Shown: piece after piece, positions 1 through 64,000 of the stretch
Position numbering within the stretch: the first letter of the stretch is position 1
How the letters are laid out: each line of letters opens with the position of its first letter
DNA from: Prescottella defluvii
Lineage (GTDB): Bacteria > Actinomycetota > Actinomycetes > Mycobacteriales > Mycobacteriaceae
Reading direction: 5' to 3'
DNA: 64,000 nt
Assembly (NCBI RefSeq): GCF_000738775.1
Contig: NZ_JPOC01000029.1
Span: forward strand, 62,001-126,000
Translations under genes and position numbers: made by a program
The notes under the pieces: generated by a model
Databases searched by the model: none
Seen by the model: the letters and a program-made list of their open reading frames with translations, nothing else
What the model was told of the DNA's origin: nothing

Positions 1-2
1 CC

Positions 3-671
3 GTGCCGAGCGATGCGCGCACCGTCGCGGCCTCGGTCGGTGCGCCGGCACCGGTTACACCCGCTGCCACCGTGCCGTCCGCGGTCACCCCGCAGTCCGA
101 CGCGGCGGGCCGCGTCGTGTCGGCGTTCGCCGGTTCCTACGGTCGACCGGCCCCGGCGGCCGGCCCCGCACCCGCCCGCACCGTCTCCCACGCCCCGTCC
201 GCGGGATCCACAGGATCCGGCGGATCCACCGAGACCGGCAGCGGGTCCGGCTCGTACGACCCCCGGTTCGGTGGCAGCGGCGTCGAGATCCTGCTGCCCG
301 ACGGCAGCACCGCCGTCGCCCCCAACGAGGAGGCCGCCAACGCCGTCCGCAACGCCCTCACCCAGCAGGGCGTCCCCTATCAGTGGGGCGGCACCACCCC
401 CGGCCAGGGACTGGACTGCAGCGGCCTCACGCAGTGGGCGTACGGCGAGGCCGGCATCGAACTGCCGCGACTCGCGCAGGAACAGAGCGTCGGAGTACCC
501 GTCGACCAGGACAACCTCATGCCCGGTGATCTCGCCGTGTGGGACGGCCACGTGGCCATGGTGATCGGCAACGGCCAGATGGTCGAGGCCGGCGATCCGG
601 TCTCGGTGAGCTCGATCCGTACGACGAACAGCGGCATGGGCTTCCACGGCTTCTACCGCCCCACCGAGTGA
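3..671 (+). CDS. NlpC/P60 family cell-wall endopeptidase, 5' partial
   Basis: The reading frame is open to the left edge of the window, so the GTG at position 3 is probably internal and the true N-terminus lies upstream. The first 110 residues visible are a low-complexity Pro/Ala/Ser/Gly linker. The last ~110 residues form an NlpC/P60 domain: the catalytic Cys is in LDCSGLTQWAYG, the His in WDGHVAMVIGNG, and the domain ends GFHGFYRP. Such enzymes cut the stem peptide of peptidoglycan outside the membrane. The next gene starts 10 bp downstream, so the three genes to 1328 look like one operon. I cannot tell which NlpC/P60 subfamily this is without the N-terminus; a link to type VII secretion is only suggested by the small proteins that follow. 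Confidence 0.85.
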   Translation: MPSDARTVAASVGAPAPVTPAATVPSAVTPQSDAAGRVVSAFAGSYGRPAPAAGPAPARTVSHAPSAGSTGSGGSTETGSGSGSYDPRFGGSGVEILLPDGSTAVAPNEEAANAVRNALTQQGVPYQWGGTTPGQGLDCSGLTQWAYGEAGIELPRLAQEQSVGVPVDQDNLMPGDLAVWDGHVAMVIGNGQMVEAGDPVSVSSIRTTNSGMGFHGFYRPTE

Positions 672-681
672 CCGGAGGATC

Positions 682-1026
682 ATGACCCACGAACCACCAC
701 TTCCGCCCGCACCCGAGGTCGCGACCGCGGTCAACCGCCCTCGGACCGTCGCGGTCCGCGCCACCGAGACCGGTCTGCCCCTCGACATTCGCATCGACGA
801 ACGCGAACTGCGGTACGGCGGCGCACGTCTGGCCGACGAGATCCTCCGCCTGTGCCGGGAGGCCGCGCGGGAGGCGGGGACGCGCCGACGCGAGCAGCTC
901 GCGTACGACGGTATGCCCGCCGACGTCCTCGACCGGCTCGGGTTGCCGACCCGCGAGCAGGTCGCCGTCGCCCAGCAGGCCGAGGACGAGGACCACGCCC
1001 CGACGAGCTGGATGCGACCGGTATGA
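682..1026 (+). CDS. Small conserved protein, possibly YbaB-like
   Basis: A 114-residue protein starting 10 bp after the NlpC/P60 stop, with GGAGG just upstream of the ATG. The centre (residues ~25-90) reads as a short beta strand (GLPLDIRIDERELRYGG) followed by an Arg/Glu-rich helix with a run of paired basic residues. That layout resembles the C-terminal half of actinobacterial YbaB/EbfC-like proteins found near WXG100 and secretion genes. Its stop codon overlaps the ATG of the next gene (ATGA), implying translational coupling. No catalytic motif is visible, and the family assignment is tentative. Confidence 0.75.
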   Translation: MTHEPPLPPAPEVATAVNRPRTVAVRATETGLPLDIRIDERELRYGGARLADEILRLCREAAREAGTRRREQLAYDGMPADVLDRLGLPTREQVAVAQQAEDEDHAPTSWMRPV

Positions 1027-1328
1027 GCGGGCACGACATGGACGCGATCGTGGCGCGCGCGTCGGCGCAGTTGAATCTGTTCGACGACGCCCTGTCGGGG
1101 CTGCGGTCCATTCGGGCCCACGCGGTCAGCGACGACGGCGTCGTCCGCGTCGAGGTCGACGGGAACGGCAGTCCGACCGGGATGTGGCTCAGCGATTCAC
1201 TGCTCGGGCTCGACGCCAGGGCCCTCGCCCGGACGATCACCCACACCGCGCACCGGGCGGCGGCCGCCGCTGCGGAGGAACGGAACCGGATCACCGCAGC
1301 GCTGTTCACCGACTTCACGAACAGCTGA
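1023..1328 (+). CDS. YbaB/EbfC-family nucleoid-associated-like protein
   Basis: A 101-residue protein whose ATG overlaps the preceding stop. It has an N-terminal helix, a two-strand hairpin (VRVEVDGNGSPTGMWL, with the VxV-x-G-x-G pattern of YbaB) and a long C-terminal Ala-rich helix. In YbaB this fold makes a tweezer-like dimer that binds DNA, but in actinobacteria many copies sit beside secreted or WXG100-type genes and their role is unknown. It is coupled to the two genes before it. The longer frame starting at 852 was not used because it runs through the preceding gene. Confidence 0.8.
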   Translation: MSGHDMDAIVARASAQLNLFDDALSGLRSIRAHAVSDDGVVRVEVDGNGSPTGMWLSDSLLGLDARALARTITHTAHRAAAAAAEERNRITAALFTDFTNS

Positions 1329-1376
1329 CCGGTGTCCGGCTATATCTTTGCCCGCGAGCTGGCTAGGCTTCCGGCC

Positions 1377-2606
1377 ATGGCTGGAGACATCGTCCCGATC
1401 GAACTCGGTCTCACCCGAGGCGACCTCGTCACGCTGTGGGCTCCTCGCTGGCGCGAGGGCGACGACGAGTGGGAGGCGTTCCTCGGCCACGAGGAGGACC
1501 TGTACGGGTTCACCACCGTCGCCGAGCTGGCCGCCTTCATCCGCACCGACGACGACAACGACCTCGTCGAGCACCCGTCGTGGCCGGTCGTCTCCAAGCT
1601 GGCCGCCCCCGAACTCGAACCGGACGAGAGCTTCGCGTTCGATCTGATCGGTGTGCCCGAACTGGCCGCCGGCGATCCGGAGGGACTGACCGTCTCGGAG
1701 CTCGAGAGCACGCTGGCGATGGTGCGCAACATCGGCGAGGTGTGCGATCTCGAACCGGTGATCAAGTTCTTCGAGAACCACCCCGAACTCGCCTACCTGC
1801 GCGGCGGGGTCGACGAGTTCGCCGGCCGCGAGGGCGAGGCCCTGTGGGACCGGATCGGTTCCGCGGTCGCCGAGGACTGGGATGCCGTCCTCGACGCGAT
1901 CGATTCGATTGTCACCACCCCGGACGTCGACGCCGACGCGCTGGCGGTCGCGGAGGCCGAGATCCTCGCGGCGGAGGAGAACGTGGTCGACGCCGACGAC
2001 GACGCCGAGTCGGACGAGGACTACGAGGAGTACGACGCCGACGGGACCGAGGACGAAGAGACCTTCTGGACTCTCGTCGGAATCGACCCGATCAAGATCA
2101 TCACGTCGGAGACGACGTACTACTCCCTGCGCTGCTACCTGGACGACCACGCGGTGTTCCTCGGTCGTGGCGGCAAGATCTCGGTGTTCGGTTCCGAGCG
2201 CGCACTCGCCCGCTACCTCGCCGACAACCACGACCACGATCTGGCGCGGGTCAGCACGTACGAGCAGGTGCAGACGGCCGCGGTCGACGGATCGCTCGAG
2301 GTCGAGGTCACCGACGAGAACGTCTACGTGCTGCCGGGGCTGGTCGACGACCTCGCCGCGGGCCCCGACAGCGTCGACGCCGATCAGCTCGAGCTGGCCG
2401 TCGAACTGTTCACCGATGCGGCGGACTTCGCGAAGGACGACGCCACCGACGCCGCGCTGGCGCCGTCCACCCCGCTGGGCTGGTACGTCTCGTTCATCAT
2501 CGATCCCACCCCGAGCCGGATGACGCCGAATCCTCCGTTCCAAGCGGAGGCCGAGACGTGGCGTGCGCTCGAGAGCGAGTTCGAGAGCCGGCTGCGCCCG
2601 GAATAG
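1377..2606 (+). CDS. Acidic conserved protein (Rv3311-type)
   Basis: A 409-residue protein extremely rich in Asp and Glu, including an acidic tract around residues 200-225 (DADDDAESDEDYEEYDADG). No signal peptide, membrane segment or catalytic motif is visible. Two halves, rich in hydrophobic strands, flank the acidic stretch. I chose the ATG at 1377 because upstream codons lie in a non-coding-looking spacer. From memory, position next to add and sdhCDAB matches M. tuberculosis Rv3311, a conserved protein of unknown function. A cytoplasmic location is likely. I do not assign a function. Confidence 0.85.
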   Translation: MAGDIVPIELGLTRGDLVTLWAPRWREGDDEWEAFLGHEEDLYGFTTVAELAAFIRTDDDNDLVEHPSWPVVSKLAAPELEPDESFAFDLIGVPELAAGDPEGLTVSELESTLAMVRNIGEVCDLEPVIKFFENHPELAYLRGGVDEFAGREGEALWDRIGSAVAEDWDAVLDAIDSIVTTPDVDADALAVAEAEILAAEENVVDADDDAESDEDYEEYDADGTEDEETFWTLVGIDPIKIITSETTYYSLRCYLDDHAVFLGRGGKISVFGSERALARYLADNHDHDLARVSTYEQVQTAAVDGSLEVEVTDENVYVLPGLVDDLAAGPDSVDADQLELAVELFTDAADFAKDDATDAALAPSTPLGWYVSFIIDPTPSRMTPNPPFQAEAETWRALESEFESRLRPE

Positions 2607-2624
2607 GCCGGCCGACGGTCCGGA

Positions 2625-3713
2625 TCAGCCGATCAGGACCGCGTAGCCGGGCTTGATGACGTCGTCGATCAGCGCCAGTCGCTGGTCGAACGGGATGAAC
2701 GCGGACTTCATCGCGTTGATGGTGAAGCGTTCGAGGTCACTCCAGCCGTATCCGAAGGTGTTCACCAGCGCCAGCATCTCGCGGCTCATCGAGGTGTCGC
2801 TCATCAGCCGGTTGTCGGTGTTCACGGTGACCCGGAAGCGGAGCCGCGCGAGCAGGTCGAACGGGTGCTCCTCGAGATTGGCGACCGCCCCGGTCTGCAC
2901 GTTGGAACTGGGGCACAGCTCCAGCGGAATCCGCTTGTCACGCACGTAGTCCGCGAGCAGTCCGAGGGTGGCCTCGCCGTCCGGGCCGATCGTGATGTCG
3001 TCGGTGATCCGGACCCCGTGCCCCAGCCTGTCGGTGCCGCAGAACGCGATCGCCTCGTGGATGGACGGCAGCCCGAACGCCTCACCTGCGTGAATCGTGA
3101 AATGGGCGTTGCATGTCCGCATGTATTCGAAGGCATCGAGGTGCCGGCTCGGCGGATACCCGGCCTCCGCGCCGGCGATGTCGAAGCCGACCACGCCGCG
3201 GTCCCGGAAGCGGACCGCCAGTTCGGCGATCTCGCGGGAGCGCGCCGCGTGCCGCATCGCGGTGAGCAGGCACCCGATGCGGATGTCGTGCCCGGCGGCC
3301 CGGGCCACGTCGGCACCCTCCGCGAAACCGGCCAGGACGTGCTCGACCACCTCGTCGAGGGTCAGTCCTTCGTCGAGATGTTGTTCGGGCGCGAACCGCA
3401 CCTCGGCGTACACGACGCCGTCGGCCGCGAGGTCCTCCGCGCACTCACGCGCCACCCGACGCAGACCCGACGGCGTCTGCATCACCGCGACGGTGTGCGC
3501 GAAGGTTTCGAGGTAGCGCTCGAGCGATCCGCTGTCGGCGGCGGCCCGGAACCACACGGCCAGTTCGTCGGGGGTGTCCGCGGGCAGCTCGGTGTATCCG
3601 CACTCGGCGGCCAACTCCGCGACGGTGGCGGGCCGCAGACCACCGTCCAGGTGGTCGTGCAGCAGCACCTTCGGCGCGCGGGCGAGATAGTCCAGGTCCA
3701 GCGGCGCTGTCAT
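2625..3713 (-). CDS. add: Adenosine deaminase
   Basis: A 362-residue protein that converts adenosine (and deoxyadenosine) to inosine with a zinc-activated water, in purine salvage. Zinc ligands His19 and His21 lie in LLHDHLDGG; the third His and the catalytic Glu are in [10 protein letters not shown]; the substrate-binding RLGHGVRI and the metal Asp in VTVNTDN are also present. Length fits the family. The ATG at 3713 was chosen because the protein then begins a few residues before the first conserved strand. It converges with the acidic-protein gene (18 bp gap) and is divergent from sdhCDAB, as in mycobacteria. Confidence 0.97.
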
Positions 3714-4268
3714 GGCTAGACGGTAGCCGCGGTAGGTGTCGAACGGGCGGCATCGACGTGCCGGATGTCGGAACGCGGGGTGTCCGGGGACGGGCGTCGA
3801 CCCGCTCCCACCACCCGAAATCAAGTTACCGGCGAGTAGATACTCGATACCCGATCGTCACGCGCATGAGACATTTTCCACATTGCATACGACGGCGCTA
3901 TACCCGTCGTTCACCGTCGCCGCCACCGGCCGGGCCCATCCGGACACACCCCGACAACACCGCCACTTCTCCGATCATCATTGTCGCGCAACAACTTCCG
4001 GCACGATAGGGCCGAAAGCCCCCACCTCGTCGCGAGCACTGAATGCATGCAGAGAATCGCCGGACGCCGCGAAACCCGTTATGGGAAGGCAAACCTAACA
4101 ACTATTTCCGACACCGTACGAACCGCACGGGGAATTAGTTCCCGGAATCGGTTGGGTTTAGAGTTCACAGGAGTCGGTTTAGGTTCTCGTCGAGCCCGAG
4201 CTGCGGTACTCCCGAACAGTGTTGCAGGCTCGACGCGCCCACCAAAGACGTTGGAGGCACAGCACTCG
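3714..4268. other. 555-bp divergent intergenic region between add and sdhC
   Basis: No open frame here has convincing coding character. The stretch is visibly less GC-rich than its flanks and must hold the promoters of add and sdhCDAB. Visible elements are an inverted repeat GGGAA-TTAG-TTCCC at 4130-4143, a partial direct repeat (TCGGTTGGGTTTAGAG / TCGGTTTAGGTTCTCG) around 4149-4191, and a Shine-Dalgarno GGAGG at 4253-4257 ahead of sdhC. I could not place -35/-10 boxes with confidence. Confidence 0.6.
4130..4143. promoter_or_regulatory. Inverted repeat upstream of sdhC, candidate operator
   Basis: Perfect 5-bp arms GGGAA and TTCCC are separated by TTAG, about 125 bp upstream of sdhC. The position suits regulation of the succinate dehydrogenase operon, but such short palindromes arise often by chance and no regulator is implied. 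Confidence 0.3.
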
Positions 4269-4673
4269 ATGAGCAGCACGACGGAAGCCGCTCCCGCTAA
4301 GGAGCGCACCCGGTCGCTATACCGGGGCGACCCCGGAATGTGGTCCTGGGTTCTACACCGGATCACCGGCGTCGCAACATTCTTCTTTCTCTTCGTCCAT
4401 GTCCTGGACACCGCGCTCGTGCGCGTCAACCCGGACACCTACGACCGAGTCATCGAGACCTACAAGAACCCCCTTGTCGGTCTCATGGAGCTCGCGCTCG
4501 TTGCCATGGTGCTGTACCACGCACTGAACGGGCTCCGGGTGATGTTGGTGGACTTCTGGTCGAAGGGCCCCCAGTACCAGCGCGTCATGCTCTGGGTCAT
4601 TCTCGCGATCTGGTTCGTGGTGATGATCCCGGCCGCAGGTCGCATCTTCTACAACATGTTTGCGGGGCACTGA
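4269..4673 (+). CDS. sdhC: Succinate dehydrogenase cytochrome b556 subunit
   Basis: A 134-residue membrane anchor of complex II, which passes electrons from succinate oxidation to menaquinone. It has three membrane helices (about residues 32-51, 68-90 and 105-128). SdhC hallmarks are the HRITG motif at residues 30-34, the His in FVHVLDTALV, and YHALNGLR, which supplies a conserved His near the haem. The ATG follows GGAGG by 11 bp. It is the first gene of sdhCDAB; sdhD follows after a single base. Confidence 0.96.
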   Translation: MSSTTEAAPAKERTRSLYRGDPGMWSWVLHRITGVATFFFLFVHVLDTALVRVNPDTYDRVIETYKNPLVGLMELALVAMVLYHALNGLRVMLVDFWSKGPQYQRVMLWVILAIWFVVMIPAAGRIFYNMFAGH

Positions 4674-4674
4674 C

Positions 4675-5118
4675 ATGACGACAGAAGCCAAGTCGCTGGG
4701 CACGGCGTTCGACCGCCCTGCCAGCCTGGACAACCCCCGCTCGCCCCGCAAGGCGGCGAAGAACAACTTCGAGCTCTACGCATGGCTGTTCATGCGGTTC
4801 TCCGGCGTGGCACTCATCGTGCTCGTCCTGGGCCACCTGTTCATCATGCTGATGCTCGACGACGGCGTGCACCGCATCAACTTCGCCTTCGTCGCGGGTC
4901 GCTGGTCCAGCCCGTTCTGGCAGATGTGGGACCTCACCATGCTCTGGCTCGCCCAGCTGCACGGCGGTAACGGCCTGCGCACGGTCATCGCGGACTACTC
5001 GCGTAAGGACTCCACCCGGTTCTGGCTCAACACGGTTCTCGCCGTGTCGATGATCCTGATCATGGCGCTGGGTACCTACGTCATCTTCACCTTCGACCCC
5101 AACATCTCGGCGAGCTAG
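4675..5118 (+). CDS. sdhD: Succinate dehydrogenase hydrophobic membrane anchor subunit
   Basis: A 147-residue second membrane subunit of complex II. Residues 1-30 are a soluble basic/polar segment; three hydrophobic helices follow, the first containing GHLFIM with a His suited to haem or quinone binding. The stop of sdhC and the ATG are one base apart, so the two subunits are translationally coupled. sdhA starts 15 bp downstream behind AGGGGAGCAGAG. Sequence and order match the actinobacterial SdhCD pair. Confidence 0.95.
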   Translation: MTTEAKSLGTAFDRPASLDNPRSPRKAAKNNFELYAWLFMRFSGVALIVLVLGHLFIMLMLDDGVHRINFAFVAGRWSSPFWQMWDLTMLWLAQLHGGNGLRTVIADYSRKDSTRFWLNTVLAVSMILIMALGTYVIFTFDPNISAS

Positions 5119-5133
5119 GGGAGCAGAGACTTC

Positions 5134-6885
5134 ATGCAGGAACATCGTTATGACGTCGTCATCGTCGGCGCCGGCGGCGCGGGCATGCGTGCAGCCATCG
5201 AGTCCGGGCCGCGCGTCCGGACTGCGGTCCTGACCAAGCTGTACCCCACTCGCAGCCACACCGGTGCCGCGCAGGGCGGCATGTGCGCCGCGCTCGCGAA
5301 CGTCGAGGAAGACAACTGGGAGTGGCACACCTTCGACACCGTCAAGGGCGGCGACTACCTCGCCGACCAGGACGCCGTCGAGATCATGGCCAAGGAAGCC
5401 ATCGACGCGGTGCTGGACCTGGAGAAGATGGGTCTTCCGTTCAACCGCACCCCCGAGGGCAAGATCGACCAGCGTCGTTTCGGTGGTCATACCCGCGATC
5501 ACGGCAAGGCTCCGGTTCGCCGCGCCTGCTACGCCGCCGACCGCACCGGTCACATGATCCTGCAGACGCTCTACCAGAACTGCGTCAAGCACGACGTCGA
5601 GTTCTTCAACGAGTTCTACGCGCTCGACATCGCGCTGACGGAGACCCCCGAGGGCCCCGTCGCCACCGGTGTCATCGCCTACGAGCTGTCGACCGGCGAG
5701 ATCCACGTCTTCCACGCGAAGTCGATCGTCTTCGCCACGGGTGGCTCGGGCCGCATGTACAAGACGACGTCCAACGCGCACACCCTCACCGGTGACGGCA
5801 TGGGCATCATCTTCCGCAAGGGCCTGCCGCTCGAGGACATGGAATTCCACCAGTTCCATCCCACGGGACTGGCTGGGCTCGGAATTCTTATCTCCGAGGC
5901 AGTGCGAGGCGAGGGCGGCATCCTCCGCAACGCCGACGGTGAGCGCTTCATGGAGCGCTACGCCCCCACCATCAAGGACCTCGCGCCGCGTGACATCGTC
6001 GCCCGCTCGATGGTTCTCGAGGTGCTCGAAGGTCGCGGTGCCGGCCCGAACAAGGACTACGTCTACATCGACGTCACGCACCTCGGCGAGGACGTGCTCG
6101 AGGAGAAGCTCCCCGACATCACCGAGTTCGCCCGCACCTACCTGGGCGTCGACCCGGTCACCGAGCTCGTCCCGGTGTACCCGACGTGCCACTACGTGAT
6201 GGGCGGCATCCCCACCAAGATCCGTGGTGAGGTGCTGCGTAACAACGAGGACATCGTCCCCGGCCTGTACGCCGCCGGCGAGTGCGCCTGCGTCTCGGTG
6301 CACGGCGCGAACCGTCTCGGCACCAACTCGCTGCTCGACATCAACGTCTTCGGTCGCCGCGCCGGTATCGCCGCCGCGGAGCACGCCGAGAACACCGATT
6401 TCGTGCCGCTGCCGGAGGACCCGGCGAAGATGGTCGAGGAGTGGCTCGAGGTCATCCTGTCCGACCACGGTCACGAGCGTGTCGCCGACATCCGGACCGA
6501 ACTGCAGCAGTCCATGGACAACAACGCGTCGGTGTTCCGCACCGAGGCCACGCTGACCCAGGCGCTGAAGGATGTGCGTGCCCTCAAGGAGCGCTACAAC
6601 CACATCACGGTCCAGGACAAGGGCAAGCGCTACAACAGCGACCTGCTCGAGGCCGTCGAGCTCGGCTTCCTGCTCGAGATGGCCGAGGTCACCGTCGTCG
6701 GTGCACTCAACCGCAAGGAATCGCGTGGCGGCCACGCCCGCGAGGACTACCCGGATCGCAACGACGCCGAGTACATGCAGCACACCATGGCCTACAAGGT
6801 GGGCGACGGTCTGCTCTCCGACATCCGTCTCGACTACAAGCCGGTGGTCCAGACCCGCTACGAGCCCATGGAGCGTAAGTACTGA
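5134..6885 (+). CDS. sdhA: Succinate dehydrogenase flavoprotein subunit
   Basis: A 583-residue catalytic subunit that oxidises succinate to fumarate in the TCA cycle. The N-terminal dinucleotide fold is VVIVGAGGAGMRAAIE; RSHTGAAQGG carries the His that binds FAD covalently; HQFHPTGL and the RGEGGILRN region form the dicarboxylate site. It ends with the usual Lys/Tyr-rich C-terminus (YEPMERKY). Length is typical. Its TGA overlaps the sdhB start (A of TGA is the A of ATG), a common arrangement for stoichiometric subunits. Confidence 0.98.
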   Translation: MQEHRYDVVIVGAGGAGMRAAIESGPRVRTAVLTKLYPTRSHTGAAQGGMCAALANVEEDNWEWHTFDTVKGGDYLADQDAVEIMAKEAIDAVLDLEKMGLPFNRTPEGKIDQRRFGGHTRDHGKAPVRRACYAADRTGHMILQTLYQNCVKHDVEFFNEFYALDIALTETPEGPVATGVIAYELSTGEIHVFHAKSIVFATGGSGRMYKTTSNAHTLTGDGMGIIFRKGLPLEDMEFHQFHPTGLAGLGILISEAVRGEGGILRNADGERFMERYAPTIKDLAPRDIVARSMVLEVLEGRGAGPNKDYVYIDVTHLGEDVLEEKLPDITEFARTYLGVDPVTELVPVYPTCHYVMGGIPTKIRGEVLRNNEDIVPGLYAAGECACVSVHGANRLGTNSLLDINVFGRRAGIAAAEHAENTDFVPLPEDPAKMVEEWLEVILSDHGHERVADIRTELQQSMDNNASVFRTEATLTQALKDVRALKERYNHITVQDKGKRYNSDLLEAVELGFLLEMAEVTVVGALNRKESRGGHAREDYPDRNDAEYMQHTMAYKVGDGLLSDIRLDYKPVVQTRYEPMERKY

Positions 6886-7661
6886 TGTCCGCACCTGTCT
6901 TGGACAAGGACGCACCCGCGCTGCCGCCCGTTCCCGAGGGCGCCGTCATGGTCACCCTCAAGATCGCCCGGTTCAACCCGGAGGACGGCGAGGGTCAGCG
7001 CTGGGAGAGCTTCCAGGTTCCCACGCTGCCGACCGACCGTCTGCTGAACCTGCTGCTGTACGTGAAGGGCTACCTGGACGGCACCCTGACGTTCCGCCGC
7101 TCCTGCGCGCACGGCGTGTGTGGTTCGGACGCGATGCGGATCAACGGCGTCAACCGTCTGGCCTGCAAGGTCCTGATGCGCGACATGCTGCCCAAGGACG
7201 GCAAGCCGATCACGATCACCGTCGAGCCCATCAAGGGTCTGCCGGTCGAGAAGGATCTGCTGGTCGACATGGAGCCGTTCTTCGACGCGTTCCGCGCCGT
7301 GAAGCCGTTCCTGATGACCACGGGCAACGAGCCGACCCGCGAGCGCATCCAGTCGCAGGCGGATCGTGCACGCTTCGACGACACCACCAAGTGCATCCTG
7401 TGCGCGTGCTGCACCACGTCGTGCCCGGTGTACTGGAGCGACGGCACGTACTTCGGCCCGGCCGCGATCGTGAACGCACACCGCTTCATCTTCGACAGCC
7501 GTGACGAGGGCGCCGCCGAGCGTCTCGACATCCTGAACGACAAGGACGGCGTGTGGCGCTGCCGCACGACGTTCAACTGCACCGACGCGTGCCCCCGTGG
7601 CATCCAGGTGACGAAGGCGATCCAGGAAGTCAAGCGCGCGCTGCTGTTCGCCCGCAAGTGA
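6885..7661 (+). CDS. sdhB: Succinate dehydrogenase iron-sulfur subunit
   Basis: A 258-residue electron-transfer subunit. It carries the [2Fe-2S] cysteines in CAHGVCGSDAMRINGVNRLAC (plant-type ferredoxin fold, N-terminal half) and the two C-terminal cluster motifs CILCACCTTSCPV and CTDACPRGI for the [4Fe-4S] and [3Fe-4S] centres. It overlaps sdhA by one base. A long hairpin repeat follows the stop by 23 bp and could end the operon transcript. Confidence 0.98.
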   Translation: MSAPVLDKDAPALPPVPEGAVMVTLKIARFNPEDGEGQRWESFQVPTLPTDRLLNLLLYVKGYLDGTLTFRRSCAHGVCGSDAMRINGVNRLACKVLMRDMLPKDGKPITITVEPIKGLPVEKDLLVDMEPFFDAFRAVKPFLMTTGNEPTRERIQSQADRARFDDTTKCILCACCTTSCPVYWSDGTYFGPAAIVNAHRFIFDSRDEGAAERLDILNDKDGVWRCRTTFNCTDACPRGIQVTKAIQEVKRALLFARK

Positions 7662-7684
7662 CGCCGTAAGGCCCACAGCACCAC

Positions 7685-7744
7685 CGTTTTGCGCACTTGA
7701 CGCTGTTCCCGACACGTTCGGGACAGCGGCAAGTGCGCAAAACG
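7685..7744. repeat. 60-bp near-perfect palindrome, copy 1
   Basis: The outer arms are CGTTTTGCGCACTTG (7685-7699) and its exact reverse complement (7730-7744). The inner arms CGCTGTTCCCGA and TCGGGACAGCG pair with one bulged base around a CACGT loop. The same 15-bp outer arm recurs at 28051-28065, so this is a dispersed element and not a chance hairpin. It lies between sdhB and the D,D-carboxypeptidase gene, both rightward. It could act as a transcription terminator although no T-run follows, or it may be a REP-like mobile palindrome. Confidence 0.8.
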
Positions 7745-7773
7745 CGTTTCAGGGCCTACCCTGGAATGTCGTT

Positions 7774-9111
7774 ATGGCTGCACACCCGAAGTCCACACGG
7801 CGGCGAATTCTCCTGACCGCCACGGCCTCCGCACTCGTCCTCGGTGCCGGGGTCGCTCCGGCGACGGCCGTGCCCCTCGCCGGTCAGGCTCCCCTGATCG
7901 CCGACCCGGGTGTCGCGCCCACCACCACTCCCCCGTACAGCACCCCGAGCACCGACGACTGTCCGCACCGGCAGTCGCCACCGCCGGCGATCGACCTGTC
8001 GGAGGTTCCGCGGCCCGGGGAGACGGCGCCCCCGCCGGTCCCGGTGCCGGCCGACCCGGTCGGCGGCGACGCGCTCGGCAACTGCGGCGTCGTCACCGCC
8101 CCGGGCACCCCGCCGCTGCCCGCCGACATCTCTGCGACCGGTTGGCTGCTCTCCGACCTGGACACCGGTCAGGTGCTGGCCGCGAAGGACCCGCACGGCC
8201 GCTACCGGCCCGCCAGCACCATCAAGGTGCTGCTCGCGCTGGTCGCACTCGACGAACTCGATCTGGACACCAGCGTCGTCGTGGACGCCGCGACGGCCTC
8301 CGTGGAGGGCAGTTCCGCGGGTCTGGGCGCCGGTGGCACGTACACCAATCTCCAGTTGATGCAGGGCCTGGTGATGCGGTCCGGCAACGACACCGCCCAC
8401 GCCCTCGCACAGCAACTCGGGGGCGAGCAGGCCACGGTCGCGAAGATGAACGAGAAGGCTGCGTCCCTGGGCGCGCTGGACACCCGGACGGCATCGGTGT
8501 CGGGTCTCGACGGACCCGGAATGTCGACGTCGCCGTACGACCTCGCGCTGTTCTTCCGGGCGGCGATGCAGAACCCGACGTTCGCGCAGTTGATCTCCAC
8601 CGATCAGGTGATGTTCCCCGGGCATCCCGCGGATCCGACGATGCCCGACAGCACTCCGGTCGAGCCCTACCCGATCCACAACGACAACCTGCTGCTCACC
8701 AACTACGCGGGGGCGCTCGGCGGCAAGACCGGCTACACCGACGACGCCCGTCAGACGTTCGTCGGGGGCGCCGACCGCGACGGCCGACGGCTGGCGGTCA
8801 CGCTGACGGCCGCGGACGTGCTGCCCATCCGTCCGTGGGAGCAGGTCGCCCGACTGCTCGACTACGGGTACGCCCTCGACCCCACCACCACGGTGGGCAC
8901 CCTGGTGGATCCGCAGGCCCCGTCGGAAGCCCGGGCCGTGGAGGTCGCCGGACCCGACACGCACGGTCCCGGTGGTATGGATCTGGCGTCGGGTTCGGAT
9001 CTGCCGAACAAGGACGCCGCCGGACGCGTCGCCGTGGGCATCGTCGGGTCGGGCATCGTCGTCGGCCTGCTGGGCTGGGCCCGCGTGATCACCCGCCGCA
9101 AACGACGCTGA
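7774..9111 (+). CDS. dacB: D-alanyl-D-alanine carboxypeptidase (DacB-type PBP)
   Basis: A 445-residue secreted, membrane-tethered penicillin-binding protein that trims the terminal D-Ala from peptidoglycan stem peptides. It has a twin-Arg-like basic start and hydrophobic signal (residues 8-32), a Pro/Thr-rich linker to ~115, and a serine peptidase S11 domain with SxxK in PASTIKV, SxN in RSGNDTA and KTG in GGKTGYT. A C-terminal membrane anchor (~420-438) ends in RRKRR. The position after sdhB matches mycobacterial dacB1. It converges with the next gene, only 6 bp apart. Confidence 0.94.
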   Translation: MAAHPKSTRRRILLTATASALVLGAGVAPATAVPLAGQAPLIADPGVAPTTTPPYSTPSTDDCPHRQSPPPAIDLSEVPRPGETAPPPVPVPADPVGGDALGNCGVVTAPGTPPLPADISATGWLLSDLDTGQVLAAKDPHGRYRPASTIKVLLALVALDELDLDTSVVVDAATASVEGSSAGLGAGGTYTNLQLMQGLVMRSGNDTAHALAQQLGGEQATVAKMNEKAASLGALDTRTASVSGLDGPGMSTSPYDLALFFRAAMQNPTFAQLISTDQVMFPGHPADPTMPDSTPVEPYPIHNDNLLLTNYAGALGGKTGYTDDARQTFVGGADRDGRRLAVTLTAADVLPIRPWEQVARLLDYGYALDPTTTVGTLVDPQAPSEARAVEVAGPDTHGPGGMDLASGSDLPNKDAAGRVAVGIVGSGIVVGLLGWARVITRRKRR

Positions 9112-9117
9112 TCCGGC

Positions 9118-10143
9118 TCAGTCGCCCCGGCGCTTCCACAGGCCGGCCAGTCCGATCGCCGCGAGCGCGCCGGCGCCGGTGAACGCCAGCGCCTCCCTCA
9201 CGGTCGGGCCCGCCCGTAGTTGGACACGCGGGCGGATCACCGCGGAGTCCGGCGGCGGCACGAACGCGTTCTTCAGGTTGTCCCGCGCGGTCGCGGCCCA
9301 CGCGGTGGCGAACAGGATCAGGCGGGCGGTGAGGTTGCTGAACACGAGCAGACCCAGGATCGGTCCGAACGCCACTCCCGCCGGTCCCTGACTGACCGCG
9401 GCCAGATAGATCGCGCCGACCTGACGGAAGATCTCGAACACGATCGCGGCGGCGAGGGCCGCCCGGGCGGCGCTGCGCAGCGTCACCGGTTCGCGGGGCA
9501 GGCGCGCGATCACCCAGGTCAGCACCGCCCAGGTCGCGAGCAGGCCGACCACGAGCGACGCGATCCGCACCGCCACCCCGACACCGGTGATGTTCTCGGC
9601 ACCGAGCCATTCGACGAACCTGCCCGCGAGCGGCCCGTTGCTGAGGGCGGACAGTCCGAACGACACGAGCATCGTCAGGCCCAGGCCGAGGAGGGCCGCG
9701 AGATCCTTGATCTTGGTGACGAGGAAGTTCCCGGACTCGCGGGTGGTCTCCCACATCGCGGTCAGCGCATCGCGCAGGTTCGCCATCCAGCCGAGCCCCG
9801 CGTAGGCGGCGCCGAGCAGGCCGAGCACACCGACACCGGTACGGGCCGAGACCGCCGAGTCGATCAGGGAGTTGACGGTCTCCCCGAGCCCGCCCGGCAT
9901 GTTCTTGCTGACCTGCTCCTGGATGTCGATGATCCACTCGGGATTACCGGCCAGCACGAAACCGGCGACGGCGAACGCCACCATGAGGATCGGCACGATC
10001 GCGAGGATCGTGAAGTACGTGATCCCGGCGGCGTAGTAGTCGCCCTTCTGCTGCTGGTAGCGTCCGCCCGCGCGGACGAGGTGATCGAGCCACGGCCGCG
10101 CCGCTCGCTGCCTGTCGAGAAAGCTCGGCGCGCCGTCGGCCAT
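9118..10143 (-). CDS. YihY/YhjD-family inner-membrane protein
   Basis: A 341-residue membrane protein. After a basic N-terminus with QQQKGDYYAAGITYF, the family signature, come about six hydrophobic segments (for example residues 45-68, 110-128, 150-172, 190-215, 225-250, 260-285). A cytoplasmic tail and a final hydrophobic patch follow. YihY proteins were once annotated as RNase BN, which is wrong; their function is unknown, with possible lipid transport roles suggested for YhjD. trpS ends 7 bp upstream of its start, so the two are probably co-transcribed, as in mycobacteria. Confidence 0.88.
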   Translation of the reverse strand: MADGAPSFLDRQRAARPWLDHLVRAGGRYQQQKGDYYAAGITYFTILAIVPILMVAFAVAGFVLAGNPEWIIDIQEQVSKNMPGGLGETVNSLIDSAVSARTGVGVLGLLGAAYAGLGWMANLRDALTAMWETTRESGNFLVTKIKDLAALLGLGLTMLVSFGLSALSNGPLAGRFVEWLGAENITGVGVAVRIASLVVGLLATWAVLTWVIARLPREPVTLRSAARAALAAAIVFEIFRQVGAIYLAAVSQGPAGVAFGPILGLLVFSNLTARLILFATAWAATARDNLKNAFVPPPDSAVIRPRVQLRAGPTVREALAFTGAGALAAIGLAGLWKRRGD

Positions 10144-10150
10144 GTGTCGA

Positions 10151-11648
<1,498 letters not shown>

Positions 11649-11649
<1 letters not shown>

Positions 11650-12164
11650 CAGCGCATCCTCACGAACGTCTCGTAGTGGTCGGAGGTGTACCACGCGGAG
11701 CCGTCGTCGCCGGTGACGATGCGTTCGGCGTCGCGGCCCCGACCGTCACGCTTCCGGTTGACGTCCCACTCCTGGTAGCGGACCTTCCGGCCGCCGTCCG
11801 ACGTCGCGGGCAGCCGGCCCTCGTGGTTGCCGAACGTCCGCCCGCCCTGCGTGCCGGGCGAGTCTGCGGGCGGCCAGCCGCCGGCGTCGATCGCGGCCAG
11901 CGTGGTCCACACGTAGTCGGGGACGGCGCTGTTCTTCGCCACACTCGAGGTCGCACCGGGTTTGGGGGCGGTGGGCTTCGCGGTGGCGGCCTTGGGGGTC
12001 GTGGTCGTCGCGGAACTCGTCACCGACGTGACCGAGGTGACCGACGCCGCAGCCGGGGCCTGGTCGTCTCCCCCGCCCTGGGTTCCGACGAACACCGCCA
12101 CGGCGAGGCCCGCGAGGGCGACGAGCAGCGCGATGATCGGGTTCTTCGATCGGGGCGCGGCCAT
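11649..12164 (-). CDS. RNase Sa/barnase-superfamily guanyl-specific ribonuclease, membrane-anchored or secreted
   Basis: A 171-residue protein: one N-terminal hydrophobic segment (residues 9-28, an uncleaved anchor or signal), a Thr/Ser/Ala/Pro linker to ~80, then a compact microbial RNase domain. Catalytic residues align with RNase Sa from Streptomyces: Glu132 in YQEWDV, Arg148 in AERIVTG, His163 in SDHYETF. FGNHEGRLP matches the guanine-binding region. It overlaps xthA upstream and the barstar-like gene downstream, both by ATGA. The enzyme would cut RNA at G outside the membrane; whether it works in competition, defence or nutrient salvage is unknown. Confidence 0.85.
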
Positions 12165-12967
12165 CAGCGGAACTGGACCGTGACGGGCGCGTGGTCCGAC
12201 CAGCGCTCGGCGTACGTCGCGGCCCGCTCGACCCGCGCCTCCTTGGCCCGCTCGGCCAGGCCGGGCGTGGTGAGGTGGTAGTCGATGCGCCAGCCGGCGT
12301 CGGTGTCGAAGGCCTTGCCGCGGTACGACCACCACGAGTACGGGCCGTCGACGTCCGGGTGCAGGGTCCGCACGACGTCGACCCACGTGCCGTCGGCGAG
12401 GAGGCCGTCGACCCAGGCCCGCTCGCTCGGCAGGAATCCGGACTTCTTGACGTTGCCCTTCCAGTTCTTGATGTCCCGCTCGGTGTGGGCGATGTTCCAG
12501 TCGCCACACACCAGCACCTCGCGTCCCGTCGCTGCGGCCGCCGCGGCGCTGCGGCCGAGGTGCGTCGCGAACGACGCCATGAAGCGTTCCTTCTGCTCCT
12601 GCTTGGGCGTCTCGGCCTCGCCGGTCGGCAGGTACAGGCTGCCGACGGTCAGGGCGTCGAAGTCGGCCTCGATGTAGCGTCCGGCGTCGGCGAACTCGTC
12701 GTCACCGAACCCGATGCGCACGGCGTCCGCCGGACGTCGCGACAGCACCGCGACACCGTTGCGGCCCTTCGCGGACGGCTCGGCGGAGGCCAGGTGCCAA
12801 CCGGCGTCGAGCGCGGGCGCGAGCGCCTGGTGGAGCTGCTCGTCCGACGCGCGGGTCTCCTGCAGGCAGACGACATCCGCCTGCGAGCCCTCGATCCACT
12901 CGAGCAGGCCCTTCTTGACCGCCGCGCGGACGCCGTTGACATTGACCGTGGTGATGATGTGTGGCAC
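12164..12967 (-). CDS. xthA: Exodeoxyribonuclease III (AP endonuclease)
   Basis: A 267-residue Mg-dependent DNA-repair nuclease that cuts at abasic sites and trims 3' ends. Endonuclease/exonuclease/phosphatase motifs are present: TVNVNGVRAA at the start, LQETRA with the metal-binding Glu, GDWNIAHTERD, and the C-terminal catalytic SDHAPV. The start is a GTG at 12967, which places the conserved first strand at the N-terminus; the very long upstream frame is a shadow of the MFS gene. It overlaps the RNase gene by 1 bp in ATGA fashion. Confidence 0.95.
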   Translation of the reverse strand: MPHIITTVNVNGVRAAVKKGLLEWIEGSQADVVCLQETRASDEQLHQALAPALDAGWHLASAEPSAKGRNGVAVLSRRPADAVRIGFGDDEFADAGRYIEADFDALTVGSLYLPTGEAETPKQEQKERFMASFATHLGRSAAAAAATGREVLVCGDWNIAHTERDIKNWKGNVKKSGFLPSERAWVDGLLADGTWVDVVRTLHPDVDGPYSWWSYRGKAFDTDAGWRIDYHLTTPGLAERAKEARVERAATYAERWSDHAPVTVQFR

Positions 12968-12996
12968 GCGAAGAACCGTAGCCGAACGGGCCGACG

Positions 12997-14196
12997 CTAT
13001 CGCCGGGCCGTCACCACCGCGACGCCGAGGACCGCGATGCCCGACAGGGCGAGTACCGAGCCCACGAGGGCGGGAGCGGTGTAGCCGAATCCGGCGGCGA
13101 TGACGGCGCCGCCGATCCACGCGCCGAAGGCGTTCGCGATGTTGAGCGCGGAGTGGTTGAGGGCGGCGGCGAGGGTCTGAGCGTCGGCGGCGACGTCCAT
13201 CAGCCGGGTCTGGAGGCCGGGTACCAGTGCCGATCCGGCGGCGGCGACGAGGAACAGCACGATCATCGCGGTGTAGGGGTTGTGGGCGGCGACGGCGAAC
13301 GTCGCGAGCAGCACCACGAGCGCGCCCATCATGGCGAACAGCCCGCGGGTGAGGGCCCGGTCCGCGAGCCGGCCGCCGAGGATGTTCCCGGCGACCATGC
13401 CGAGCCCGTAGACCATCAGTGCGAGCGGCACCAGCGACATCGGCAGCCCGGCGACCTCCGTCATGGTGAAGCTGACGTACGTGTAGACGGCGAACATGCC
13501 GCCGAACCCGACCATGCCCACCACCAGGGTCAGCCACACCTGGCCGCGCCGCAGTGCGCCGAGTTCGGTGGCCGGGTTGCTGGCACGCAGCGCGTGCAGT
13601 GGCGGAACCCACACGGTGATCGCGGCGACGGTGACGGCGCCGATGACCGCGACGACCGCGAAGGCGGCGCGCCAGCCCAGCGCCTGGCCGATCCAGGTGG
13701 CGGCCGGCACTCCGACGACGTTGGCGACCGCGAGACCCGACATCACCATCGCCACCGACTTGGCGCGGTGGCCGCGTCCGGCGAGATGCGCCGCCACGAG
13801 GGACGCCACGCCGAAGTAGGCGCCGTGCGGCAGGCCCGCGACGAAACGGGCGACCAGCAGCCCGCCGTAGTCCGGGGCCACGATCGTCGCCGCGTTCCCG
13901 ACGGTGAACGCGACCATCAGGCCGATCAGCAGCGCCCGGCGGGGCAGCCGCGCGGTGAGCGCCGCGATCAGCGGTGCGCCCACCACGACGCCCAGTGCGT
14001 ACGCGGTGATGACATGACCGGCGGTGGACTCCGAGACGCCCACACCGCCCGCGATCTGCGGCAGCAGCCCCATCGCGACGAACTCGGTGGTGCCGATACC
14101 GAAGCCGCCCATCGCGAGCGCCAGCATCGCGCGGCGGCGCCCGGAGCGTGAGAGGGACGCGCCGGTGGGCGCCTGGGCGGGGGCAGAGATGGTCAA
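12997..14196 (-). CDS. MFS transporter, AraJ/YdhP-type drug or sugar efflux
   Basis: A 399-residue major facilitator superfamily protein with about 12 hydrophobic segments. The N-terminal half contains GFGIGTTEFVAMGLLP, the signature of the DHA1 arabinose/chloramphenicol-type exporters, and the loop-2/3 motif ALTARLPRRALL. The substrate is unknown. The start is a TTG at 14196, ten bases after AAAGG; no ATG or GTG fits the conserved N-terminus. It lies 29 bp upstream of xthA on the same strand. It is preceded by the icd terminator, so it probably has its own promoter. Confidence 0.85.
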   Translation of the reverse strand: MTISAPAQAPTGASLSRSGRRRAMLALAMGGFGIGTTEFVAMGLLPQIAGGVGVSESTAGHVITAYALGVVVGAPLIAALTARLPRRALLIGLMVAFTVGNAATIVAPDYGGLLVARFVAGLPHGAYFGVASLVAAHLAGRGHRAKSVAMVMSGLAVANVVGVPAATWIGQALGWRAAFAVVAVIGAVTVAAITVWVPPLHALRASNPATELGALRRGQVWLTLVVGMVGFGGMFAVYTYVSFTMTEVAGLPMSLVPLALMVYGLGMVAGNILGGRLADRALTRGLFAMMGALVVLLATFAVAAHNPYTAMIVLFLVAAAGSALVPGLQTRLMDVAADAQTLAAALNHSALNIANAFGAWIGGAVIAAGFGYTAPALVGSVLALSGIAVLGVAVVTARR

Positions 14197-14260
14197 GAAG
14201 ACGTTGCCTTTCGGGGGGCACGGTGGAGACGGCAGACGTTCGACGGTACCGACCGAAAGA

Positions 14261-14295
14261 AAACGGGACGTTCCCACGAGGGGAACGTCCCGTTT
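14261..14295 (-). terminator. Intrinsic terminator of icd
   Basis: A perfect 15-bp stem, AAACGGGACGTTCCC paired with 14281-14295, around a 5-base loop. Read leftward it is followed by TTTTCTTTC, a good U-tract. It sits 20 bp beyond the icd stop codon. Confidence 0.9.
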
Positions 14296-14315
14296 CAGCT
14301 GAAGTCAGCGGCGCA

Positions 14316-15539
14316 TCAGCGTGACGCGCGAGCCTTCTGCAGGTTCTCGTCCAGCGTGGAGAGGAACTCCTCGGTGGTCTGCCAACCCTGGTCGGGTCCG
14401 ATCAGCAGAGCGAGGTCCTTGGTCATCTGGCCGTTCTCGACGGTCTTGATGACGACGTCCTCGAGCTGCTGCGCGAAGTCGATGACCTCGGGGGTGTTGT
14501 CCAGCTTGCCGCGGTGCTCGAGACCCCGGGTCCACGCGAAGATGGACGCGATCGGGTTCGTCGAGGTGGGCTTGCCCTGCTGGTGCTGACGGTAGTGGCG
14601 CGTGACGGTGCCGTGTGCGGCCTCCGCCTCGACCGTGCGGCCGTCCGGGGTCATCAGCACGGAGGTCATCAGACCCAGCGAGCCGTAGCCCTGTGCGACG
14701 GTGTCGGACTGGACGTCGCCGTCGTAGTTCTTGCAGGCCCAGACGTAGCCACCCTCCCACTTGAGCGAGGAAGCGACCATGTCGTCGATGAGGCGGTGCT
14801 CGTAGGTGAGACCGGCAGCGTCGAACTCAGCCTTGAACTCGGTCTCGTAGATGTTCTGGAACTCGTCCTTGAACATGCCGTCGTAGGCCTTGAGGATGGT
14901 GTTCTTCGTGGAGAGGTACACCGGGTAGTTCTGCTGCAGGCCGTACGCGAGCGAGGCACGGGCGAAGTCCTGGATGGACTTCTTGTAGTTGTACATACCC
15001 ATGACGACGCCGCCGTCCTCGGGAATGCGGCACACCTCGTGCTGGATCGGCTCGGAGCCGTCCTCGGGGGTGTACGTGATGGTGACGGTGCCGGCGCCGG
15101 GGACCTTGAAGTCGGTGGCGCGGTACTGGTCACCGAACGCGTGACGTCCGACGATGACCGGCTTGGTCCAACCGGGGACCAGACGCGGGACGTTGGAGAT
15201 CAGGATCGGCGCACGGAAGATCGTTCCGCCCAGGATGTTACGGATGGTGCCGTTCGGGGAACGCCACATCTTCTTCAGGCCGAATTCCGTGACCCGGTCC
15301 TCGTCCGGCGTGATCGTCGCGCACTTGACGCCGACGCCGTGCTTCTTGATGGCTTCGGCTGCGTCGATCGTCACCTGGTCGTCGGTCGCATCGCGATGCT
15401 CGATCCCCAGGTCGTAGTACTCCAGGTCGACATCCAGGTAGGGATGGACCAGCTTGTCTTTGATGAACTGCCAGATGATGCGAGTCATCTCGTCGCCGTC
15501 GAGTTCGACGACCTTACCTTCGACCTTGATCTTGGACAT
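14316..15539 (-). CDS. icd: NADP-dependent isocitrate dehydrogenase
   Basis: A 407-residue TCA-cycle enzyme that converts isocitrate to 2-oxoglutarate and CO2, yielding NADPH. It is the eukaryote-like homodimeric type: [10 protein letters not shown] near the N-terminus, the substrate-binding [12 protein letters not shown], the catalytic Tyr region [10 protein letters not shown], the metal Asp loop [19 protein letters not shown], and the coenzyme loop [12 protein letters not shown]. The ATG at 15539 follows a GGGGGC-rich leader. It matches mycobacterial icd1 and ends in a strong hairpin. Confidence 0.97.
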
Positions 15540-15728
15540 GGGGGCTTCGCGTCCTCCTAGGAAGTTTTCCCTGGTTCCACGTGAACGGACCACTTTGTGG
15601 GCGGGTCCGCCAACGGTTCAATTATCAAACGTATACGGTCCGAATCTCCCGCGTAGGGGCCGACCCAAACATGACGAGCGTACTGCTATTCGCACGGACC
15701 GCAACCACCGGGCCGGGAGCCGCACACC

Positions 15729-17120
15729 CTACTGCCGGGTAACTTTTCCCGCCTCGACGTCGGCGGACTTCGCCGCGACCCATCGCCGGTAGGCCAGGGT
15801 GAGCATGCCCAGCCACACCCCGCCGACCACGAGGGCCAGCCTGGTATCGGCGTCGAAAGCCAGCACGACGACCACGAAGAGCAGGAACGCGATGGCCACC
15901 AACTGCCCGTACGGCCAGAACGGCACCGGGAACTTCAGCGCCGCGGTCTCCTCCGGCGTCATCTGCTTCCGCGAGCGGTACTGCGCAAACAGGATCATCA
16001 ACCAGACGAAGATGGTGGCGAAGGTCGCAATCGACGCGATGACGAGGAACACCCGATCCGGGATCAGGTAGTTGAGCAACACCCCGACCAGCAGCGTCGC
16101 GATCATGATGACCACCGTCATCCACGGGACCCCGTTGCGGGACACCTGACGCATCACCGCGGGCGCCTGACCGCGCTGCGCCATGCCGTACATCATCCGG
16201 CCGGCGCCGAAGATGTCACTGTTGATCGCCGACAGCGCCGCGGTGATCACCACGACGTTCAGCACCGCGGCGGCCCCACCGATGCCGAGACTCTGGAAGA
16301 TCTCGACGAACGGGCTGCCCTCCGACCCGATCTCCGGCCACGGGGTGATCGCCATGATCACTGCCAGGGTCAGCACGTAGAACAGGATGATCCGGACGGG
16401 CACGGTGTTGATCGCCCGGGGCACCGTCCGTTCCGGGTCCTCCGCCTCGCCCGCCGTGACGCCGATGATCTCCGTGCCGCCGAAGGCGAACATCACGATC
16501 GCGAAGCAACCGATGAACCCGCCGAACCCGGTGGCGAAGAACCCGCCGTTGTCCCACAGGTTCGACACGCCCTCGCTGGTGTCGTGGAGCCCGAAGCCGA
16601 ACACCAGGACCGCGATACCGCCGGCGATCATCGCCACGATCGCGACGACCTTGACGATCGTGAACCAGAACTCCACCTCGCCGAAGACCTTGACGCTGAG
16701 CAGGTTGATCGCCCCGATGAAGAAGACCGCCGCCAGCACCCAGATCCACCGCGGCACGTCGGGAAACCAGAAGCCCATGTAGACGCCGAGGGCGGTCACG
16801 TCGGCCAGGCAGACGACGATCATCTCGAAGGTGTAGGTCCAGCCCGTCACGAAGCCGGCGAGCGGTCCCAGGTGCTTGCCGGCGTATTCGCCGAACGAAC
16901 CCGACACCGGGTTGCTCACCGCCATCTCGCCCAGCGCGCGGAGCACGATGTAGATCGCCGCGCCGCCGATGAGGTACGCCAACAGCACGGACGGTCCCGC
17001 CCGGTGGATGGCCTCCGAGGAGCCGTAGAACAGCCCGGTCCCGATCGCGGACCCGAGTGCGATGAAGCGGATGTGGCGCGCTGTGAGGCCGCGGGTCAGT
17101 GCCGCGGCGGTGTCTTTCAC
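15729..17120 (-). CDS. APC-family amino acid permease
   Basis: A 463-residue transporter with twelve hydrophobic segments. The first helix carries the substrate-binding unwound region [16 protein letters not shown] and the signature [16 protein letters not shown], both typical of the AAT group (ProY/AnsP/GabP relatives) that import neutral or aromatic amino acids by proton symport. A GTG at 17120 was chosen; AGAGAG lies 7 bases upstream, and the longer frame to 17504 runs through the divergent riboswitch region. It is divergent from metY, but I see no evidence that its substrate is methionine. Confidence 0.9.
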
Positions 17121-17323
17121 AATCGAACTCTCTGGAATCTGGGGGTAACGGCTGGGCGCAGCGTCGACCGAAAGACTACGTCTGTGGGCCGCGTCACCGG
17201 TCGTGCGATATGTCCGGCCCCGAATCCACGCCGATGTCGGGAGGAACTCGTCACATTCCCCCCGGCCCGTTTCTCCCCGCCCTCCTTCCAACTGCGCGGT
17301 CGATACCGCTACTATCGGCGGCA

Positions 17324-17454
17324 GGTCATGAGTGCCAGCGTCAAGCCCCGGCTCGCTGGTCGGCAACCCTCCATCCGCGGTGGGGTGCCCCGGGTGATGA
17401 CCAGGTTTCCCGGCGAGAGCCGGGTGACAAGCGCGGGTCCGCTGGGACGGACCC
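17324..17454 (+). ncRNA. SAM-IV riboswitch
   Basis: The leader contains the SAM-I/IV core: GGTCATGAGTGCCAGCG, CAAGCCCCGGC, CGGCAACCCTCC, then GCGGTGGGGTGCCCCGGGTGA and GACCAGG, in consensus order. The following hairpin (17435-17454, GGGTCCG/CGGACCC) fits the 3' helix of the actinobacterial SAM-IV class. It lies about 125 bp upstream of metY, the expected context: SAM binding should lower expression of methionine synthesis genes. A Cys-rich leader ORF and a second hairpin follow before metY. Confidence 0.9.
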
Positions 17455-17487
17455 ACTGACAGGGCCATGCCCCACCGGAGGTTTCTC

Positions 17488-17508
17488 ATGTGTTGTTGTC
17501 GCACTTAG
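17488..17508 (+). CDS. Poly-cysteine leader peptide (Met-Cys-Cys-Cys-Arg-Thr)
   Basis: A six-codon ORF, ATG TGT TGT TGT CGC ACT then TAG, preceded by a textbook Shine-Dalgarno GGAGG at 17477-17481 with six-base spacing. Three consecutive Cys codons and this placement, between the SAM-IV aptamer and metY, are what a cysteine-responsive attenuator would have. Similar poly-Cys upstream ORFs ahead of sulfur genes are known in mycobacteria. When charged tRNA-Cys is scarce the ribosome should stall here and change folding downstream. The function is inferred. Confidence 0.75.
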
Positions 17509-17520
17509 CTCAGTCATTCC

Positions 17521-17542
17521 GGCGCGCGGACGCCGCCGCGCC
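17521..17542 (+). promoter_or_regulatory. GC hairpin between leader ORF and metY, candidate attenuator
   Basis: Stem GGCGCG (17521-17526) with CGCGCC (17537-17542) starts 12 bases after the leader-ORF stop and ends 36 bases before the metY ATG. There is no U-run, so if it acts it may do so by hiding translation signals or through Rho. Confidence 0.4.
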
Positions 17543-17578
17543 GTCTCATCACCTCCCGAAACCTGGAGTAGACGACTC

Positions 17579-18892
17579 ATGACCGACATCACCGACGCCG
17601 CCACCGATCCGACGGCCGACTGGAGCTTCGAGACCAAGCAGGTCCATGCCGGCCAGTCGCCCGACGGCACCACCAATGCGCGCGCGTTGCCGATCTACCA
17701 GACCACCTCGTACACGTTCAACAACACCGATCACGCCGCCGCGCTGTTCGGGTTGGCCGAGCCGGGCAACATCTACACCCGCATCATGAACCCGACGCAG
17801 GACGCCGTCGAGCAGCGGATCGCCGCGCTCGAGGGTGGCGTCGCGGCGCTGCTGCTGTCGTCCGGCCAGGCCGCCGAGACGTTCGCGATCCTCAACCTCG
17901 CCGAGGCCGGGGATCACATCGTGTCGAGCCCGCGCCTGTACGGCGGCACGTACAACCTGTTCCACTACTCGCTGCGCAAGCTGGGCATCGAGGTCTCGTT
18001 CGTCGAGGATCCCGACGACATCGAGCAGTGGCGTGCCGCGATCCGCCCGAACACGAAGGCGTTCTACGGCGAGTCGATCTCCAACCCGCGCAACGACATC
18101 CTCGACATCCCGGGGATCTCGAAGGTCGCGCACGAGAACGGCATCCCGCTGATCGTCGACAACACGGTCGCGTCCCCGTACCTGATCCGTCCGTTCGAGC
18201 ACGGCGCCGACATCGTCGTCCACTCGGCCACCAAGTACCTCGGCGGCCACGGCACCGCGGTCGCCGGTGTCATCGTCGACAGTGGCAAGTTCGACTGGAC
18301 GCAGGGCCGCCACACCAACTTCACCACCGCCGACCCGAGCTACCACGGCGTCGTCTACGCCGATCTGGGCGCTCCGGCGTTCGCACTCAAGGCGCGGGTG
18401 CAGTTGCTGCGCGACCTGGGGTCGGCCATCTCGCCGTTCAACGCCTTCCTCATCGCGCAGGGCATCGAGACCTTGAGCCTGCGGATGGAGCGCCACGTCG
18501 CGAACGCGAAGGCCGTCGCCGAGTACCTCGAGGCCCGTCCGGAGGTCGCCTCGGTGGCGTACGCCGGGCTGCCGTCGTCGCCGTGGCACGAGCGTTCCAA
18601 GACGATCGCCCCGCGCGGCGCCGGCGCGATCGTCGCATTCGAACTGGCCGGCGGCGTCGACGCGGGCAAGAAGTTCGTCAATGCCCTGTCGCTGCACAGC
18701 CATGTCGCCAACATCGGTGACGTGCGCTCGCTGGTGATCCACCCGGCCTCCACCACGCACTCGCAGCTGAGCCCGGCGCAGCAGCTCGCGTCCGGCGTCA
18801 CCCCCGGCCTGGTCCGTCTCGCTGTCGGCATCGAAGGCATCGACGACATCCTCGCCGACCTCGATGCCGGGTTCGCGGCGGCCGCGTCTTGA
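17579..18892 (+). CDS. metY: O-acetylhomoserine sulfhydrylase
   Basis: A 437-residue PLP enzyme that makes homocysteine from O-acetylhomoserine and sulfide, feeding methionine synthesis directly with inorganic sulfur. The Cys/Met-metabolism fold is clear: [13 protein letters not shown] at the N-terminus, the N-x-Y-T-R-x-x-N-P-T motif in [21 protein letters not shown], and the PLP lysine in [12 protein letters not shown]. The ATG at 17579 has CTGGAG ten bases upstream. Its last codons overlap the TTG start of metX (TTGA), so the two consecutive steps are translated together under the riboswitch and leader ORF. Confidence 0.96.
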
Positions 18893-20028
18893 CCGTCAGC
18901 TCCGTTCGCAACGCCCGTCCGGCCGGATTCCCTCCGCCGGACGGGCGGTTGGGCAATGTCCACATCGGCTCGATCGAACTCGAGAGCGGTGCGGTGCTGC
19001 CCGACGTCACGCTGACCGTCCAGCGGTGGGGGGAACTGGCCCCCAACCGCGACAACGTGATCCTGGTCGAGCACGCGCTGACCGGCGATTCGCACGTCAC
19101 CGGGTCGGCGGACGACGAACACCCCTCCCCCGGCTGGTGGGACGGAATGATCGGCCCCGGTTCGCCGGTCGACACCGACGAGTGGTGTGTGATCGCCACC
19201 AACGTGCTCGGCGGCTGCCGCGGCACCACCGGTCCCGGTTCGCTCGCGGCCGACGGCGCGCCGTGGGGTTCACGGTTCCCCTCCATCTCCATCCGCGATC
19301 AGGTGACCGCGGAGGTCGCGCTCGCGGACCTGCTCGGCATCGAGCGCCTGGCATCCGTCGTCGGCGGGTCGATGGGTGGCATGCGCGCACTCGAATGGGT
19401 TGTCGGGTATCCCGACCGGGTCGATTCGGCGTTGGTCCTCGCGGTGGGCGCGCGGGCGACCGCCGACCAGATCGGTACCCAGACCACCCAGATCGCGGCC
19501 ATCGAAGCGGACCCCGACTGGCAGGGCGGGAACTACCACGGCACCGGGCGTGTGCCGACGACCGGTCTGCGGCTGGCCCGCCGGATCGCACACCTGACGT
19601 ACCGCACCGAAAGCGAACTGGATTCGCGTTTCGCGAACGACAGCCAGGGTGACGAGAACCCTTGGAACGGTGGACGTTACGCCGTTCAGAGCTATCTCGA
19701 ACACCAGGCCGACAAGCTGGTCGCCCGGTTCGACCCGAGCACCTACGTGCTGCTGACCGAGGCCATGAACCGGCACGACATCGGGCGCGGACGCGGCGGT
19801 GTCGCCGCGGCACTCGCGTCGACGGATGTCCCGGTGATCGTCGGCGGCGTCGACTCGGATCGGCTGTACCCGCTGCGGTTGCAGCAGGAACTCGCCGACG
19901 GCCTGCCCGGCAGCGACCGCCTGCGGGTCCTCGAGTCGAAGGACGGCCACGACGGCTTCCTCACCGAGGCCGACGCGGTGGCCGAATTGCTGAAGGAGAC
20001 GATGGAGTTGGCGCGCGCCGCGCGCTGA
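18889..20028 (+). CDS. metX: Homoserine O-acetyltransferase
   Basis: A 379-residue alpha/beta-hydrolase-fold enzyme that acetylates homoserine from acetyl-CoA, giving the substrate for MetY. The nucleophile Ser lies in [14 protein letters not shown]; the Asp-His pair is supplied near [10 protein letters not shown] and [23 protein letters not shown] and GGCRGTTGP mark the family. The start is a TTG overlapping the metY stop. Length matches mycobacterial MetA/MetX. An inverted repeat at 20051-20086 follows. Confidence 0.96.
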
Positions 20029-20050
20029 TCCCACGTAGACGGGTACCGGT

Positions 20051-20086
20051 GATCCGCTCGGCGGGTCAGTCGGTACCGAGCGGATC
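20051..20086. terminator. Inverted repeat between convergent metX and DUF3017 genes
   Basis: Perfect 11-bp arms GATCCGCTCGG and CCGAGCGGATC enclose 14 bases. It overlaps the last codons of the leftward gene. No T-run on either side, so it would be a weak or Rho-assisted bidirectional terminator. Confidence 0.45.
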
Positions 20087-20341
20087 GATCGAGACCGCCA
20101 GCGCGAGGATGGCGACGCCGACGACCGTCATGGCCGCGACGTCGAACCCCTTGCCCCGCACTTCGAGCAACCCCACCCGATCGGGTGAGAGAACTCCACG
20201 CAGGAATGCCGCGAGCAGCATGGCGCCCCCGAGGACGAAGGCGCCTCGCCGCCAGCGGTCGGCGAGGACCAACACCAATGCGGCCGCCACCACGAGGAGG
20301 ACGGCCAGCATCGGTAGGTTCCGTCGCACGAACTGCGCCAC
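20066..20341 (-). CDS. DUF3017-domain small membrane protein
   Basis: A 91-residue protein with three hydrophobic stretches (residues 9-27, 32-46, 67-85) and a loop FLRGVLSPDRVGLLEVRGKGFDV, which is characteristic of DUF3017. It follows folD on the same strand after 9 bp, the usual actinobacterial arrangement (Rv3355c-Rv3356c from memory). Function unknown; no catalytic residues are evident. It is probably an inner-membrane protein. Confidence 0.85.
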   Translation of the reverse strand: MAQFVRRNLPMLAVLLVVAAALVLVLADRWRRGAFVLGGAMLLAAFLRGVLSPDRVGLLEVRGKGFDVAAMTVVGVAILALAVSIDPLGTD

Positions 20342-20350
20342 CGGGCGAAC

Positions 20351-21220
20351 CTAGTCGCGCAGACCGGCGAGCTTCTCGGCCCGCTCGACGACGTTGGCGA
20401 GCAGGAACGCGCGGGTGAGCGGTCCGACACCGCCGGGGTTCGGCGAGACGAAGCCGGCGACCTCGCGGACGTCGTCGGCGACGTCGCCCTTCAGTCCGTC
20501 GGCGGTGCGGCTGACACCCACGTCGAGGACCGCGGCACCCGGCTTGACCATGTCGGCGGTGATCAGCCCGGCGACACCGGCGGCGGCGACGACGATGTCG
20601 GCGCGGCGCACCTCGGCGGCCAGGTCCTTGGTGCCGGTGTGGCACAGCGTGACCGTCGCGTTCTCCGAACGGCGGGTCAGCAGCAGTCCGATGGGGCGGC
20701 CGATGGTGACGCCACGACCGACGACGGTGACGTGGGCGCCGTCGATCGGCACCTCGTAGCGGCGCAGCAGGTGCACGACGCCACGCGGGGTGCAGGGCAG
20801 CGTCGCCTCCTTGCCCAGGACCAGGCGACCCAGGTTCACCGGGTGCAGGCCGTCGGCGTCCTTGTCGGGGTCGATGCGCTCGAGGGCGGCGTTCTCGTCG
20901 AGGTGCTTGGGCAGCGGCAGCTGCACGATGTAGCCGGTGCACTCGGGGTTGGCGTTGAGCTCGTCGATGACGGCCTCGAGTTCGGCCTGGGTGATGTCGG
21001 CGGGCAGGTCGCGGCGGATCGAGGCGACACCGAGCTTGGCGCAGTCGTTGTGCTTGCCGCGCACGTAGGACGCGGATCCGGGGTCGTCACCGACGAGGAT
21101 CGTGCCGAGTCCGGGCGTGATGCCCTTCTCCTTCAAGGCCGCCACCCTGGCCTCGAGGTCGATGAAAATCTCGTCGCGGGTCGCTTTGCCGTCCAGGATC
21201 GTTGCAGTCACGGCGACCAT
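20351..21220 (-). CDS. folD: Methylene-THF dehydrogenase/cyclohydrolase
   Basis: A 289-residue bifunctional one-carbon enzyme that interconverts 5,10-methylene-THF and 10-formyl-THF using NADP. Motifs: the catalytic Lys region [37 protein letters not shown], the Rossmann loop [13 protein letters not shown], and the C-terminal [11 protein letters not shown]. Start and length fit the family; an alternative start two codons in would make no difference to the domain. It is divergent from the GNAT gene, with only about 20 bp between starts. Confidence 0.97.
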
Positions 21221-21242
21221 TGTTCCAGGCTAGGGTGACCGC

Positions 21243-21749
21243 GTGACATCCGCTCCGGATCTTCGCGGTCCGCGTGTCCTGCTGACGCCCGTCCGGCCCG
21301 TCCATCGCGACCGGTTGCGTGAGATCCACAACTCCCCCGCGGTGCGCCGGTGGTGGCAGGTTCCCGCCGACGATTGGCCCTCGCCCGAGCCCGGCACCGT
21401 CGGATACGCCGTGCTGCTCGACGACCGCGTCGTGGGGTTCGTGCAGTGGTACGAGGAGGCGGACCCCGAGTTCCGGCACGCCGGTGTGGACCTGTTCCTC
21501 GATGCGGCCGTGCACGGCCGCGGGCTGGGCACCGAGGTGGTGCGGGTGCTGTGCACGCATCTGGTGGACGACCACGGCTTCCATCGGATCGTCATCGACC
21601 CCGAGGCCGCGAACACGGTGGCGGTCGCGTGCTACCGCAAGGTGGGGTTCCGGGACGTCGGTGTCATGCGCGAGTACAGCAAGGGCGCGGACGGCGTGTG
21701 GCGCGACGGACTGCTGATGGATCTGCTGGCCCGCGAACTCGTGCGCTGA
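21243..21749 (+). CDS. GNAT-family N-acetyltransferase, AAC(6')-like
   Basis: A 168-residue acetyltransferase. The layout LLTPVRPVHRDRLREIHNSPAVRRWW at the N-terminus and RGLGTEVVRVLCTHLVDDHGFHRIVIDP in the acetyl-CoA binding core (Q/R-x-x-G-x-G/A variant HGRGLGTE) followed by NTVAVACYRKVGFRDVG resembles the aminoglycoside 6'-acetyltransferase branch of the superfamily. Resistance cannot be inferred: most chromosomal members act on other amines. Start is GTG at 21243, close to the divergent folD start. Confidence 0.85.
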   Translation: MTSAPDLRGPRVLLTPVRPVHRDRLREIHNSPAVRRWWQVPADDWPSPEPGTVGYAVLLDDRVVGFVQWYEEADPEFRHAGVDLFLDAAVHGRGLGTEVVRVLCTHLVDDHGFHRIVIDPEAANTVAVACYRKVGFRDVGVMREYSKGADGVWRDGLLMDLLARELVR

Positions 21750-21758
21750 CCCCCGTCC

Positions 21759-22367
21759 TCACCACGGTTCGACGACGAGTCCGTGCGCCGCCGCGTAGGC
21801 GACCGCCTGCGTCAACTCCACCTGGGTCTTGTCGAGCTTCGCGGCCGTCCACAGTCCGGCGTCGACGTGCGCCCCGCGCAGGTCCGCGCCCTCGAGGCGG
21901 GTGCCTTCGACGCGGGCACCCAGCAGATCCACCGACCGCAGGATCGCGCCGCGCAGGTCCGCCTGCACCAGGTTGGCTTCACGGAACCGGGAATCGGCGA
22001 AGTCCAGCCCACGCAGGTCGGCGCCGCCCATCGACACCAGCGTGAAGTCCACCTCGTCGATCTGCAGAGGTCGCAACTGACAGTCGACGAACACCGACCC
22101 GAGCAGGCTGCAGCTACGGAAGCTGCTGTGCCACAAAGTGGTCCGCGCAAACATGCACGACCGGAACGCGCTGCCGTGGTGATGCGAGTCGGTGAGATCG
22201 GCCCCGGTGAAATCGCACTCGGTGAAAACCGCGAACTCGGTCCGCAACTCGGACAGGTCGGCGTCCCGGAACGAGCACGCGGTGTAGCGGTGCCGGCTCC
22301 AGTTCTCGCGCGACATACGGGCGTCGGAGAAGTCCTCCCCCACGATCTCCACGAGTTCACCTGTCAT
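21759..22367 (-). CDS. Pentapeptide-repeat protein
   Basis: A 202-residue protein composed largely of A(D/N)LxX pentapeptide repeats: for example FRDADLSEL, CDFTGADLTD, GADLRGLDF, EANLVQADLRGAIL, ADLRGAHV. Such repeats build a right-handed quadrilateral beta-helix. Some members (MfpA, Qnr) mimic DNA and protect gyrase from quinolones; most have no known role, and Cys/Phe-rich rungs here (CSFRDA, CMFART, CSLLGS, CQLRP) are unlike MfpA. The ATG at 22367 was chosen since upstream codons are low-complexity Arg/Gly. It converges with the GNAT gene. Confidence 0.88.
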   Translation of the reverse strand: MTGELVEIVGEDFSDARMSRENWSRHRYTACSFRDADLSELRTEFAVFTECDFTGADLTDSHHHGSAFRSCMFARTTLWHSSFRSCSLLGSVFVDCQLRPLQIDEVDFTLVSMGGADLRGLDFADSRFREANLVQADLRGAILRSVDLLGARVEGTRLEGADLRGAHVDAGLWTAAKLDKTQVELTQAVAYAAAHGLVVEPW

Positions 22368-22482
22368 ACGTCCATGCTGCCCCCGGGCACCGACATTTAC
22401 GACCGTCGCACCCAGCGGGCGGTGACGGTCGCCGCCGCGCCCGCGTGCCGGCGCACCCTCGGCGCCTGGCAAGCTGAACGCC

Positions 22483-22947
22483 GTGTTTCGAGTGATGTTC
22501 CACGAGCCCCGGATCCCGCCCAATACCGGCAACGCGATCCGCATGGTCGCCGGTACCGGCTGCGAACTGCATCTCGTCGGCCCGCTCGGGTTCGACCTGT
22601 CCGAGCCGAAGCTGAAGCGGGCGGGTCTGGACTACCACGACCTCGCCTCGGTCACGGTGCACGAGAATCTCGAGGCCGCGTGGGCGGCGCTGAATCCCGA
22701 CCGCGTGTTCGCGTTCACCGCGCACGCGTCGACGTCGTACGCCGACATCGAGTACCGGGCCGGCGACGTCCTGCTGTTCGGCCCCGAGCCGACGGGGCTG
22801 TCGGAGGAGGTCCTCGCCGACCCGCACGTGACCGCGCACGTGCGGATCCCGATGGTGCCGGGCCGGCGGTCGCTGAACCTGTCGAATGCGGCGGCGGTCG
22901 TCACGTACGAGGCGTGGCGCCAGCACGGCTTCGAGGGAGGCGTCTAG
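22483..22947 (+). CDS. trmL: tRNA (cytidine/uridine-34-2'-O)-methyltransferase
   Basis: A 154-residue SPOUT-class methyltransferase, the short TrmL/YibK type that 2'-O-methylates the wobble base of tRNA-Leu isoacceptors with SAM. It shows the start FRVMFHEPRIPPNTGNAIR, motif 2 LLFGPEPTGLSEEVL and motif 3 IPMVPGRRSLNLSNA, which form the trefoil-knot SAM site. GTG start at 22483. From memory it occupies the place of mycobacterial spoU (Rv3366). It converges with the LysR gene 12 bp away and is the last backbone gene before the sulfur block. Confidence 0.95.
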   Translation: MFRVMFHEPRIPPNTGNAIRMVAGTGCELHLVGPLGFDLSEPKLKRAGLDYHDLASVTVHENLEAAWAALNPDRVFAFTAHASTSYADIEYRAGDVLLFGPEPTGLSEEVLADPHVTAHVRIPMVPGRRSLNLSNAAAVVTYEAWRQHGFEGGV

Positions 22948-22959
22948 CTTCGGCGGCGT

Positions 22960-23853
22960 CTAGCCTCCGGCGCGCGCGATGTCGAGGAAGTCGCGGGCGG
23001 CGCCGCGCAGTCCGCGGGATTCGTCCCACACCGCGAGCAGCCGTCGCGGCATCCGCAGGCCTTCGACCTCGACGGCGGAGAGTCGTCCGTCCCCCAGGTC
23101 TGCCTCGACCGCGAGGGACGACACGACGGCGGGTGCGTTGCCGGCGACGACTGCCGCTTTGACGGCGGTGCACGAGGTCAGTTCCAGCAGTGGTTCGACG
23201 CATCCGGGCACGGCGTGTTCGAGTGTCGTTCGGGTGCCGGAGCCCGATTCGCGCTGGATCAGTGCGGTGGATGCGAGTTCGCTCGCGGCGATCGGCGAGC
23301 GGGAGATCCAGTGGTGGCCGGGTGGGACGATCACGACGAGCTCGTCACGTGCCACCTCGAGTGATCGCAGTCCGTCCGGGATCGCGGGGCCTTCGACGAA
23401 TCCGAGGTCGGCGTCGCCCGCTCGGACCTGCGCGGCGACGTCGGTGGAGTTGAGCAGGCGCACCGAGGTGACGACGTTCGGGTGTTTGCGTCGCATCGTG
23501 ACCGTCCACGCCGGTACGAGGTATTCGGCGATGGTCATGCTGGCGGCGACGGTGAGGTTGGCGTCCATCTCGCCGCGCAGGGCGACGACGCCGGACGCGA
23601 GTTCCTCGGCGGAGTCGAGGATCGCGGACGCCCATTCCAGGATCAGTGCGCCCTCTGCGGTGGGTTGGACGCCGCCGGAGCCGCGGTCGAACACGCGGAT
23701 CCCGAGCTGACGTTCCGCGGAGCGCACCCGTGCGCTGACGGCCTGCTGACTGAGCCCGTGTTCGCGTCCGGCCGCCCCCATGCTCCCGAGCCGACCCACC
23801 GCGACCAGCACGTCCAGCGCGGCGAGTTCGGGAACGCGGTTCGAGAGCGGCAT
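22960..23853 (-). CDS. LysR-family transcriptional regulator
   Basis: A 297-residue regulator. The N-terminal winged helix-turn-helix is LDVLVAVGRLGSMGAAGREHGLSQQAVSARVRSAERQLGIRVFDRG; the rest is a periplasmic-binding-like effector domain. It is divergent from the TDT-family transporter across a 91-bp gap, the classic LysR arrangement for control of the divergent gene. A T-N11-A site is expected there, but I could not fix one by eye. The effector is unknown; sulfite or an organic acid would fit the transporter family. Confidence 0.92.
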   Translation of the reverse strand: MPLSNRVPELAALDVLVAVGRLGSMGAAGREHGLSQQAVSARVRSAERQLGIRVFDRGSGGVQPTAEGALILEWASAILDSAEELASGVVALRGEMDANLTVAASMTIAEYLVPAWTVTMRRKHPNVVTSVRLLNSTDVAAQVRAGDADLGFVEGPAIPDGLRSLEVARDELVVIVPPGHHWISRSPIAASELASTALIQRESGSGTRTTLEHAVPGCVEPLLELTSCTAVKAAVVAGNAPAVVSSLAVEADLGDGRLSAVEVEGLRMPRRLLAVWDESRGLRGAARDFLDIARAGG

Positions 23854-23944
23854 ACCCCCAAGGCTAGCCCCACAAGTTGCGTTTGTACCCCGTCCACCCC
23901 GAGGCTGCTACCGGGGACAACGATGAAACGGAAGAGTTGATGTC

Positions 23945-25009
23945 ATGCTCACAGCTTCACGTCTGGCCCATCTGACGCCCAACTGGTTCGCCGTGGTGAT
24001 GGGGACCGGCATCATCGCCGTCGCCACCGCCGCACTGCCGGTGAATCTTCCCGGCCGGCAGGCGATCGCGCTGGCCTTCTGGCTGCTGGCGACGGCCCTG
24101 CTCGTGGTGATCGCGACCGCGTTCGTCGTCCACTGGGTCCGGCACACCGAGCATGCCCGCGACTACGCCCGCAGCGTGACGATGTTCCCGTTCTACGGGG
24201 CGCTGCCGATGGCGGTGCTCACCGTCGGTGCGGGCACCGCCGCGGTCGGCTCGACCGTGCTCGACCCGAACATTGCGTTCGCGGTCGCGGGGGTGCTGTG
24301 GACGCTGGGCACCGGCGCCGGACTCGCGACCTTCACGGTGATGGCGCGGCGGCTGCAGACGGTCGCCGACCGCGGCAACCCGAGCCCGGCCTGGCTGATG
24401 CCGGTGGTGCCGCCGATGGTGTCGGCCGCGACCGGTGCGGCACTGGTGGAACACGTTCCCGCGGGATGGCCCCGGGTCACGATGCTCGGCGGTTGCTACA
24501 CGCTCTTCACGCTCGCGCTGGTCTTCGGGCTGTGCATCCTCACCATGGTCGGCCGCGAGATCGCCGAGCGCGGACTGCCGCCGCTGCAGGCCCTGCCCAC
24601 GATGTGGATTCCGCTCGGCATCATGGGCCAGTCGATCGCGGCCGCGAATCTGCTCGGCACCGCGGCCGAGCACGCCGTCGGCCACGACGTCGCCGCCGCC
24701 CTGCACGTCGCCGGCCTGGGCTACGGACTCGTCATGGGCACGTTCATGATCGTCGCGTTCACCGCGGTCGGGGTGGTCACGGCCCGGGCCTTCCGGCGGG
24801 GCCTGACGTTCACCATGAGCTGGTGGAGCTTCACCTTCCCGGTGGGCGCGTGCGCCGTCGGGATGGGGGCATTCGGTGTCGCGGGCGACTTCGAGATCCC
24901 GCGACTGCTGTCAGCCGGACTGCTGGGCGCCCTGGTCCTCGCCTGGTGCGTGGTCGCAATTCACACCGCACACCGGGTTCGGACCAGGGCGCTTCCGGCT
25001 CCGGCCTGA
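23945..25009 (+). CDS. TDT-family (TehA/SLAC1/Ssu1-type) anion exporter
   Basis: A 354-residue membrane protein with ten hydrophobic helices and the family opening LTPNWFAVVMGTGI. Members include TehA, plant SLAC1 anion channel, fungal malate permease Mae1 and the sulfite exporter Ssu1; bacterial relatives have been linked to sulfite export. Automatic annotation would say tellurite resistance or C4-dicarboxylate transport. Its position next to a reactive-sulfur gene set favours sulfite or thiosulfate efflux, an inference. It is divergent from LysR and converges with the DUF302 gene 18 bp away. Confidence 0.9.
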   Translation: MLTASRLAHLTPNWFAVVMGTGIIAVATAALPVNLPGRQAIALAFWLLATALLVVIATAFVVHWVRHTEHARDYARSVTMFPFYGALPMAVLTVGAGTAAVGSTVLDPNIAFAVAGVLWTLGTGAGLATFTVMARRLQTVADRGNPSPAWLMPVVPPMVSAATGAALVEHVPAGWPRVTMLGGCYTLFTLALVFGLCILTMVGREIAERGLPPLQALPTMWIPLGIMGQSIAAANLLGTAAEHAVGHDVAAALHVAGLGYGLVMGTFMIVAFTAVGVVTARAFRRGLTFTMSWWSFTFPVGACAVGMGAFGVAGDFEIPRLLSAGLLGALVLAWCVVAIHTAHRVRTRALPAPA

Positions 25010-25027
25010 GCCGGGCCGAACAGTCGG

Positions 25028-25414
25028 TCAGGCCAGGGCGCCGATCGCGGCCTGCAGCCGGGTCGTGGCCTCGGCGGCGACCGCCTCGAGTTCCGGTTCT
25101 TTGGTCACCTCGACCATGATCGCCGGATTCATCGCCTCGACGATCACGCCGTCACCGTCGCCGCGGACGACGACGTTGCACGGCAGCAGCAGCCCGATCT
25201 GGCGATCCACGCCGACCGCCCGGTGGGCGAGTTGCGGATTGCACGCGCCGAGAATGACGTACGGCTCCATCTCGGCGCCGATCTTCGTCTTCAGCGTGGC
25301 CTGCATGTCGATCTCGGTGAGGACACCGAAACCCTGCTCGGCCAACGCGGCCCGGGTCTTGGCGATCGCGTCGTCGAACTCGGTGTTCAAACGGGTCGAG
25401 ATTCCCAGATCCAT
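25028..25414 (-). CDS. DUF302-domain protein
   Basis: A 128-residue protein of the DUF302 family: EFDDAIAKTRAALAEQGFGVLTEIDMQATLKTKIG, then YVILGACNPQLAHRAV with a conserved Cys-Asn-Pro, and IGLLLPCNVVVR. The fold is a small alpha/beta dimer; the biochemical role is unknown. DUF302 genes repeatedly sit beside CsoR-family regulators, rhodaneses and heterodisulfide-type flavoproteins, which suggests persulfide handling. The ATG at 25414 is preferred to the GTG one codon earlier because AGGAG then has normal spacing. It lies 49 bp downstream of the CsoR-family gene, on the same strand. Confidence 0.9.
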   Translation of the reverse strand: MDLGISTRLNTEFDDAIAKTRAALAEQGFGVLTEIDMQATLKTKIGAEMEPYVILGACNPQLAHRAVGVDRQIGLLLPCNVVVRGDGDGVIVEAMNPAIMVEVTKEPELEAVAAEATTRLQAAIGALA

Positions 25415-25463
25415 CACGAACTCCTCACGGTTGTCGGTTCGGTTCCCGGCCTCGGGCCGGATG

Positions 25464-25823
<360 letters not shown>

Positions 25824-27989
25824 TCACCCGTGCGAGAACGTGATGTTCGGCAGCGCCTTGCGCAGCCAGCGCGGGGACCACCAGGCGGCGTTGCCGGTCA
25901 GGCGCAGCAGCACCGGCAGCAGCACCAGTCGGATCAGCACCGCGTCGAGCAGCACCGCGACACCGAGCAGGATGCCCATTTCCTTCGGCGGCAACGGTTC
26001 GGCCAGCGCGAAGCTGAAGAACACGCCCACCATGACGGCGGCCGCCGCGAAGATCACCCTGCCGGAGTGCGCCATGCCACCGATCTGGGCCTTGCGGGCG
26101 TCACCGGTCTTCTCGTACTGCTCCTTGACCGTCGACAGCAGGAACACCGTGTAGTCCATCGCGATCGCGAAGATCATCGCGAAGAAGAACACCGGACCCC
26201 AGCCGTCGAGGAAGCCCTGCGGAGTGAAGCCGAGCAGCCCGGACAGGTGACCGTCCTGGAAGATCAGCTTCGCGACACCGAACGCGGCGGCGGTCGACAG
26301 CAGGCTCACCACGGTGCCGATCAGCGAGACCAGCGGTGCCTGCAGCGCCACCAGCAGCAGCAGGAAGCCGAGCACCAGGATCACGCCGATGACGATCGGC
26401 AGGTAGTCGTTCAGGGCCTGCTGCAGGTCCAGGTTCTCCGCCGGCGCACCGCCGACCAGCGCACTGTCCGGCAGTTCGGCCCGCAGGGCGTCCAGCGTGC
26501 CACCGAGCACCGGGTCCGACGGGTCGACCGTCGGCAGCGCCTGCATCATCACCAGTCCGGAACCGTCCGGCGCCGGCATTGCGGGCGTCACTGCGGCGAC
26601 CCCCTCGACGGCTGCAGCAGCCTCGGCCGCCGCAGGCGCGTCGGCCTCGGGGACCACGATCTGCAGCGCACCCGGTGCGCCGATGCCCATCTGTTCCTGC
26701 ACCAGTTCGTAGCCCTGGCGGACGGGGGCGTCCTCCGGGACCACCTGGATGGACGGCATCGCGACCTTGAGCCCGAACACCGGGATCGCGAGCCCGACCA
26801 GGATCACGACGGCACCGACCGCGAACGGCCACGGGTGCCGGTCCAGCAGCTTGCCCCACTTGGTGAACAACGGGGAGCCGCCGGTCTGCTCCTGCTGCTT
26901 CTTGGCGTACGGCAGCGAGCCGGCGTTGACCTTGCGGCCCAGCTTGGCGAGGACCGCAGGCAGCAGCGTCAGTGTCGCCGCGAGGACGAACACGACCGCG
27001 AGCATGATGCCGACCGCCATCGTCCGGACCGCGGGCGCGGGGACCAGCAGCACGGCGGACAGGCTCACCAGCACCGTCAGCCCGGACAGCAGCACGGCCT
27101 TGCCGGCGGTGTCCATCGTCTCGGCGACCGCGAGTCGCGCATCAGCCTTCGCACGCAACGCCTCCCGGAAGCGGACGACGAGGAACAGCGCGTAGTCGAT
27201 GCCGAGCGCGAGCGCGAACATCATCGCGAAGTTCATGGCCCACACCGAGATCGGCGTGATCTCGTTGAGGAGCACCAGCGCACCGGCGGAGGCGACCAGA
27301 CCGGCCATCGTCAGCAGCAGCGGCAGACCGGCCGCGACCAACGAGCCGAACGCGAGCACCATGATGCCGAGCGTGACGGGCCACGACACCATCTCGGCCT
27401 TGATCATCGCCTCGTGGTTGGCCTTGTTGAAGTCGCTCCACAGCGCCGACGCGCCGGTCGGGTAGACCTCGATGCCGTCGCCGGACAGCGCCGTCAGGGC
27501 GGCGCCGAGGTCGTCGACTGCGCGCACCATGTCGTCGGTGTTCGCGTTCGCGCCGGCAACAAGGATGCCGGTGTGCCCGTCGGGGCTGATGGTCATGCCG
27601 GGCTGCGGCGGGATCACCTCGCCGATGCGGCCGTCCGCGGTCAGGATCGACGTGGCCTCGCCCAGCACCTGCTGCATCGCGGGATCCTCGAGCGGCTTGT
27701 CGTCGGAGTGGACGACGACCTGGATCGCGGACGACGCGTTGCCGCCGAAGTGTTCCTGCGCGAGTTCGCGCACCTTGACGGACTCGGAACCGTTGGCCTG
27801 CCAGCCGGCACCGGCCAGCGAGCTGAACACCGACGGTGCGGCGGCGCCGAGAGCGACGACGAGCACGAGCCAGGCGGTGATCACCCATTTGAAGTTGTCG
27901 GCCATCGCAGCGCCGAGTCGGGCCAGAGGCCCGCCGACGGACGCGGTGGATGGCGGCGGGGAATCCTGCCGCTGTCCGGTGGTGGTCAT
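25824..27989 (-). CDS. MMPL-family (RND superfamily) transporter
   Basis: A 721-residue membrane protein: one helix near residue 32-52, a periplasmic domain to ~180, a block of five or six helices (~190-370), a second helix and periplasmic domain (~385-530), and a last block of five helices. GIDYALFLVVRFREAL and AMDYTVFLLSTVKEQYE, the paired Asp-Tyr motifs for proton coupling, are both present. This is the short YdfJ-like actinobacterial type, not the long lipid-exporting MmpL. The substrate is unknown. It lies between regulator and rhodanese genes of the sulfur block and has a long 209-bp leader. Confidence 0.9.
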   Translation of the reverse strand: MTTTGQRQDSPPPSTASVGGPLARLGAAMADNFKWVITAWLVLVVALGAAAPSVFSSLAGAGWQANGSESVKVRELAQEHFGGNASSAIQVVVHSDDKPLEDPAMQQVLGEATSILTADGRIGEVIPPQPGMTISPDGHTGILVAGANANTDDMVRAVDDLGAALTALSGDGIEVYPTGASALWSDFNKANHEAMIKAEMVSWPVTLGIMVLAFGSLVAAGLPLLLTMAGLVASAGALVLLNEITPISVWAMNFAMMFALALGIDYALFLVVRFREALRAKADARLAVAETMDTAGKAVLLSGLTVLVSLSAVLLVPAPAVRTMAVGIMLAVVFVLAATLTLLPAVLAKLGRKVNAGSLPYAKKQQEQTGGSPLFTKWGKLLDRHPWPFAVGAVVILVGLAIPVFGLKVAMPSIQVVPEDAPVRQGYELVQEQMGIGAPGALQIVVPEADAPAAAEAAAAVEGVAAVTPAMPAPDGSGLVMMQALPTVDPSDPVLGGTLDALRAELPDSALVGGAPAENLDLQQALNDYLPIVIGVILVLGFLLLLVALQAPLVSLIGTVVSLLSTAAAFGVAKLIFQDGHLSGLLGFTPQGFLDGWGPVFFFAMIFAIAMDYTVFLLSTVKEQYEKTGDARKAQIGGMAHSGRVIFAAAAVMVGVFFSFALAEPLPPKEMGILLGVAVLLDAVLIRLVLLPVLLRLTGNAAWWSPRWLRKALPNITFSHG

Positions 27990-28019
27990 GGGAGATGCCT
28001 TTCGGGGTTGTGGGTGTCT

Positions 28020-28046
28020 GGTTCCGGTGGTTCCGGTGGTTCCGGT
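28020..28046. repeat. Three tandem copies of a 9-bp unit in the MMPL leader
   Basis: GGTTCCGGT is repeated exactly three times without gaps, immediately beside the palindromic element and 31 bp upstream of the MMPL start. It is outside any coding frame I accept. Confidence 0.85.
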
Positions 28047-28048
28047 CC

Positions 28049-28111
28049 CGCGTTTTGCGCACTTGTCGCGGTTTCACGCGTGGGATTCGCGCGACAAGTG
28101 CGCAAAACGCG
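28049..28111. repeat. Dispersed palindrome, copy 2
   Basis: Perfect 22-bp arms at 28049-28070 and 28090-28111 around a 19-base loop. The arm contains the same 15-mer, CGTTTTGCGCACTTG, as the palindrome at 7685-7744, while the inner parts differ. It sits in the leader of the MMPL gene, so if transcribed it would form a very stable hairpin ahead of that gene. Confidence 0.85.
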
Positions 28112-28121
28112 AGGGGGAGAA

Positions 28122-28137
28122 ATACGGGTGGGGGTAT
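28122..28137 (-). promoter_or_regulatory. Weak CsoR/CstR-like site upstream of the MMPL gene
   Basis: ATAC-GGGTGGGG-GTAT keeps the ATAC/GTAT ends and one G-run of the operator seen at 25757 and 30203, but the other half is not CCC. It lies 133 bp before the MMPL start and just beyond the rhodanese terminator. Confidence 0.35.
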
Positions 28138-28156
28138 ATGCGAGGGAAAAAGAGAA

Positions 28157-28187
28157 CCCGGTCGGGAACCTCTCGGCCCCGACCGGG
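28157..28187 (-). terminator. Intrinsic terminator after the rhodanese gene
   Basis: Perfect 10-bp stem CCCGGTCGGG / CCCGACCGGG with an 11-base loop. Read leftward it is followed by TTCTCTTTTTCCC, a U-rich tail. It separates the rhodanese transcript from the MMPL gene. Confidence 0.85.
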
Positions 28188-28197
28188 CTCGGGGGAG

Positions 28198-28506
28198 CTA
28201 GTTGCCGGACTCCACGACACGGCCGGACTGCAGCCAGGCCATGGTGCCGCCGGCGACGTTGACGGCGTCGACGCCGCGGGCCACCAGGTACTCGGCGGCC
28301 TGCGCGCTACGGCCACCGGCCGCGCAGATCAGGTACACGGCGCCCTCGGCCGGAACCTCGTCGACGCGTGAGACGAACTCGCTCAGCGGGATCGAGACCG
28401 CCCCGGGCACCCGGGCCTCGGCGAACTCGTCCGACTCACGGACGTCGACGAGCGGGGCGCCGGTGGCGAGCACCGCTTCGAGTTCGGTCACGTCAATTTC
28501 GCGCAT
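28198..28506 (-). CDS. Single-domain rhodanese
   Basis: A 102-residue sulfurtransferase. LVDVRESDEFAEARVPGAVSIPL and the active-site loop ICAAGGRSAQAA with Cys61 place it in the small GlpE/PspE group, which moves sulfane sulfur from persulfides or thiosulfate to thiols or cyanide. No signal peptide, so cytoplasmic. The ATG at 28506 has a GGAAGG upstream. The gene follows the reductase-rhodanese fusion after 26 bp, and the pair is likely one operon under the operator at 30203. Confidence 0.93.
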   Translation of the reverse strand: MREIDVTELEAVLATGAPLVDVRESDEFAEARVPGAVSIPLSEFVSRVDEVPAEGAVYLICAAGGRSAQAAEYLVARGVDAVNVAGGTMAWLQSGRVVESGN

Positions 28507-28532
28507 GGGGTTCCTTCCGGAGGTTCTGTGAT

Positions 28533-30173
28533 TCAGGAGATGCCGACAGCCGCGTTCACACGCCGCCCCGCATCCCACGTCTTGTAGCCGCCGTCGAGGT
28601 TGGCCGCGGGGCGGCCCAGCTGTCCGAGCAGGCGTGCCGCGGTGTGGCCGCGCTGGCCCACCTGGCAGTGCACGATCAGGTCACCGGCGGGCAGTTCGCC
28701 GACCCGGTCCCTGAGCTCGTCGAGCGGGACGTTGACGGCGCCGGGGATGGCGCCGGCCGCGAACTCGTCGGCGGTGCGGACGTCGACGAGCGACGCGCCA
28801 CCGGCGACCAGGGTATCGAGTTCGTGCCACTGGACGGTACGGGTGGAGTCGGTGCGCAGGTTGTCGGCGATGTAGCCGAGCATGTTCACCGGGTCCTTGG
28901 CCGAACCGAACTGTGGTGCGTAGGCCAGTTCCAGATCGGCCAGGTCCGACGCGGTCAGCCCACCGGCCATCGCGGTGGCGATGATGTCGATGCGCTTGTC
29001 CACGCCCTCGCCGCCCACGGCCTGGGCGCCGAGGATGGCGTCGGTCTCGGGATCGACGAGCAGCTTGATCGCCATCTGCTGCGCACCCGGGTAGTACCCG
29101 GCGTGCGACTGCGGATGGGTGTGAATCGCCTGGTAGGGACGACCCGCCGCGCGCAACCGCTTCTCGTTCCAGCCGGTCGCGGTGACGATCAGCCCGAACA
29201 CGCCGACGACTGCGGTGCCGGTGGACGACTTGGCGCGCACCGGGCGTCCGGCGATGACGTCGGCGACCAGCCGACCCTGCCGGTTGGCCGGGTTGGCGAG
29301 CGGAATCATCGCGACGCCGCCGCCGACCGCGTCCCGCTTCTCGACGGCGTCACCGACCGCGAAGATGTGCGGGACGGAGGTGCGCATCTGGTCGTCGACG
29401 ACGACGCCACCCCGCTCCCCCAGATCGGCACCGACCATCTTCGCCAGCGCGTTTTCGGGCCGGACGCCGATCGCCATGATGACGACGTCGGCCGGGACGG
29501 TGCGCCCGTCCGCCAGTTCGGCGGTGGCCCTGCCGATCGAGGTCAGCTGGGTGCCGAGCTCGAGCCGCACGCCGTTCTCGCGCATGCGGTCGGCGACCGG
29601 GGCCGCCATCTCGGGGTCGAGCGGGGCGAGGACCTGGTCGGCCAGTTCGACGACGGTGACGTCGAGATTGCGGTGACGCAGGTTCTCGGCCAGTTCGACG
29701 CCGATGAAGCCGGCGCCGACGATGACGGCGCTGCGGGCAGACGACATCTGCGACACGAGCCGGTCGACGTCCTCGACGTCACGCAGGATCAGGGCACGCT
29801 CGACGCCGGGCAGCGGCGGCACGATGGGGCTCGCGCCGGTGCTCAGGACCAGTTCGTCGTAGCTTTCGACGTAGGTGTCGCCGGACTCGAGGTTGCGCAC
29901 GGTCACGGTGCGGGCGTCGGCGTCGATCGCGGCGACCTCGCTGCGGACGCGGACGTCGAGCCGGAACCGGGCGCCGAGGCTCTCCGGCGTCTGCAGCAGC
30001 AGTTCGTCGCGGTCCTCGATGACACCACCGGCGTAGTAGGGCAGACCGCAGTTCGCGAACGAGACGTGCGCGCCGCGCTCGAACACGATGATCTCCGCGG
30101 ACTCGTCCAGACGACGCATGCGGGTGGCCGCGGACATTCCTCCGGCGACGCCTCCGACGATGACAACCTTCAC
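28533..30173 (-). CDS. CoA-disulfide/NAD(P)H polysulfide reductase fused to rhodanese
   Basis: A 546-residue flavoprotein of the CoADR-RHD type. An N-terminal FAD fold (VVIVGGVAGGMSAATRMRR) is followed by SFANCGLPYY, whose Cys42 is the single redox Cys of CoA-disulfide reductases. Then come the NAD(P) fold AVIVGAGFIGVELAENL, the ATG-like GDAVE FAD motif and a dimerisation domain. The last ~90 residues are a rhodanese with Cys503 in VHCQVGQRG. Such enzymes reduce CoA-persulfide or polysulfide to sulfide. GTG start at 30173 with GAGGAGG six bases upstream. Divergent in function from respiratory Npsr only by context. Confidence 0.93.
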   Translation of the reverse strand: MKVVIVGGVAGGMSAATRMRRLDESAEIIVFERGAHVSFANCGLPYYAGGVIEDRDELLLQTPESLGARFRLDVRVRSEVAAIDADARTVTVRNLESGDTYVESYDELVLSTGASPIVPPLPGVERALILRDVEDVDRLVSQMSSARSAVIVGAGFIGVELAENLRHRNLDVTVVELADQVLAPLDPEMAAPVADRMRENGVRLELGTQLTSIGRATAELADGRTVPADVVIMAIGVRPENALAKMVGADLGERGGVVVDDQMRTSVPHIFAVGDAVEKRDAVGGGVAMIPLANPANRQGRLVADVIAGRPVRAKSSTGTAVVGVFGLIVTATGWNEKRLRAAGRPYQAIHTHPQSHAGYYPGAQQMAIKLLVDPETDAILGAQAVGGEGVDKRIDIIATAMAGGLTASDLADLELAYAPQFGSAKDPVNMLGYIADNLRTDSTRTVQWHELDTLVAGGASLVDVRTADEFAAGAIPGAVNVPLDELRDRVGELPAGDLIVHCQVGQRGHTAARLLGQLGRPAANLDGGYKTWDAGRRVNAAVGIS

Positions 30174-30202
30174 GATCTACCTCCTCGATGTTGCGGTCGA
30201 CT

Positions 30203-30218
30203 ATACCCCAGGGGGTAT
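30203..30218 (-). promoter_or_regulatory. CsoR/CstR-type operator of the reductase-rhodanese operon
   Basis: ATACCCC-AG-GGGGTAT, perfect 7-bp arms with a two-base centre. Read leftward the right end of the site is GGGGTATAGT, so it covers a TATAGT -10 hexamer 30 bp before the GTG start. The same pattern precedes the CsoR-family gene and copB. Confidence 0.75.
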
Positions 30219-30248
30219 CCAGGACGACGGCCTCAGCTGTGAGTCTGC

Positions 30249-33200
30249 TCACCGGAAATCCCGCGACCTACTCGACATCCGCAGGTCCATGAGCTGGAGA
30301 TGATCCGCGACCACGGTCACCGCACCCTCCGCGTTCTGCACCCGCCCACGCACCAGCAGCGCCGGGGCGCCGGTCGCGAGCCTGCGGTACCTCGCCCACA
30401 GTCCAACCGAGCACACGACGTTGACCATTCCGGTCTCGTCCTCGAGGTTGACGAAGGTCACCCCGGCCGCGGTCGCGGGTCGCTGCCGGTGCGTCACCGC
30501 TCCCCCGACCAGCACCCGGTCCCCGTCCGGCACGTCCAGCAGTCGCGACGCCGGGAGCACCCCCAGTGCGTCGAGTTGCGGACGCAGGAACTCGGTCGGG
30601 TAGCTGTCCGGGGAGACCCCGGTGGCCCAGACGTCGGCGGCGGCGAGTTCGAGGTCGCTCATGCCGGGCAGCGCGGGTGCCCGGGTGGACGCCCCGGTCC
30701 CCGGCAGTCGGTCCGGGCGCTCCCCCGCCGCGGCGCCGGCCGCCCACAACGCCTCCCGCCGGGACAGGCCGAAGCAGCCGAGGGCACCGGCGGTCGCGAG
30801 GGACTCGACCTGCGCGGTGGTCAGTTCGATCCGACCGGTCAGGTCCAGGATCGAGAGGTACGGCCCGTCCTCCTCCCGGGCCGCGACGATGCGTTCCGCG
30901 AGCGGGGTGCCGATGCCGCGTACCTCCCCCAACCCCAACCGGACCTCGGTGCCGCCCGCCTCGAGGGTGGCGTGCGCGAGGCTCGCGTTGACGTCGGCCC
31001 CGTGCACCCGCACCCCGTGCCGGCGGGCGTCGGCGACGAGGGACTGCGGCGAGTAGAACCCCATCGGCTGCGCTCGCAGCAGTCCCGCGCAGAAGGCCGC
31101 CGGATGGTGCAGCTTGAACCACGACGAGTAGAAGACCAGCGACGCGAAACTCTGCGAATGGCTTTCGGGGAAACCGAAATTCGCGAACGCGTACAGCTTC
31201 TCGTAGATCCGGTCGGCCACGTCGCCGGTGATGCCGTGCAGCTCCCGCATGCCGTCGTAGAGCCGTCCACGCAGGCGTTCCATCTTCTCCGGCGAGCGTT
31301 TGGAGCCCATCGCGCGCCGCAACTGGTCGGCCTCGGCGGCACTGAATCCGGCCACGTCGACGGCCATCTGCATCAGTTGCTCCTGGAACAGCGGCACCCC
31401 CAGCGTGCGCTTCAACGCCTTCTCCAGGCAGGGGTGGTCGTAGACGACGGGTTCGCGGCCATTGCGGCGCCGGATGTAGGGGTGCACCGAGCCGCCCTGG
31501 ATCGGTCCGGGCCGGATGAGCGCCACCTCGACGACGAGGTCGTAGAAGTTGCGGGGCTTCAGCCGCGGCAGCGTCGCCATCTGGGCGCGCGACTCCACCT
31601 GGAACACCCCCACCGAGTCGGCCCGCTGCAGCATCTCGTAGACCGCCTGCTCGGACAGGTCCAGTTGCGCCAGGTCCACCTCGAGTCCCTCGTGTTCGGC
31701 GACCAGGTCGATCATGTAGTGCAGCGCCGACAGCATGCCGAGGCCCAGTAGGTCGAACTTCACCAATCCCACTGCGGCGCAGTCATCCTTGTCCCACTGC
31801 AGGACGCTGCGGTTCTCCATGCGCGCCCACTCGACCGGGCACACGTCGGCGATGGGACGGTCGCAGATCACCATGCCGCCGGAGTGGATGCCGAGGTGCC
31901 GGGGGAAGCCCTCGATCTGCGCGGCCAACTCCAGCACGGCAGGCGGGATGTCGGTCCCCGTTTCGTCGCCGACACCGCTCCACCGGCTGACCTGCTTACT
32001 CCACGCGTCCTGCTGCCCCTGCGAGAACCCGAGCGCCCGCGCCATGTCCCGCACCGACGACTTGCCGCGGTAGGTGATGACGTTGGCGACCTGCGCGGCG
32101 TACTCGCGGCCGTACTTGGCATAGACGTGCTGGATGGCCTCCTCGCGGCGGTCGGATTCGATGTCGACGTCGATGTCGGGCGGGCCGTCGCGTTCGGGTG
32201 AGAGGAACCGCTCGAACAGCAACTGGTTGCGGACCGGATCGACGTTGGTGATGCCGATCGCGTAGCAGACCGCCGAGTTGGCGGCCGATCCCCTTCCCTG
32301 ACAGAGGATGTCGTTGTCCTTGCAGAACGAGACGATGTCGTGGACCACCAGGAAGTAGCCCGGGAAGGTGAGGCGTTCGATGATCGCGAGTTCGTGTTCG
32401 ATCTGCGCGTACGCGGCCGGGTTCTGTGGCGGTGGCCCGTAGCGCCGGCGTGCGCCCCGCATGGTCAGTTCGCGCAGCCAGCTCGCCTCGGTGTGCCCGT
32501 CCGGCACGTCGAACGGCGGCAGTTTCGGTGCGATGAGCCGCAGGTCGAACGCGCACTCGAGCCCCAGTTCGGCGGCCCCCGCAACAGCCTGCGGACAGTG
32601 CGCGAACAGGCGTGCCATCTCGGCCCCGGACCGCAGGTGCGCCCCGCCGGTGGGCGCGAGCCAGCCCGCGGCCTCGTCCAGGCTCTGCCGCGCCCGCACC
32701 GCGGCCATCGCCATCGCGAGCCGGCGCCGGGACGGGCCCGCGAAGTGCGCGGCCGTGGAGGCGATCACGGGGAGCGACCGGCGCGCCGCGATGTCCGCGA
32801 GTTGCGCGTTGACCTCGTCGTCCTCGGGCAGACCGCGATGGGTCAGTTCGACGGTGACCCGGTCGACGCCGAACCGGTCGACGAGGTCGGCCAGCGCTGC
32901 CTCGGCCGCATCGGGGCCACCCGCCGCGAGAGCACTGCGCACGTGCCCCTTGCGGCAACCGGTGAGGATCTGCCAATGCCCACCGGCCGCCTCGGTGAGC
33001 GCGTCGTAGTCGTAGCGGAGTTTGCCCTTCTCCCCGCCGGCGAGGTGCGCGGCCGCGATCTGCCGGGACAGCCGCCGATACCCCTCCTGACCGCGGGCCA
33101 GCACCAGCAGGTGCGTGCCGTCGGGATCGGGGGTGCCGGTGCGCGGAGCGGCGTCGAGGGACAACTCGGCCCCGAACACCGTCCGCATGCCCAGTTCCTT

Positions 33201-33527
33201 GGCGGCCTCGGCGAACCGCACCACGCCGTACATTCCGTCGTGGTCGGTCAGCGCGATCGCATCGAGGCCGAGGCGCACCGCCTCCTCCACGAGTTCCTCG
33301 GGCGAACTGGCGCCGTCGAGGAAACTGAACGCGGAATGAGTGTGCAGTTCCGCATACGGGACGGTGGCGCCGACCGGCCGCGACGTCTCACCGCGATACT
33401 CGCCGCGTTTACGCGACCACGCCGGACTGTCGCCGCCGTCGCCGGGGAACTGCGCCTCGCGACGCGGACGCCCCGACAGCACCCGCTCCATCTCCGCCCA
33501 CGTCGGCGGACCATTGCCCCAACCCAT
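30249..33527 (-). CDS. dnaE2: Error-prone DNA polymerase DnaE2
   Basis: A 1092-residue C-family polymerase for translesion synthesis. An N-terminal PHP domain opens with YAELHTHSAFSFLDGASSPEELV; the polymerase core has GRGSAANSAVCYAIGIT and the catalytic acidic loop PPDIDVDIESDRREE. Helix-hairpin-helix and OB-fold regions follow. It works with ImuA' and ImuB, encoded 15 kb away at 46.6-48.9 kb. The start at 33527 gives the family opening MGWGNGPPTWAEMERVLSGRP; upstream codons are not conserved. A perfect LexA box lies 82 bp upstream, so DNA damage should induce it. Confidence 0.97.
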   Translation of the reverse strand: MGWGNGPPTWAEMERVLSGRPRREAQFPGDGGDSPAWSRKRGEYRGETSRPVGATVPYAELHTHSAFSFLDGASSPEELVEEAVRLGLDAIALTDHDGMYGVVRFAEAAKELGMRTVFGAELSLDAAPRTGTPDPDGTHLLVLARGQEGYRRLSRQIAAAHLAGGEKGKLRYDYDALTEAAGGHWQILTGCRKGHVRSALAAGGPDAAEAALADLVDRFGVDRVTVELTHRGLPEDDEVNAQLADIAARRSLPVIASTAAHFAGPSRRRLAMAMAAVRARQSLDEAAGWLAPTGGAHLRSGAEMARLFAHCPQAVAGAAELGLECAFDLRLIAPKLPPFDVPDGHTEASWLRELTMRGARRRYGPPPQNPAAYAQIEHELAIIERLTFPGYFLVVHDIVSFCKDNDILCQGRGSAANSAVCYAIGITNVDPVRNQLLFERFLSPERDGPPDIDVDIESDRREEAIQHVYAKYGREYAAQVANVITYRGKSSVRDMARALGFSQGQQDAWSKQVSRWSGVGDETGTDIPPAVLELAAQIEGFPRHLGIHSGGMVICDRPIADVCPVEWARMENRSVLQWDKDDCAAVGLVKFDLLGLGMLSALHYMIDLVAEHEGLEVDLAQLDLSEQAVYEMLQRADSVGVFQVESRAQMATLPRLKPRNFYDLVVEVALIRPGPIQGGSVHPYIRRRNGREPVVYDHPCLEKALKRTLGVPLFQEQLMQMAVDVAGFSAAEADQLRRAMGSKRSPEKMERLRGRLYDGMRELHGITGDVADRIYEKLYAFANFGFPESHSQSFASLVFYSSWFKLHHPAAFCAGLLRAQPMGFYSPQSLVADARRHGVRVHGADVNASLAHATLEAGGTEVRLGLGEVRGIGTPLAERIVAAREEDGPYLSILDLTGRIELTTAQVESLATAGALGCFGLSRREALWAAGAAAGERPDRLPGTGASTRAPALPGMSDLELAAADVWATGVSPDSYPTEFLRPQLDALGVLPASRLLDVPDGDRVLVGGAVTHRQRPATAAGVTFVNLEDETGMVNVVCSVGLWARYRRLATGAPALLVRGRVQNAEGAVTVVADHLQLMDLRMSSRSRDFR

Positions 33528-33608
33528 CCAGCTGCCACCTTCCCGCAGAACCCGGATCGGAGCATGGGCCTGCGTGCACGGGAAGACGCGGAGGGGAAGA
33601 CGCATCTT

Positions 33609-33624
33609 TCGAACTCATGTTCGA
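33609..33624 (-). promoter_or_regulatory. SOS (LexA) box of dnaE2
   Basis: TCGAACTCATGTTCGA is a perfect match to the actinobacterial LexA site TCGAAC-N4-GTTCGA. It lies 82 bp upstream of the dnaE2 start. Confidence 0.92.
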
Positions 33625-33648
33625 TGATGCCACGACTCGTCGGCGGGA

Positions 33649-34251
33649 TCAACGCCCCGCGATCCACCGCTCCCACTGCGGGCGCACCAGGTCGGCCAGG
33701 GCTCGGTACCCCTCCTTGTCGGGGTGGGCGCCGTCGCAGTCGTGGACCTGCCGCGTCCAGACCGCGTCATCCGACAACTCCGCGAACACCCCGACGTACG
33801 GCACCCCGGCACCGAGGCACACGTCGGCGAAGGCCCGGTCCAACCGTGCGGTCCGCTCGTTCTGCCCGACGTCCGCGATCGGCGGCGGTCCGACGACCAG
33901 CGTCCGCCACCCGACGCTGCCGCATTCCTTCAGTACCGCGGCCAGATTCTCCGCCGATCGATCCGGGCCGACCCGGACCGATCCGTGCTCGACGGTGGTG
34001 TCGTTGACGCCGAACGAGAACACCACGCGCCCGTCGCACCCGGACGGCAGCCGGGGCGTGCACTCTCCCAGCCAGCGGTCGCGGATCTCACTCGACGTCT
34101 GCCGGCGCACCCCGAGGTTGTAAGTCGTCAGCGCCACCTCCCGCGCCGTTCCCGCCGCGAGTCGGCCCGCCCATCCGAGGCACTCGGAGTCACCGACCCC
34201 CGCGACGAAGGAGTCGCCGACGAAACACACCCGCACATCATCCACGGTCAT
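33649..34251 (-). CDS. SGNH/GDSL-type hydrolase
   Basis: A 200-residue esterase-like enzyme. Block I VCFVGDSFVAGVGD carries the nucleophile Ser, block III FSFGVNDTT the Asn, and block V DGAHPDKEGY the catalytic Asp-x-x-His. No signal peptide is visible. The substrate is unknown; SGNH enzymes act on esters of lipids, sugars or thioesters. The ATG at 34251 gives a compact N-terminus directly before block I. The flavohemoglobin gene ends 7 bp upstream, so the two may be co-transcribed. Confidence 0.9.
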   Translation of the reverse strand: MTVDDVRVCFVGDSFVAGVGDSECLGWAGRLAAGTAREVALTTYNLGVRRQTSSEIRDRWLGECTPRLPSGCDGRVVFSFGVNDTTVEHGSVRVGPDRSAENLAAVLKECGSVGWRTLVVGPPPIADVGQNERTARLDRAFADVCLGAGVPYVGVFAELSDDAVWTRQVHDCDGAHPDKEGYRALADLVRPQWERWIAGR

Positions 34252-34258
34252 GATGATG

Positions 34259-35479
34259 TCAGTCGAACCCGAACCACGAGTCGGGGGCGAACACCTCGTA
34301 GTGGATCCTCTCCGGCGCAATACCTTTGACCACGGCGACCCGGCGGACCCGGCGCATGAATCGCGGCGATCCGCACAGGTACACCTCGGCGCCGCTGTCC
34401 CATTCGCGACCCTGCAGGAGCGGTACCGCCTCCTCCGGGTCGTCCACGTAGTAGGTTTCCAGCCACGAATAGCCCGGGTACGCCTCGAGAAGTTCGAGGA
34501 TCCGACTCCGATGAGCGAACGAGGCCTCGTCCGCGTCGACGTGCACCACGTAGACCGGGCGGGTGTCCCGCACTGCGATCATCTTCTGCAGGATCGCGAC
34601 GGTGAGCGCGGACCCGACGCTGGACGAGCCGATGACGACCGGATTGTCGTTCCGGATCGGGTACTCCGTCCCGGCCGGGACGGACACCACCAGCGGATAC
34701 CCGATCCCGGCCTCGCCGATCAGCTTGTTCGACACGAGGCCTCCCGGGACGGCCTCGACGGTGATCTCCCACGTGTCCGGCGCGTCCCCCAGCATCACGG
34801 TGTACTGACGGATCTGCCGAGTGCCGTCCCCGACGACCATCGCGATCGAAACATACTGTCCGGCAGCGTATTTCCCCATCGGAGTACCGGGACGTCCGGC
34901 CAGCGTGAACGTCCACACGCCCGGCGCGACCTCGCGACGGCCGATCACCGTGAGCACGTGCCACACGTGCCCTGCCGGAACCTCGGCCCGGCCGTACAGC
35001 GCCGACTCCTGCGCGATCAGCGAGTCGGCCATCAGCCAGTACACCTCGTCCCAGGCAGCCGCGACCTCGGAGGTCACGGCGTCACCGAGCACGTCCGCGA
35101 TGGCCCGGAACAGCGCCCGGTGCACCAGGTCGTAGTGCACGCGCGAGATACCGAGGGAGGCATGCTTGGCGGCGATCCGCGACATCACCAGGTCGACCGG
35201 CGGCGCGTCCTCGGTGACGAGCAGGGTGGCGAACGCCGCGATCGCACCGGCCAGAGCCTTCTGCTGCTCACCGTTCTCCTGATTCGACCTGTTGAACAGG
35301 TCGGACTCCAGCGCGGGCACCCCGTCGAACAGGTGACGGTAGAAGACCTCACTGATCTCACCGAGACGCGCACCCACGACCGGCAACGTCGCCTCGATGA
35401 TCGGACGCGAATCCGGCGACAGCAGAGACGAATTCGGCTCGGCAGCAGAGATGCCGACGGGGGCGGCTACGGTAGACAT
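34259..35479 (-). CDS. Flavohemoglobin-like nitric oxide dioxygenase, divergent
   Basis: A 406-residue globin plus ferredoxin-reductase fusion. The globin part has the B10 Tyr in EVFYRHLF, LFNRSNQENGEQQKAL and the proximal His in AAKHASLGI. The FAD part has AGQYVSIAM and RQYTVM, where the usual Ser is Thr. The NAD part deviates: the canonical GVGxTPM loop is SSVGSALTV, and CGP is CGSP. Flavohemoglobins oxidise NO to nitrate using NADH and O2. The weak NAD loop leaves either an altered cofactor preference or another role open. Upstream is a 272-bp divergent spacer. Confidence 0.9.
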   Translation of the reverse strand: MSTVAAPVGISAAEPNSSLLSPDSRPIIEATLPVVGARLGEISEVFYRHLFDGVPALESDLFNRSNQENGEQQKALAGAIAAFATLLVTEDAPPVDLVMSRIAAKHASLGISRVHYDLVHRALFRAIADVLGDAVTSEVAAAWDEVYWLMADSLIAQESALYGRAEVPAGHVWHVLTVIGRREVAPGVWTFTLAGRPGTPMGKYAAGQYVSIAMVVGDGTRQIRQYTVMLGDAPDTWEITVEAVPGGLVSNKLIGEAGIGYPLVVSVPAGTEYPIRNDNPVVIGSSSVGSALTVAILQKMIAVRDTRPVYVVHVDADEASFAHRSRILELLEAYPGYSWLETYYVDDPEEAVPLLQGREWDSGAEVYLCGSPRFMRRVRRVAVVKGIAPERIHYEVFAPDSWFGFD

Positions 35480-35727
35480 GGGGAAATCAGAGACCTTTCG
35501 GGACCGGCCGGTTACCGCGATACAGCATCACCGATCCCCGCACGTCAGGCAATTTGCACGATACGGGTCGTTTGCCCGGTTTCAGCGCCGGCGAGTCCGT
35601 CCGTTCATCGGCGTCTGTCATTGCGATCCGGCGGCGTAACCACATGTTCCTGCAGCGGTACGTGGTGGACGCCGTCGTCCGGTCCGGACCGAAGCAGGAA
35701 CCGTCCGAATTGCCCCTGGCACGCCTC

Positions 35728-35743
35728 CTTACTTCGGAGTAAG
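35728..35743 (+). promoter_or_regulatory. Palindrome overlapping the ribosome-binding site of the acyl reductase gene
   Basis: CTTACT-TCGG-AGTAAG has perfect 6-bp arms and ends 8 bp before the ATG. It includes the GGAG that serves as Shine-Dalgarno. It could be a TetR-type operator or an RNA hairpin hiding the ribosome-binding site. Confidence 0.5.
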
Positions 35744-35751
35744 TTCCGGGT

Positions 35752-37752
35752 ATGGCCACGTACATCGTCACGGGCGGCACCGGATTCCTGGGCAAGCACA
35801 CGATCGAACGACTGCTCGAGTGCGATCCCGACTCCGAGATCCACGTCCTGGTCCGCCCGGGGTCGGTGGCGAAGCTGGAACGAATGTCGAGCGTGTGGCC
35901 GGGCGGCGACCGGGTCCACGCACTGGTCGGGGATCTCACCGAGCCCGGACTAGGGCTCGACGCCCCCGCGCCGGACGCCGAGCACGTGCTGCATCTCGGC
36001 GCGATCTACGACCTCACCGCCGGGGACGAGCAGGCGTCGACCAACATCGACGGCACCCGCGCGGTAGTCGAACTGGCCGCCGGGATCGGCGCGACGCTCC
36101 ATCACGTCTCGTCGATCGCGGTGGCCGGCGATCACCGCGGACGCTTCACCGAGGACGACTTCGACCTGGGTCAGCGGTTCCCGACGCCCTACCATCGCAC
36201 CAAGTTCGAGGCCGAGAAACTGGTGCGGGCCACAGCGGTGCCGTGGCGCATCTACCGACCGGCGGCGGTGGTGGGCAGTTCGGTCACCGGCGAGATGGAC
36301 AAGATCGACGGCCCGTACTACTTCTTCCCGGCGCTCGCGACACTCGCGAAACTTCCGTCCGCTCTGCCCGTCGCGGTGCCGAGGCTCGGCTACACCAACA
36401 TCGTTCCGGTGGACTTCGTCGCGGCCGCGATCGTCGAACTGATGCTCCGCCCCGGCCTCGACGGCCACGCGTTCCACCTCGCCTCCCCCGAGTCGCAGCC
36501 GGTCCGGCAGATCTATGCCGCACTCGCCCGGGCCGCTCATGCGCCGACACCGGTGGCCGACCTGCCCGGCGGACTGGCCGCACCGCTGCTGCACCCGCCG
36601 GATCGGTTGCGGCCCGCCCGCGACCTGGCGCTGCGTTCCATGGGCGTCCCGCCGGTGATGCTCGACCATCTCACCCTGCCGACCCGGTTCACCACGGACC
36701 GGTCTCGGGAAGCACTGCGCGGCAGCGGGATCGCGGTCCCACCGTTCCCGTCGTACGCGGCGAAGCTGTGGTCGTACTGGCGCGAGCACCTCGACCCCGA
36801 CCGCGCCCGCCGGGACGATCCGGCCGGACCCCTCGTGAACCGTCACGTCGTCATCACCGGCGCCTCGTCCGGCATCGGACGGGCCGCCGCGATCGCCGCC
36901 GCCGCGAAAGGCGCGACCGTACTGCTCCTCGCGCGTCGTGCCGACGAACTGGACGCCGTGGTGTCACAGATCCGCGCAGCCGGCGGGTCCGCGTACGCCT
37001 ATCCGTGCGACATCACCGACACCGAAGCCGTCGACCGGACGGTCAAGTCGATCCTCACCGAACACGATCACGTGGACATGCTCGTCAACAACGCGGGGCG
37101 GTCCATCCGCCGAGGCCTGTACGGCTCCACCGACCGCCTGCACGACTTCGAGCGCACGATGGCCGTCAACTACTTCGGCGCCGTCCGGATGGTCCTTGCA
37201 CTGCTGCCACACATGCGCGAGCGACGCTTCGGTCACATCGTCGACATCAGCACCGCGGGCGTCCAGGCGCGGACTCCGCGCTTCGCGGCGTATGTCGCGA
37301 GCAAGGCCGCGCTGGACGCGTTCGCCGACGTGGCCGCGGCGGAGACGCTGTCGGACGGGATCACGTTCACCACCATCCACATGCCGCTCGTGGAAACCCC
37401 GATGATCGCACCGTCCGGTCGGTACAACGCCGGACGAGCGGTGAGCGCGGAGAAGGCCGCGGCGATGGTGGTCCGCGCCCTGATCGAACGCCCCAAGCGC
37501 ATCGACGTCCCGGTCGGAACGCTGGCCGAGTTCGGTGCCATCTTCGCCCCGCGGATGAAGGACCGCGCCTTATCTCGGATGTATCACGCCTTCCCGGACT
37601 CGCCGGCCGCCCGCGGCGAGACGGACCCCGTGCCGCGGCCCGAGACGGCTCCCGAGGCCCCGCAGACGGCGCCGCGACCGGGCGCCGCCGCCCTCGCAGC
37701 GGCCCGGATCGGCCGTCGAGTGACCCATCTGATTCCCGGCGTGCACTGGTGA
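35752..37752 (+). CDS. Two-domain fatty acyl-CoA/acyl reductase (AcrA1-like)
   Basis: A 666-residue fusion of two short-chain-dehydrogenase-type domains. The N-terminal one (residues 1-~340) begins YIVTGGTGFLGKHTIERLL and has YHRTKFEAEKLV, like thioester reductases. The second (~365-600) begins HVVITGASSGIGRAAAIAA, has LVNNAGRSI and the Tyr-x-x-x-Lys YVASKAALDAF, as in Acr1 of Acinetobacter. The architecture matches mycobacterial AcrA1 and Marinobacter fatty acyl-CoA reductases that make fatty alcohols for wax esters. The C-terminus is a Pro/Ala-rich tail. No wax synthase is nearby in this window. Confidence 0.88.
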   Translation: MATYIVTGGTGFLGKHTIERLLECDPDSEIHVLVRPGSVAKLERMSSVWPGGDRVHALVGDLTEPGLGLDAPAPDAEHVLHLGAIYDLTAGDEQASTNIDGTRAVVELAAGIGATLHHVSSIAVAGDHRGRFTEDDFDLGQRFPTPYHRTKFEAEKLVRATAVPWRIYRPAAVVGSSVTGEMDKIDGPYYFFPALATLAKLPSALPVAVPRLGYTNIVPVDFVAAAIVELMLRPGLDGHAFHLASPESQPVRQIYAALARAAHAPTPVADLPGGLAAPLLHPPDRLRPARDLALRSMGVPPVMLDHLTLPTRFTTDRSREALRGSGIAVPPFPSYAAKLWSYWREHLDPDRARRDDPAGPLVNRHVVITGASSGIGRAAAIAAAAKGATVLLLARRADELDAVVSQIRAAGGSAYAYPCDITDTEAVDRTVKSILTEHDHVDMLVNNAGRSIRRGLYGSTDRLHDFERTMAVNYFGAVRMVLALLPHMRERRFGHIVDISTAGVQARTPRFAAYVASKAALDAFADVAAAETLSDGITFTTIHMPLVETPMIAPSGRYNAGRAVSAEKAAAMVVRALIERPKRIDVPVGTLAEFGAIFAPRMKDRALSRMYHAFPDSPAARGETDPVPRPETAPEAPQTAPRPGAAALAAARIGRRVTHLIPGVHW

Positions 37753-37891
37753 CGCATATGCGCTGGTAAACCCCTATATCTCGCCCCAGAATTCGCACAG
37801 AATTTCGATTCCGAACGGCTCCACGAGTTCGCCAAACCATCTTTCGTTGTGCTAAGCAGGATAGGGGACCAACGAAAATAGGGAGAAGACT

Positions 37892-39373
37892 TTGACGCCA
37901 AGGATCGCGATTTTGGGAGCCGGTCCGAGCGGCCTCGCACAGTTGAGGGCATTCGAGTCGGCACGTAAATCAGGTCTTGGGTCGATGCCCGAAATTGTTT
38001 GTTACGAAAAGCAGAGCGATCTGGGCGGCATGTGGAACTACACGTGGCGCACGGGGCTCGACCAAAACGGCGAACCAGTACACGGAAGCATGTACCGCTT
38101 CCTCTGGTCGAACGGACCGAAGGAATGCCTGGAGTTCGCCGACTATTCTTTCGAGGAACATTTCGGCCGACCGATTCCGTCGTACCCGCCGCGTGCCGTG
38201 GTGCACGACTACATCATGGGACGGGTCGAGCAGAGCGACGTGCGCAAGTACATCCGCTTCGACACCGCCGTCCGCTGGGTGGAGTACATCCAACCGGAGA
38301 ACGAGGGCGACACCGGAAAGTTCGCAGTGACCGTCGCCGACCACAAGTCAGGCTCGCTCGAGACCGAGCTGTTCGACTACGTCGTGGTCGGAACCGGACA
38401 TTTCTCCACACCGAATGTTCCGGACTTCGAGGGCCTCGACGACTTCCCGGGCCGAGTACTGCACGCCCACGACTTCCGTGACGCCCGCGAATTCACAGGT
38501 AAACGACTGCTGCTGATCGGCAGCAGCTACTCGGCCGAGGACATCGGGACGCAGTGCTTCAAGTACGGCGCCGCCGAGGTCACCTTCAGCTACCGCTCGG
38601 CGCCGATGGGCCACGACTGGCCCGAGGGTTTCTCCGAGGTGCCGTTGCTGACCGAGATCGACGGTCACACCGTACGTTTCCAGGACGGCAGCACCCGCGA
38701 GGTCGACGCCATCGTCCTGTGCACCGGCTACCAGCACCACTTCCCGTTCCTGCCCGACGAGCTCGCGTTGCGCACGAACAACCGCCTGTACCCGACCGGC
38801 ATGTACAAGGGCGTGGTCTCGCAGGAGAATTCACAACTGTTCTTCCTCGGCATGCAGGACCAGTACTTCACGTTCAACATGTTCGACGCGCAGGCCTGGT
38901 TTGCTCGCGACGTCATGCTCGGCCGAATCGAATTGCCCGACAACGAGACCCGGGAACGCGATATCCAGGAATGGCGGGCCCGCGAGGAAAAGCTGTCGAC
39001 CGCCGTCGAGGAGATCGATTTCCAGGCCGCATACATTCGCGACCTCGTGGATCGGACCGACTATCCGGAATTCCATGTGGAAAAGCAGGGTGAGCTTTTC
39101 AAGCAGTGGAAGAAGGACAAGAAGGCCGACATCATGGGCTACCGGAATTGCAGCTACGTGTCGACGCTGACCGGCACGATTGCTCCGCCGTTGCACGACG
39201 AGTGGCTGAACATTCTCGACGATTCGGCAGAGTCGTTCCTGAACAACGATTTCGGCACGGGTAATACGCGGAAGCAGATTTCACCCGCGCCGCGGAACGT
39301 CACGCCCATCGGGCCCCGGATCGCGCGGGCGCACCCGACTCGGACCGCACGTTCCACCGAACTGTCCGGCTGA
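37892..39373 (+). CDS. Flavin monooxygenase similar to trimethylamine monooxygenase (Tmm)
   Basis: A 493-residue class B FMO. FAD motif [24 protein letters not shown] signature [13 protein letters not shown] (FxGxxxHxxxF), NADPH motif [14 protein letters not shown] and the C-terminal [11 protein letters not shown] are all present. Blocks such as [37 protein letters not shown] and [14 protein letters not shown] strongly resemble bacterial Tmm, which makes trimethylamine N-oxide. TTG start with GGGAGAAG just upstream. The first ~150 bp are visibly less GC-rich than neighbours. Substrate is inferred from remembered similarity; other amines or sulfides are possible. Confidence 0.87.
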
Positions 39374-39383
39374 GCCGACGTCG

Positions 39384-40304
39384 TCAGGAACTCCCCGCAG
39401 GCACTTCGGCGGGGAGTTCCTGCACGCTCGTGGCGACCACCGGGCGCACGGGTTTGGCCACGGCACCGCAGCTCGCCGGGCGGGCCGCGAGCTCCCGCTG
39501 CTCGAGTGAGACTCGCCACCGTCGGCCGTCGCGGTGCACCACCACCGGGTCGGCGTCCCGTTCGTCGACCACCAGATCGTCCGGACCGACGGCGGGCACG
39601 TCCCGCCGGACCGCCACCTCGGCGACCTGGCCGCGTGGACCCCAGATGCTGCGTCCGCGCAGTCCGGGCAGGTAGACCTCGTCGTTGCGCGCGGCACGCA
39701 CGGCGAGACCGCTCTCGTCCGGTCCCAGCCGCCCGTACGTGTTGCCGCCGGGCAGCAGGATCATCGACGGCGCGAACCGGTGTCCACCGGTGTGCGAGCA
39801 CTCCCACACCGCGTCGCCGAACTCCGCGGTGAGCGCCGCCGCCACCGGACGTCCCAGGACCGCACAGCACTGGTCGCGTTTGCCGTGCGCGCACACCAGC
39901 ACCACCGGCTCGGACACCCGCTCCCCCAGCCCCGGCGCGCGGCCACGGACCTGCATCAGATCGATATCCAGCAGGTCGGCGACATCGCCGATCTCGAGTC
40001 GCTCACACCACGAGTGGTCCGGATGCGAATTCGCCAACAGCACCGTGCGCGTACCGGGCGTCGTCTCACTGCGTCCCGGGCGACGGATGAACATGATGCG
40101 CACCCCGGCCGCGTCGGCGCGGCCGGACAACTCACCGGCCAGTTCCGCGCCCAGCGCGGTCCCGTCGAGCACGTCGCGGCCCCACGCACCCGGATACTCG
40201 ATGCACACCCAGCCCGCGACCTGCGCCGCCGTACCCGGCAGCGGTTCATCCGCCGACAGCACGGAACACGTCATGGGGCCGGCCTGCGGTACCGATTCAC
40301 TCAC
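39384..40304 (-). CDS. Sucrase/ferredoxin-like family protein
   Basis: A 306-residue protein of the thioredoxin-like sucraseferredoxin family. Cysteine- and histidine-bearing motifs VLVCAHGKRDQCCAVLGRP and WECSHTGGHRFAPSMILLPGG are the family marks and would hold a [2Fe-2S] cluster in a thioredoxin-like ferredoxin fold. The name is historical; sucrase activity is not supported by sequence. It is a cytoplasmic, probable redox protein with no assigned partner. It converges with the FMO gene; its last codons lie inside a bidirectional terminator. Confidence 0.87.
   Translation of the reverse strand: MSESVPQAGPMTCSVLSADEPLPGTAAQVAGWVCIEYPGAWGRDVLDGTALGAELAGELSGRADAAGVRIMFIRRPGRSETTPGTRTVLLANSHPDHSWCERLEIGDVADLLDIDLMQVRGRAPGLGERVSEPVVLVCAHGKRDQCCAVLGRPVAAALTAEFGDAVWECSHTGGHRFAPSMILLPGGNTYGRLGPDESGLAVRAARNDEVYLPGLRGRSIWGPRGQVAEVAVRRDVPAVGPDDLVVDERDADPVVVHRDGRRWRVSLEQRELAARPASCGAVAKPVRPVVATSVQELPAEVPAGSS
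39385..39422. terminator. Bidirectional terminator between FMO and sucrase/ferredoxin-like genes
   Basis: A perfect 14-bp stem, CAGGAACTCCCCGC with 39409-39422, and a 10-base loop, lies between two convergent genes and overlaps the 3' end of the leftward one. Confidence 0.8.
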
Positions 40305-40329
40305 CCCGCCATTGTGTACCGACGGCCGG

Positions 40330-41394
40330 TCAGGAAGCCTGTCGGCCGGGCATCGCTCGCAGTTCGTCGAGCCGGCACTCGGCCTCGTGGACGATGCGTT
40401 CGACGAGTTCGGCCACGCTCGGCAGGTCGTCGATGAGCCCGACGACCTGACCCGACGCCAGCACCCCGGCGTCGGTGTTTCCCTCGACGAGCCCGGCCCG
40501 CAACAGCATCGGACTGTTGGCGGCCATCATCAACTGTGTGAGCGTGCGGTCTCCGTTACGCACGAGGGTCAGGCCCTCGCCTACGAGCGCCCGCCAGCCG
40601 ATGCCGGTCAGCTTGCGGAAGCGGACCGTGTTGACTGCCGCGTGCGCGAGGGTGCGGACACCGTGCGAGCGTTCGAGCGAGTCGACCAGTTCTGTTCGGA
40701 GCACCCGGTGCGGCACTCCGTCGACCTTCTTGGTGACGACGGTGCCGTCGAGTCCGTGAGCGAGATACGCACGCTTCACCGAGTCCGGGACGGTGCTGTC
40801 ACTGGTCAGGAGGAAGCGCGTTCCCATCGCGATACCCGATGCGCCGTAGGCCAGCGCCGCCGCGAGCCCGCTACCGTCGAAGAACCCACCGGAGGCGACG
40901 ACCGGGATGTCGACGGCACGGATCACCGACGGCAGCAGCAGCGTGGTCGCCACGCCGCCGGTGTGCCCGCCGCCCTCACCGCCCTGCACGATCACCGCAT
41001 CGGCACCCCAGCTCGCGACCTTCTCGGCATGGCGCGCGGCACCGACGGTCGGAATCACGAGGACGCCGGCATCCTTGAACCGCTCAATCATGTCCTTGCG
41101 TGGCGCGAGCGCGAACGAGGCCACGCGCACTCCCTCCCGGACGAGCAACTCCACGCGGGCCTGCGCGTCCTCGGCATCGGCGCGCAGGTTCACCCCGAAC
41201 GGAGCGTCCGTGCGCTCCTTGACGTCACGGATCGCCGTCTCCAGTTCTCGGTAGGTCATCGTGGCCGACGCGATGATGCCCAGTCCGCCGGCGCGCGCCG
41301 TCGCAGTGACCAATCGCGACCCCGAGACCCACCCCATCCCCGTCTGCACGATCGGATGTTCGATCCCGACCAGGTCCGTCAACCGTGTCCGCAT
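40330..41394 (-). CDS. ipdC: NAD(P)H-dependent flavin oxidoreductase, IpdC-like
   Basis: A 354-residue TIM-barrel FMN enzyme of the nitronate monooxygenase/FabK superfamily. It opens MRTRLTDLVGIEHPIVQTGMGWVSG and carries the phosphate-binding regions VIVQGGEGGGHTGG, VVASGGFFDGSGLAAAL and GIAMGTRFLLT. That opening and the KstR2-type operator 21 bp upstream point to IpdC (Rv3553 in M. tuberculosis), which acts on a CoA-thioester of the cholesterol C/D-ring fragment. Other steroid genes are absent from the window. The symbol rests on remembered similarity plus the operator. Confidence 0.8.
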   Translation of the reverse strand: MRTRLTDLVGIEHPIVQTGMGWVSGSRLVTATARAGGLGIIASATMTYRELETAIRDVKERTDAPFGVNLRADAEDAQARVELLVREGVRVASFALAPRKDMIERFKDAGVLVIPTVGAARHAEKVASWGADAVIVQGGEGGGHTGGVATTLLLPSVIRAVDIPVVASGGFFDGSGLAAALAYGASGIAMGTRFLLTSDSTVPDSVKRAYLAHGLDGTVVTKKVDGVPHRVLRTELVDSLERSHGVRTLAHAAVNTVRFRKLTGIGWRALVGEGLTLVRNGDRTLTQLMMAANSPMLLRAGLVEGNTDAGVLASGQVVGLIDDLPSVAELVERIVHEAECRLDELRAMPGRQAS

Positions 41395-41414
41395 TCCGCC
41401 CCCTCGTTCATAGC

Positions 41415-41430
41415 AAGCAAGCACTTGCTT
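41415..41430 (-). promoter_or_regulatory. KstR2-type operator
   Basis: AAGCAAGCACTTGCTT, a perfect 7-bp-armed palindrome, contains the published KstR2 core A-n-CAAG-nn-CTTG-n-T. It ends 21 bp upstream of the IpdC-like start. Confidence 0.85.
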
Positions 41431-41474
41431 GGTATTGATACCACGGCGGTTACCCCATCTGCCCGACAAGGCGA

Positions 41475-42467
41475 CTACCGCGGTGTTCCGTCCACGACGG
41501 CGAGCACGGAGGCCGGGGCGACAACGACTCCCAGGCCCCAGGACGATGCCCGTGTGCAGCCGTCGAGCTCGATCTCGATCCCCGCGCCGCCGGACCTGTC
41601 GGCGCGGTACAGCGGAATCACGGCGGTGCGGGTCGCGACGAGCGAACATGCCGGAGCTGCGGGGGCCGCCACCAAGTCGCGGACGACGTCGCGGCTCTGC
41701 TCGGCCGTCAGCCGTGACCGCGACTCCTGAACCGACTCCTCACCCTTCTCCACGTAGCGGCATACCTGCAGCCGTCCGACGTCGTCGATCGGGGATACGA
41801 GCGCGAAGCTCTCCGAGATCCGGGCGCGCCGCTCCGACTCGGTTTCCGGCCGCACGTCCTCGTCGGTCGTCGTGGCGAGCCACGCCCCGAACTTGGTGTC
41901 GCAGACGCCCGGATCGTCTGCCCGCAGTGCGGTGACGTGCTGTTGCCGATCCACCTCGTGCAGTTTCGCCAGAGCCGTGAGCGGACCAGGCTTCACACCA
42001 CACGGCTGGGCCGGCCACGCCGGTCGCACCGCGCGGCCCACTTCGTCGACGAACCACACTCCGGACGAGGGGGTTTCAGGAAATGCACAGCCGGCCATGG
42101 TGCCGTCGGGGAACCGCTCGGATTCTTCACGAAAGGCATCCCACGCTGCCGCGACGTCGCCCTCGAGCCGGACACTGTCGATTGTCAGCGCGCCCGACGG
42201 GTTCTCGCCGCGCTCGCAGCGAACGACGGCGACCGGAGCGAAGTCTCCCGGCGGGTAGCCGATTCCCTCGGCGGGCGGACCGATGTCGACGTCGTCGGCG
42301 AGCACGGTCAGGCGACGTTGGATGTCGGGAGCCAGGCAATCAGCGCGGTCGAACGTCGTAGCGACCGGCGGGCGGTAGGAGACGTTGCCGCCGCTGCATG
42401 CAGCGAGGAAGCCGCACGTGAGCGCGCCGATCACCAGTCCGAAGGCGACATTCCGCGCCCGACTCAC
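41475..42467 (-). CDS. Putative lipoprotein of unknown function
   Basis: A 330-residue protein. It begins with GTG (42467), overlapping the stop of the previous gene as GTGA. A signal of about 15 hydrophobic residues is followed by the lipobox LAAC in GFLAACSGG, so it is predicted to be acylated and exported. The mature part contains several cysteines in pairs (DCLAP, RCERG, GCAFP, PCGVK, VCDTK, VCRYV) that may form disulfides. No known domain was recognised. It is the last gene of a three-gene leftward operon. Confidence 0.82.
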   Translation of the reverse strand: MSRARNVAFGLVIGALTCGFLAACSGGNVSYRPPVATTFDRADCLAPDIQRRLTVLADDVDIGPPAEGIGYPPGDFAPVAVVRCERGENPSGALTIDSVRLEGDVAAAWDAFREESERFPDGTMAGCAFPETPSSGVWFVDEVGRAVRPAWPAQPCGVKPGPLTALAKLHEVDRQQHVTALRADDPGVCDTKFGAWLATTTDEDVRPETESERRARISESFALVSPIDDVGRLQVCRYVEKGEESVQESRSRLTAEQSRDVVRDLVAAPAAPACSLVATRTAVIPLYRADRSGGAGIEIELDGCTRASSWGLGVVVAPASVLAVVDGTPR

Positions 42468-43042
42468 CCGTAGAACTTCCGGCCCTCGCCGAACTGCTCG
42501 ACGAACGACGCGATCCGCCGGGCCCGGGTTTCGGGACGCTTGGCGTCCTGGATGCGGTAGAGCGCCGCGAAGCGGTTGCGGCTGTCGAGGGTCGCGAAGA
42601 ACGCCTCCGCCGCGGGGTTCGCGGCGAGCGCGGCGAGCAGATCCGGCGGCACCTGCGCGTCCTTCGGTCCCGCGTAGGCACGTTCCCACCGTCCGTCGGA
42701 CTTCGCGGCGTCCACCGCGGCGAACCCTTCTGCTTCCATCAGCCCGCGCTCCGTCAGATTCTCGACGGCCTCGCGGTTCCGCTTCGACCACGGGCTACGG
42801 GCGCGACGGGGCGTGAACCGCTGCAACCGGAAGTCGTCGTCGAGTCGGCGGGCCTGGCTGTCGATCCAGCCGAAGCACAGCGCCACCTCCACCGCCTCCG
42901 CATACGTGACGGTCGTGTGCGCCGACCCCTTCTTCGCGAGCTTCACCCACACACCGGGTGAGGTGGAGACGTTGCCGCGCAACCACTCCCGGAACGCCGA
43001 CTGATCCGCGAAGGACTCGACCGGTAACTCCGCGGCGGCCAC
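42464..43042 (-). CDS. YdeI/OmpD-associated (DUF1905-type) family protein
   Basis: A 192-residue protein. It begins GTG at 43042, one base after the stop of the upstream gene. The N-terminal region SAFREWLRGN and WVKLAKKGS, the motif EAVEVALCFGWIDSQARRLDDDF and the later RRARSPWSKRNREAVENLTERG are typical of the YdeI family, as is the C-terminal RIASFVEQF. E. coli YdeI has been linked to peptide resistance, but the molecular role is unknown. Cytoplasmic. It overlaps the lipoprotein gene downstream. Confidence 0.88.
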   Translation of the reverse strand: MAAAELPVESFADQSAFREWLRGNVSTSPGVWVKLAKKGSAHTTVTYAEAVEVALCFGWIDSQARRLDDDFRLQRFTPRRARSPWSKRNREAVENLTERGLMEAEGFAAVDAAKSDGRWERAYAGPKDAQVPPDLLAALAANPAAEAFFATLDSRNRFAALYRIQDAKRPETRARRIASFVEQFGEGRKFYG

Positions 43043-43043
43043 G

Positions 43044-43553
43044 TCAGCGCCTCGCCCACACCCGGACGAAGCCCCGCGCCAGGTACGCGAAGGTACCGAG
43101 TCCGAGCAGCCACTTGGTGGTGCTGACCGCGGTGGTCGCCCGGATGACGCCGTCGCCGATGCGGTCGCGGTGATCGAGCAGGTACAGGCCCGCGACGTTC
43201 TCGATGTAGTCCCCGGCCGCCGACACGATCGGCGCGGCGAGCAGCACCCGCCTGGCGGTCGGCGACAGCGGTGCCAGTTCGTCGAGGCGCCGGACCCCGA
43301 CCCGCAGCGCGGTCGCATAGATGGCCGGGTGCACGAAGTCCGGATAGAAATGGCTGCGGTAGCGCACGATCTCGCCGGCATCCATCCCGTCGAGGACACC
43401 GGTGTAGACCCGTGCCGACGGCGCCGTCTGCGTCCTCAGCAGCTTCGACCCGACCGGGCCGAGTATTCGCAGGATGTTGACCTGCGACACCACGAAGACC
43501 GCGGACCACGCGACGAGCTTTCGATCCCCACCCAGGAAGGCCATGTCCCGCAT
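43044..43553 (-). CDS. Membrane protein of unknown function
   Basis: A 169-residue protein with hydrophobic stretches near residues 15-32, 95-112 and 145-160 and a soluble central part (MDAGEIVRYRSHFYPDFVHPAIYATALRVG). The layout resembles a family of small actinobacterial membrane proteins annotated only as hypothetical. It heads the operon with the YdeI-like and lipoprotein genes. An alternative ATG lies three codons in. I do not recognise a function. Confidence 0.75.
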   Translation of the reverse strand: MRDMAFLGGDRKLVAWSAVFVVSQVNILRILGPVGSKLLRTQTAPSARVYTGVLDGMDAGEIVRYRSHFYPDFVHPAIYATALRVGVRRLDELAPLSPTARRVLLAAPIVSAAGDYIENVAGLYLLDHRDRIGDGVIRATTAVSTTKWLLGLGTFAYLARGFVRVWARR

Positions 43554-43573
43554 ACTGCCACGCGGGACCGACG

Positions 43574-44347
43574 TCAGTGCGCGTTCAGGAACGGCAGAAC
43601 CGCAGCCTCGAAGTCCCGGTACCGATCACGGTGGATGCTGTGCCCGCTCGTGAAGGACACCACCTCGCAGTCCCCGATCGCGGCGACGGCGGCCTCGAGC
43701 AACACCGGATCGACCATGCCGGTGGGTCCGCCCCGCAGGATCAGCGTCCGCGCCTCGATGTCCGGAAGCCGCTGCCACCACACCGGATTCGGCTCGTGGA
43801 ACTGGGTGAGCGCCGACGCCGTCATCGACCGGTCGAACGCCCACACCGCACGCGGACTGCGCACCATGCTGGACGCGGCATGCCACAGTTCCACCAACGA
43901 CGGCATCCTGCCGCCGAAGTTCGGGATCGGGTCGCCCGGGCGCAACGGCAGTGGCGCCTCCTCGAGCACGAGACGCCGCACCAGGTCCGGACGCTGCTGC
44001 GCCACCAGCGAGACGGCGTGCCCGCCGAGCGAGTGCCCCACCATGTCCACGCTGCCGAACCCGAGGTCCTCGCACAGGCCGAGGATGTCGTCGGCGAACT
44101 CCCCGAACAGGTACGACTCGGCGTGGGCACTGCGGCCGTGGCCGCGCAGATCCACTGCCAGCACCCGACGCCCGCGTCCGGCGACGGCCCGCGCGAATCG
44201 GTCCCACGTCCGACTGTCCCCACCCATCCCGTGCACCAGGATCACCGGAACAGGCTGCACTGCAACGGGTCCGGCGTCACCACTGTCGCGGTAGGCGATC
44301 GTGTGACCGCTCCGGGTGACGGTCGTCTCGGTCATCTCCACGATCAT
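43574..44347 (-). CDS. Alpha/beta hydrolase
   Basis: A 257-residue enzyme. The oxyanion region VILVHGMGGDSRTWDRF, the nucleophile elbow VGHSLGGHA, an acid in the late strand (RGGPTGMVDP) and the C-terminal catalytic His in FTSGHSIHRDRY are in order. A lid sits between ~125 and 190. The substrate is unknown. The ATG at 44347 overlaps the copB stop as ATGA, so it is translationally coupled to the copper ATPase, an unusual pairing. Confidence 0.9.
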   Translation of the reverse strand: MIVEMTETTVTRSGHTIAYRDSGDAGPVAVQPVPVILVHGMGGDSRTWDRFARAVAGRGRRVLAVDLRGHGRSAHAESYLFGEFADDILGLCEDLGFGSVDMVGHSLGGHAVSLVAQQRPDLVRRLVLEEAPLPLRPGDPIPNFGGRMPSLVELWHAASSMVRSPRAVWAFDRSMTASALTQFHEPNPVWWQRLPDIEARTLILRGGPTGMVDPVLLEAAVAAIGDCEVVSFTSGHSIHRDRYRDFEAAVLPFLNAH

Positions 44348-46494
44348 CGAGCGTAGTCGTGCTCCCGTTCCGGAACCGAGGGGGTCAGGCGCTGCGGCTC
44401 GAGGTTCAGCCGCCTCAGCAACTGCGCATTGGCCGCGACGACGACGGTGGACGCCGACATCAGGATCGCACCCACCTCCATCGGCAGCACGAACCCGACC
44501 GGTGCGAGGACACCGGCCGCGAGCGGTACCGAGATCACGTTGTAGCCGGCGGCCCACACCAGGTTCTGCACCATCTTCCGGTACGTCGCGCGGGACAGTT
44601 CGATCACCGACACCACCGCTCGGGGGTCGTCGCTGACCAGCACCACCCCAGCCGAGGCGATCGCGACGTCCGTGCCGGCACCGATCGCGATCCCGACGTC
44701 GGCCTGTGCGAGTGCGGGTGCGTCGTTGACGCCGTCACCCACCATCGCGACCTTGCGGCCCGCGGCCTGCAACTCCTTGACCTTCGCGCCCTTGTCCTGC
44801 GGCAGCACGCCCGCGATCACCTCGTCGATACCGAGGTCGTCGCCGACGGCCCGCGCGACCGCCTGCGCGTCACCGGTGAGCATCACGACACGGACCCCGC
44901 GGGCGTGCAGCGCCTCGATCGCGTCCCGGGACTCGGGCCGGATCTCGTCGGCCAGCGCGACCGCACCGATCACCCGGCCGTCCCGCAGCACGTGCAGGAC
45001 CGTCGACCCCTGCGACGCCCACTCCTCCGTCTCCGGCAGCGCGGCCGCCCCGTGGCTGTCGAGCATGCCGGGCCCGCCGACACTGACACTCGCCCCGCCG
45101 ACGGTCGCGGTGACGCCGACGCCGTTGCGGGCCTGGAACTCGGTGGCCTGCGGGATCTGCAGCTCGCGATGCTCGGCGGACGCGACGATCGCCCGCCCCA
45201 GCGGATGCTCACTGTCCCGCTCCACGGCCGCCGCGAGCGCGACGACGGTGTCCTCGTCCCCGTCGACGGCGCTGACCGCCACCAGCGCCGGTTCGCCCTT
45301 GGTGAGCGTGCCGGTCTTGTCGAACAGCACGGTGTCGACGGTGCGCATCGCCTCGAGCGCCCGCCGGTCGGTGATCAGCACACCGGCACGGGCGGCGCGC
45401 TCGGTCGCGATCGACACCACCAGCGGGATGGCCAGGCCGAGCGCGTGCGGACACGCGATGACCAGGACCGTGATGGTGCGGGTGATCGCCTCGTCCGGTG
45501 TGCCGAAGATCGACCACACGGCCAGTGTGATCACCGCGGCGCCCAGCGCGAACCAGAACAGCATGGCCGCGGCCCGGTCGGCGAGCACCTGGGCTCGCGA
45601 CGACGAGTTCTGCGCCTCGGTGACCAGACGCTGGATGCCGGCGAGCGCGGTGTCGGCGCCGACGGCGGTGATCTCGATCCGCAGCGCGGAATCCGTCGAC
45701 ACCGTACCCGCGACGACCGCGTCGCCCAGTTCGCGGCGCACCGTGCGCGACTCTCCGGTGATCATGGATTCGTCCAGGTCACCGGCGCCCTCGACGATTC
45801 GTCCGTCGGCGGGAATGCGGCCCCCGGGGCGCACCATCACGACGTCACCGGCGTCGAGATCCGCGGTCGGGACCGTGGTGACCGCGCCGTCGTCCCCGAT
45901 GCGCTCGGCCTCGTCGGGCAGCAGGGCCGCGAGCGAATCGAGCGCGCTCGACGCCTGCCCCAGCGACCGCATCTCGATCCAGTGCCCGAGCAGCATGATC
46001 ACGATGAGGAGCGCCAGCTCCCACCAGAAGTCGAGGTCGTGCCCGAGAATCCCGAGGCTCGATCCCCACGACGAGATGAACGCGACGGTGATCGCAAGCG
46101 CGATCAGCAGCATCATGCCGGGCTGCCGGGAGCGAAGTTCGCCGACCGCGCCGGTCAGGAACGGCCGTCCACCCCACACGAACATGACCGTGCCGAGCAG
46201 CGGTGAAATCCATTCCACCGCCGGATTGTCCGGGAGGTCGTAGCCGACGAGGTCGGCGAACATCATGTTCGCGCCCACCACGGGGATCGACAGGATCAAC
46301 ATGATCCAGAAGAGCCTGCGGAACTGGGCGACATGATCGCCGTGACCGGAATGACCACCGTGTCCGGAGTGGTCGGAGTGGTCGGAGTGGTCGCCGTGGC
46401 CTGGATGACCGGAATGATTCGCGTGTTCCGAACCCTCGTGACCGGAGGTACCCGTCACGTGGTGTCCGTGAACTGCTTCTCCACTTGGGTTCAT
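44344..46494 (-). CDS. copB: Copper-translocating P-type ATPase, CopB type
   Basis: A 716-residue P1B ATPase for copper export. The N-terminal ~55 residues are extremely rich in His, Gly, Ser and Asp (SGHPGHGDHSDHSDHSGH) and replace the CxxC metal domains of CopA. The membrane metal motif is ACPHALG (CPH, the CopB/P1B-3 hallmark). DKTGTLTKG holds the phosphorylated Asp; ITGES in the actuator and GDGVNDAPALAQADVG complete the set. Start ATG at 46494. A perfect CsoR-type operator sits 12 bp upstream, so copper or a related signal should derepress it. Confidence 0.96.
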   Translation of the reverse strand: MNPSGEAVHGHHVTGTSGHEGSEHANHSGHPGHGDHSDHSDHSGHGGHSGHGDHVAQFRRLFWIMLILSIPVVGANMMFADLVGYDLPDNPAVEWISPLLGTVMFVWGGRPFLTGAVGELRSRQPGMMLLIALAITVAFISSWGSSLGILGHDLDFWWELALLIVIMLLGHWIEMRSLGQASSALDSLAALLPDEAERIGDDGAVTTVPTADLDAGDVVMVRPGGRIPADGRIVEGAGDLDESMITGESRTVRRELGDAVVAGTVSTDSALRIEITAVGADTALAGIQRLVTEAQNSSSRAQVLADRAAAMLFWFALGAAVITLAVWSIFGTPDEAITRTITVLVIACPHALGLAIPLVVSIATERAARAGVLITDRRALEAMRTVDTVLFDKTGTLTKGEPALVAVSAVDGDEDTVVALAAAVERDSEHPLGRAIVASAEHRELQIPQATEFQARNGVGVTATVGGASVSVGGPGMLDSHGAAALPETEEWASQGSTVLHVLRDGRVIGAVALADEIRPESRDAIEALHARGVRVVMLTGDAQAVARAVGDDLGIDEVIAGVLPQDKGAKVKELQAAGRKVAMVGDGVNDAPALAQADVGIAIGAGTDVAIASAGVVLVSDDPRAVVSVIELSRATYRKMVQNLVWAAGYNVISVPLAAGVLAPVGFVLPMEVGAILMSASTVVVAANAQLLRRLNLEPQRLTPSVPEREHDYAR

Positions 46495-46505
46495 ACTCAC
46501 CGAAG

Positions 46506-46526
46506 CTATACCCCCCATGGGTATAG
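46506..46526 (-). promoter_or_regulatory. CsoR-type operator of copB
   Basis: CTATACCC-CCCAT-GGGTATAG: perfect 8-bp arms and a five-base centre. Read leftward it contains TATAGC-like -10 elements. No copper-type CsoR gene is in the window; the only family member is the CstR-like one at 25464. Confidence 0.75.
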
Positions 46527-46555
46527 AGCAAGGGGTGGATCGCCTACTCGTACGC

Positions 46556-48112
46556 CTACTCGTAGATGCCCTCCACACCCCACCTCCCGCCCTCCCAGAT
46601 CAGAAGCAACGCCCGCGACTCGGCGAGCAGCACCTGCGCACGGGAGGCCGCCCGCGCCGCCGAGGCATCCCACCACCGCTCGTCCACCGGCCACGGCCCC
46701 GCCCGCCCCTGCACTTCCCAGTCCCGGCTCCCCCACCGCAGCCGGGCCGGGACGGCACCGAACTCCCCCCGCTCGGTGACCTGCACGGCCGCACCCGAGC
46801 GGTCCTCGAGCGACACCGCCGGGAGACTCGGCAGCACCGTCGCCGGCGCCGGTTGGGGCAGCCGCCCCGGCCACGGTGCAGCGGGGTCGCACTCCGGCAC
46901 CAGCTCGTCTCCCAACGGCACCAACGTGATTCGCTCCATCGGCCCCCGACCGCCACTGAGCACCCCCACCTGCACCGACTCGCCGCCGAGCAGACCCTGC
47001 ACCCGGACCAGGGCCCGGCGGGCCCGTTCGTCCTCCTCCCCGACACCACCCCAGAGCCCCAGCTGCAGAGCCCCGGCCGCCACCACCTCCACCGGTTCGA
47101 GGCGCAGGACCGCGATCCCGGCGGTGGGCCGGGACTCACTGCGGCCGGTGAGCCAGCCGTCCAGCTGCCAGCGCACCCGGTCCGCGGTGCCCTCCGGCGT
47201 CAACGGTTCGGCGCACCGCCACGTCCGGGTCAGGTGCTCCCCGTTTCCGGTGGTCGCCGACACCTGCAGTCGTGTACACGCGACCGCGGCGCCCGACAGT
47301 TTCGCGTGCAGGCGCTCGGCCATGGCCCGGCCCGCGAAGGCCGCGGCGTCGACCCGGTCGATGGGCGGATCGCACTGCCGCTCCACCTCCAGGTCCGGGG
47401 GCAGCGTCCGCGCCGACGGCGGCCGTTCCGGTTCCCCCCGAGCCGTCCGGTGCGCCCGGACGGCATCGGAGCCGAAGCGTGACGCCACGTCGACCGCGGA
47501 CAACGCCGCGAAGGACCCGACAGTGCGCAGCCCGAGCCGACGCAGCAGATCGACCAGGTCCGCACGGTCCGTGGCCGCGAGGCTGGGCTCGGCCGCGATC
47601 TCGGCGATCGGGAGCGGGGCCAGGAACCGGGCGCCCTCCCCGACCGGCACCAACGCGGCACGGCGGGCCGCGATCACCGCGGTGGACAGTTCGTCGGCGA
47701 TACCGATCTGGCATTCCGCACCGGCCGCCGCCACCGCGTCCACCAAACGTTCGGCCGCGGACTCCTCCGAACCGAAGTACCGGATCGCACCGCGCGCCGC
47801 CAGCACCAGCAGACCGGGGCGCAACACCTCCACTCCAGGCACGACCTCGTCCACGGCGGCGGCGACGGACTCGAACAGTCGCGCATCACGCTCCGGATCG
47901 GACTGCGCCACATGAAGTTCCGGACAGCGTGCCTGCGCCTCCCGACGCCGCAACCCTCGGCGCACCCCGTCCGCCCGGGCCGGCGCCGAACATGCGATCA
48001 CCCGATTGGCCGACAGCACCGCCACCGGCCGCACGACCGGCAGGTCCGCCGCCGCGGCCGCGGCCACCGCGGGCCAGTCCGGACACCACACCGCCAGCAC
48101 CCGCGTACTCAT
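46556..48112 (-). CDS. imuB: ImuB, catalytically inactive Y-family polymerase homologue
   Basis: A 518-residue hub of the mutasome. The Y-polymerase fold is visible (VLAVWCPDWPAVAAAA, VLSANRVIACSAPARADGVRRGL, IGIADELSTAVIAARRA), but the metal-binding Asp expected early in the first strand is missing and the SxDE motif is replaced by ARGAIRYFG, so no polymerase activity is expected. QLGLWGG in the C-terminal third matches the beta-clamp-binding motif of ImuB. It recruits DnaE2 and ImuA'. The start at 48112 overlaps the imuA' stop (ATGA). Confidence 0.95.
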   Translation of the reverse strand: MSTRVLAVWCPDWPAVAAAAAADLPVVRPVAVLSANRVIACSAPARADGVRRGLRRREAQARCPELHVAQSDPERDARLFESVAAAVDEVVPGVEVLRPGLLVLAARGAIRYFGSEESAAERLVDAVAAAGAECQIGIADELSTAVIAARRAALVPVGEGARFLAPLPIAEIAAEPSLAATDRADLVDLLRRLGLRTVGSFAALSAVDVASRFGSDAVRAHRTARGEPERPPSARTLPPDLEVERQCDPPIDRVDAAAFAGRAMAERLHAKLSGAAVACTRLQVSATTGNGEHLTRTWRCAEPLTPEGTADRVRWQLDGWLTGRSESRPTAGIAVLRLEPVEVVAAGALQLGLWGGVGEEDERARRALVRVQGLLGGESVQVGVLSGGRGPMERITLVPLGDELVPECDPAAPWPGRLPQPAPATVLPSLPAVSLEDRSGAAVQVTERGEFGAVPARLRWGSRDWEVQGRAGPWPVDERWWDASAARAASRAQVLLAESRALLLIWEGGRWGVEGIYE

Positions 48113-48912
48113 CGGGCGATCGCCTCCGGCGTGAACGCGACCGCCTCCGGCACCCATTCCACGCGCCCCTGCATCGAACGCACGTCCAGGCGCGTGGTCC
48201 GCGGCCGGAACGCCCGCCCCTGCGCCCGCACCGTCAACCGAACCGAGCACAACCGGCCACGCCCGGCGTCCGCTCCACGCCCCACCCCCTCGTAGCCGCG
48301 CACCCGCGCCTCCAAACGGACCTCGGCACCGTCCCAGTGCCCGTCGACGACCACCAGCGTGGCCTGTTTGCTGCGGGCCCGCGCCACCACGGCCCGGGCC
48401 CGCGACGGCGGCACCGACATTCCGCCCAGACCCAGCACCACCAGATCCATGCCGTCGAGCAGGACCGCCGCCACCTCCACCGGATCCGGCCCCGGATCCG
48501 GCACGAACGCCATCCGCCGCAGTTGAGCGCCCATCTCGGTGGCGGCGAGCAATCCGAGTTGCGGACGACCGATCACCGCGACGTGCCCACCCGCCGCCGT
48601 CACCGACGCCAACAACCCCAGCAGCAGCGACGACGCACCGGACACCGCGACCACGGAACCGCGGACCAGTCCGCCCTGCGGCAGGAGCGCGGCCAGCGGC
48701 CCGGGCACCGGCAGCACCGGCACCCGTTCGGTCACGTCGACGGCACTCGATTCGCCCCTCGCCGGCACCGCCGCGATCCGGCGGCGCAGGTATTCCAGAC
48801 GCTGCTGACGCGTCAACCCGGATAACCCGGATAACCCAGATAACTCGGATGACCCCGATAACTCGGTGGACACGGCTGGTGAGGGCGCGGGCGACTGGGC
48901 CGGCTCGGTCAT
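48109..48912 (-). CDS. imuA': ImuA', mutasome accessory protein
   Basis: A 267-residue RecA-like accessory protein needed for damage-induced mutagenesis with ImuB and DnaE2. LLPQGGLVRGSVVAVSGASSLLLGLLASV is a degraded Walker A region; DLVVLGLGGM marks the Walker B strand. Residues 17-33 are an ELSG/LSG repeat encoded by 9-bp DNA repeats. The ATG at 48912 has GGGGAG upstream; an earlier ATG at 48996 lies inside the LexA box and was not used. Translationally coupled to imuB. Confidence 0.9.
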   Translation of the reverse strand: MTEPAQSPAPSPAVSTELSGSSELSGLSGLSGLTRQQRLEYLRRRIAAVPARGESSAVDVTERVPVLPVPGPLAALLPQGGLVRGSVVAVSGASSLLLGLLASVTAAGGHVAVIGRPQLGLLAATEMGAQLRRMAFVPDPGPDPVEVAAVLLDGMDLVVLGLGGMSVPPSRARAVVARARSKQATLVVVDGHWDGAEVRLEARVRGYEGVGRGADAGRGRLCSVRLTVRAQGRAFRPRTTRLDVRSMQGRVEWVPEAVAFTPEAIAR

Positions 48913-48988
48913 ATCTGCTCCCCGGGGGCACACTTCTGGCTCTTCCGATGCCGGGCGCGCGCGGGGAAGACGCGGCACACAGCTCGAC

Positions 48989-49004
48989 TCGAACATATTT
49001 TCGA
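48989..49004 (-). promoter_or_regulatory. SOS (LexA) box of imuA'-imuB
   Basis: TCGAACATATTTTCGA differs from the LexA palindrome TCGAAC-N4-GTTCGA at one base. It lies 77 bp before the imuA' start. Confidence 0.85.
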
Positions 49005-49075
49005 ATCACCTCCAGTAAAGCCCCCGCCCGTCAGCACGTCAAGGCGAACCCCGCCGATCCACTAACCTCGGGTAT

Positions 49076-50314
49076 GTGACTGATCAGGAACCCACCCGAG
49101 CGGGCCGACGAAGCCGGGCCGTCATCGGGCCGGACTACCTGATGGCCGGCAGGTACCGATTGCGCTCCAAGCTCGGCGGCGGCGGCATGGGCGCGGTGTG
49201 GCTCGCCCACGACACGCTCCTCGACCGCGAGGTCGCCGTGAAACAGGTCACCTCCACCGTCGGCCTGGACGACGCCGCGGCCCGTGAGATCCGCAACCGC
49301 GCCCTGCGCGAGGGCCGCAACGCCGCGCAGCTGTCCCACGAGCACGCGATCGCGATGTACGACGTCGCGGTCGAGTCCGGCGAACCGTGGCTGGTCATGG
49401 AGTACCTGCCGTCACGCAGCCTCGCCGAGGCCATGAACCTCACCGACACCCTCCCGCCCCTCGAGGTCGCGCAGATCGGTGCGCAGATCGCGGCCGCCCT
49501 CACGGAGGCGCACGCGGCCGGCATCCTGCACCGCGACATCAAACCGGGCAACATCCTCGTCGCCGACCGCGGCGAGGATCTCGGCGTCGTCAAGATCAGC
49601 GACTTCGGGATCGCCCGCGCGAAGGGCGACGCACCCAGCGGCAAGCCGGGGGTCATCACCGGCACACCCGCCTACTTCGCCCCCGAGGTCGCCCGCGGCG
49701 ACGACCCCACCGAGGCCAGCGACGTCTTCTCGCTCGGCGCGACGCTGTACACCGCTGTCGAGGGCCAACCCCCGTTCGGGCTCGACACCGACCCCATCGC
49801 CCTGCTGCACCGGGTCGCGAAGGCCGAGATCTACCGGCCGAGCCTCAGCGGTCCGCTCACCGACACGCTGCTGCATCTGCTCGAGCCCGACCCGACCCGG
49901 CGACCCACCATGGCGCAGGCCCGCGACGCCCTCGCCACCGTCGCGCTCGGATCCGACGCCCCGGCCGGGGCGGCCGTCGCCGACGCACTGATCGGCGCAC
50001 CGGTGAAGTCCGCCGCCGGCACCGTCCCCAACTGGGCGCACCGGTCGGCCCCGGCCGCCATCCCGCGCCGCCGCGCGAACCCGACCACCGCGTCGGATCT
50101 TCCTGCTGCGCAATCGAACACGCCACTGAGCTCGGTGCCGCGTCCGGCGGGCCGGGCCTGGCTCCGCCAGCTCACCGACGGACTCACCGGCCCGCAGGCC
50201 CCCACCGACCTGCGCGGCAAGATCGTCGCGGCCGCGCCGCTCGCGATGGCCGTCATGGTCGGCGTCATCGTGCTCGCGTTCGTCGTGGTGGCGATCGTCG
50301 CGCTGGCGCTCTGA
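49076..50314 (+). CDS. Serine/threonine protein kinase (PknB-like), no extracellular sensor
   Basis: A 412-residue Hanks-type kinase. Gly loop LGGGGMGAVWLAHD, Lys in VAVKQV, HRDIKPGNILV with catalytic Asp, DFGIARA and the activation segment TGTPAYFAPEVARG are all intact in residues 20-280. An Ala/Pro/Arg-rich juxtamembrane region of ~100 residues leads to a single C-terminal membrane helix (~388-412) that ends the protein, so there are no PASTA or other outside domains. GTG start at 49076. It converges with the response regulator gene, 9 bp apart. Confidence 0.93.
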   Translation: MTDQEPTRAGRRSRAVIGPDYLMAGRYRLRSKLGGGGMGAVWLAHDTLLDREVAVKQVTSTVGLDDAAAREIRNRALREGRNAAQLSHEHAIAMYDVAVESGEPWLVMEYLPSRSLAEAMNLTDTLPPLEVAQIGAQIAAALTEAHAAGILHRDIKPGNILVADRGEDLGVVKISDFGIARAKGDAPSGKPGVITGTPAYFAPEVARGDDPTEASDVFSLGATLYTAVEGQPPFGLDTDPIALLHRVAKAEIYRPSLSGPLTDTLLHLLEPDPTRRPTMAQARDALATVALGSDAPAGAAVADALIGAPVKSAAGTVPNWAHRSAPAAIPRRRANPTTASDLPAAQSNTPLSSVPRPAGRAWLRQLTDGLTGPQAPTDLRGKIVAAAPLAMAVMVGVIVLAFVVVAIVALAL

Positions 50315-50323
50315 GCCGCGAAC

Positions 50324-50998
50324 TCAGTCGATACGCCGCCGGTGCGCCCACCGGGTGAGCGCATTCCGATTGGACTGCTGGGTCTTTCGCAGCACGTTCG
50401 ACGCGTGGGTCTCCACGGTCTTCACCGAGATCACCAGTTCCTCGGCGATCTCCCGGTAGGTGTACCCGCGGGCGAGCAGGCGCAGCACCTCGAGCTCACG
50501 CGGGGTGAGTGAGTCCAGTTCCGGATCCAGCGGCGGCTCCGGGACGCTCGACCGTCCGGTGAACGAGTCAAGGACGAATCCCGCGAGCCGCGGACCGAAC
50601 ACCGCGTCACCCCCGGCCACCCGACGGACACCGTCGGCCAGCTCGACACCCGAGATCGTCTTCGTCACGTACCCGCGGGCCCCCGCCCGGATCACCGCGA
50701 TGACGTCCTCGGCGGCGTCGGACACGCTGAGCGCCAGGCACACAGGACCCGAGTCGATCCCGTTCAGCACCGCGACACCACCGCCGTCGGGCATGTGCAC
50801 GTCGAGCAACACCACCTGGGGACGCACCGCGTTGATGCCGGCGATCGCCTCGGTGACGCCCCCGGCCTCACCGACGACCTCCATGTCGGACTCCCGGCCG
50901 AGTTCGGCACGCACCCCCGCCCTGAACACCGCATGGTCGTCGACGAGGAAGACCCGGAACTTGTCGGGGCTGGACGCAGCAGAGGCCGAGAGAGTCAC
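50324..50998 (-). CDS. NarL/LuxR-family response regulator
   Basis: A 224-residue regulator. Receiver: FLVDDHAVFRAGV with the acidic pair, VVLLDVHMPDGGG with the phosphoacceptor Asp, the Ser/Thr region LALSVSDA and the Lys in YVTKTIS. Effector: LuxR helix-turn-helix SLTPRELEVLRLLARGYTYREIAEELVISVKTVETH. It starts 9 bp after the sensor kinase stop, so the two form an operon. Repeated TCAGGG sites in the divergent promoter region at 52.35-52.41 kb are candidates for its binding site. Confidence 0.95.
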   Translation of the reverse strand: MTLSASAASSPDKFRVFLVDDHAVFRAGVRAELGRESDMEVVGEAGGVTEAIAGINAVRPQVVLLDVHMPDGGGVAVLNGIDSGPVCLALSVSDAAEDVIAVIRAGARGYVTKTISGVELADGVRRVAGGDAVFGPRLAGFVLDSFTGRSSVPEPPLDPELDSLTPRELEVLRLLARGYTYREIAEELVISVKTVETHASNVLRKTQQSNRNALTRWAHRRRID

Positions 50999-51007
50999 GG
51001 CCCCACC

Positions 51008-52312
51008 CTAGGACATCGGTTCGGCCTGACTCGAGGGCGCGGACTCCGACTCGGCCGACATCGGCCGCGGCATGTGGATCCGCACCTCGGTGCCCTTGCC
51101 CACCGTCGAACGGACCTCCACCCGCCCGCCCCGACGCTCGATCCGTGCACGGATCGACTTGGCCAGACCCTGCCGGTCCTCGGGCACCGCGTCCTGATCG
51201 AACCCGACACCGCGGTCACGCACGAAGATGCTGACCTGGTCGCGCTCGGTCTCCGCGTACAGGTCGATGCTCGGGACCCCTGCATGCTTGGCGGCGTTGA
51301 CCAGCGATTCCCGGGTCGCGCCGAGCAGTGCCGTGAAGCACTCCCGCGACAACCCGGACCCGGCCTGATCGTCGGTCGCCAGTTCCACGTCGCCGACGGT
51401 CACCGGGCGCACCGTCACCCCGTGCTGGTCCTCCACCTCACCGGCGATGGTCTGCAACGCCTCCGACAGGCTCGTGTGCGCGGTCTCACCACCGCCGAAC
51501 AGCCACCGTCGCAGCTCGCGTTCCTGCCCCCGCGCCAGTCGGGTCACCTCCTGCGGGGAGTCCGCCTGCTTCTGGATCAACGCGAGGGTCTGCAGTACCG
51601 AGTCGTGCAGGTGCGACGCGATCTCCTCGCGTTCCTCGTTGCGGATGCGGGCGGCGCGTTCCTCCCCCAGCGCCCGCCACAACCGCAGCCACAGCGGCAC
51701 CGTCAGCAGCCCCGCGCCGACCAACGTCACGACCACCGCCAGCAGCGACGACCGCAGCGCGTCGAGGTCGACCTGCGCGAGGATCACCACGCCGAGACCT
51801 GTGACGATCAGCGTCACACCACCGAGTATCCGCGCCCAGGTGAGCACCGTCGGACGGTGCGGCAGACCCAGCACCGAACGCGAACCGTCAGTGTCGAACT
51901 CCCGCCACACCAGCGCGGCCCCGACCGCGACGACGACGAACGGTGTGATCACCGACGCCGCCGTACCGCTGATCATCCAGCTCAGACCCGCGCTGATCGC
52001 GAGTCCGATCACGGCAAGGCCCAGCGCACGACGGCGCTCGGCGGCACTGGGCTTCTCGGTGTCGGTCCCCGGCGGGGTGAAGATCCACAGCAGCCCGTAC
52101 GCGACGATGCCCGCACCCGCCAGCGCCGCCAGCAACGTGAACGCGATCCGCACCTTGAAGACGTCGACGTCGAGATGGTCCGCGAGGCCGCCGGCGACAC
52201 CGCCCACGATGCGGCCCCCGACTCGACGCTCGAGCCGGGGCTGGAGGGTCTCGTCCCGCACGGGTTCGAGGGCCGAGTTCACAGCCTGATTCGGTTCGGC
52301 CAAAGGTTGCAC
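51008..52312 (-). CDS. Sensor histidine kinase with N-terminal PspC domain
   Basis: A 434-residue kinase. Residues ~25-85 are a PspC domain (RRVGGRIVGGVAGGLADHLDVDVFKVRIAF and its helix); four further membrane helices follow to ~240. The HisKA_3 dimerisation helix holds the phosphoacceptor His in EEIASHLHDSVLQTLALI. The ATPase domain has the N-box ESLVNAAKHAG and G-box DRGVGFD. PspC sensors in actinobacteria respond to envelope stress. The GTG at 52312 is my choice; an ATG at 52348 touching the operator palindrome is possible. Confidence 0.9.
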   Translation of the reverse strand: MQPLAEPNQAVNSALEPVRDETLQPRLERRVGGRIVGGVAGGLADHLDVDVFKVRIAFTLLAALAGAGIVAYGLLWIFTPPGTDTEKPSAAERRRALGLAVIGLAISAGLSWMISGTAASVITPFVVVAVGAALVWREFDTDGSRSVLGLPHRPTVLTWARILGGVTLIVTGLGVVILAQVDLDALRSSLLAVVVTLVGAGLLTVPLWLRLWRALGEERAARIRNEEREEIASHLHDSVLQTLALIQKQADSPQEVTRLARGQERELRRWLFGGGETAHTSLSEALQTIAGEVEDQHGVTVRPVTVGDVELATDDQAGSGLSRECFTALLGATRESLVNAAKHAGVPSIDLYAETERDQVSIFVRDRGVGFDQDAVPEDRQGLAKSIRARIERRGGRVEVRSTVGKGTEVRIHMPRPMSAESESAPSSQAEPMS

Positions 52313-52347
52313 AGTCCCGATCCTGGCACGCGCACGCCGCCCGGGCA

Positions 52348-52406
52348 TCAGGGCCCGACCCTGAGATCCACACCGGCCCGACCGCCGGATCAGGGAAAGA
52401 TCAGGG
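52348..52406. promoter_or_regulatory. Clustered TCAGGG sites in the divergent PspC promoter region
   Basis: An inverted pair TCAGGG-N5-CCCTGA (52348-52364) and two direct copies of GATCAGGG 11 bp apart (52388-52395 and 52399-52406) lie between the divergent sensor kinase and PspC genes. Helical-turn spacing and symmetry suggest a dimeric regulator, most simply the linked LuxR-type response regulator. Confidence 0.6.
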
Positions 52407-52451
52407 TAGTTCCCGATGGTGCAGACGGCGCCCGGTCGCGACGATGGTTCC

Positions 52452-53774
52452 ATGACCACTGAAGGGACCACCGGGAGCTTCTCCGATCAGCTTCACGACC
52501 TGTGGCGGACCCGCCCGGTCCGGCTACCCGCCGACGGCCACATCGCGGGCGTCGCGGCCGGCATCGGCCACCGGTACGGCATCGACCCCGTCCTCGTGCG
52601 GGTCGCGTTCGTCGTGTCGACGATCTTCGGCGGCGCCGGCATCGTGTTGTATCTCGCGTGCTGGCTGCTGCTGAGCAAGCCCGGCGACCAGGTCTCGCCC
52701 GCGGAGTCGCTGTTCGGACTCGGCAAGAGTTCGCAGTCCGGCACCAAGACCGTGGTGCTGCTGGTCGCGCTCGGAATCGCCGCGAGCACACTCGGACCGA
52801 TCGGCGTCGGGATGGGCGGATCGGGCCTGATCAGCTTCGCCCTCATGCTCGGCGGCGTGTGGCTGCTCCACCAGCGCCGGCCGGTTCCACCGGCACTGCC
52901 CGCCGGAGCCGGCCAGACCGTCGCCGGATTCCCGGTCACACCGTTCCCGACGGCGTCGACGCTCCCGTATCCGGGGTATTCGAGTCAGATCTACAGCCCC
53001 TACACCCGGCTGCCCGATCACTACGAGCCCGGGCCCACCCCGAAGTCACCCGACGAACCGAACCCGGCAGACGGCGGGACGCCGCCCGACCCGGCGCCCC
53101 CGGCGTGGGATCCGCTGGGCGTCGCCCCGTTCGCGTGGGACCTCCCCGAGCCGGCCCGCACACCCGAACCGCCCGCAGAACTGCCGCGCAAGCAGCGCAC
53201 CCGCTTCACCTCCGTCGTGCTCGGCCTCGCAGTCCTGGCCGCGGCCGCCGCAACCGGCGTGTGGGCCGCGACCGGCGCGGAATGGCTGACGCCCGCCCGG
53301 ATCGGCGGCATCGCCCTCGCCGTGATCGGTGCCGGACTGCTGGTCGGCGCCTTCCTGCGACGCGGCTACGGGCTCCTCGCAGTGGCGTTCCCGCTCACCG
53401 GCTTCGTGATTCTCGCGTCGATCGTCGGACCGATGAACTGGGACGGATCCAGGCTCGGCGACCGCACCTGGACCCCACGATCGATGGGCGAACTGACAGC
53501 CCTCTACGAGGGCACGGCCGGCGACTTCACCGTCGACCTGCGCCAGCTCGATCTCACCGAGGACCGAGAAGTGCGCCTCGACGGCACATTCGGCAACTAC
53601 ACCGTGATCGTGCCCGAGAACATGAACATCCGCACCGATTGTTCCGTCGTCGGCGGTACCACCGACTGCATCGGAGACGGATACGTCGACGGTGGCGCCG
53701 ACGGCACCAGCGGCCCGGTCCTGGACCTGACGGTCGACAACATCTTCGGAGAAGTGAGGGTCTACCGTGGCTGA
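52452..53774 (+). CDS. PspC-domain membrane protein
   Basis: A 440-residue protein. Residues ~12-75 form a PspC domain (RTRPVRLPADGHIAGVAAGIGHRYGIDPVLVRVAF). After two to three more helices comes a Pro-rich cytoplasmic or extracellular linker (~155-255). Three further helices and a C-terminal domain (DFTVDLRQLDLTEDREVRLDGTFGNYTVIVPENMN) of the adhesin-like, LiaF-related type complete it. PspC, LiaF-like proteins and NarL systems form envelope-stress modules. It is divergent from the sensor kinase and overlaps the next gene by 8 bp. Confidence 0.9.
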   Translation: MTTEGTTGSFSDQLHDLWRTRPVRLPADGHIAGVAAGIGHRYGIDPVLVRVAFVVSTIFGGAGIVLYLACWLLLSKPGDQVSPAESLFGLGKSSQSGTKTVVLLVALGIAASTLGPIGVGMGGSGLISFALMLGGVWLLHQRRPVPPALPAGAGQTVAGFPVTPFPTASTLPYPGYSSQIYSPYTRLPDHYEPGPTPKSPDEPNPADGGTPPDPAPPAWDPLGVAPFAWDLPEPARTPEPPAELPRKQRTRFTSVVLGLAVLAAAAATGVWAATGAEWLTPARIGGIALAVIGAGLLVGAFLRRGYGLLAVAFPLTGFVILASIVGPMNWDGSRLGDRTWTPRSMGELTALYEGTAGDFTVDLRQLDLTEDREVRLDGTFGNYTVIVPENMNIRTDCSVVGGTTDCIGDGYVDGGADGTSGPVLDLTVDNIFGEVRVYRG

Positions 53775-54018
53775 ATTCGCAGACAACTCGGGCATCCCCG
53801 TCGACGACACCGACGAGACGTCGAGCCCTCGACGGTCCCGGTGGCCGTCGTTCGGGCTCCTCCTCGCGGGCCTGGCGGCACTGCTCGTCAGCGCATGGGC
53901 GCTGATCGGGCCCTTCTCCCTCGAACCCCTGGCGAACGTCGAGTTCCGCTGGCTGTTCGTGGTCGGGGCCGTCGTCATCGGCGCGGTGCTGGTGTTCTCT
54001 CCGGGACGTCGTCGGTAG
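53767..54018 (+). CDS. Small two-helix membrane protein
   Basis: An 83-residue protein with two hydrophobic helices (~28-48 and 61-78) and a basic end (SPGRRR). GTG start at 53767 overlaps the stop of the PspC gene, so the two are co-translated. It probably belongs to the envelope-stress module. No family recognised. Confidence 0.82.
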   Translation: MAEFADNSGIPVDDTDETSSPRRSRWPSFGLLLAGLAALLVSAWALIGPFSLEPLANVEFRWLFVVGAVVIGAVLVFSPGRRR

Positions 54019-54034
54019 TCCGGCCCGGAACGAC

Positions 54035-54068
54035 AAGGGCGCCCCGGCCGGATGGCCAGGGCGCCCTT
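54035..54068. terminator. Bidirectional terminator between PspC operon and guaA
   Basis: AAGGGCGCCC (54035-54044) pairs exactly with 54059-54068, with extra GGCC pairing inside. It separates convergent operons, 13 bp from the guaA stop. Confidence 0.85.
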
Positions 54069-54081
54069 CGTCATTCGGGGA

Positions 54082-55653
<1,572 letters not shown>

Positions 55654-55694
55654 CAGAACAGTCTAATATGCGCAGCCCCCGCGCCGTCCCCGGC

Positions 55695-57446
55695 CTAGGC
55701 GACCCCGCTACCGGCCCCGCTGCCCTCCGGCCGGCCACTACGGATCTCGACGATCGGCAGGCTCAGCGCCGCCGGCGCGCCCGCCGGGACCACGGGATTC
55801 TTCGGCGCCACCGGGGAGATCCGGGAGTAGCCCGCGCCCTGCTCGGGGCGGTCGTCCTGCTCGCCCTTGTTCGGCCACAGCGACGCCGCCCGCTCGGCCT
55901 GCGCGCTGATCGTGAGCGACGGGTTCACCCCGAGGTTCGCCGAGACGGCAGCACCGTCGACGACGCTGAGCGTCGGATACCCGTACACGCGGTGGTACGG
56001 GTCGATCACGCCATGGTCGGCGTCCGAGCCGATGGTGCAGCCACCGAGGAAGTGCGCGGTGAGCGGAATGTTGAACACCTCGCCCCACGTACCGCCCGGG
56101 ACCCCGTCGATCTTCTCGGCGATCCGCCGGGTCGCCTCGTTCCCCGCCGGGATCCACGTCGGGTTCGGCTCGCCGTGCCCCTGCTTGCTGGTGACCTTGC
56201 GGCGACCCAGGATCCCCTTCTTGGTGTACGTGGTGATCGAGTTGTCGAGGTTCTGCATCACCAGCGCGATGATGGTGCGCTCGCTCCAGTTCTTCACCGA
56301 CAGCATCCGCAGCATCTGCCCCGGGTTGGCCGCGATCACCTTCAGCAGCTTGATCCAGCGCGGGGTACTGCCGCCGCCGTCGGTCATCAGGGTCTGCAGC
56401 ATCCCCATCGAGTTGGAGCCCTTGCCGTACCGGACCGGCTCGATGTGTGTGTCGGACGACGGATGGAACGACGACGTGATCGCCACGCCCCTGGTGAGAT
56501 CCAGATCCGGATCCACCTTCAACTTCGCAGCGCCCAGGATCGCCTCGGAGTTGGTACGGGTGAGCTCACCCAACCGGTCCGACAGCCGCGGCAGCGCACC
56601 GGTGTCCTTCATCTTGTGCAGCAGGTGCTGGGTGCCCCACGTCCCGGCCGCGACCACGACGTACTGCGCGGTGTAGGTCTTGTGGCTCTTGCGGACCTTC
56701 GCCCCGGTGCGGTGCGTCGCGACGTCCCACGTGCCGTCCGACCGCTCGTGCAGCGACTCGACGGTCGTCATCGGGACGATCTCGGCGCCGGCCTTCTCCG
56801 CCAGGCCGAGATAGTTCTTGATCAGTGTGTTCTTGGCGCCGTGACGACAGCCCGTCATGCACTCGCCGCACTCGATGCAGCCCGTCCGGGCCGGGCCGAC
56901 GCCCCCGAAGTACGGGTCCTCGGTGGTCTTGCCGGGTTCGCCGAAGAACACGCCGACCGGCGTCTGGATGAACGTGTCACCCACACCCATGTCGTCGGCG
57001 ACCGACTTGATCACCTCATCGGCCGGCGTCATGTGCGGGTTCTGCACGACACCGAGCATCTTGCGGGCCTGCTCGTAGTGCGGCGTCAGTTCGGCGTCCC
57101 AGTCGGTGATGTCACGCCACTGCGGATCCCGGAAGAACGACGACGGCGGCTTGTACAGGGTGTTCGCGTAGTTCAGGGAACCGCCGCCGACACCGGCACC
57201 CGCGAGGATGAGGACGTCGCGCAGCAGGTGCACACGCTGGATGCCGTAGCACCCGAGTGCCGGCGCCCACAGGAACCGCTTGAGGTCCCAACTGGTCTTG
57301 GCGAAGTCCGCATCCGCGTAGCGGCGCCCCGCCTCGAGCACACCGACCTTGTAGCCCTTCTCGACGAGTCGGAGCGCGGTGACACTGCCACCGAATCCGG
57401 AGCCGACGATGAGCACGTCGTAGTCGGTTGCGCGCTGCTTGCCCAT
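55695..57446 (-). CDS. choD: ChoD-type GMC oxidoreductase
   Basis: A 583-residue FAD enzyme of the GMC superfamily. FAD fold DVLIVGSGFGGSVTALRLVEKG; GAGVGGGSLNYANT; the cysteine group CIECGECMTGCRHGAKNTL, which is peculiar to the ChoD branch; and the C-terminal HFLGGCTIGSDADHGVIDP and VDGAAVSANLGVNPSLTI. It is called cholesterol oxidase in mycobacteria, but that activity has been doubted, and no secretion signal is seen. The ATG at 57446 opens MGKQRATDYD. Its place between guaA and guaB3 matches Rv3409c. Confidence 0.9.
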   Translation of the reverse strand: MGKQRATDYDVLIVGSGFGGSVTALRLVEKGYKVGVLEAGRRYADADFAKTSWDLKRFLWAPALGCYGIQRVHLLRDVLILAGAGVGGGSLNYANTLYKPPSSFFRDPQWRDITDWDAELTPHYEQARKMLGVVQNPHMTPADEVIKSVADDMGVGDTFIQTPVGVFFGEPGKTTEDPYFGGVGPARTGCIECGECMTGCRHGAKNTLIKNYLGLAEKAGAEIVPMTTVESLHERSDGTWDVATHRTGAKVRKSHKTYTAQYVVVAAGTWGTQHLLHKMKDTGALPRLSDRLGELTRTNSEAILGAAKLKVDPDLDLTRGVAITSSFHPSSDTHIEPVRYGKGSNSMGMLQTLMTDGGGSTPRWIKLLKVIAANPGQMLRMLSVKNWSERTIIALVMQNLDNSITTYTKKGILGRRKVTSKQGHGEPNPTWIPAGNEATRRIAEKIDGVPGGTWGEVFNIPLTAHFLGGCTIGSDADHGVIDPYHRVYGYPTLSVVDGAAVSANLGVNPSLTISAQAERAASLWPNKGEQDDRPEQGAGYSRISPVAPKNPVVPAGAPAALSLPIVEIRSGRPEGSGAGSGVA

Positions 57447-57575
57447 TGGGACACCTCCACCATGAACCCGATTGTTACCCGCCAGTATGCACCGCGATCC
57501 TGTGACTCGAGCCACAAGGGTGTCCTAAATGTAACTACAGGTTCCACGAAAGGTGCCGGTTCCCCGAAAGACACC

Positions 57576-57605
57576 AGTGGCCCGGCACCGAAGTGCCGGG
57601 CCACT
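57576..57605 (-). terminator. Intrinsic terminator after guaB3
   Basis: AGTGGCCCGGCAC pairs over 13 bases with 57593-57605 around a CGAA tetraloop. Leftward it is followed by GTGTCTTTCG, a modest U-tract. It lies 15 bp beyond the guaB3 stop. Confidence 0.87.
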
Positions 57606-57619
57606 CGCCGAGATCGAGA

Positions 57620-58759
57620 TCAGGCGCGGACGCTCAAGCCGACCTTCTGGAACTCCTTGAGGTCGGAGTAGCCCGACTTCGCCATCGAGCGGCGCAGACC
57701 GCCGACGAAGTTGAGCGAACCGTACGGGTCGTCCGACGGTCCGTTGAGGACCTGGTCCAACGCCGGACGCTCGCCGTACGACACCGGCAGCATCGAACCA
57801 CGCGGCATCGACGGGTGCGCCGCCGCGGACGGCCAGAACCAGCCGCCGCCGGGAGCCTCCTGGGCCACCGCGAGGGGCGCACCGATGACGGCCGCGTCGG
57901 CACCGCAGGCGATGGCCTTCGCGAAGTCACCCGAAGAGGTGATGTCACCGTCGGCGATGACGTGCACGTAGCGGCCACCGGTCTCGTCGAGGTAGTCACG
58001 ACGGGCCGCGGCGGCGTCGGCGATCGCCGTCGCCATCGGCACGCCGATGCCGAGCACCTCACGGGTGGTGGTGGCGCCCTCGGTGGAGCCGTAGCCCACG
58101 ATGACGCCGGCCGCACCCGTACGCATGAGGTGCAGCGCGGTGCGGTGATCGCTCACGCCACCGGCGATGACCGGGACGTCCAGCTCGGAGATGAACGTCT
58201 TGAGGTTCAGCGGCTCACTCTCCCCGTGCGCGACGTGCTCGGCGGAGATGATCGTGCCGTGGATGACCAGCAGATCGATGCCGGCCTTCACGAGCGCCGG
58301 AGTCAGCGCGCGGGCGTTCTGCGGGCTGACCCGGACCGCGGTGGTGACACCGGCGTCGCGGACCTGGGCGACCGCCGCCGCGAGCAGCTCGGGCTGCAGC
58401 GGAGCGGCATGCAGTTCCTGCAGGCGCGAAATGGCCGCGTCGGGATCGATCTCCTTCTCGGCCATCTCGGCGAGCTCGGCGAGCTTGACCTCGACGTCGG
58501 CGTGCCGACCCCACAGGCCCTCACCGTTGATGACACCGAGACCACCGGCCTTGCCGAGCTCGATCGCGAACGACGGCGACACCAGCGCGTCGGTCGGATG
58601 AGCCAGGACGGGGATGTCGAAGCGGTACGCATCGATCTGCCAGGCCGTCGACACCTCCTTCGAGGAGCGGGTCCGACGAGACGGGACGATGTTGATGTCG
58701 TCCAACTCGTAGGTGCGTCGGGCAGTTCTGCCCATGCCGATTTCGACGAGGTCGCGCAC
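57620..58759 (-). CDS. guaB3: GuaB3, IMP dehydrogenase-family protein
   Basis: A 379-residue TIM-barrel protein of the GuaB3 group found in actinobacteria and cyanobacteria. It has the IMPDH-like start TYELDDINIVPSRRTRSSKEVST and a barrel but no CBS insert. Key blocks are VLAHPTDALVSPSFAIELGKAGGLGVINGEG, IAGGVSDHRTALHLMRTGAAGVIVGYGS and VIADGDITSSGDFAKAIACGADAAVIG. In the usual IMPDH position the catalytic Cys is absent, so it may be a GMP reductase-like or paralogous enzyme. GTG start at 58759; guaB2 ends 30 bp upstream on the same strand. Confidence 0.93.
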   Translation of the reverse strand: MRDLVEIGMGRTARRTYELDDINIVPSRRTRSSKEVSTAWQIDAYRFDIPVLAHPTDALVSPSFAIELGKAGGLGVINGEGLWGRHADVEVKLAELAEMAEKEIDPDAAISRLQELHAAPLQPELLAAAVAQVRDAGVTTAVRVSPQNARALTPALVKAGIDLLVIHGTIISAEHVAHGESEPLNLKTFISELDVPVIAGGVSDHRTALHLMRTGAAGVIVGYGSTEGATTTREVLGIGVPMATAIADAAAARRDYLDETGGRYVHVIADGDITSSGDFAKAIACGADAAVIGAPLAVAQEAPGGGWFWPSAAAHPSMPRGSMLPVSYGERPALDQVLNGPSDDPYGSLNFVGGLRRSMAKSGYSDLKEFQKVGLSVRA

Positions 58760-58789
58760 GCGCGCCCCTTTCTCGATTGTTATGAGTGC

Positions 58790-60475
<1,686 letters not shown>

Positions 60476-60519
60476 CTATCAGCTAGCGCAGACCGGGCCG
60501 AACTGCGTACCGTGGTGTT

Positions 60520-60924
60520 GTGCGCGATCAACTGCCTCCCGGCCTTCCGCCGGACCCCTTCGCCGGTGACCCTGCCGACCCCTCTGCTGCGCTCGACGCG
60601 ATCGAGCCGGGCCAGCCGTTGGACCCCCACGAGCGTCTCGCCGTGGAGGAGGACCTCGCGGACCTCGCCGTCTACGAGGCGCTGCTCGGCCACCGCGGCA
60701 TCCGCGGACTGGTCGTGTGCTGCGAGGACTGCCAGCAGGACCACTACCACGACTGGGACATGCTGCGCGCGAACCTGCTCCAGCTCCTCGTCGACGGCAC
60801 GGTCCGCCCCCACGAGCCCGCGTACGACCCGTCCCCCGACGCGTACGTGACGTGGGACTACTGCCGCGGCTACGCGGACGCCTCGATGAACGACGCCCTG
60901 CACGGAGACGGCTTCGATCTCTGA
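60520..60924 (+). CDS. DUF5319 family protein
   Basis: A 134-residue acidic protein, GTG start. The core GLVVCCEDCQQDHYHDWDMLRANLLQLL holds three cysteines and two His that could bind zinc. The C-terminal DAYVTWDYCRGYADASMND is also conserved in actinobacteria next to guaB2 (Rv3412 by position). No function is known. It is followed by a very strong terminator. Confidence 0.85.
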   Translation: MRDQLPPGLPPDPFAGDPADPSAALDAIEPGQPLDPHERLAVEEDLADLAVYEALLGHRGIRGLVVCCEDCQQDHYHDWDMLRANLLQLLVDGTVRPHEPAYDPSPDAYVTWDYCRGYADASMNDALHGDGFDL

Positions 60925-60938
60925 GAGACCCCTCGACA

Positions 60939-60979
60939 CGGCTACGGCCCGGCAAGCATTGCTTGCCGGGCCGTAGCCG
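60939..60979. terminator. Bidirectional terminator, 19-bp perfect stem
   Basis: Arms 60939-60957 and 60961-60979 are exactly complementary, leaving a 3-base loop (ATT). It lies between the convergent DUF5319 and rsdA genes. Confidence 0.9.
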
Positions 60980-61006
60980 TTCGTGCGGGATCCGCCCCTG
61001 ACGCGG

Positions 61007-61993
61007 TCAGGGCGAGGACGTCACCGACGGTTGTCCGTCGAGTGAACCACTGGTCGCCCGAGTGGTCGATGTCGCGGGCGGCGTCGTCGTCGTGGTCGGC
61101 GTGGGCGACGGCGGCTGCGTCCCGGACGTCGACGTCGGCGGATTCGGCGTGGAGGTCACCGTCGGCGACGGCGGCTGCGACGGCCCGGGCGAGGTGGACG
61201 GCACCACCGCCTGGATACGCGGGTCGATCGTGGGCGACGGCCACCCGGTAGCGATCGGCGACGACGGCCCCGAGCCCGCGGACGAGGAGTCGCCGGCGGT
61301 GCTCGGCGGCGGAGGCGGTGTCAGTGGCACTGGTGGTGCCGGCGGCGGTACGGCCTTCTGCAACTCGGTCAGGAGTCGGTCACGCCACACGTTCAGCTCG
61401 CCCCGGGTCCCGGCCTCACTGACCGCACTGGCCCGCGCTCCGGCCGAATCGAGCTTGGCCTTCGCGCCGACCGTATCGCCCGACGCGATGAGTCGTTCGG
61501 CGTCCTCGAGGTTGGACGTCGTGTCGATCTTCGCGACGGTGGAGGCCGCCCGCTCCGTGAACACGACCTGCTTGACGCCCCACAGCGGGTCACCGGGTTC
61601 GGCGTTGTACGAGAAGACGCTCATGCCGCCCATCGCGATCGCGACGACAGCGGCGGCTGCGGCGATCGGTCGGAGCAGGCGGAGGTGACTGCGCCCGGAC
61701 CGCGACCGGGTCGACAGGGAGTCCTGCGCCTCGAGTTCGCGGTGGACGCGCTCGACGATGTCGTCGAGGTCCGGCTCCGCCGGCAGGGGCTGCGCCAGGA
61801 TCTCGGTCCGCCAGTTCGCGAGGAGCGCGGCGACCTGGTATTCCTCCGGACTGTCGGTTGCGACGGGGCGGTCACCGGCGATCGAGTCGATCAGCGCATC
61901 GTCACGACGCACCGCGGCGACATCGACGGGTGCGCCGTTTCCAGCGAGATCGGCGTGGGGATCGCCCGGCTCGCCCTTGTTGCCCCTAGCCAT
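61007..61993 (-). CDS. rsdA: Anti-sigma-D factor RsdA
   Basis: A 328-residue membrane protein controlling SigD. The N-terminal cytoplasmic part has DDALIDSIAGDRP followed by EYQVAALLANWRTEILAQPLP, the region that binds SigD in the mycobacterial complex. One membrane helix lies at ~110-127, then a helical outside region and ~110 residues of Pro/Thr/Ser tail. In mycobacteria release of SigD depends on RsdA proteolysis. The ATG at 61993 overlaps the sigD end by 8 bp, so sensor and factor are made together. Confidence 0.93.
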   Translation of the reverse strand: MARGNKGEPGDPHADLAGNGAPVDVAAVRRDDALIDSIAGDRPVATDSPEEYQVAALLANWRTEILAQPLPAEPDLDDIVERVHRELEAQDSLSTRSRSGRSHLRLLRPIAAAAAVVAIAMGGMSVFSYNAEPGDPLWGVKQVVFTERAASTVAKIDTTSNLEDAERLIASGDTVGAKAKLDSAGARASAVSEAGTRGELNVWRDRLLTELQKAVPPPAPPVPLTPPPPPSTAGDSSSAGSGPSSPIATGWPSPTIDPRIQAVVPSTSPGPSQPPSPTVTSTPNPPTSTSGTQPPSPTPTTTTTPPATSTTRATSGSLDGQPSVTSSP

Positions 61994-62564
61994 GCCTCTC
62001 ACCTGCTCTCGTCACTTCCTTCTTCAACTTGGCAATGGCTCGATGTTGAGCCACCCTCACCGCCCCGGCGGTGCTTCCGACTGCTGCTGCCGTCTCCTCC
62101 GCCGACAGACCGACGACGAGCCGGAGGACGAGGATCTCGCGGTGCTTCTCGGGAAGCGTCTGGAGCAGTGCGTTCACCTGTCGGCTCGTTTCCGAACTCA
62201 GTGCCCGTTCTTCGGGACTGTCGTCGGAGGAAACGACATCTGGTACTTCAGCAACTGGATCGGATTTGTTACGCGCAGCGTTTCGGTGAGCGTCGGCGAC
62301 CTTGTGGGCGGCGATGCCGTAGACGAACGCCATGAACGGACGACCCTGATCCTGATAACGAGGAAGCGCTGTCATCACTGCGAGACACACCTCCTGCGCC
62401 ACATCGTCCGCGGACAGCTGGCCACGCTCCGCGGCGCCGACCCTGGCACGGCAGTAGCGGACGACCAGAGGTCGAATACTCTTCAGGACCTGGGCAAGAG
62501 CATTCCGGTCGCCCTGCGCTGCAGCAGCGACGGCGGAGTTCAACTCCTCACCCGTGTTAGACAT
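61986..62564 (-). CDS. sigD: RNA polymerase sigma factor SigD (ECF)
   Basis: A 192-residue extracytoplasmic-function sigma factor. Region 2 contains VVRYCRARVGAAERGQLSADDVAQEVCLAVMTALPRYQDQGRPFMAFVYGIAAHKVADAHRN, with the DVAQEV and W-less FVYGIA -10 recognition part. Region 4 contains LPEKHREILVLRLVVGLSAEETAAAVGSTAGAVRVAQHRAI, the -35 helix-turn-helix. ATG at 62564. Mycobacterial SigD regulates chaperone, lipid and starvation genes. rsdA overlaps its 3' end. Upstream 129 bp separate it from the TPR-like gene. Confidence 0.95.
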   Translation of the reverse strand: MSNTGEELNSAVAAAAQGDRNALAQVLKSIRPLVVRYCRARVGAAERGQLSADDVAQEVCLAVMTALPRYQDQGRPFMAFVYGIAAHKVADAHRNAARNKSDPVAEVPDVVSSDDSPEERALSSETSRQVNALLQTLPEKHREILVLRLVVGLSAEETAAAVGSTAGAVRVAQHRAIAKLKKEVTRAGERHG

Positions 62565-62693
62565 CGTCAGCGCGAATCCTGGCGTTACAGTGGCACGTCC
62601 CCCCGGCCGGGTGTGCTTCCGCGTCACAGCGGAACGTCTGTAAGAGTAACGACAGAGTCCGACGCGTCACCGCATCGTCCGAATATCCGGCGT

Positions 62694-63533
62694 TCATCCC
62701 ACGAACGTTCCGCCCCGACGCGCGATCGCTTCGGCGCAGTCGTCGCGGATCGCACGGGCACCCGGATCCGGGCTGACGCCGTCCACCAACATCGCTGCCG
62801 CCCACCGCAACGGAAGCAATCCGTGCGCGCCGGCGGCGACGAGGACTCCCTGTGCGGTCTCGAGCGCGAGGTCCGGTTCGGGCCGTCCGGTCGCCGACGC
62901 CGCGAACAGCAGCGCGGACTTGATCCGATGCCGGACGGACGGGCAGTCCGCCGAACGGTCGACTGCCGCCTGCGCGTGCCCGGTGGCCGCACCGAAGTCT
63001 CCGGCCGCCAACGAGATCTCGGCGCTCACCCAGTCCAGCCTGATGTGTTGACGCCACAGCACGTCCGGCTCGGCGACCGCGGACAGGTATTCGTCGCAGC
63101 GGGCGAGCAGCCGACGCCCCAGCGCCAGCCGGCCGCACCCCAGCGCATCGGCGGCCAGACCCGTCAGGGCATCGCAGCGTGCCTCGTGCAGCCGCCGGTC
63201 ACGACCGCCGGCCATCCCGACCAGCGCCAGCGCGCTGCCGTCGTATCCGGACGCGAGGGCGTGCCTCCCGAGCTGCCGCAGCAGGGAGGCCTGCGTGCTG
63301 GCAGCGAGCGACGCGATCGCCGGCTCGGTCACCGACATCCGGCGCAGTCGGCCGAGTTCCGCCCGGGCCTGCGCGTACCGCCCCTGGCCGCCGAGCGCGA
63401 CGGCGCGGAGCCAGCGCCCTTCCGGGTCGGGCGGCACCGGCAGCGGATTCCGTCCCGGATCCGAACCGAAGGCAGCGCCCCTCGGTCCGTTCTGGTCGTT
63501 CTGGTCGTTCCGGTCGTTCCGGTCGTTCGGCAT
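62694..63533 (-). CDS. TPR-like conserved protein (Rv3415c-type)
   Basis: A 279-residue, helix-only protein. Successive pairs of amphipathic helices (GRWLRAVALGGQGRYAQARAELGRL, AIASLAASTQASLLRQLGRHALASGYDGSAL, ISLAAGDFGAATGHAQAAVD) read as degenerate tetratricopeptide repeats, so a scaffold role is likely. Residues 2-15 are an NDR/NDQ repeat encoded by 9-bp DNA repeats. The ATG at 63533 gives a length near the mycobacterial protein. An ATG at 63602 would also be in frame. It lies before sigD on the same strand. Confidence 0.82.
   Translation of the reverse strand: MPNDRNDRNDQNDQNGPRGAAFGSDPGRNPLPVPPDPEGRWLRAVALGGQGRYAQARAELGRLRRMSVTEPAIASLAASTQASLLRQLGRHALASGYDGSALALVGMAGGRDRRLHEARCDALTGLAADALGCGRLALGRRLLARCDEYLSAVAEPDVLWRQHIRLDWVSAEISLAAGDFGAATGHAQAAVDRSADCPSVRHRIKSALLFAASATGRPEPDLALETAQGVLVAAGAHGLLPLRWAAAMLVDGVSPDPGARAIRDDCAEAIARRGGTFVG
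63489..63528. repeat. 9-bp tandem repeat inside the TPR-like gene start
   Basis: The unit TGGTCGTTC/CGGTCGTTC is repeated about four times with one variable base. It encodes the NDR/NDQ repeat at residues 2-15 of the leftward protein. Unit length is a multiple of three, so copy changes keep the frame. Confidence 0.85.
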
Positions 63534-63626
63534 CCGGTGATCATGCCACCGCTTCCATCGACGCCATTTCGAATACCGGTCGCCCCGGTCCGGCACTCTC
63601 ATTCCACGCCACCTGACGGGCATTGA

Positions 63627-63700
63627 ACTACCCGGGCACTACCCGGGCACTATCCGGGCACTATCCGGGCACTATCCGGGCGCTACCCGGCACTACCCGG
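63627..63700. repeat. 11-bp tandem repeat, about 6.7 copies
   Basis: The unit ACTA(C/T)CCGGGC recurs at 63627, 63638, 63649, 63660 and 63671, then as a 10-base variant at 63682 and a partial copy at 63692. The unit equals one turn of the helix and holds a CCCGG or CCGGG core. It lies upstream of the TPR-like gene and probably of the gene to the right. Confidence 0.9.
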
Positions 63701-63856
63701 AAACTTCGCCAACTGGACGCCCGTTTAATTACGTTTGTGCACCATACCGCGGACATCTCGCGGGAACATGATTCAATTTTGAAGAATAGGTGGCGGCGAG
63801 GTTAACGAAAATCGCCGAACAATACTCCGGAGTAACAAGCCGACCCGGGGGATGCA

Positions 63857-63892
63857 GGACGAACGTCCAGGGGTGACACAGGACGATCGTCC
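63857..63892. promoter_or_regulatory. Pair of GGACG-NN-CGTCC palindromes
   Basis: GGACGAACGTCC (63857-63868) and GGACGATCGTCC (63881-63892), each inside CAGGACGA..CGTCCAGG, with centres 24 bp apart. They look like two operator copies for a regulator of the gene beyond the right edge. Confidence 0.6.
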
Positions 63893-64000
63893 AGGTGAGG
63901 GCAGCGCGGCGCCGCACGGGAGCGGTCGACCCCCGCACCGCCACGCAATCACAGGCGCCGTCCCTTGTAAATGTCCAGGACGTTAATTCTCAGCTCCGGA

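Follow-up and report, generated by a model that had tools for sequence, protein, structure and literature searches.

The leader of metY-metX in the window, which is the whole stretch of 64,000 nucleotides analyzed, raises the question of whether a SAM-sensing RNA and a cysteine-sensing ORF both act on one methionine-pathway gene, and of how the two would be connected. MetY takes sulfide directly, which puts it at the point of competition for reduced sulfur between cysteine and methionine synthesis. The parts of the locus were as follows:

17324..17439, + strand: SAM-IV riboswitch aptamer (RF00634, model positions 1-116 of 116, 121.6 bits, E 4.9e-22)
17435..17454, + strand: post-aptamer hairpin GGGTCCG/CGGACCC, overlapping the aptamer 3' end; its 3' arm is a candidate anti-Shine-Dalgarno (anti-SD)
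17477..17481, + strand: Shine-Dalgarno (SD) GGAGG of the leader ORF, spaced 6 nt from the ATG and invariant in the 14 rows compared
17488..17508, + strand: leader ORF MCCCRT (ATG TGT TGT TGT CGC ACT TAG), with a Cys ORF at the same place in 14/14 genomes of the genus
17509..17564, + strand: C-rich, G-poor spacer (C 0.46, G 0.23), a possible Rho loading region
about 17520-17543, + strand: GC hairpin within the spacer (predicted fold)
17565..17568, + strand: metY SD GGAG, with a predicted local CTCC/GGAG hairpin
17579..18892, + strand: metY, O-acetylhomoserine sulfhydrylase (NF005872, 863 bits, cut-off 703)
18889..20028, + strand: metX, homoserine O-acetyltransferase (NF047917, 603 bits, cut-off 475)

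The initial annotation had placed a SAM-IV aptamer ahead of metY-metX, and 17324-17439 matched the sequence and structure of RF00634 over its full length at 121.6 bits, the gathering score being 38 bits; SAM binding is predicted on this basis. The six-codon Cys ORF with GGAGG at the right spacing, also proposed there, was found again at 17488-17508, with a gap of 6 nt from the SD. The MetY of the window was 93% identical to that of P. agglutinans, and the genome is of Prescottella type. Elsewhere in the window, RF02819 (Vibrio RNA AS7) matched barely over threshold (90.5 vs. 90) at 29986-30154, inside a long minus-strand ORF, and is probably a coding-sequence artefact.

A six-codon ORF in one genome is weak evidence by itself and might have arisen by chance, without function. 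Of 121 genomes searched for SAM-IV within the same GTDB family, 117 had a match; the loci taken were the best matches, and 163 SAM-IV loci were read among the matches listed, with weaker SAM-IV loci lying outside. Once two loci with identical leaders (L184, L186) had been removed, the metY set, drawn from the matches listed, consisted of 65 non-identical loci whose MetY was more than 55% identical to that of the window. The 96 remaining SAM-IV loci were the control set, its "other genes" being taken without gene-by-gene identification. Five loci (L108, L149, L214, L240 and L241) were retained although they failed a simple string check.

A short Cys ORF was present between aptamer and metY in 44 of the 65 loci among the matches listed. 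Of these, 43 came from a filter that took, among SD-led ORFs no longer than 40 amino acids, the one richest in Cys, and the remaining one (L218; MMCCCR, with GGGGG in place of GGAGG) was found without the filter. A separate search within the genus gave a SAM-IV match in 14/14 genomes, all with the Cys ORF, which had three Cys in nine genomes (MCCCxx or MMCCCRR) and two in five (MCSCxx, MCCSxx). Among the matches listed, the 21 loci without a Cys ORF comprised all loci of g4 (6/6), g9 (4/4) and g10 (5/5), the single loci of g7 and g12, and 4/6 in g28. Related ORFs share descent, and these counts are therefore not independent.

When Cys was disregarded in choosing the ORF (SD-led, 3-12 amino acids, at most 130 nt from the aptamer; Cys counted in codons 2-7), an ORF was found in 42 of the 65 metY loci, with at least one Cys in 41 and at least two in 33, and in 0/96 SAM-IV loci on other genes, both among the matches listed. 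Among SAM-IV loci the ORF was thus specific to metY. In 200 shuffles of single bases over the 180 nt after the aptamer, loci with at least two Cys averaged 0.01/65 (maximum 1/65), against 33 real ones. Set against these counts and against 14/14 in the genus, a chance ORF without function is very improbable. The arrangement of a SAM-IV aptamer and an SD-led Cys ORF ahead of metY-metX is confirmed as real.

The pattern GGAGG-N3-10-ATG-TGY-TGY had 2 matches in the 5.13 Mb of the genome, and its reverse had 0; the second match (MCCDCEERP) lay upstream of an ORF that by eye resembled an aldehyde dehydrogenase. The looser pattern RTGTGY-N0-9-TGYTGYTGY was not enriched in the same genome, because its 7 matches compared with 5 in the reversed control, and a known-looking Cys motif, TGYATHTGYGGNTGYWSN, had 0 matches there.

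The initial annotation had pointed to Rhodococcus, Nocardia and Gordonia as the place to look for conserved Cys codons. Eighty named MetY loci were drawn separately, and the SAM-IV core was detected in them by fuzzy match; the Cys ORF was carried by 22/22 SAM-IV-core loci labelled Rhodococcus, Prescottella, Nocardia, Aldersonia or Antrihabitans. The expectation failed for Gordonia, whose one named leader had the aptamer alone, as did one named Williamsia leader. A short run of Cys codons before a sulfur-assimilation gene, conserved in relatives, is what characterizes poly-Cys leader ORFs, and it was found here.

Across the order, SAM-IV matched in 105/150 genomes, and 27 of these loci were inspected (L253-L279), 4 of them from the same family. 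In another family, three loci had SAM-IV, Cys ORF and metY together (L259 MSRRMCCCRS, L267 MCQEMCSR and L268 MSCRMCCRH). In a third family, metY directly followed the aptamer in two loci; most other inspected loci had no metY downstream. Two members of the family (L264, L271) had no ORF under a filter of 12 amino acids and a strong SD, and longer Cys frames ending in RCCCR and CRC were seen by eye. Degenerate-looking or Cys-poor stretches followed the aptamer in four Mycobacterium-type loci (L139, L023, L051 and L059; by eye), which suggests that the Cys ORF has decayed in some mycobacteria.

SAM-IV also occurred ahead of other genes. A second aptamer of the same genome (L002, contig C45; 113.7 bits) preceded a gene resembling, by eye, a class-V aminotransferase or cysteine desulfurase, with no short SD-led ORF after it; a SAM-IV aptamer before the cysteine desulfurase SLIV_26975 is recorded for S. 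lividans. A weaker match over the cut-off (L003, contig C38; 71 bits) preceded an ORF resembling a von-Willebrand-type domain (by eye), an odd target. At nine loci (L153, L160, L180, L211, L213, L214, L233, L240 and L241) SAM-IV stood before a second sulfhydrylase-like gene, whose product shares 32-34% identity with MetY; a rhodanese-like ORF lay in between in most (by eye), and no short SD-led ORF was found at any of the nine. Three genomes of another family (G200, G226 and G153) had 11, 9 and 8 SAM-IV matches, respectively.

The peptides differed from one another (MCCCRT, MCSCHE, MCCSPP, MSRCR, MCRDC, MRCRHC, MCRTCR, MCMCP) and yet kept the SD, the start and at least one Cys. Among the matches listed, 39/43 ORFs were 5-8 amino acids long, and seven had a single Cys (MSRCR in six loci, MCRSPR in one); a single Cys codon is thin for a ribosome stall. 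Cys was encoded by TGT rather than TGC in the 32 distinct ORFs among the matches listed (66:14), and in the opposite proportion in 31 long ORFs of the window (15:103), a set chosen for G or C in third positions and thereby itself favouring TGC. G or C ended 67/115 of the non-Cys codons of the leader ORFs among the matches listed, and relaxed codon use therefore explains part of the TGT bias, which is more extreme.

This bias could stem from a constraint on the RNA, and the TGT run might accordingly be an RNA motif, or encode a metal- or thiol-sensing nascent peptide, rather than sense cysteine supply. A copper-responsive regulatory uORF has been described elsewhere, and it uses Cys. Across MSRCR, MCRDC, MCRTCR and MCMCP, however, the peptide varied without a fixed metal motif, and what was kept was the SD, the start, Cys and an early stop; two of the four predicted pairs of the TGT run were broken in two congeners each, with 0 double-sided changes. 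A role of this kind is improbable, though less so than a chance ORF.

The position of the ORF bears on how the two sensors would be connected. Among the matches listed, the ORF started 46-50 nt after the aptamer in 30/43 loci (48 nt in the window). Where no ORF was called, it was metY that started 43-67 nt after the aptamer (19/22), and where an ORF was present metY started at least 111 nt after it (37/40), in both cases among the matches listed and with metY starts called by script, of which two were wrong (L116, 53 nt; L097, 16 nt), one was doubtful (L114) and three were missing (L107, L113, L145). By this comparison, the ORF occupies the metY initiation place of its ORF-less relatives.

The post-aptamer hairpin was predicted in most slots listed. 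In ORF-less loci, its 3' arm paired more strongly with the SD region than swapped arms did (n = 27, 0/3000 permutations, which ignore that related loci share arms; some of the 10 named loci added had misplaced start codons, a source of noise), in keeping with a translational expression platform. Where the ORF was present, pairing of the 3' arm with the ORF SD was not locus-specific (n = 24, p = 0.93), nor did the arm prefer the metY SD (n = 29; cognate -7.5, shuffled -8.6 kcal/mol). The 3' arm as an anti-SD at the ORF was therefore left unsupported by the swap test, its support being confined to ORF-less loci.

The initial annotation had described two sensors in series. That part stands, since both lie upstream of metY-metX and the Cys codons and the SD are conserved; what the description overlooks is the location of the ORF at the place where metY starts in ORF-less relatives, a location that points to a nested arrangement. 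The initiation site regulated by the riboswitch in those relatives appears to belong to the ORF here, and the Cys ORF may accordingly be the first target of riboswitch control. Position argues for such control, and the pairing data add nothing to it. SAM-IV would then gate translation of the cysteine-sensing mini-ORF, and not of the gene, as a nested AND gate in which cysteine is read only at low SAM; this is proposed tentatively, at somewhat less than an even chance.

Alternatively, the two could be independent sensors in tandem, SAM-IV acting on the transcript or on metY and the poly-Cys ORF acting separately downstream, with the order of inputs as the only difference. Cys ORFs were seen by eye without a detected SAM-IV core in some metY leaders (L010, MCICGCSGR; L081, beginning MCMPC), and 21/65 SAM-IV/metY loci among the matches listed had no ORF, so that each part can occur alone. 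The absence of a locus-specific anti-SD arm at the ORF slots agrees with independence too. Against it, the start found at the place of the metY start of ORF-less relatives is that of the ORF and not that of metY, and in loci with the ORF the 3' arm did not favour the metY SD. Independent tandem action is possible but rather unlikely.

As to the step between ORF and metY, a trp-type transcription attenuator was rejected, as no terminator hairpin with a U-tract was predicted between them; a simple consensus scan of 17120-17620 gave 0 terminator-like sites. The GC hairpin that the initial annotation had drawn there was present at about 17520-17543, but it was not a terminator, and in 14 congeners 0/25 predicted pairs changed on both sides, so it was discarded as a covarying element. 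The fold of 17510-17570 had z = -1.9, with 10/200 shuffles folding equally well or better. The local CTCC/GGAG pairs at the metY SD likewise had no double changes in the 14 congeners. Pairing between the ORF SD and the region of the metY SD had seemed promising on inspection within the genus (AGGTTC/GAACCT) but failed as a locus-specific element, because cognate regions were not more complementary than swapped ones (41 loci, p = 0.32). A leaderless transcript beginning at the ORF, of the type described by Canestrari, was not indicated by the sequence, the ORF lying 48 nt after the aptamer with a GGAGG of its own.

Folding of the leader with and without a ribosome on the Cys codons, as the initial annotation had proposed, gave a mixed outcome. 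Mean predicted openness of the metY SD was 0.45 with a ribosome on the Cys codons and 0.41 in the free leader (p = 0.03), a small gain in the model, and it was much the same with a ribosome on the stop codon (0.46, p = 0.69). A stall-specific fold was thus unsupported, since masking the Cys codons opened the metY SD no more than masking the stop codon did.

The spacer between ORF and metY was rich in C and poor in G, with a mean composition across loci of C 0.45 and G 0.23. Its C/G ratio was 2.1 (n = 39, one outlier at 8.5), against 1.46 in metY coding sequence (n = 39) and 1.05 between aptamer and SD in ORF-less loci (n = 21). The median distance from ORF stop to metY SD was 61 nt (39 loci); two loci with too short a spacer (L208, L232) and two without a usable metY start were left out of these statistics. 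Such a composition, taken by itself, would suit Rho. A translational route is equally open, because a 2026 paper (PMC13236596), citing Canestrari 2020, describes translation attenuation as the control acting on the cysteine biosynthetic genes in M. smegmatis.

The direction of the cysteine effect could be the opposite, a stalled ribosome blocking metY and thereby leaving sulfide for cysteine synthesis when cysteine is short. The extended ORF overlaps metY as ATGA in three loci (L016, L020 and L208), where the cysteine effect could be reversed; coupling may therefore differ by lineage, and the sequence leaves the sign of the effect unfixed. Cys codons at positions 2-4 would place the ribosome over the SD of the ORF itself, and the absence of stall-specific opening in the fold computation is also in line with a block. 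On the other side, cysteine-responsive attenuation is reported for the poly-Cys leaders found before mycobacterial cysteine genes, and most loci are without overlap coupling, given the median spacer of 61 nt. A cysteine checkpoint of this polarity is unlikely, and a low cysteine supply is likelier to turn metY on than off.

The reading preferred, at slightly better than an even chance and whichever the order of inputs, is a two-input leader in which low cysteine turns metY on. Because a SAM-sensing RNA is followed by a conserved Cys-rich ORF, one gene probably reads both the end product and the cysteine supply. The SAM-IV aptamer would be an OFF switch, with SAM as the OFF signal, and translation would take place on the six-codon ORF, whose codons 2-4 are all the rare UGU. 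When Cys-tRNA is scarce, ribosomes would dwell on the UGU codons and expression of metY downstream would be favoured, perhaps because the dwelling ribosome holds the leader RNA open or denies Rho access to the C-rich spacer. With plentiful Cys-tRNA, translation of the ORF would run to its end, the ribosome would leave, and metY would be damped. In the order preferred, the riboswitch would control ribosome loading on the ORF, and metY would be fully on only at low SAM together with low cysteine.

The initial annotation had stated that SAM-IV and actinobacterial poly-Cys ORFs are each known, and the accessible literature agrees. SAM-IV on metY is known, for example from Mycobacterium avium MAV_4315 (PMC3774663, as far as available), with the same aptamer class and target gene as here; the locus studied has in addition a Cys ORF between aptamer and gene, and the words "uORF" and "leader peptide" are absent from the main text of that paper. 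Poly-Cys leader ORFs of actinobacterial cysteine operons were described by Seliverstov 2005 (PMC1262725), in the part available, likewise as short ORFs with a Cys run near the stop, before a sulfur gene and without a clear terminator. The same part of PMC1262725 suggests Rho for the cysteine leaders and reports that the regions ahead of methionine operons have no RNA structure in common. Unlike those leaders, the ORF here is SD-led, lies inside a riboswitch leader and stands on a methionine-pathway gene; the poly-Cys ORFs of Canestrari 2020 are, by title, leaderless, whereas this one is SD-led.

A riboswitch leader with a regulatory ORF has actinobacterial parallels in M. tuberculosis, in B12/metE and ppe2 (PMC11260477) and in Mbox/pe20 with Rho (PMC12810186), and the ppe2 and Mbox switches are described in the accessible text as controlling the ORF. 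These cases differ in that no amino-acid-sensing codon run was found in the available parts of the two papers, in whose main text "cysteine" occurs 0 times. The Salmonella mgtA leader likewise joins a riboswitch, for Mg2+, with an amino-acid-sensing ORF, the proline-codon mgtL (PMC6460261, available part); it differs in its signals and phylum, and bases of mgtL belong to pairing that the riboswitch needs, whereas the ORF here follows the aptamer. Each part is therefore known, and no precedent for the combination of SAM-IV and Cys ORF, or for SAM and cysteine sensing in one leader, was found in the open-licence literature; a Cys ORF before metY may have been mentioned earlier.

An ORF of six codons is below the size usually reported by gene callers. 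If the leader reads both SAM and Cys-tRNA, it would explain how sulfur is split in Rhodococcus, Nocardia and some mycobacteria, and relatives that have the ORF, lack it or have one overlapping metY would be a natural experiment on a riboswitch combined with a stalled ribosome.
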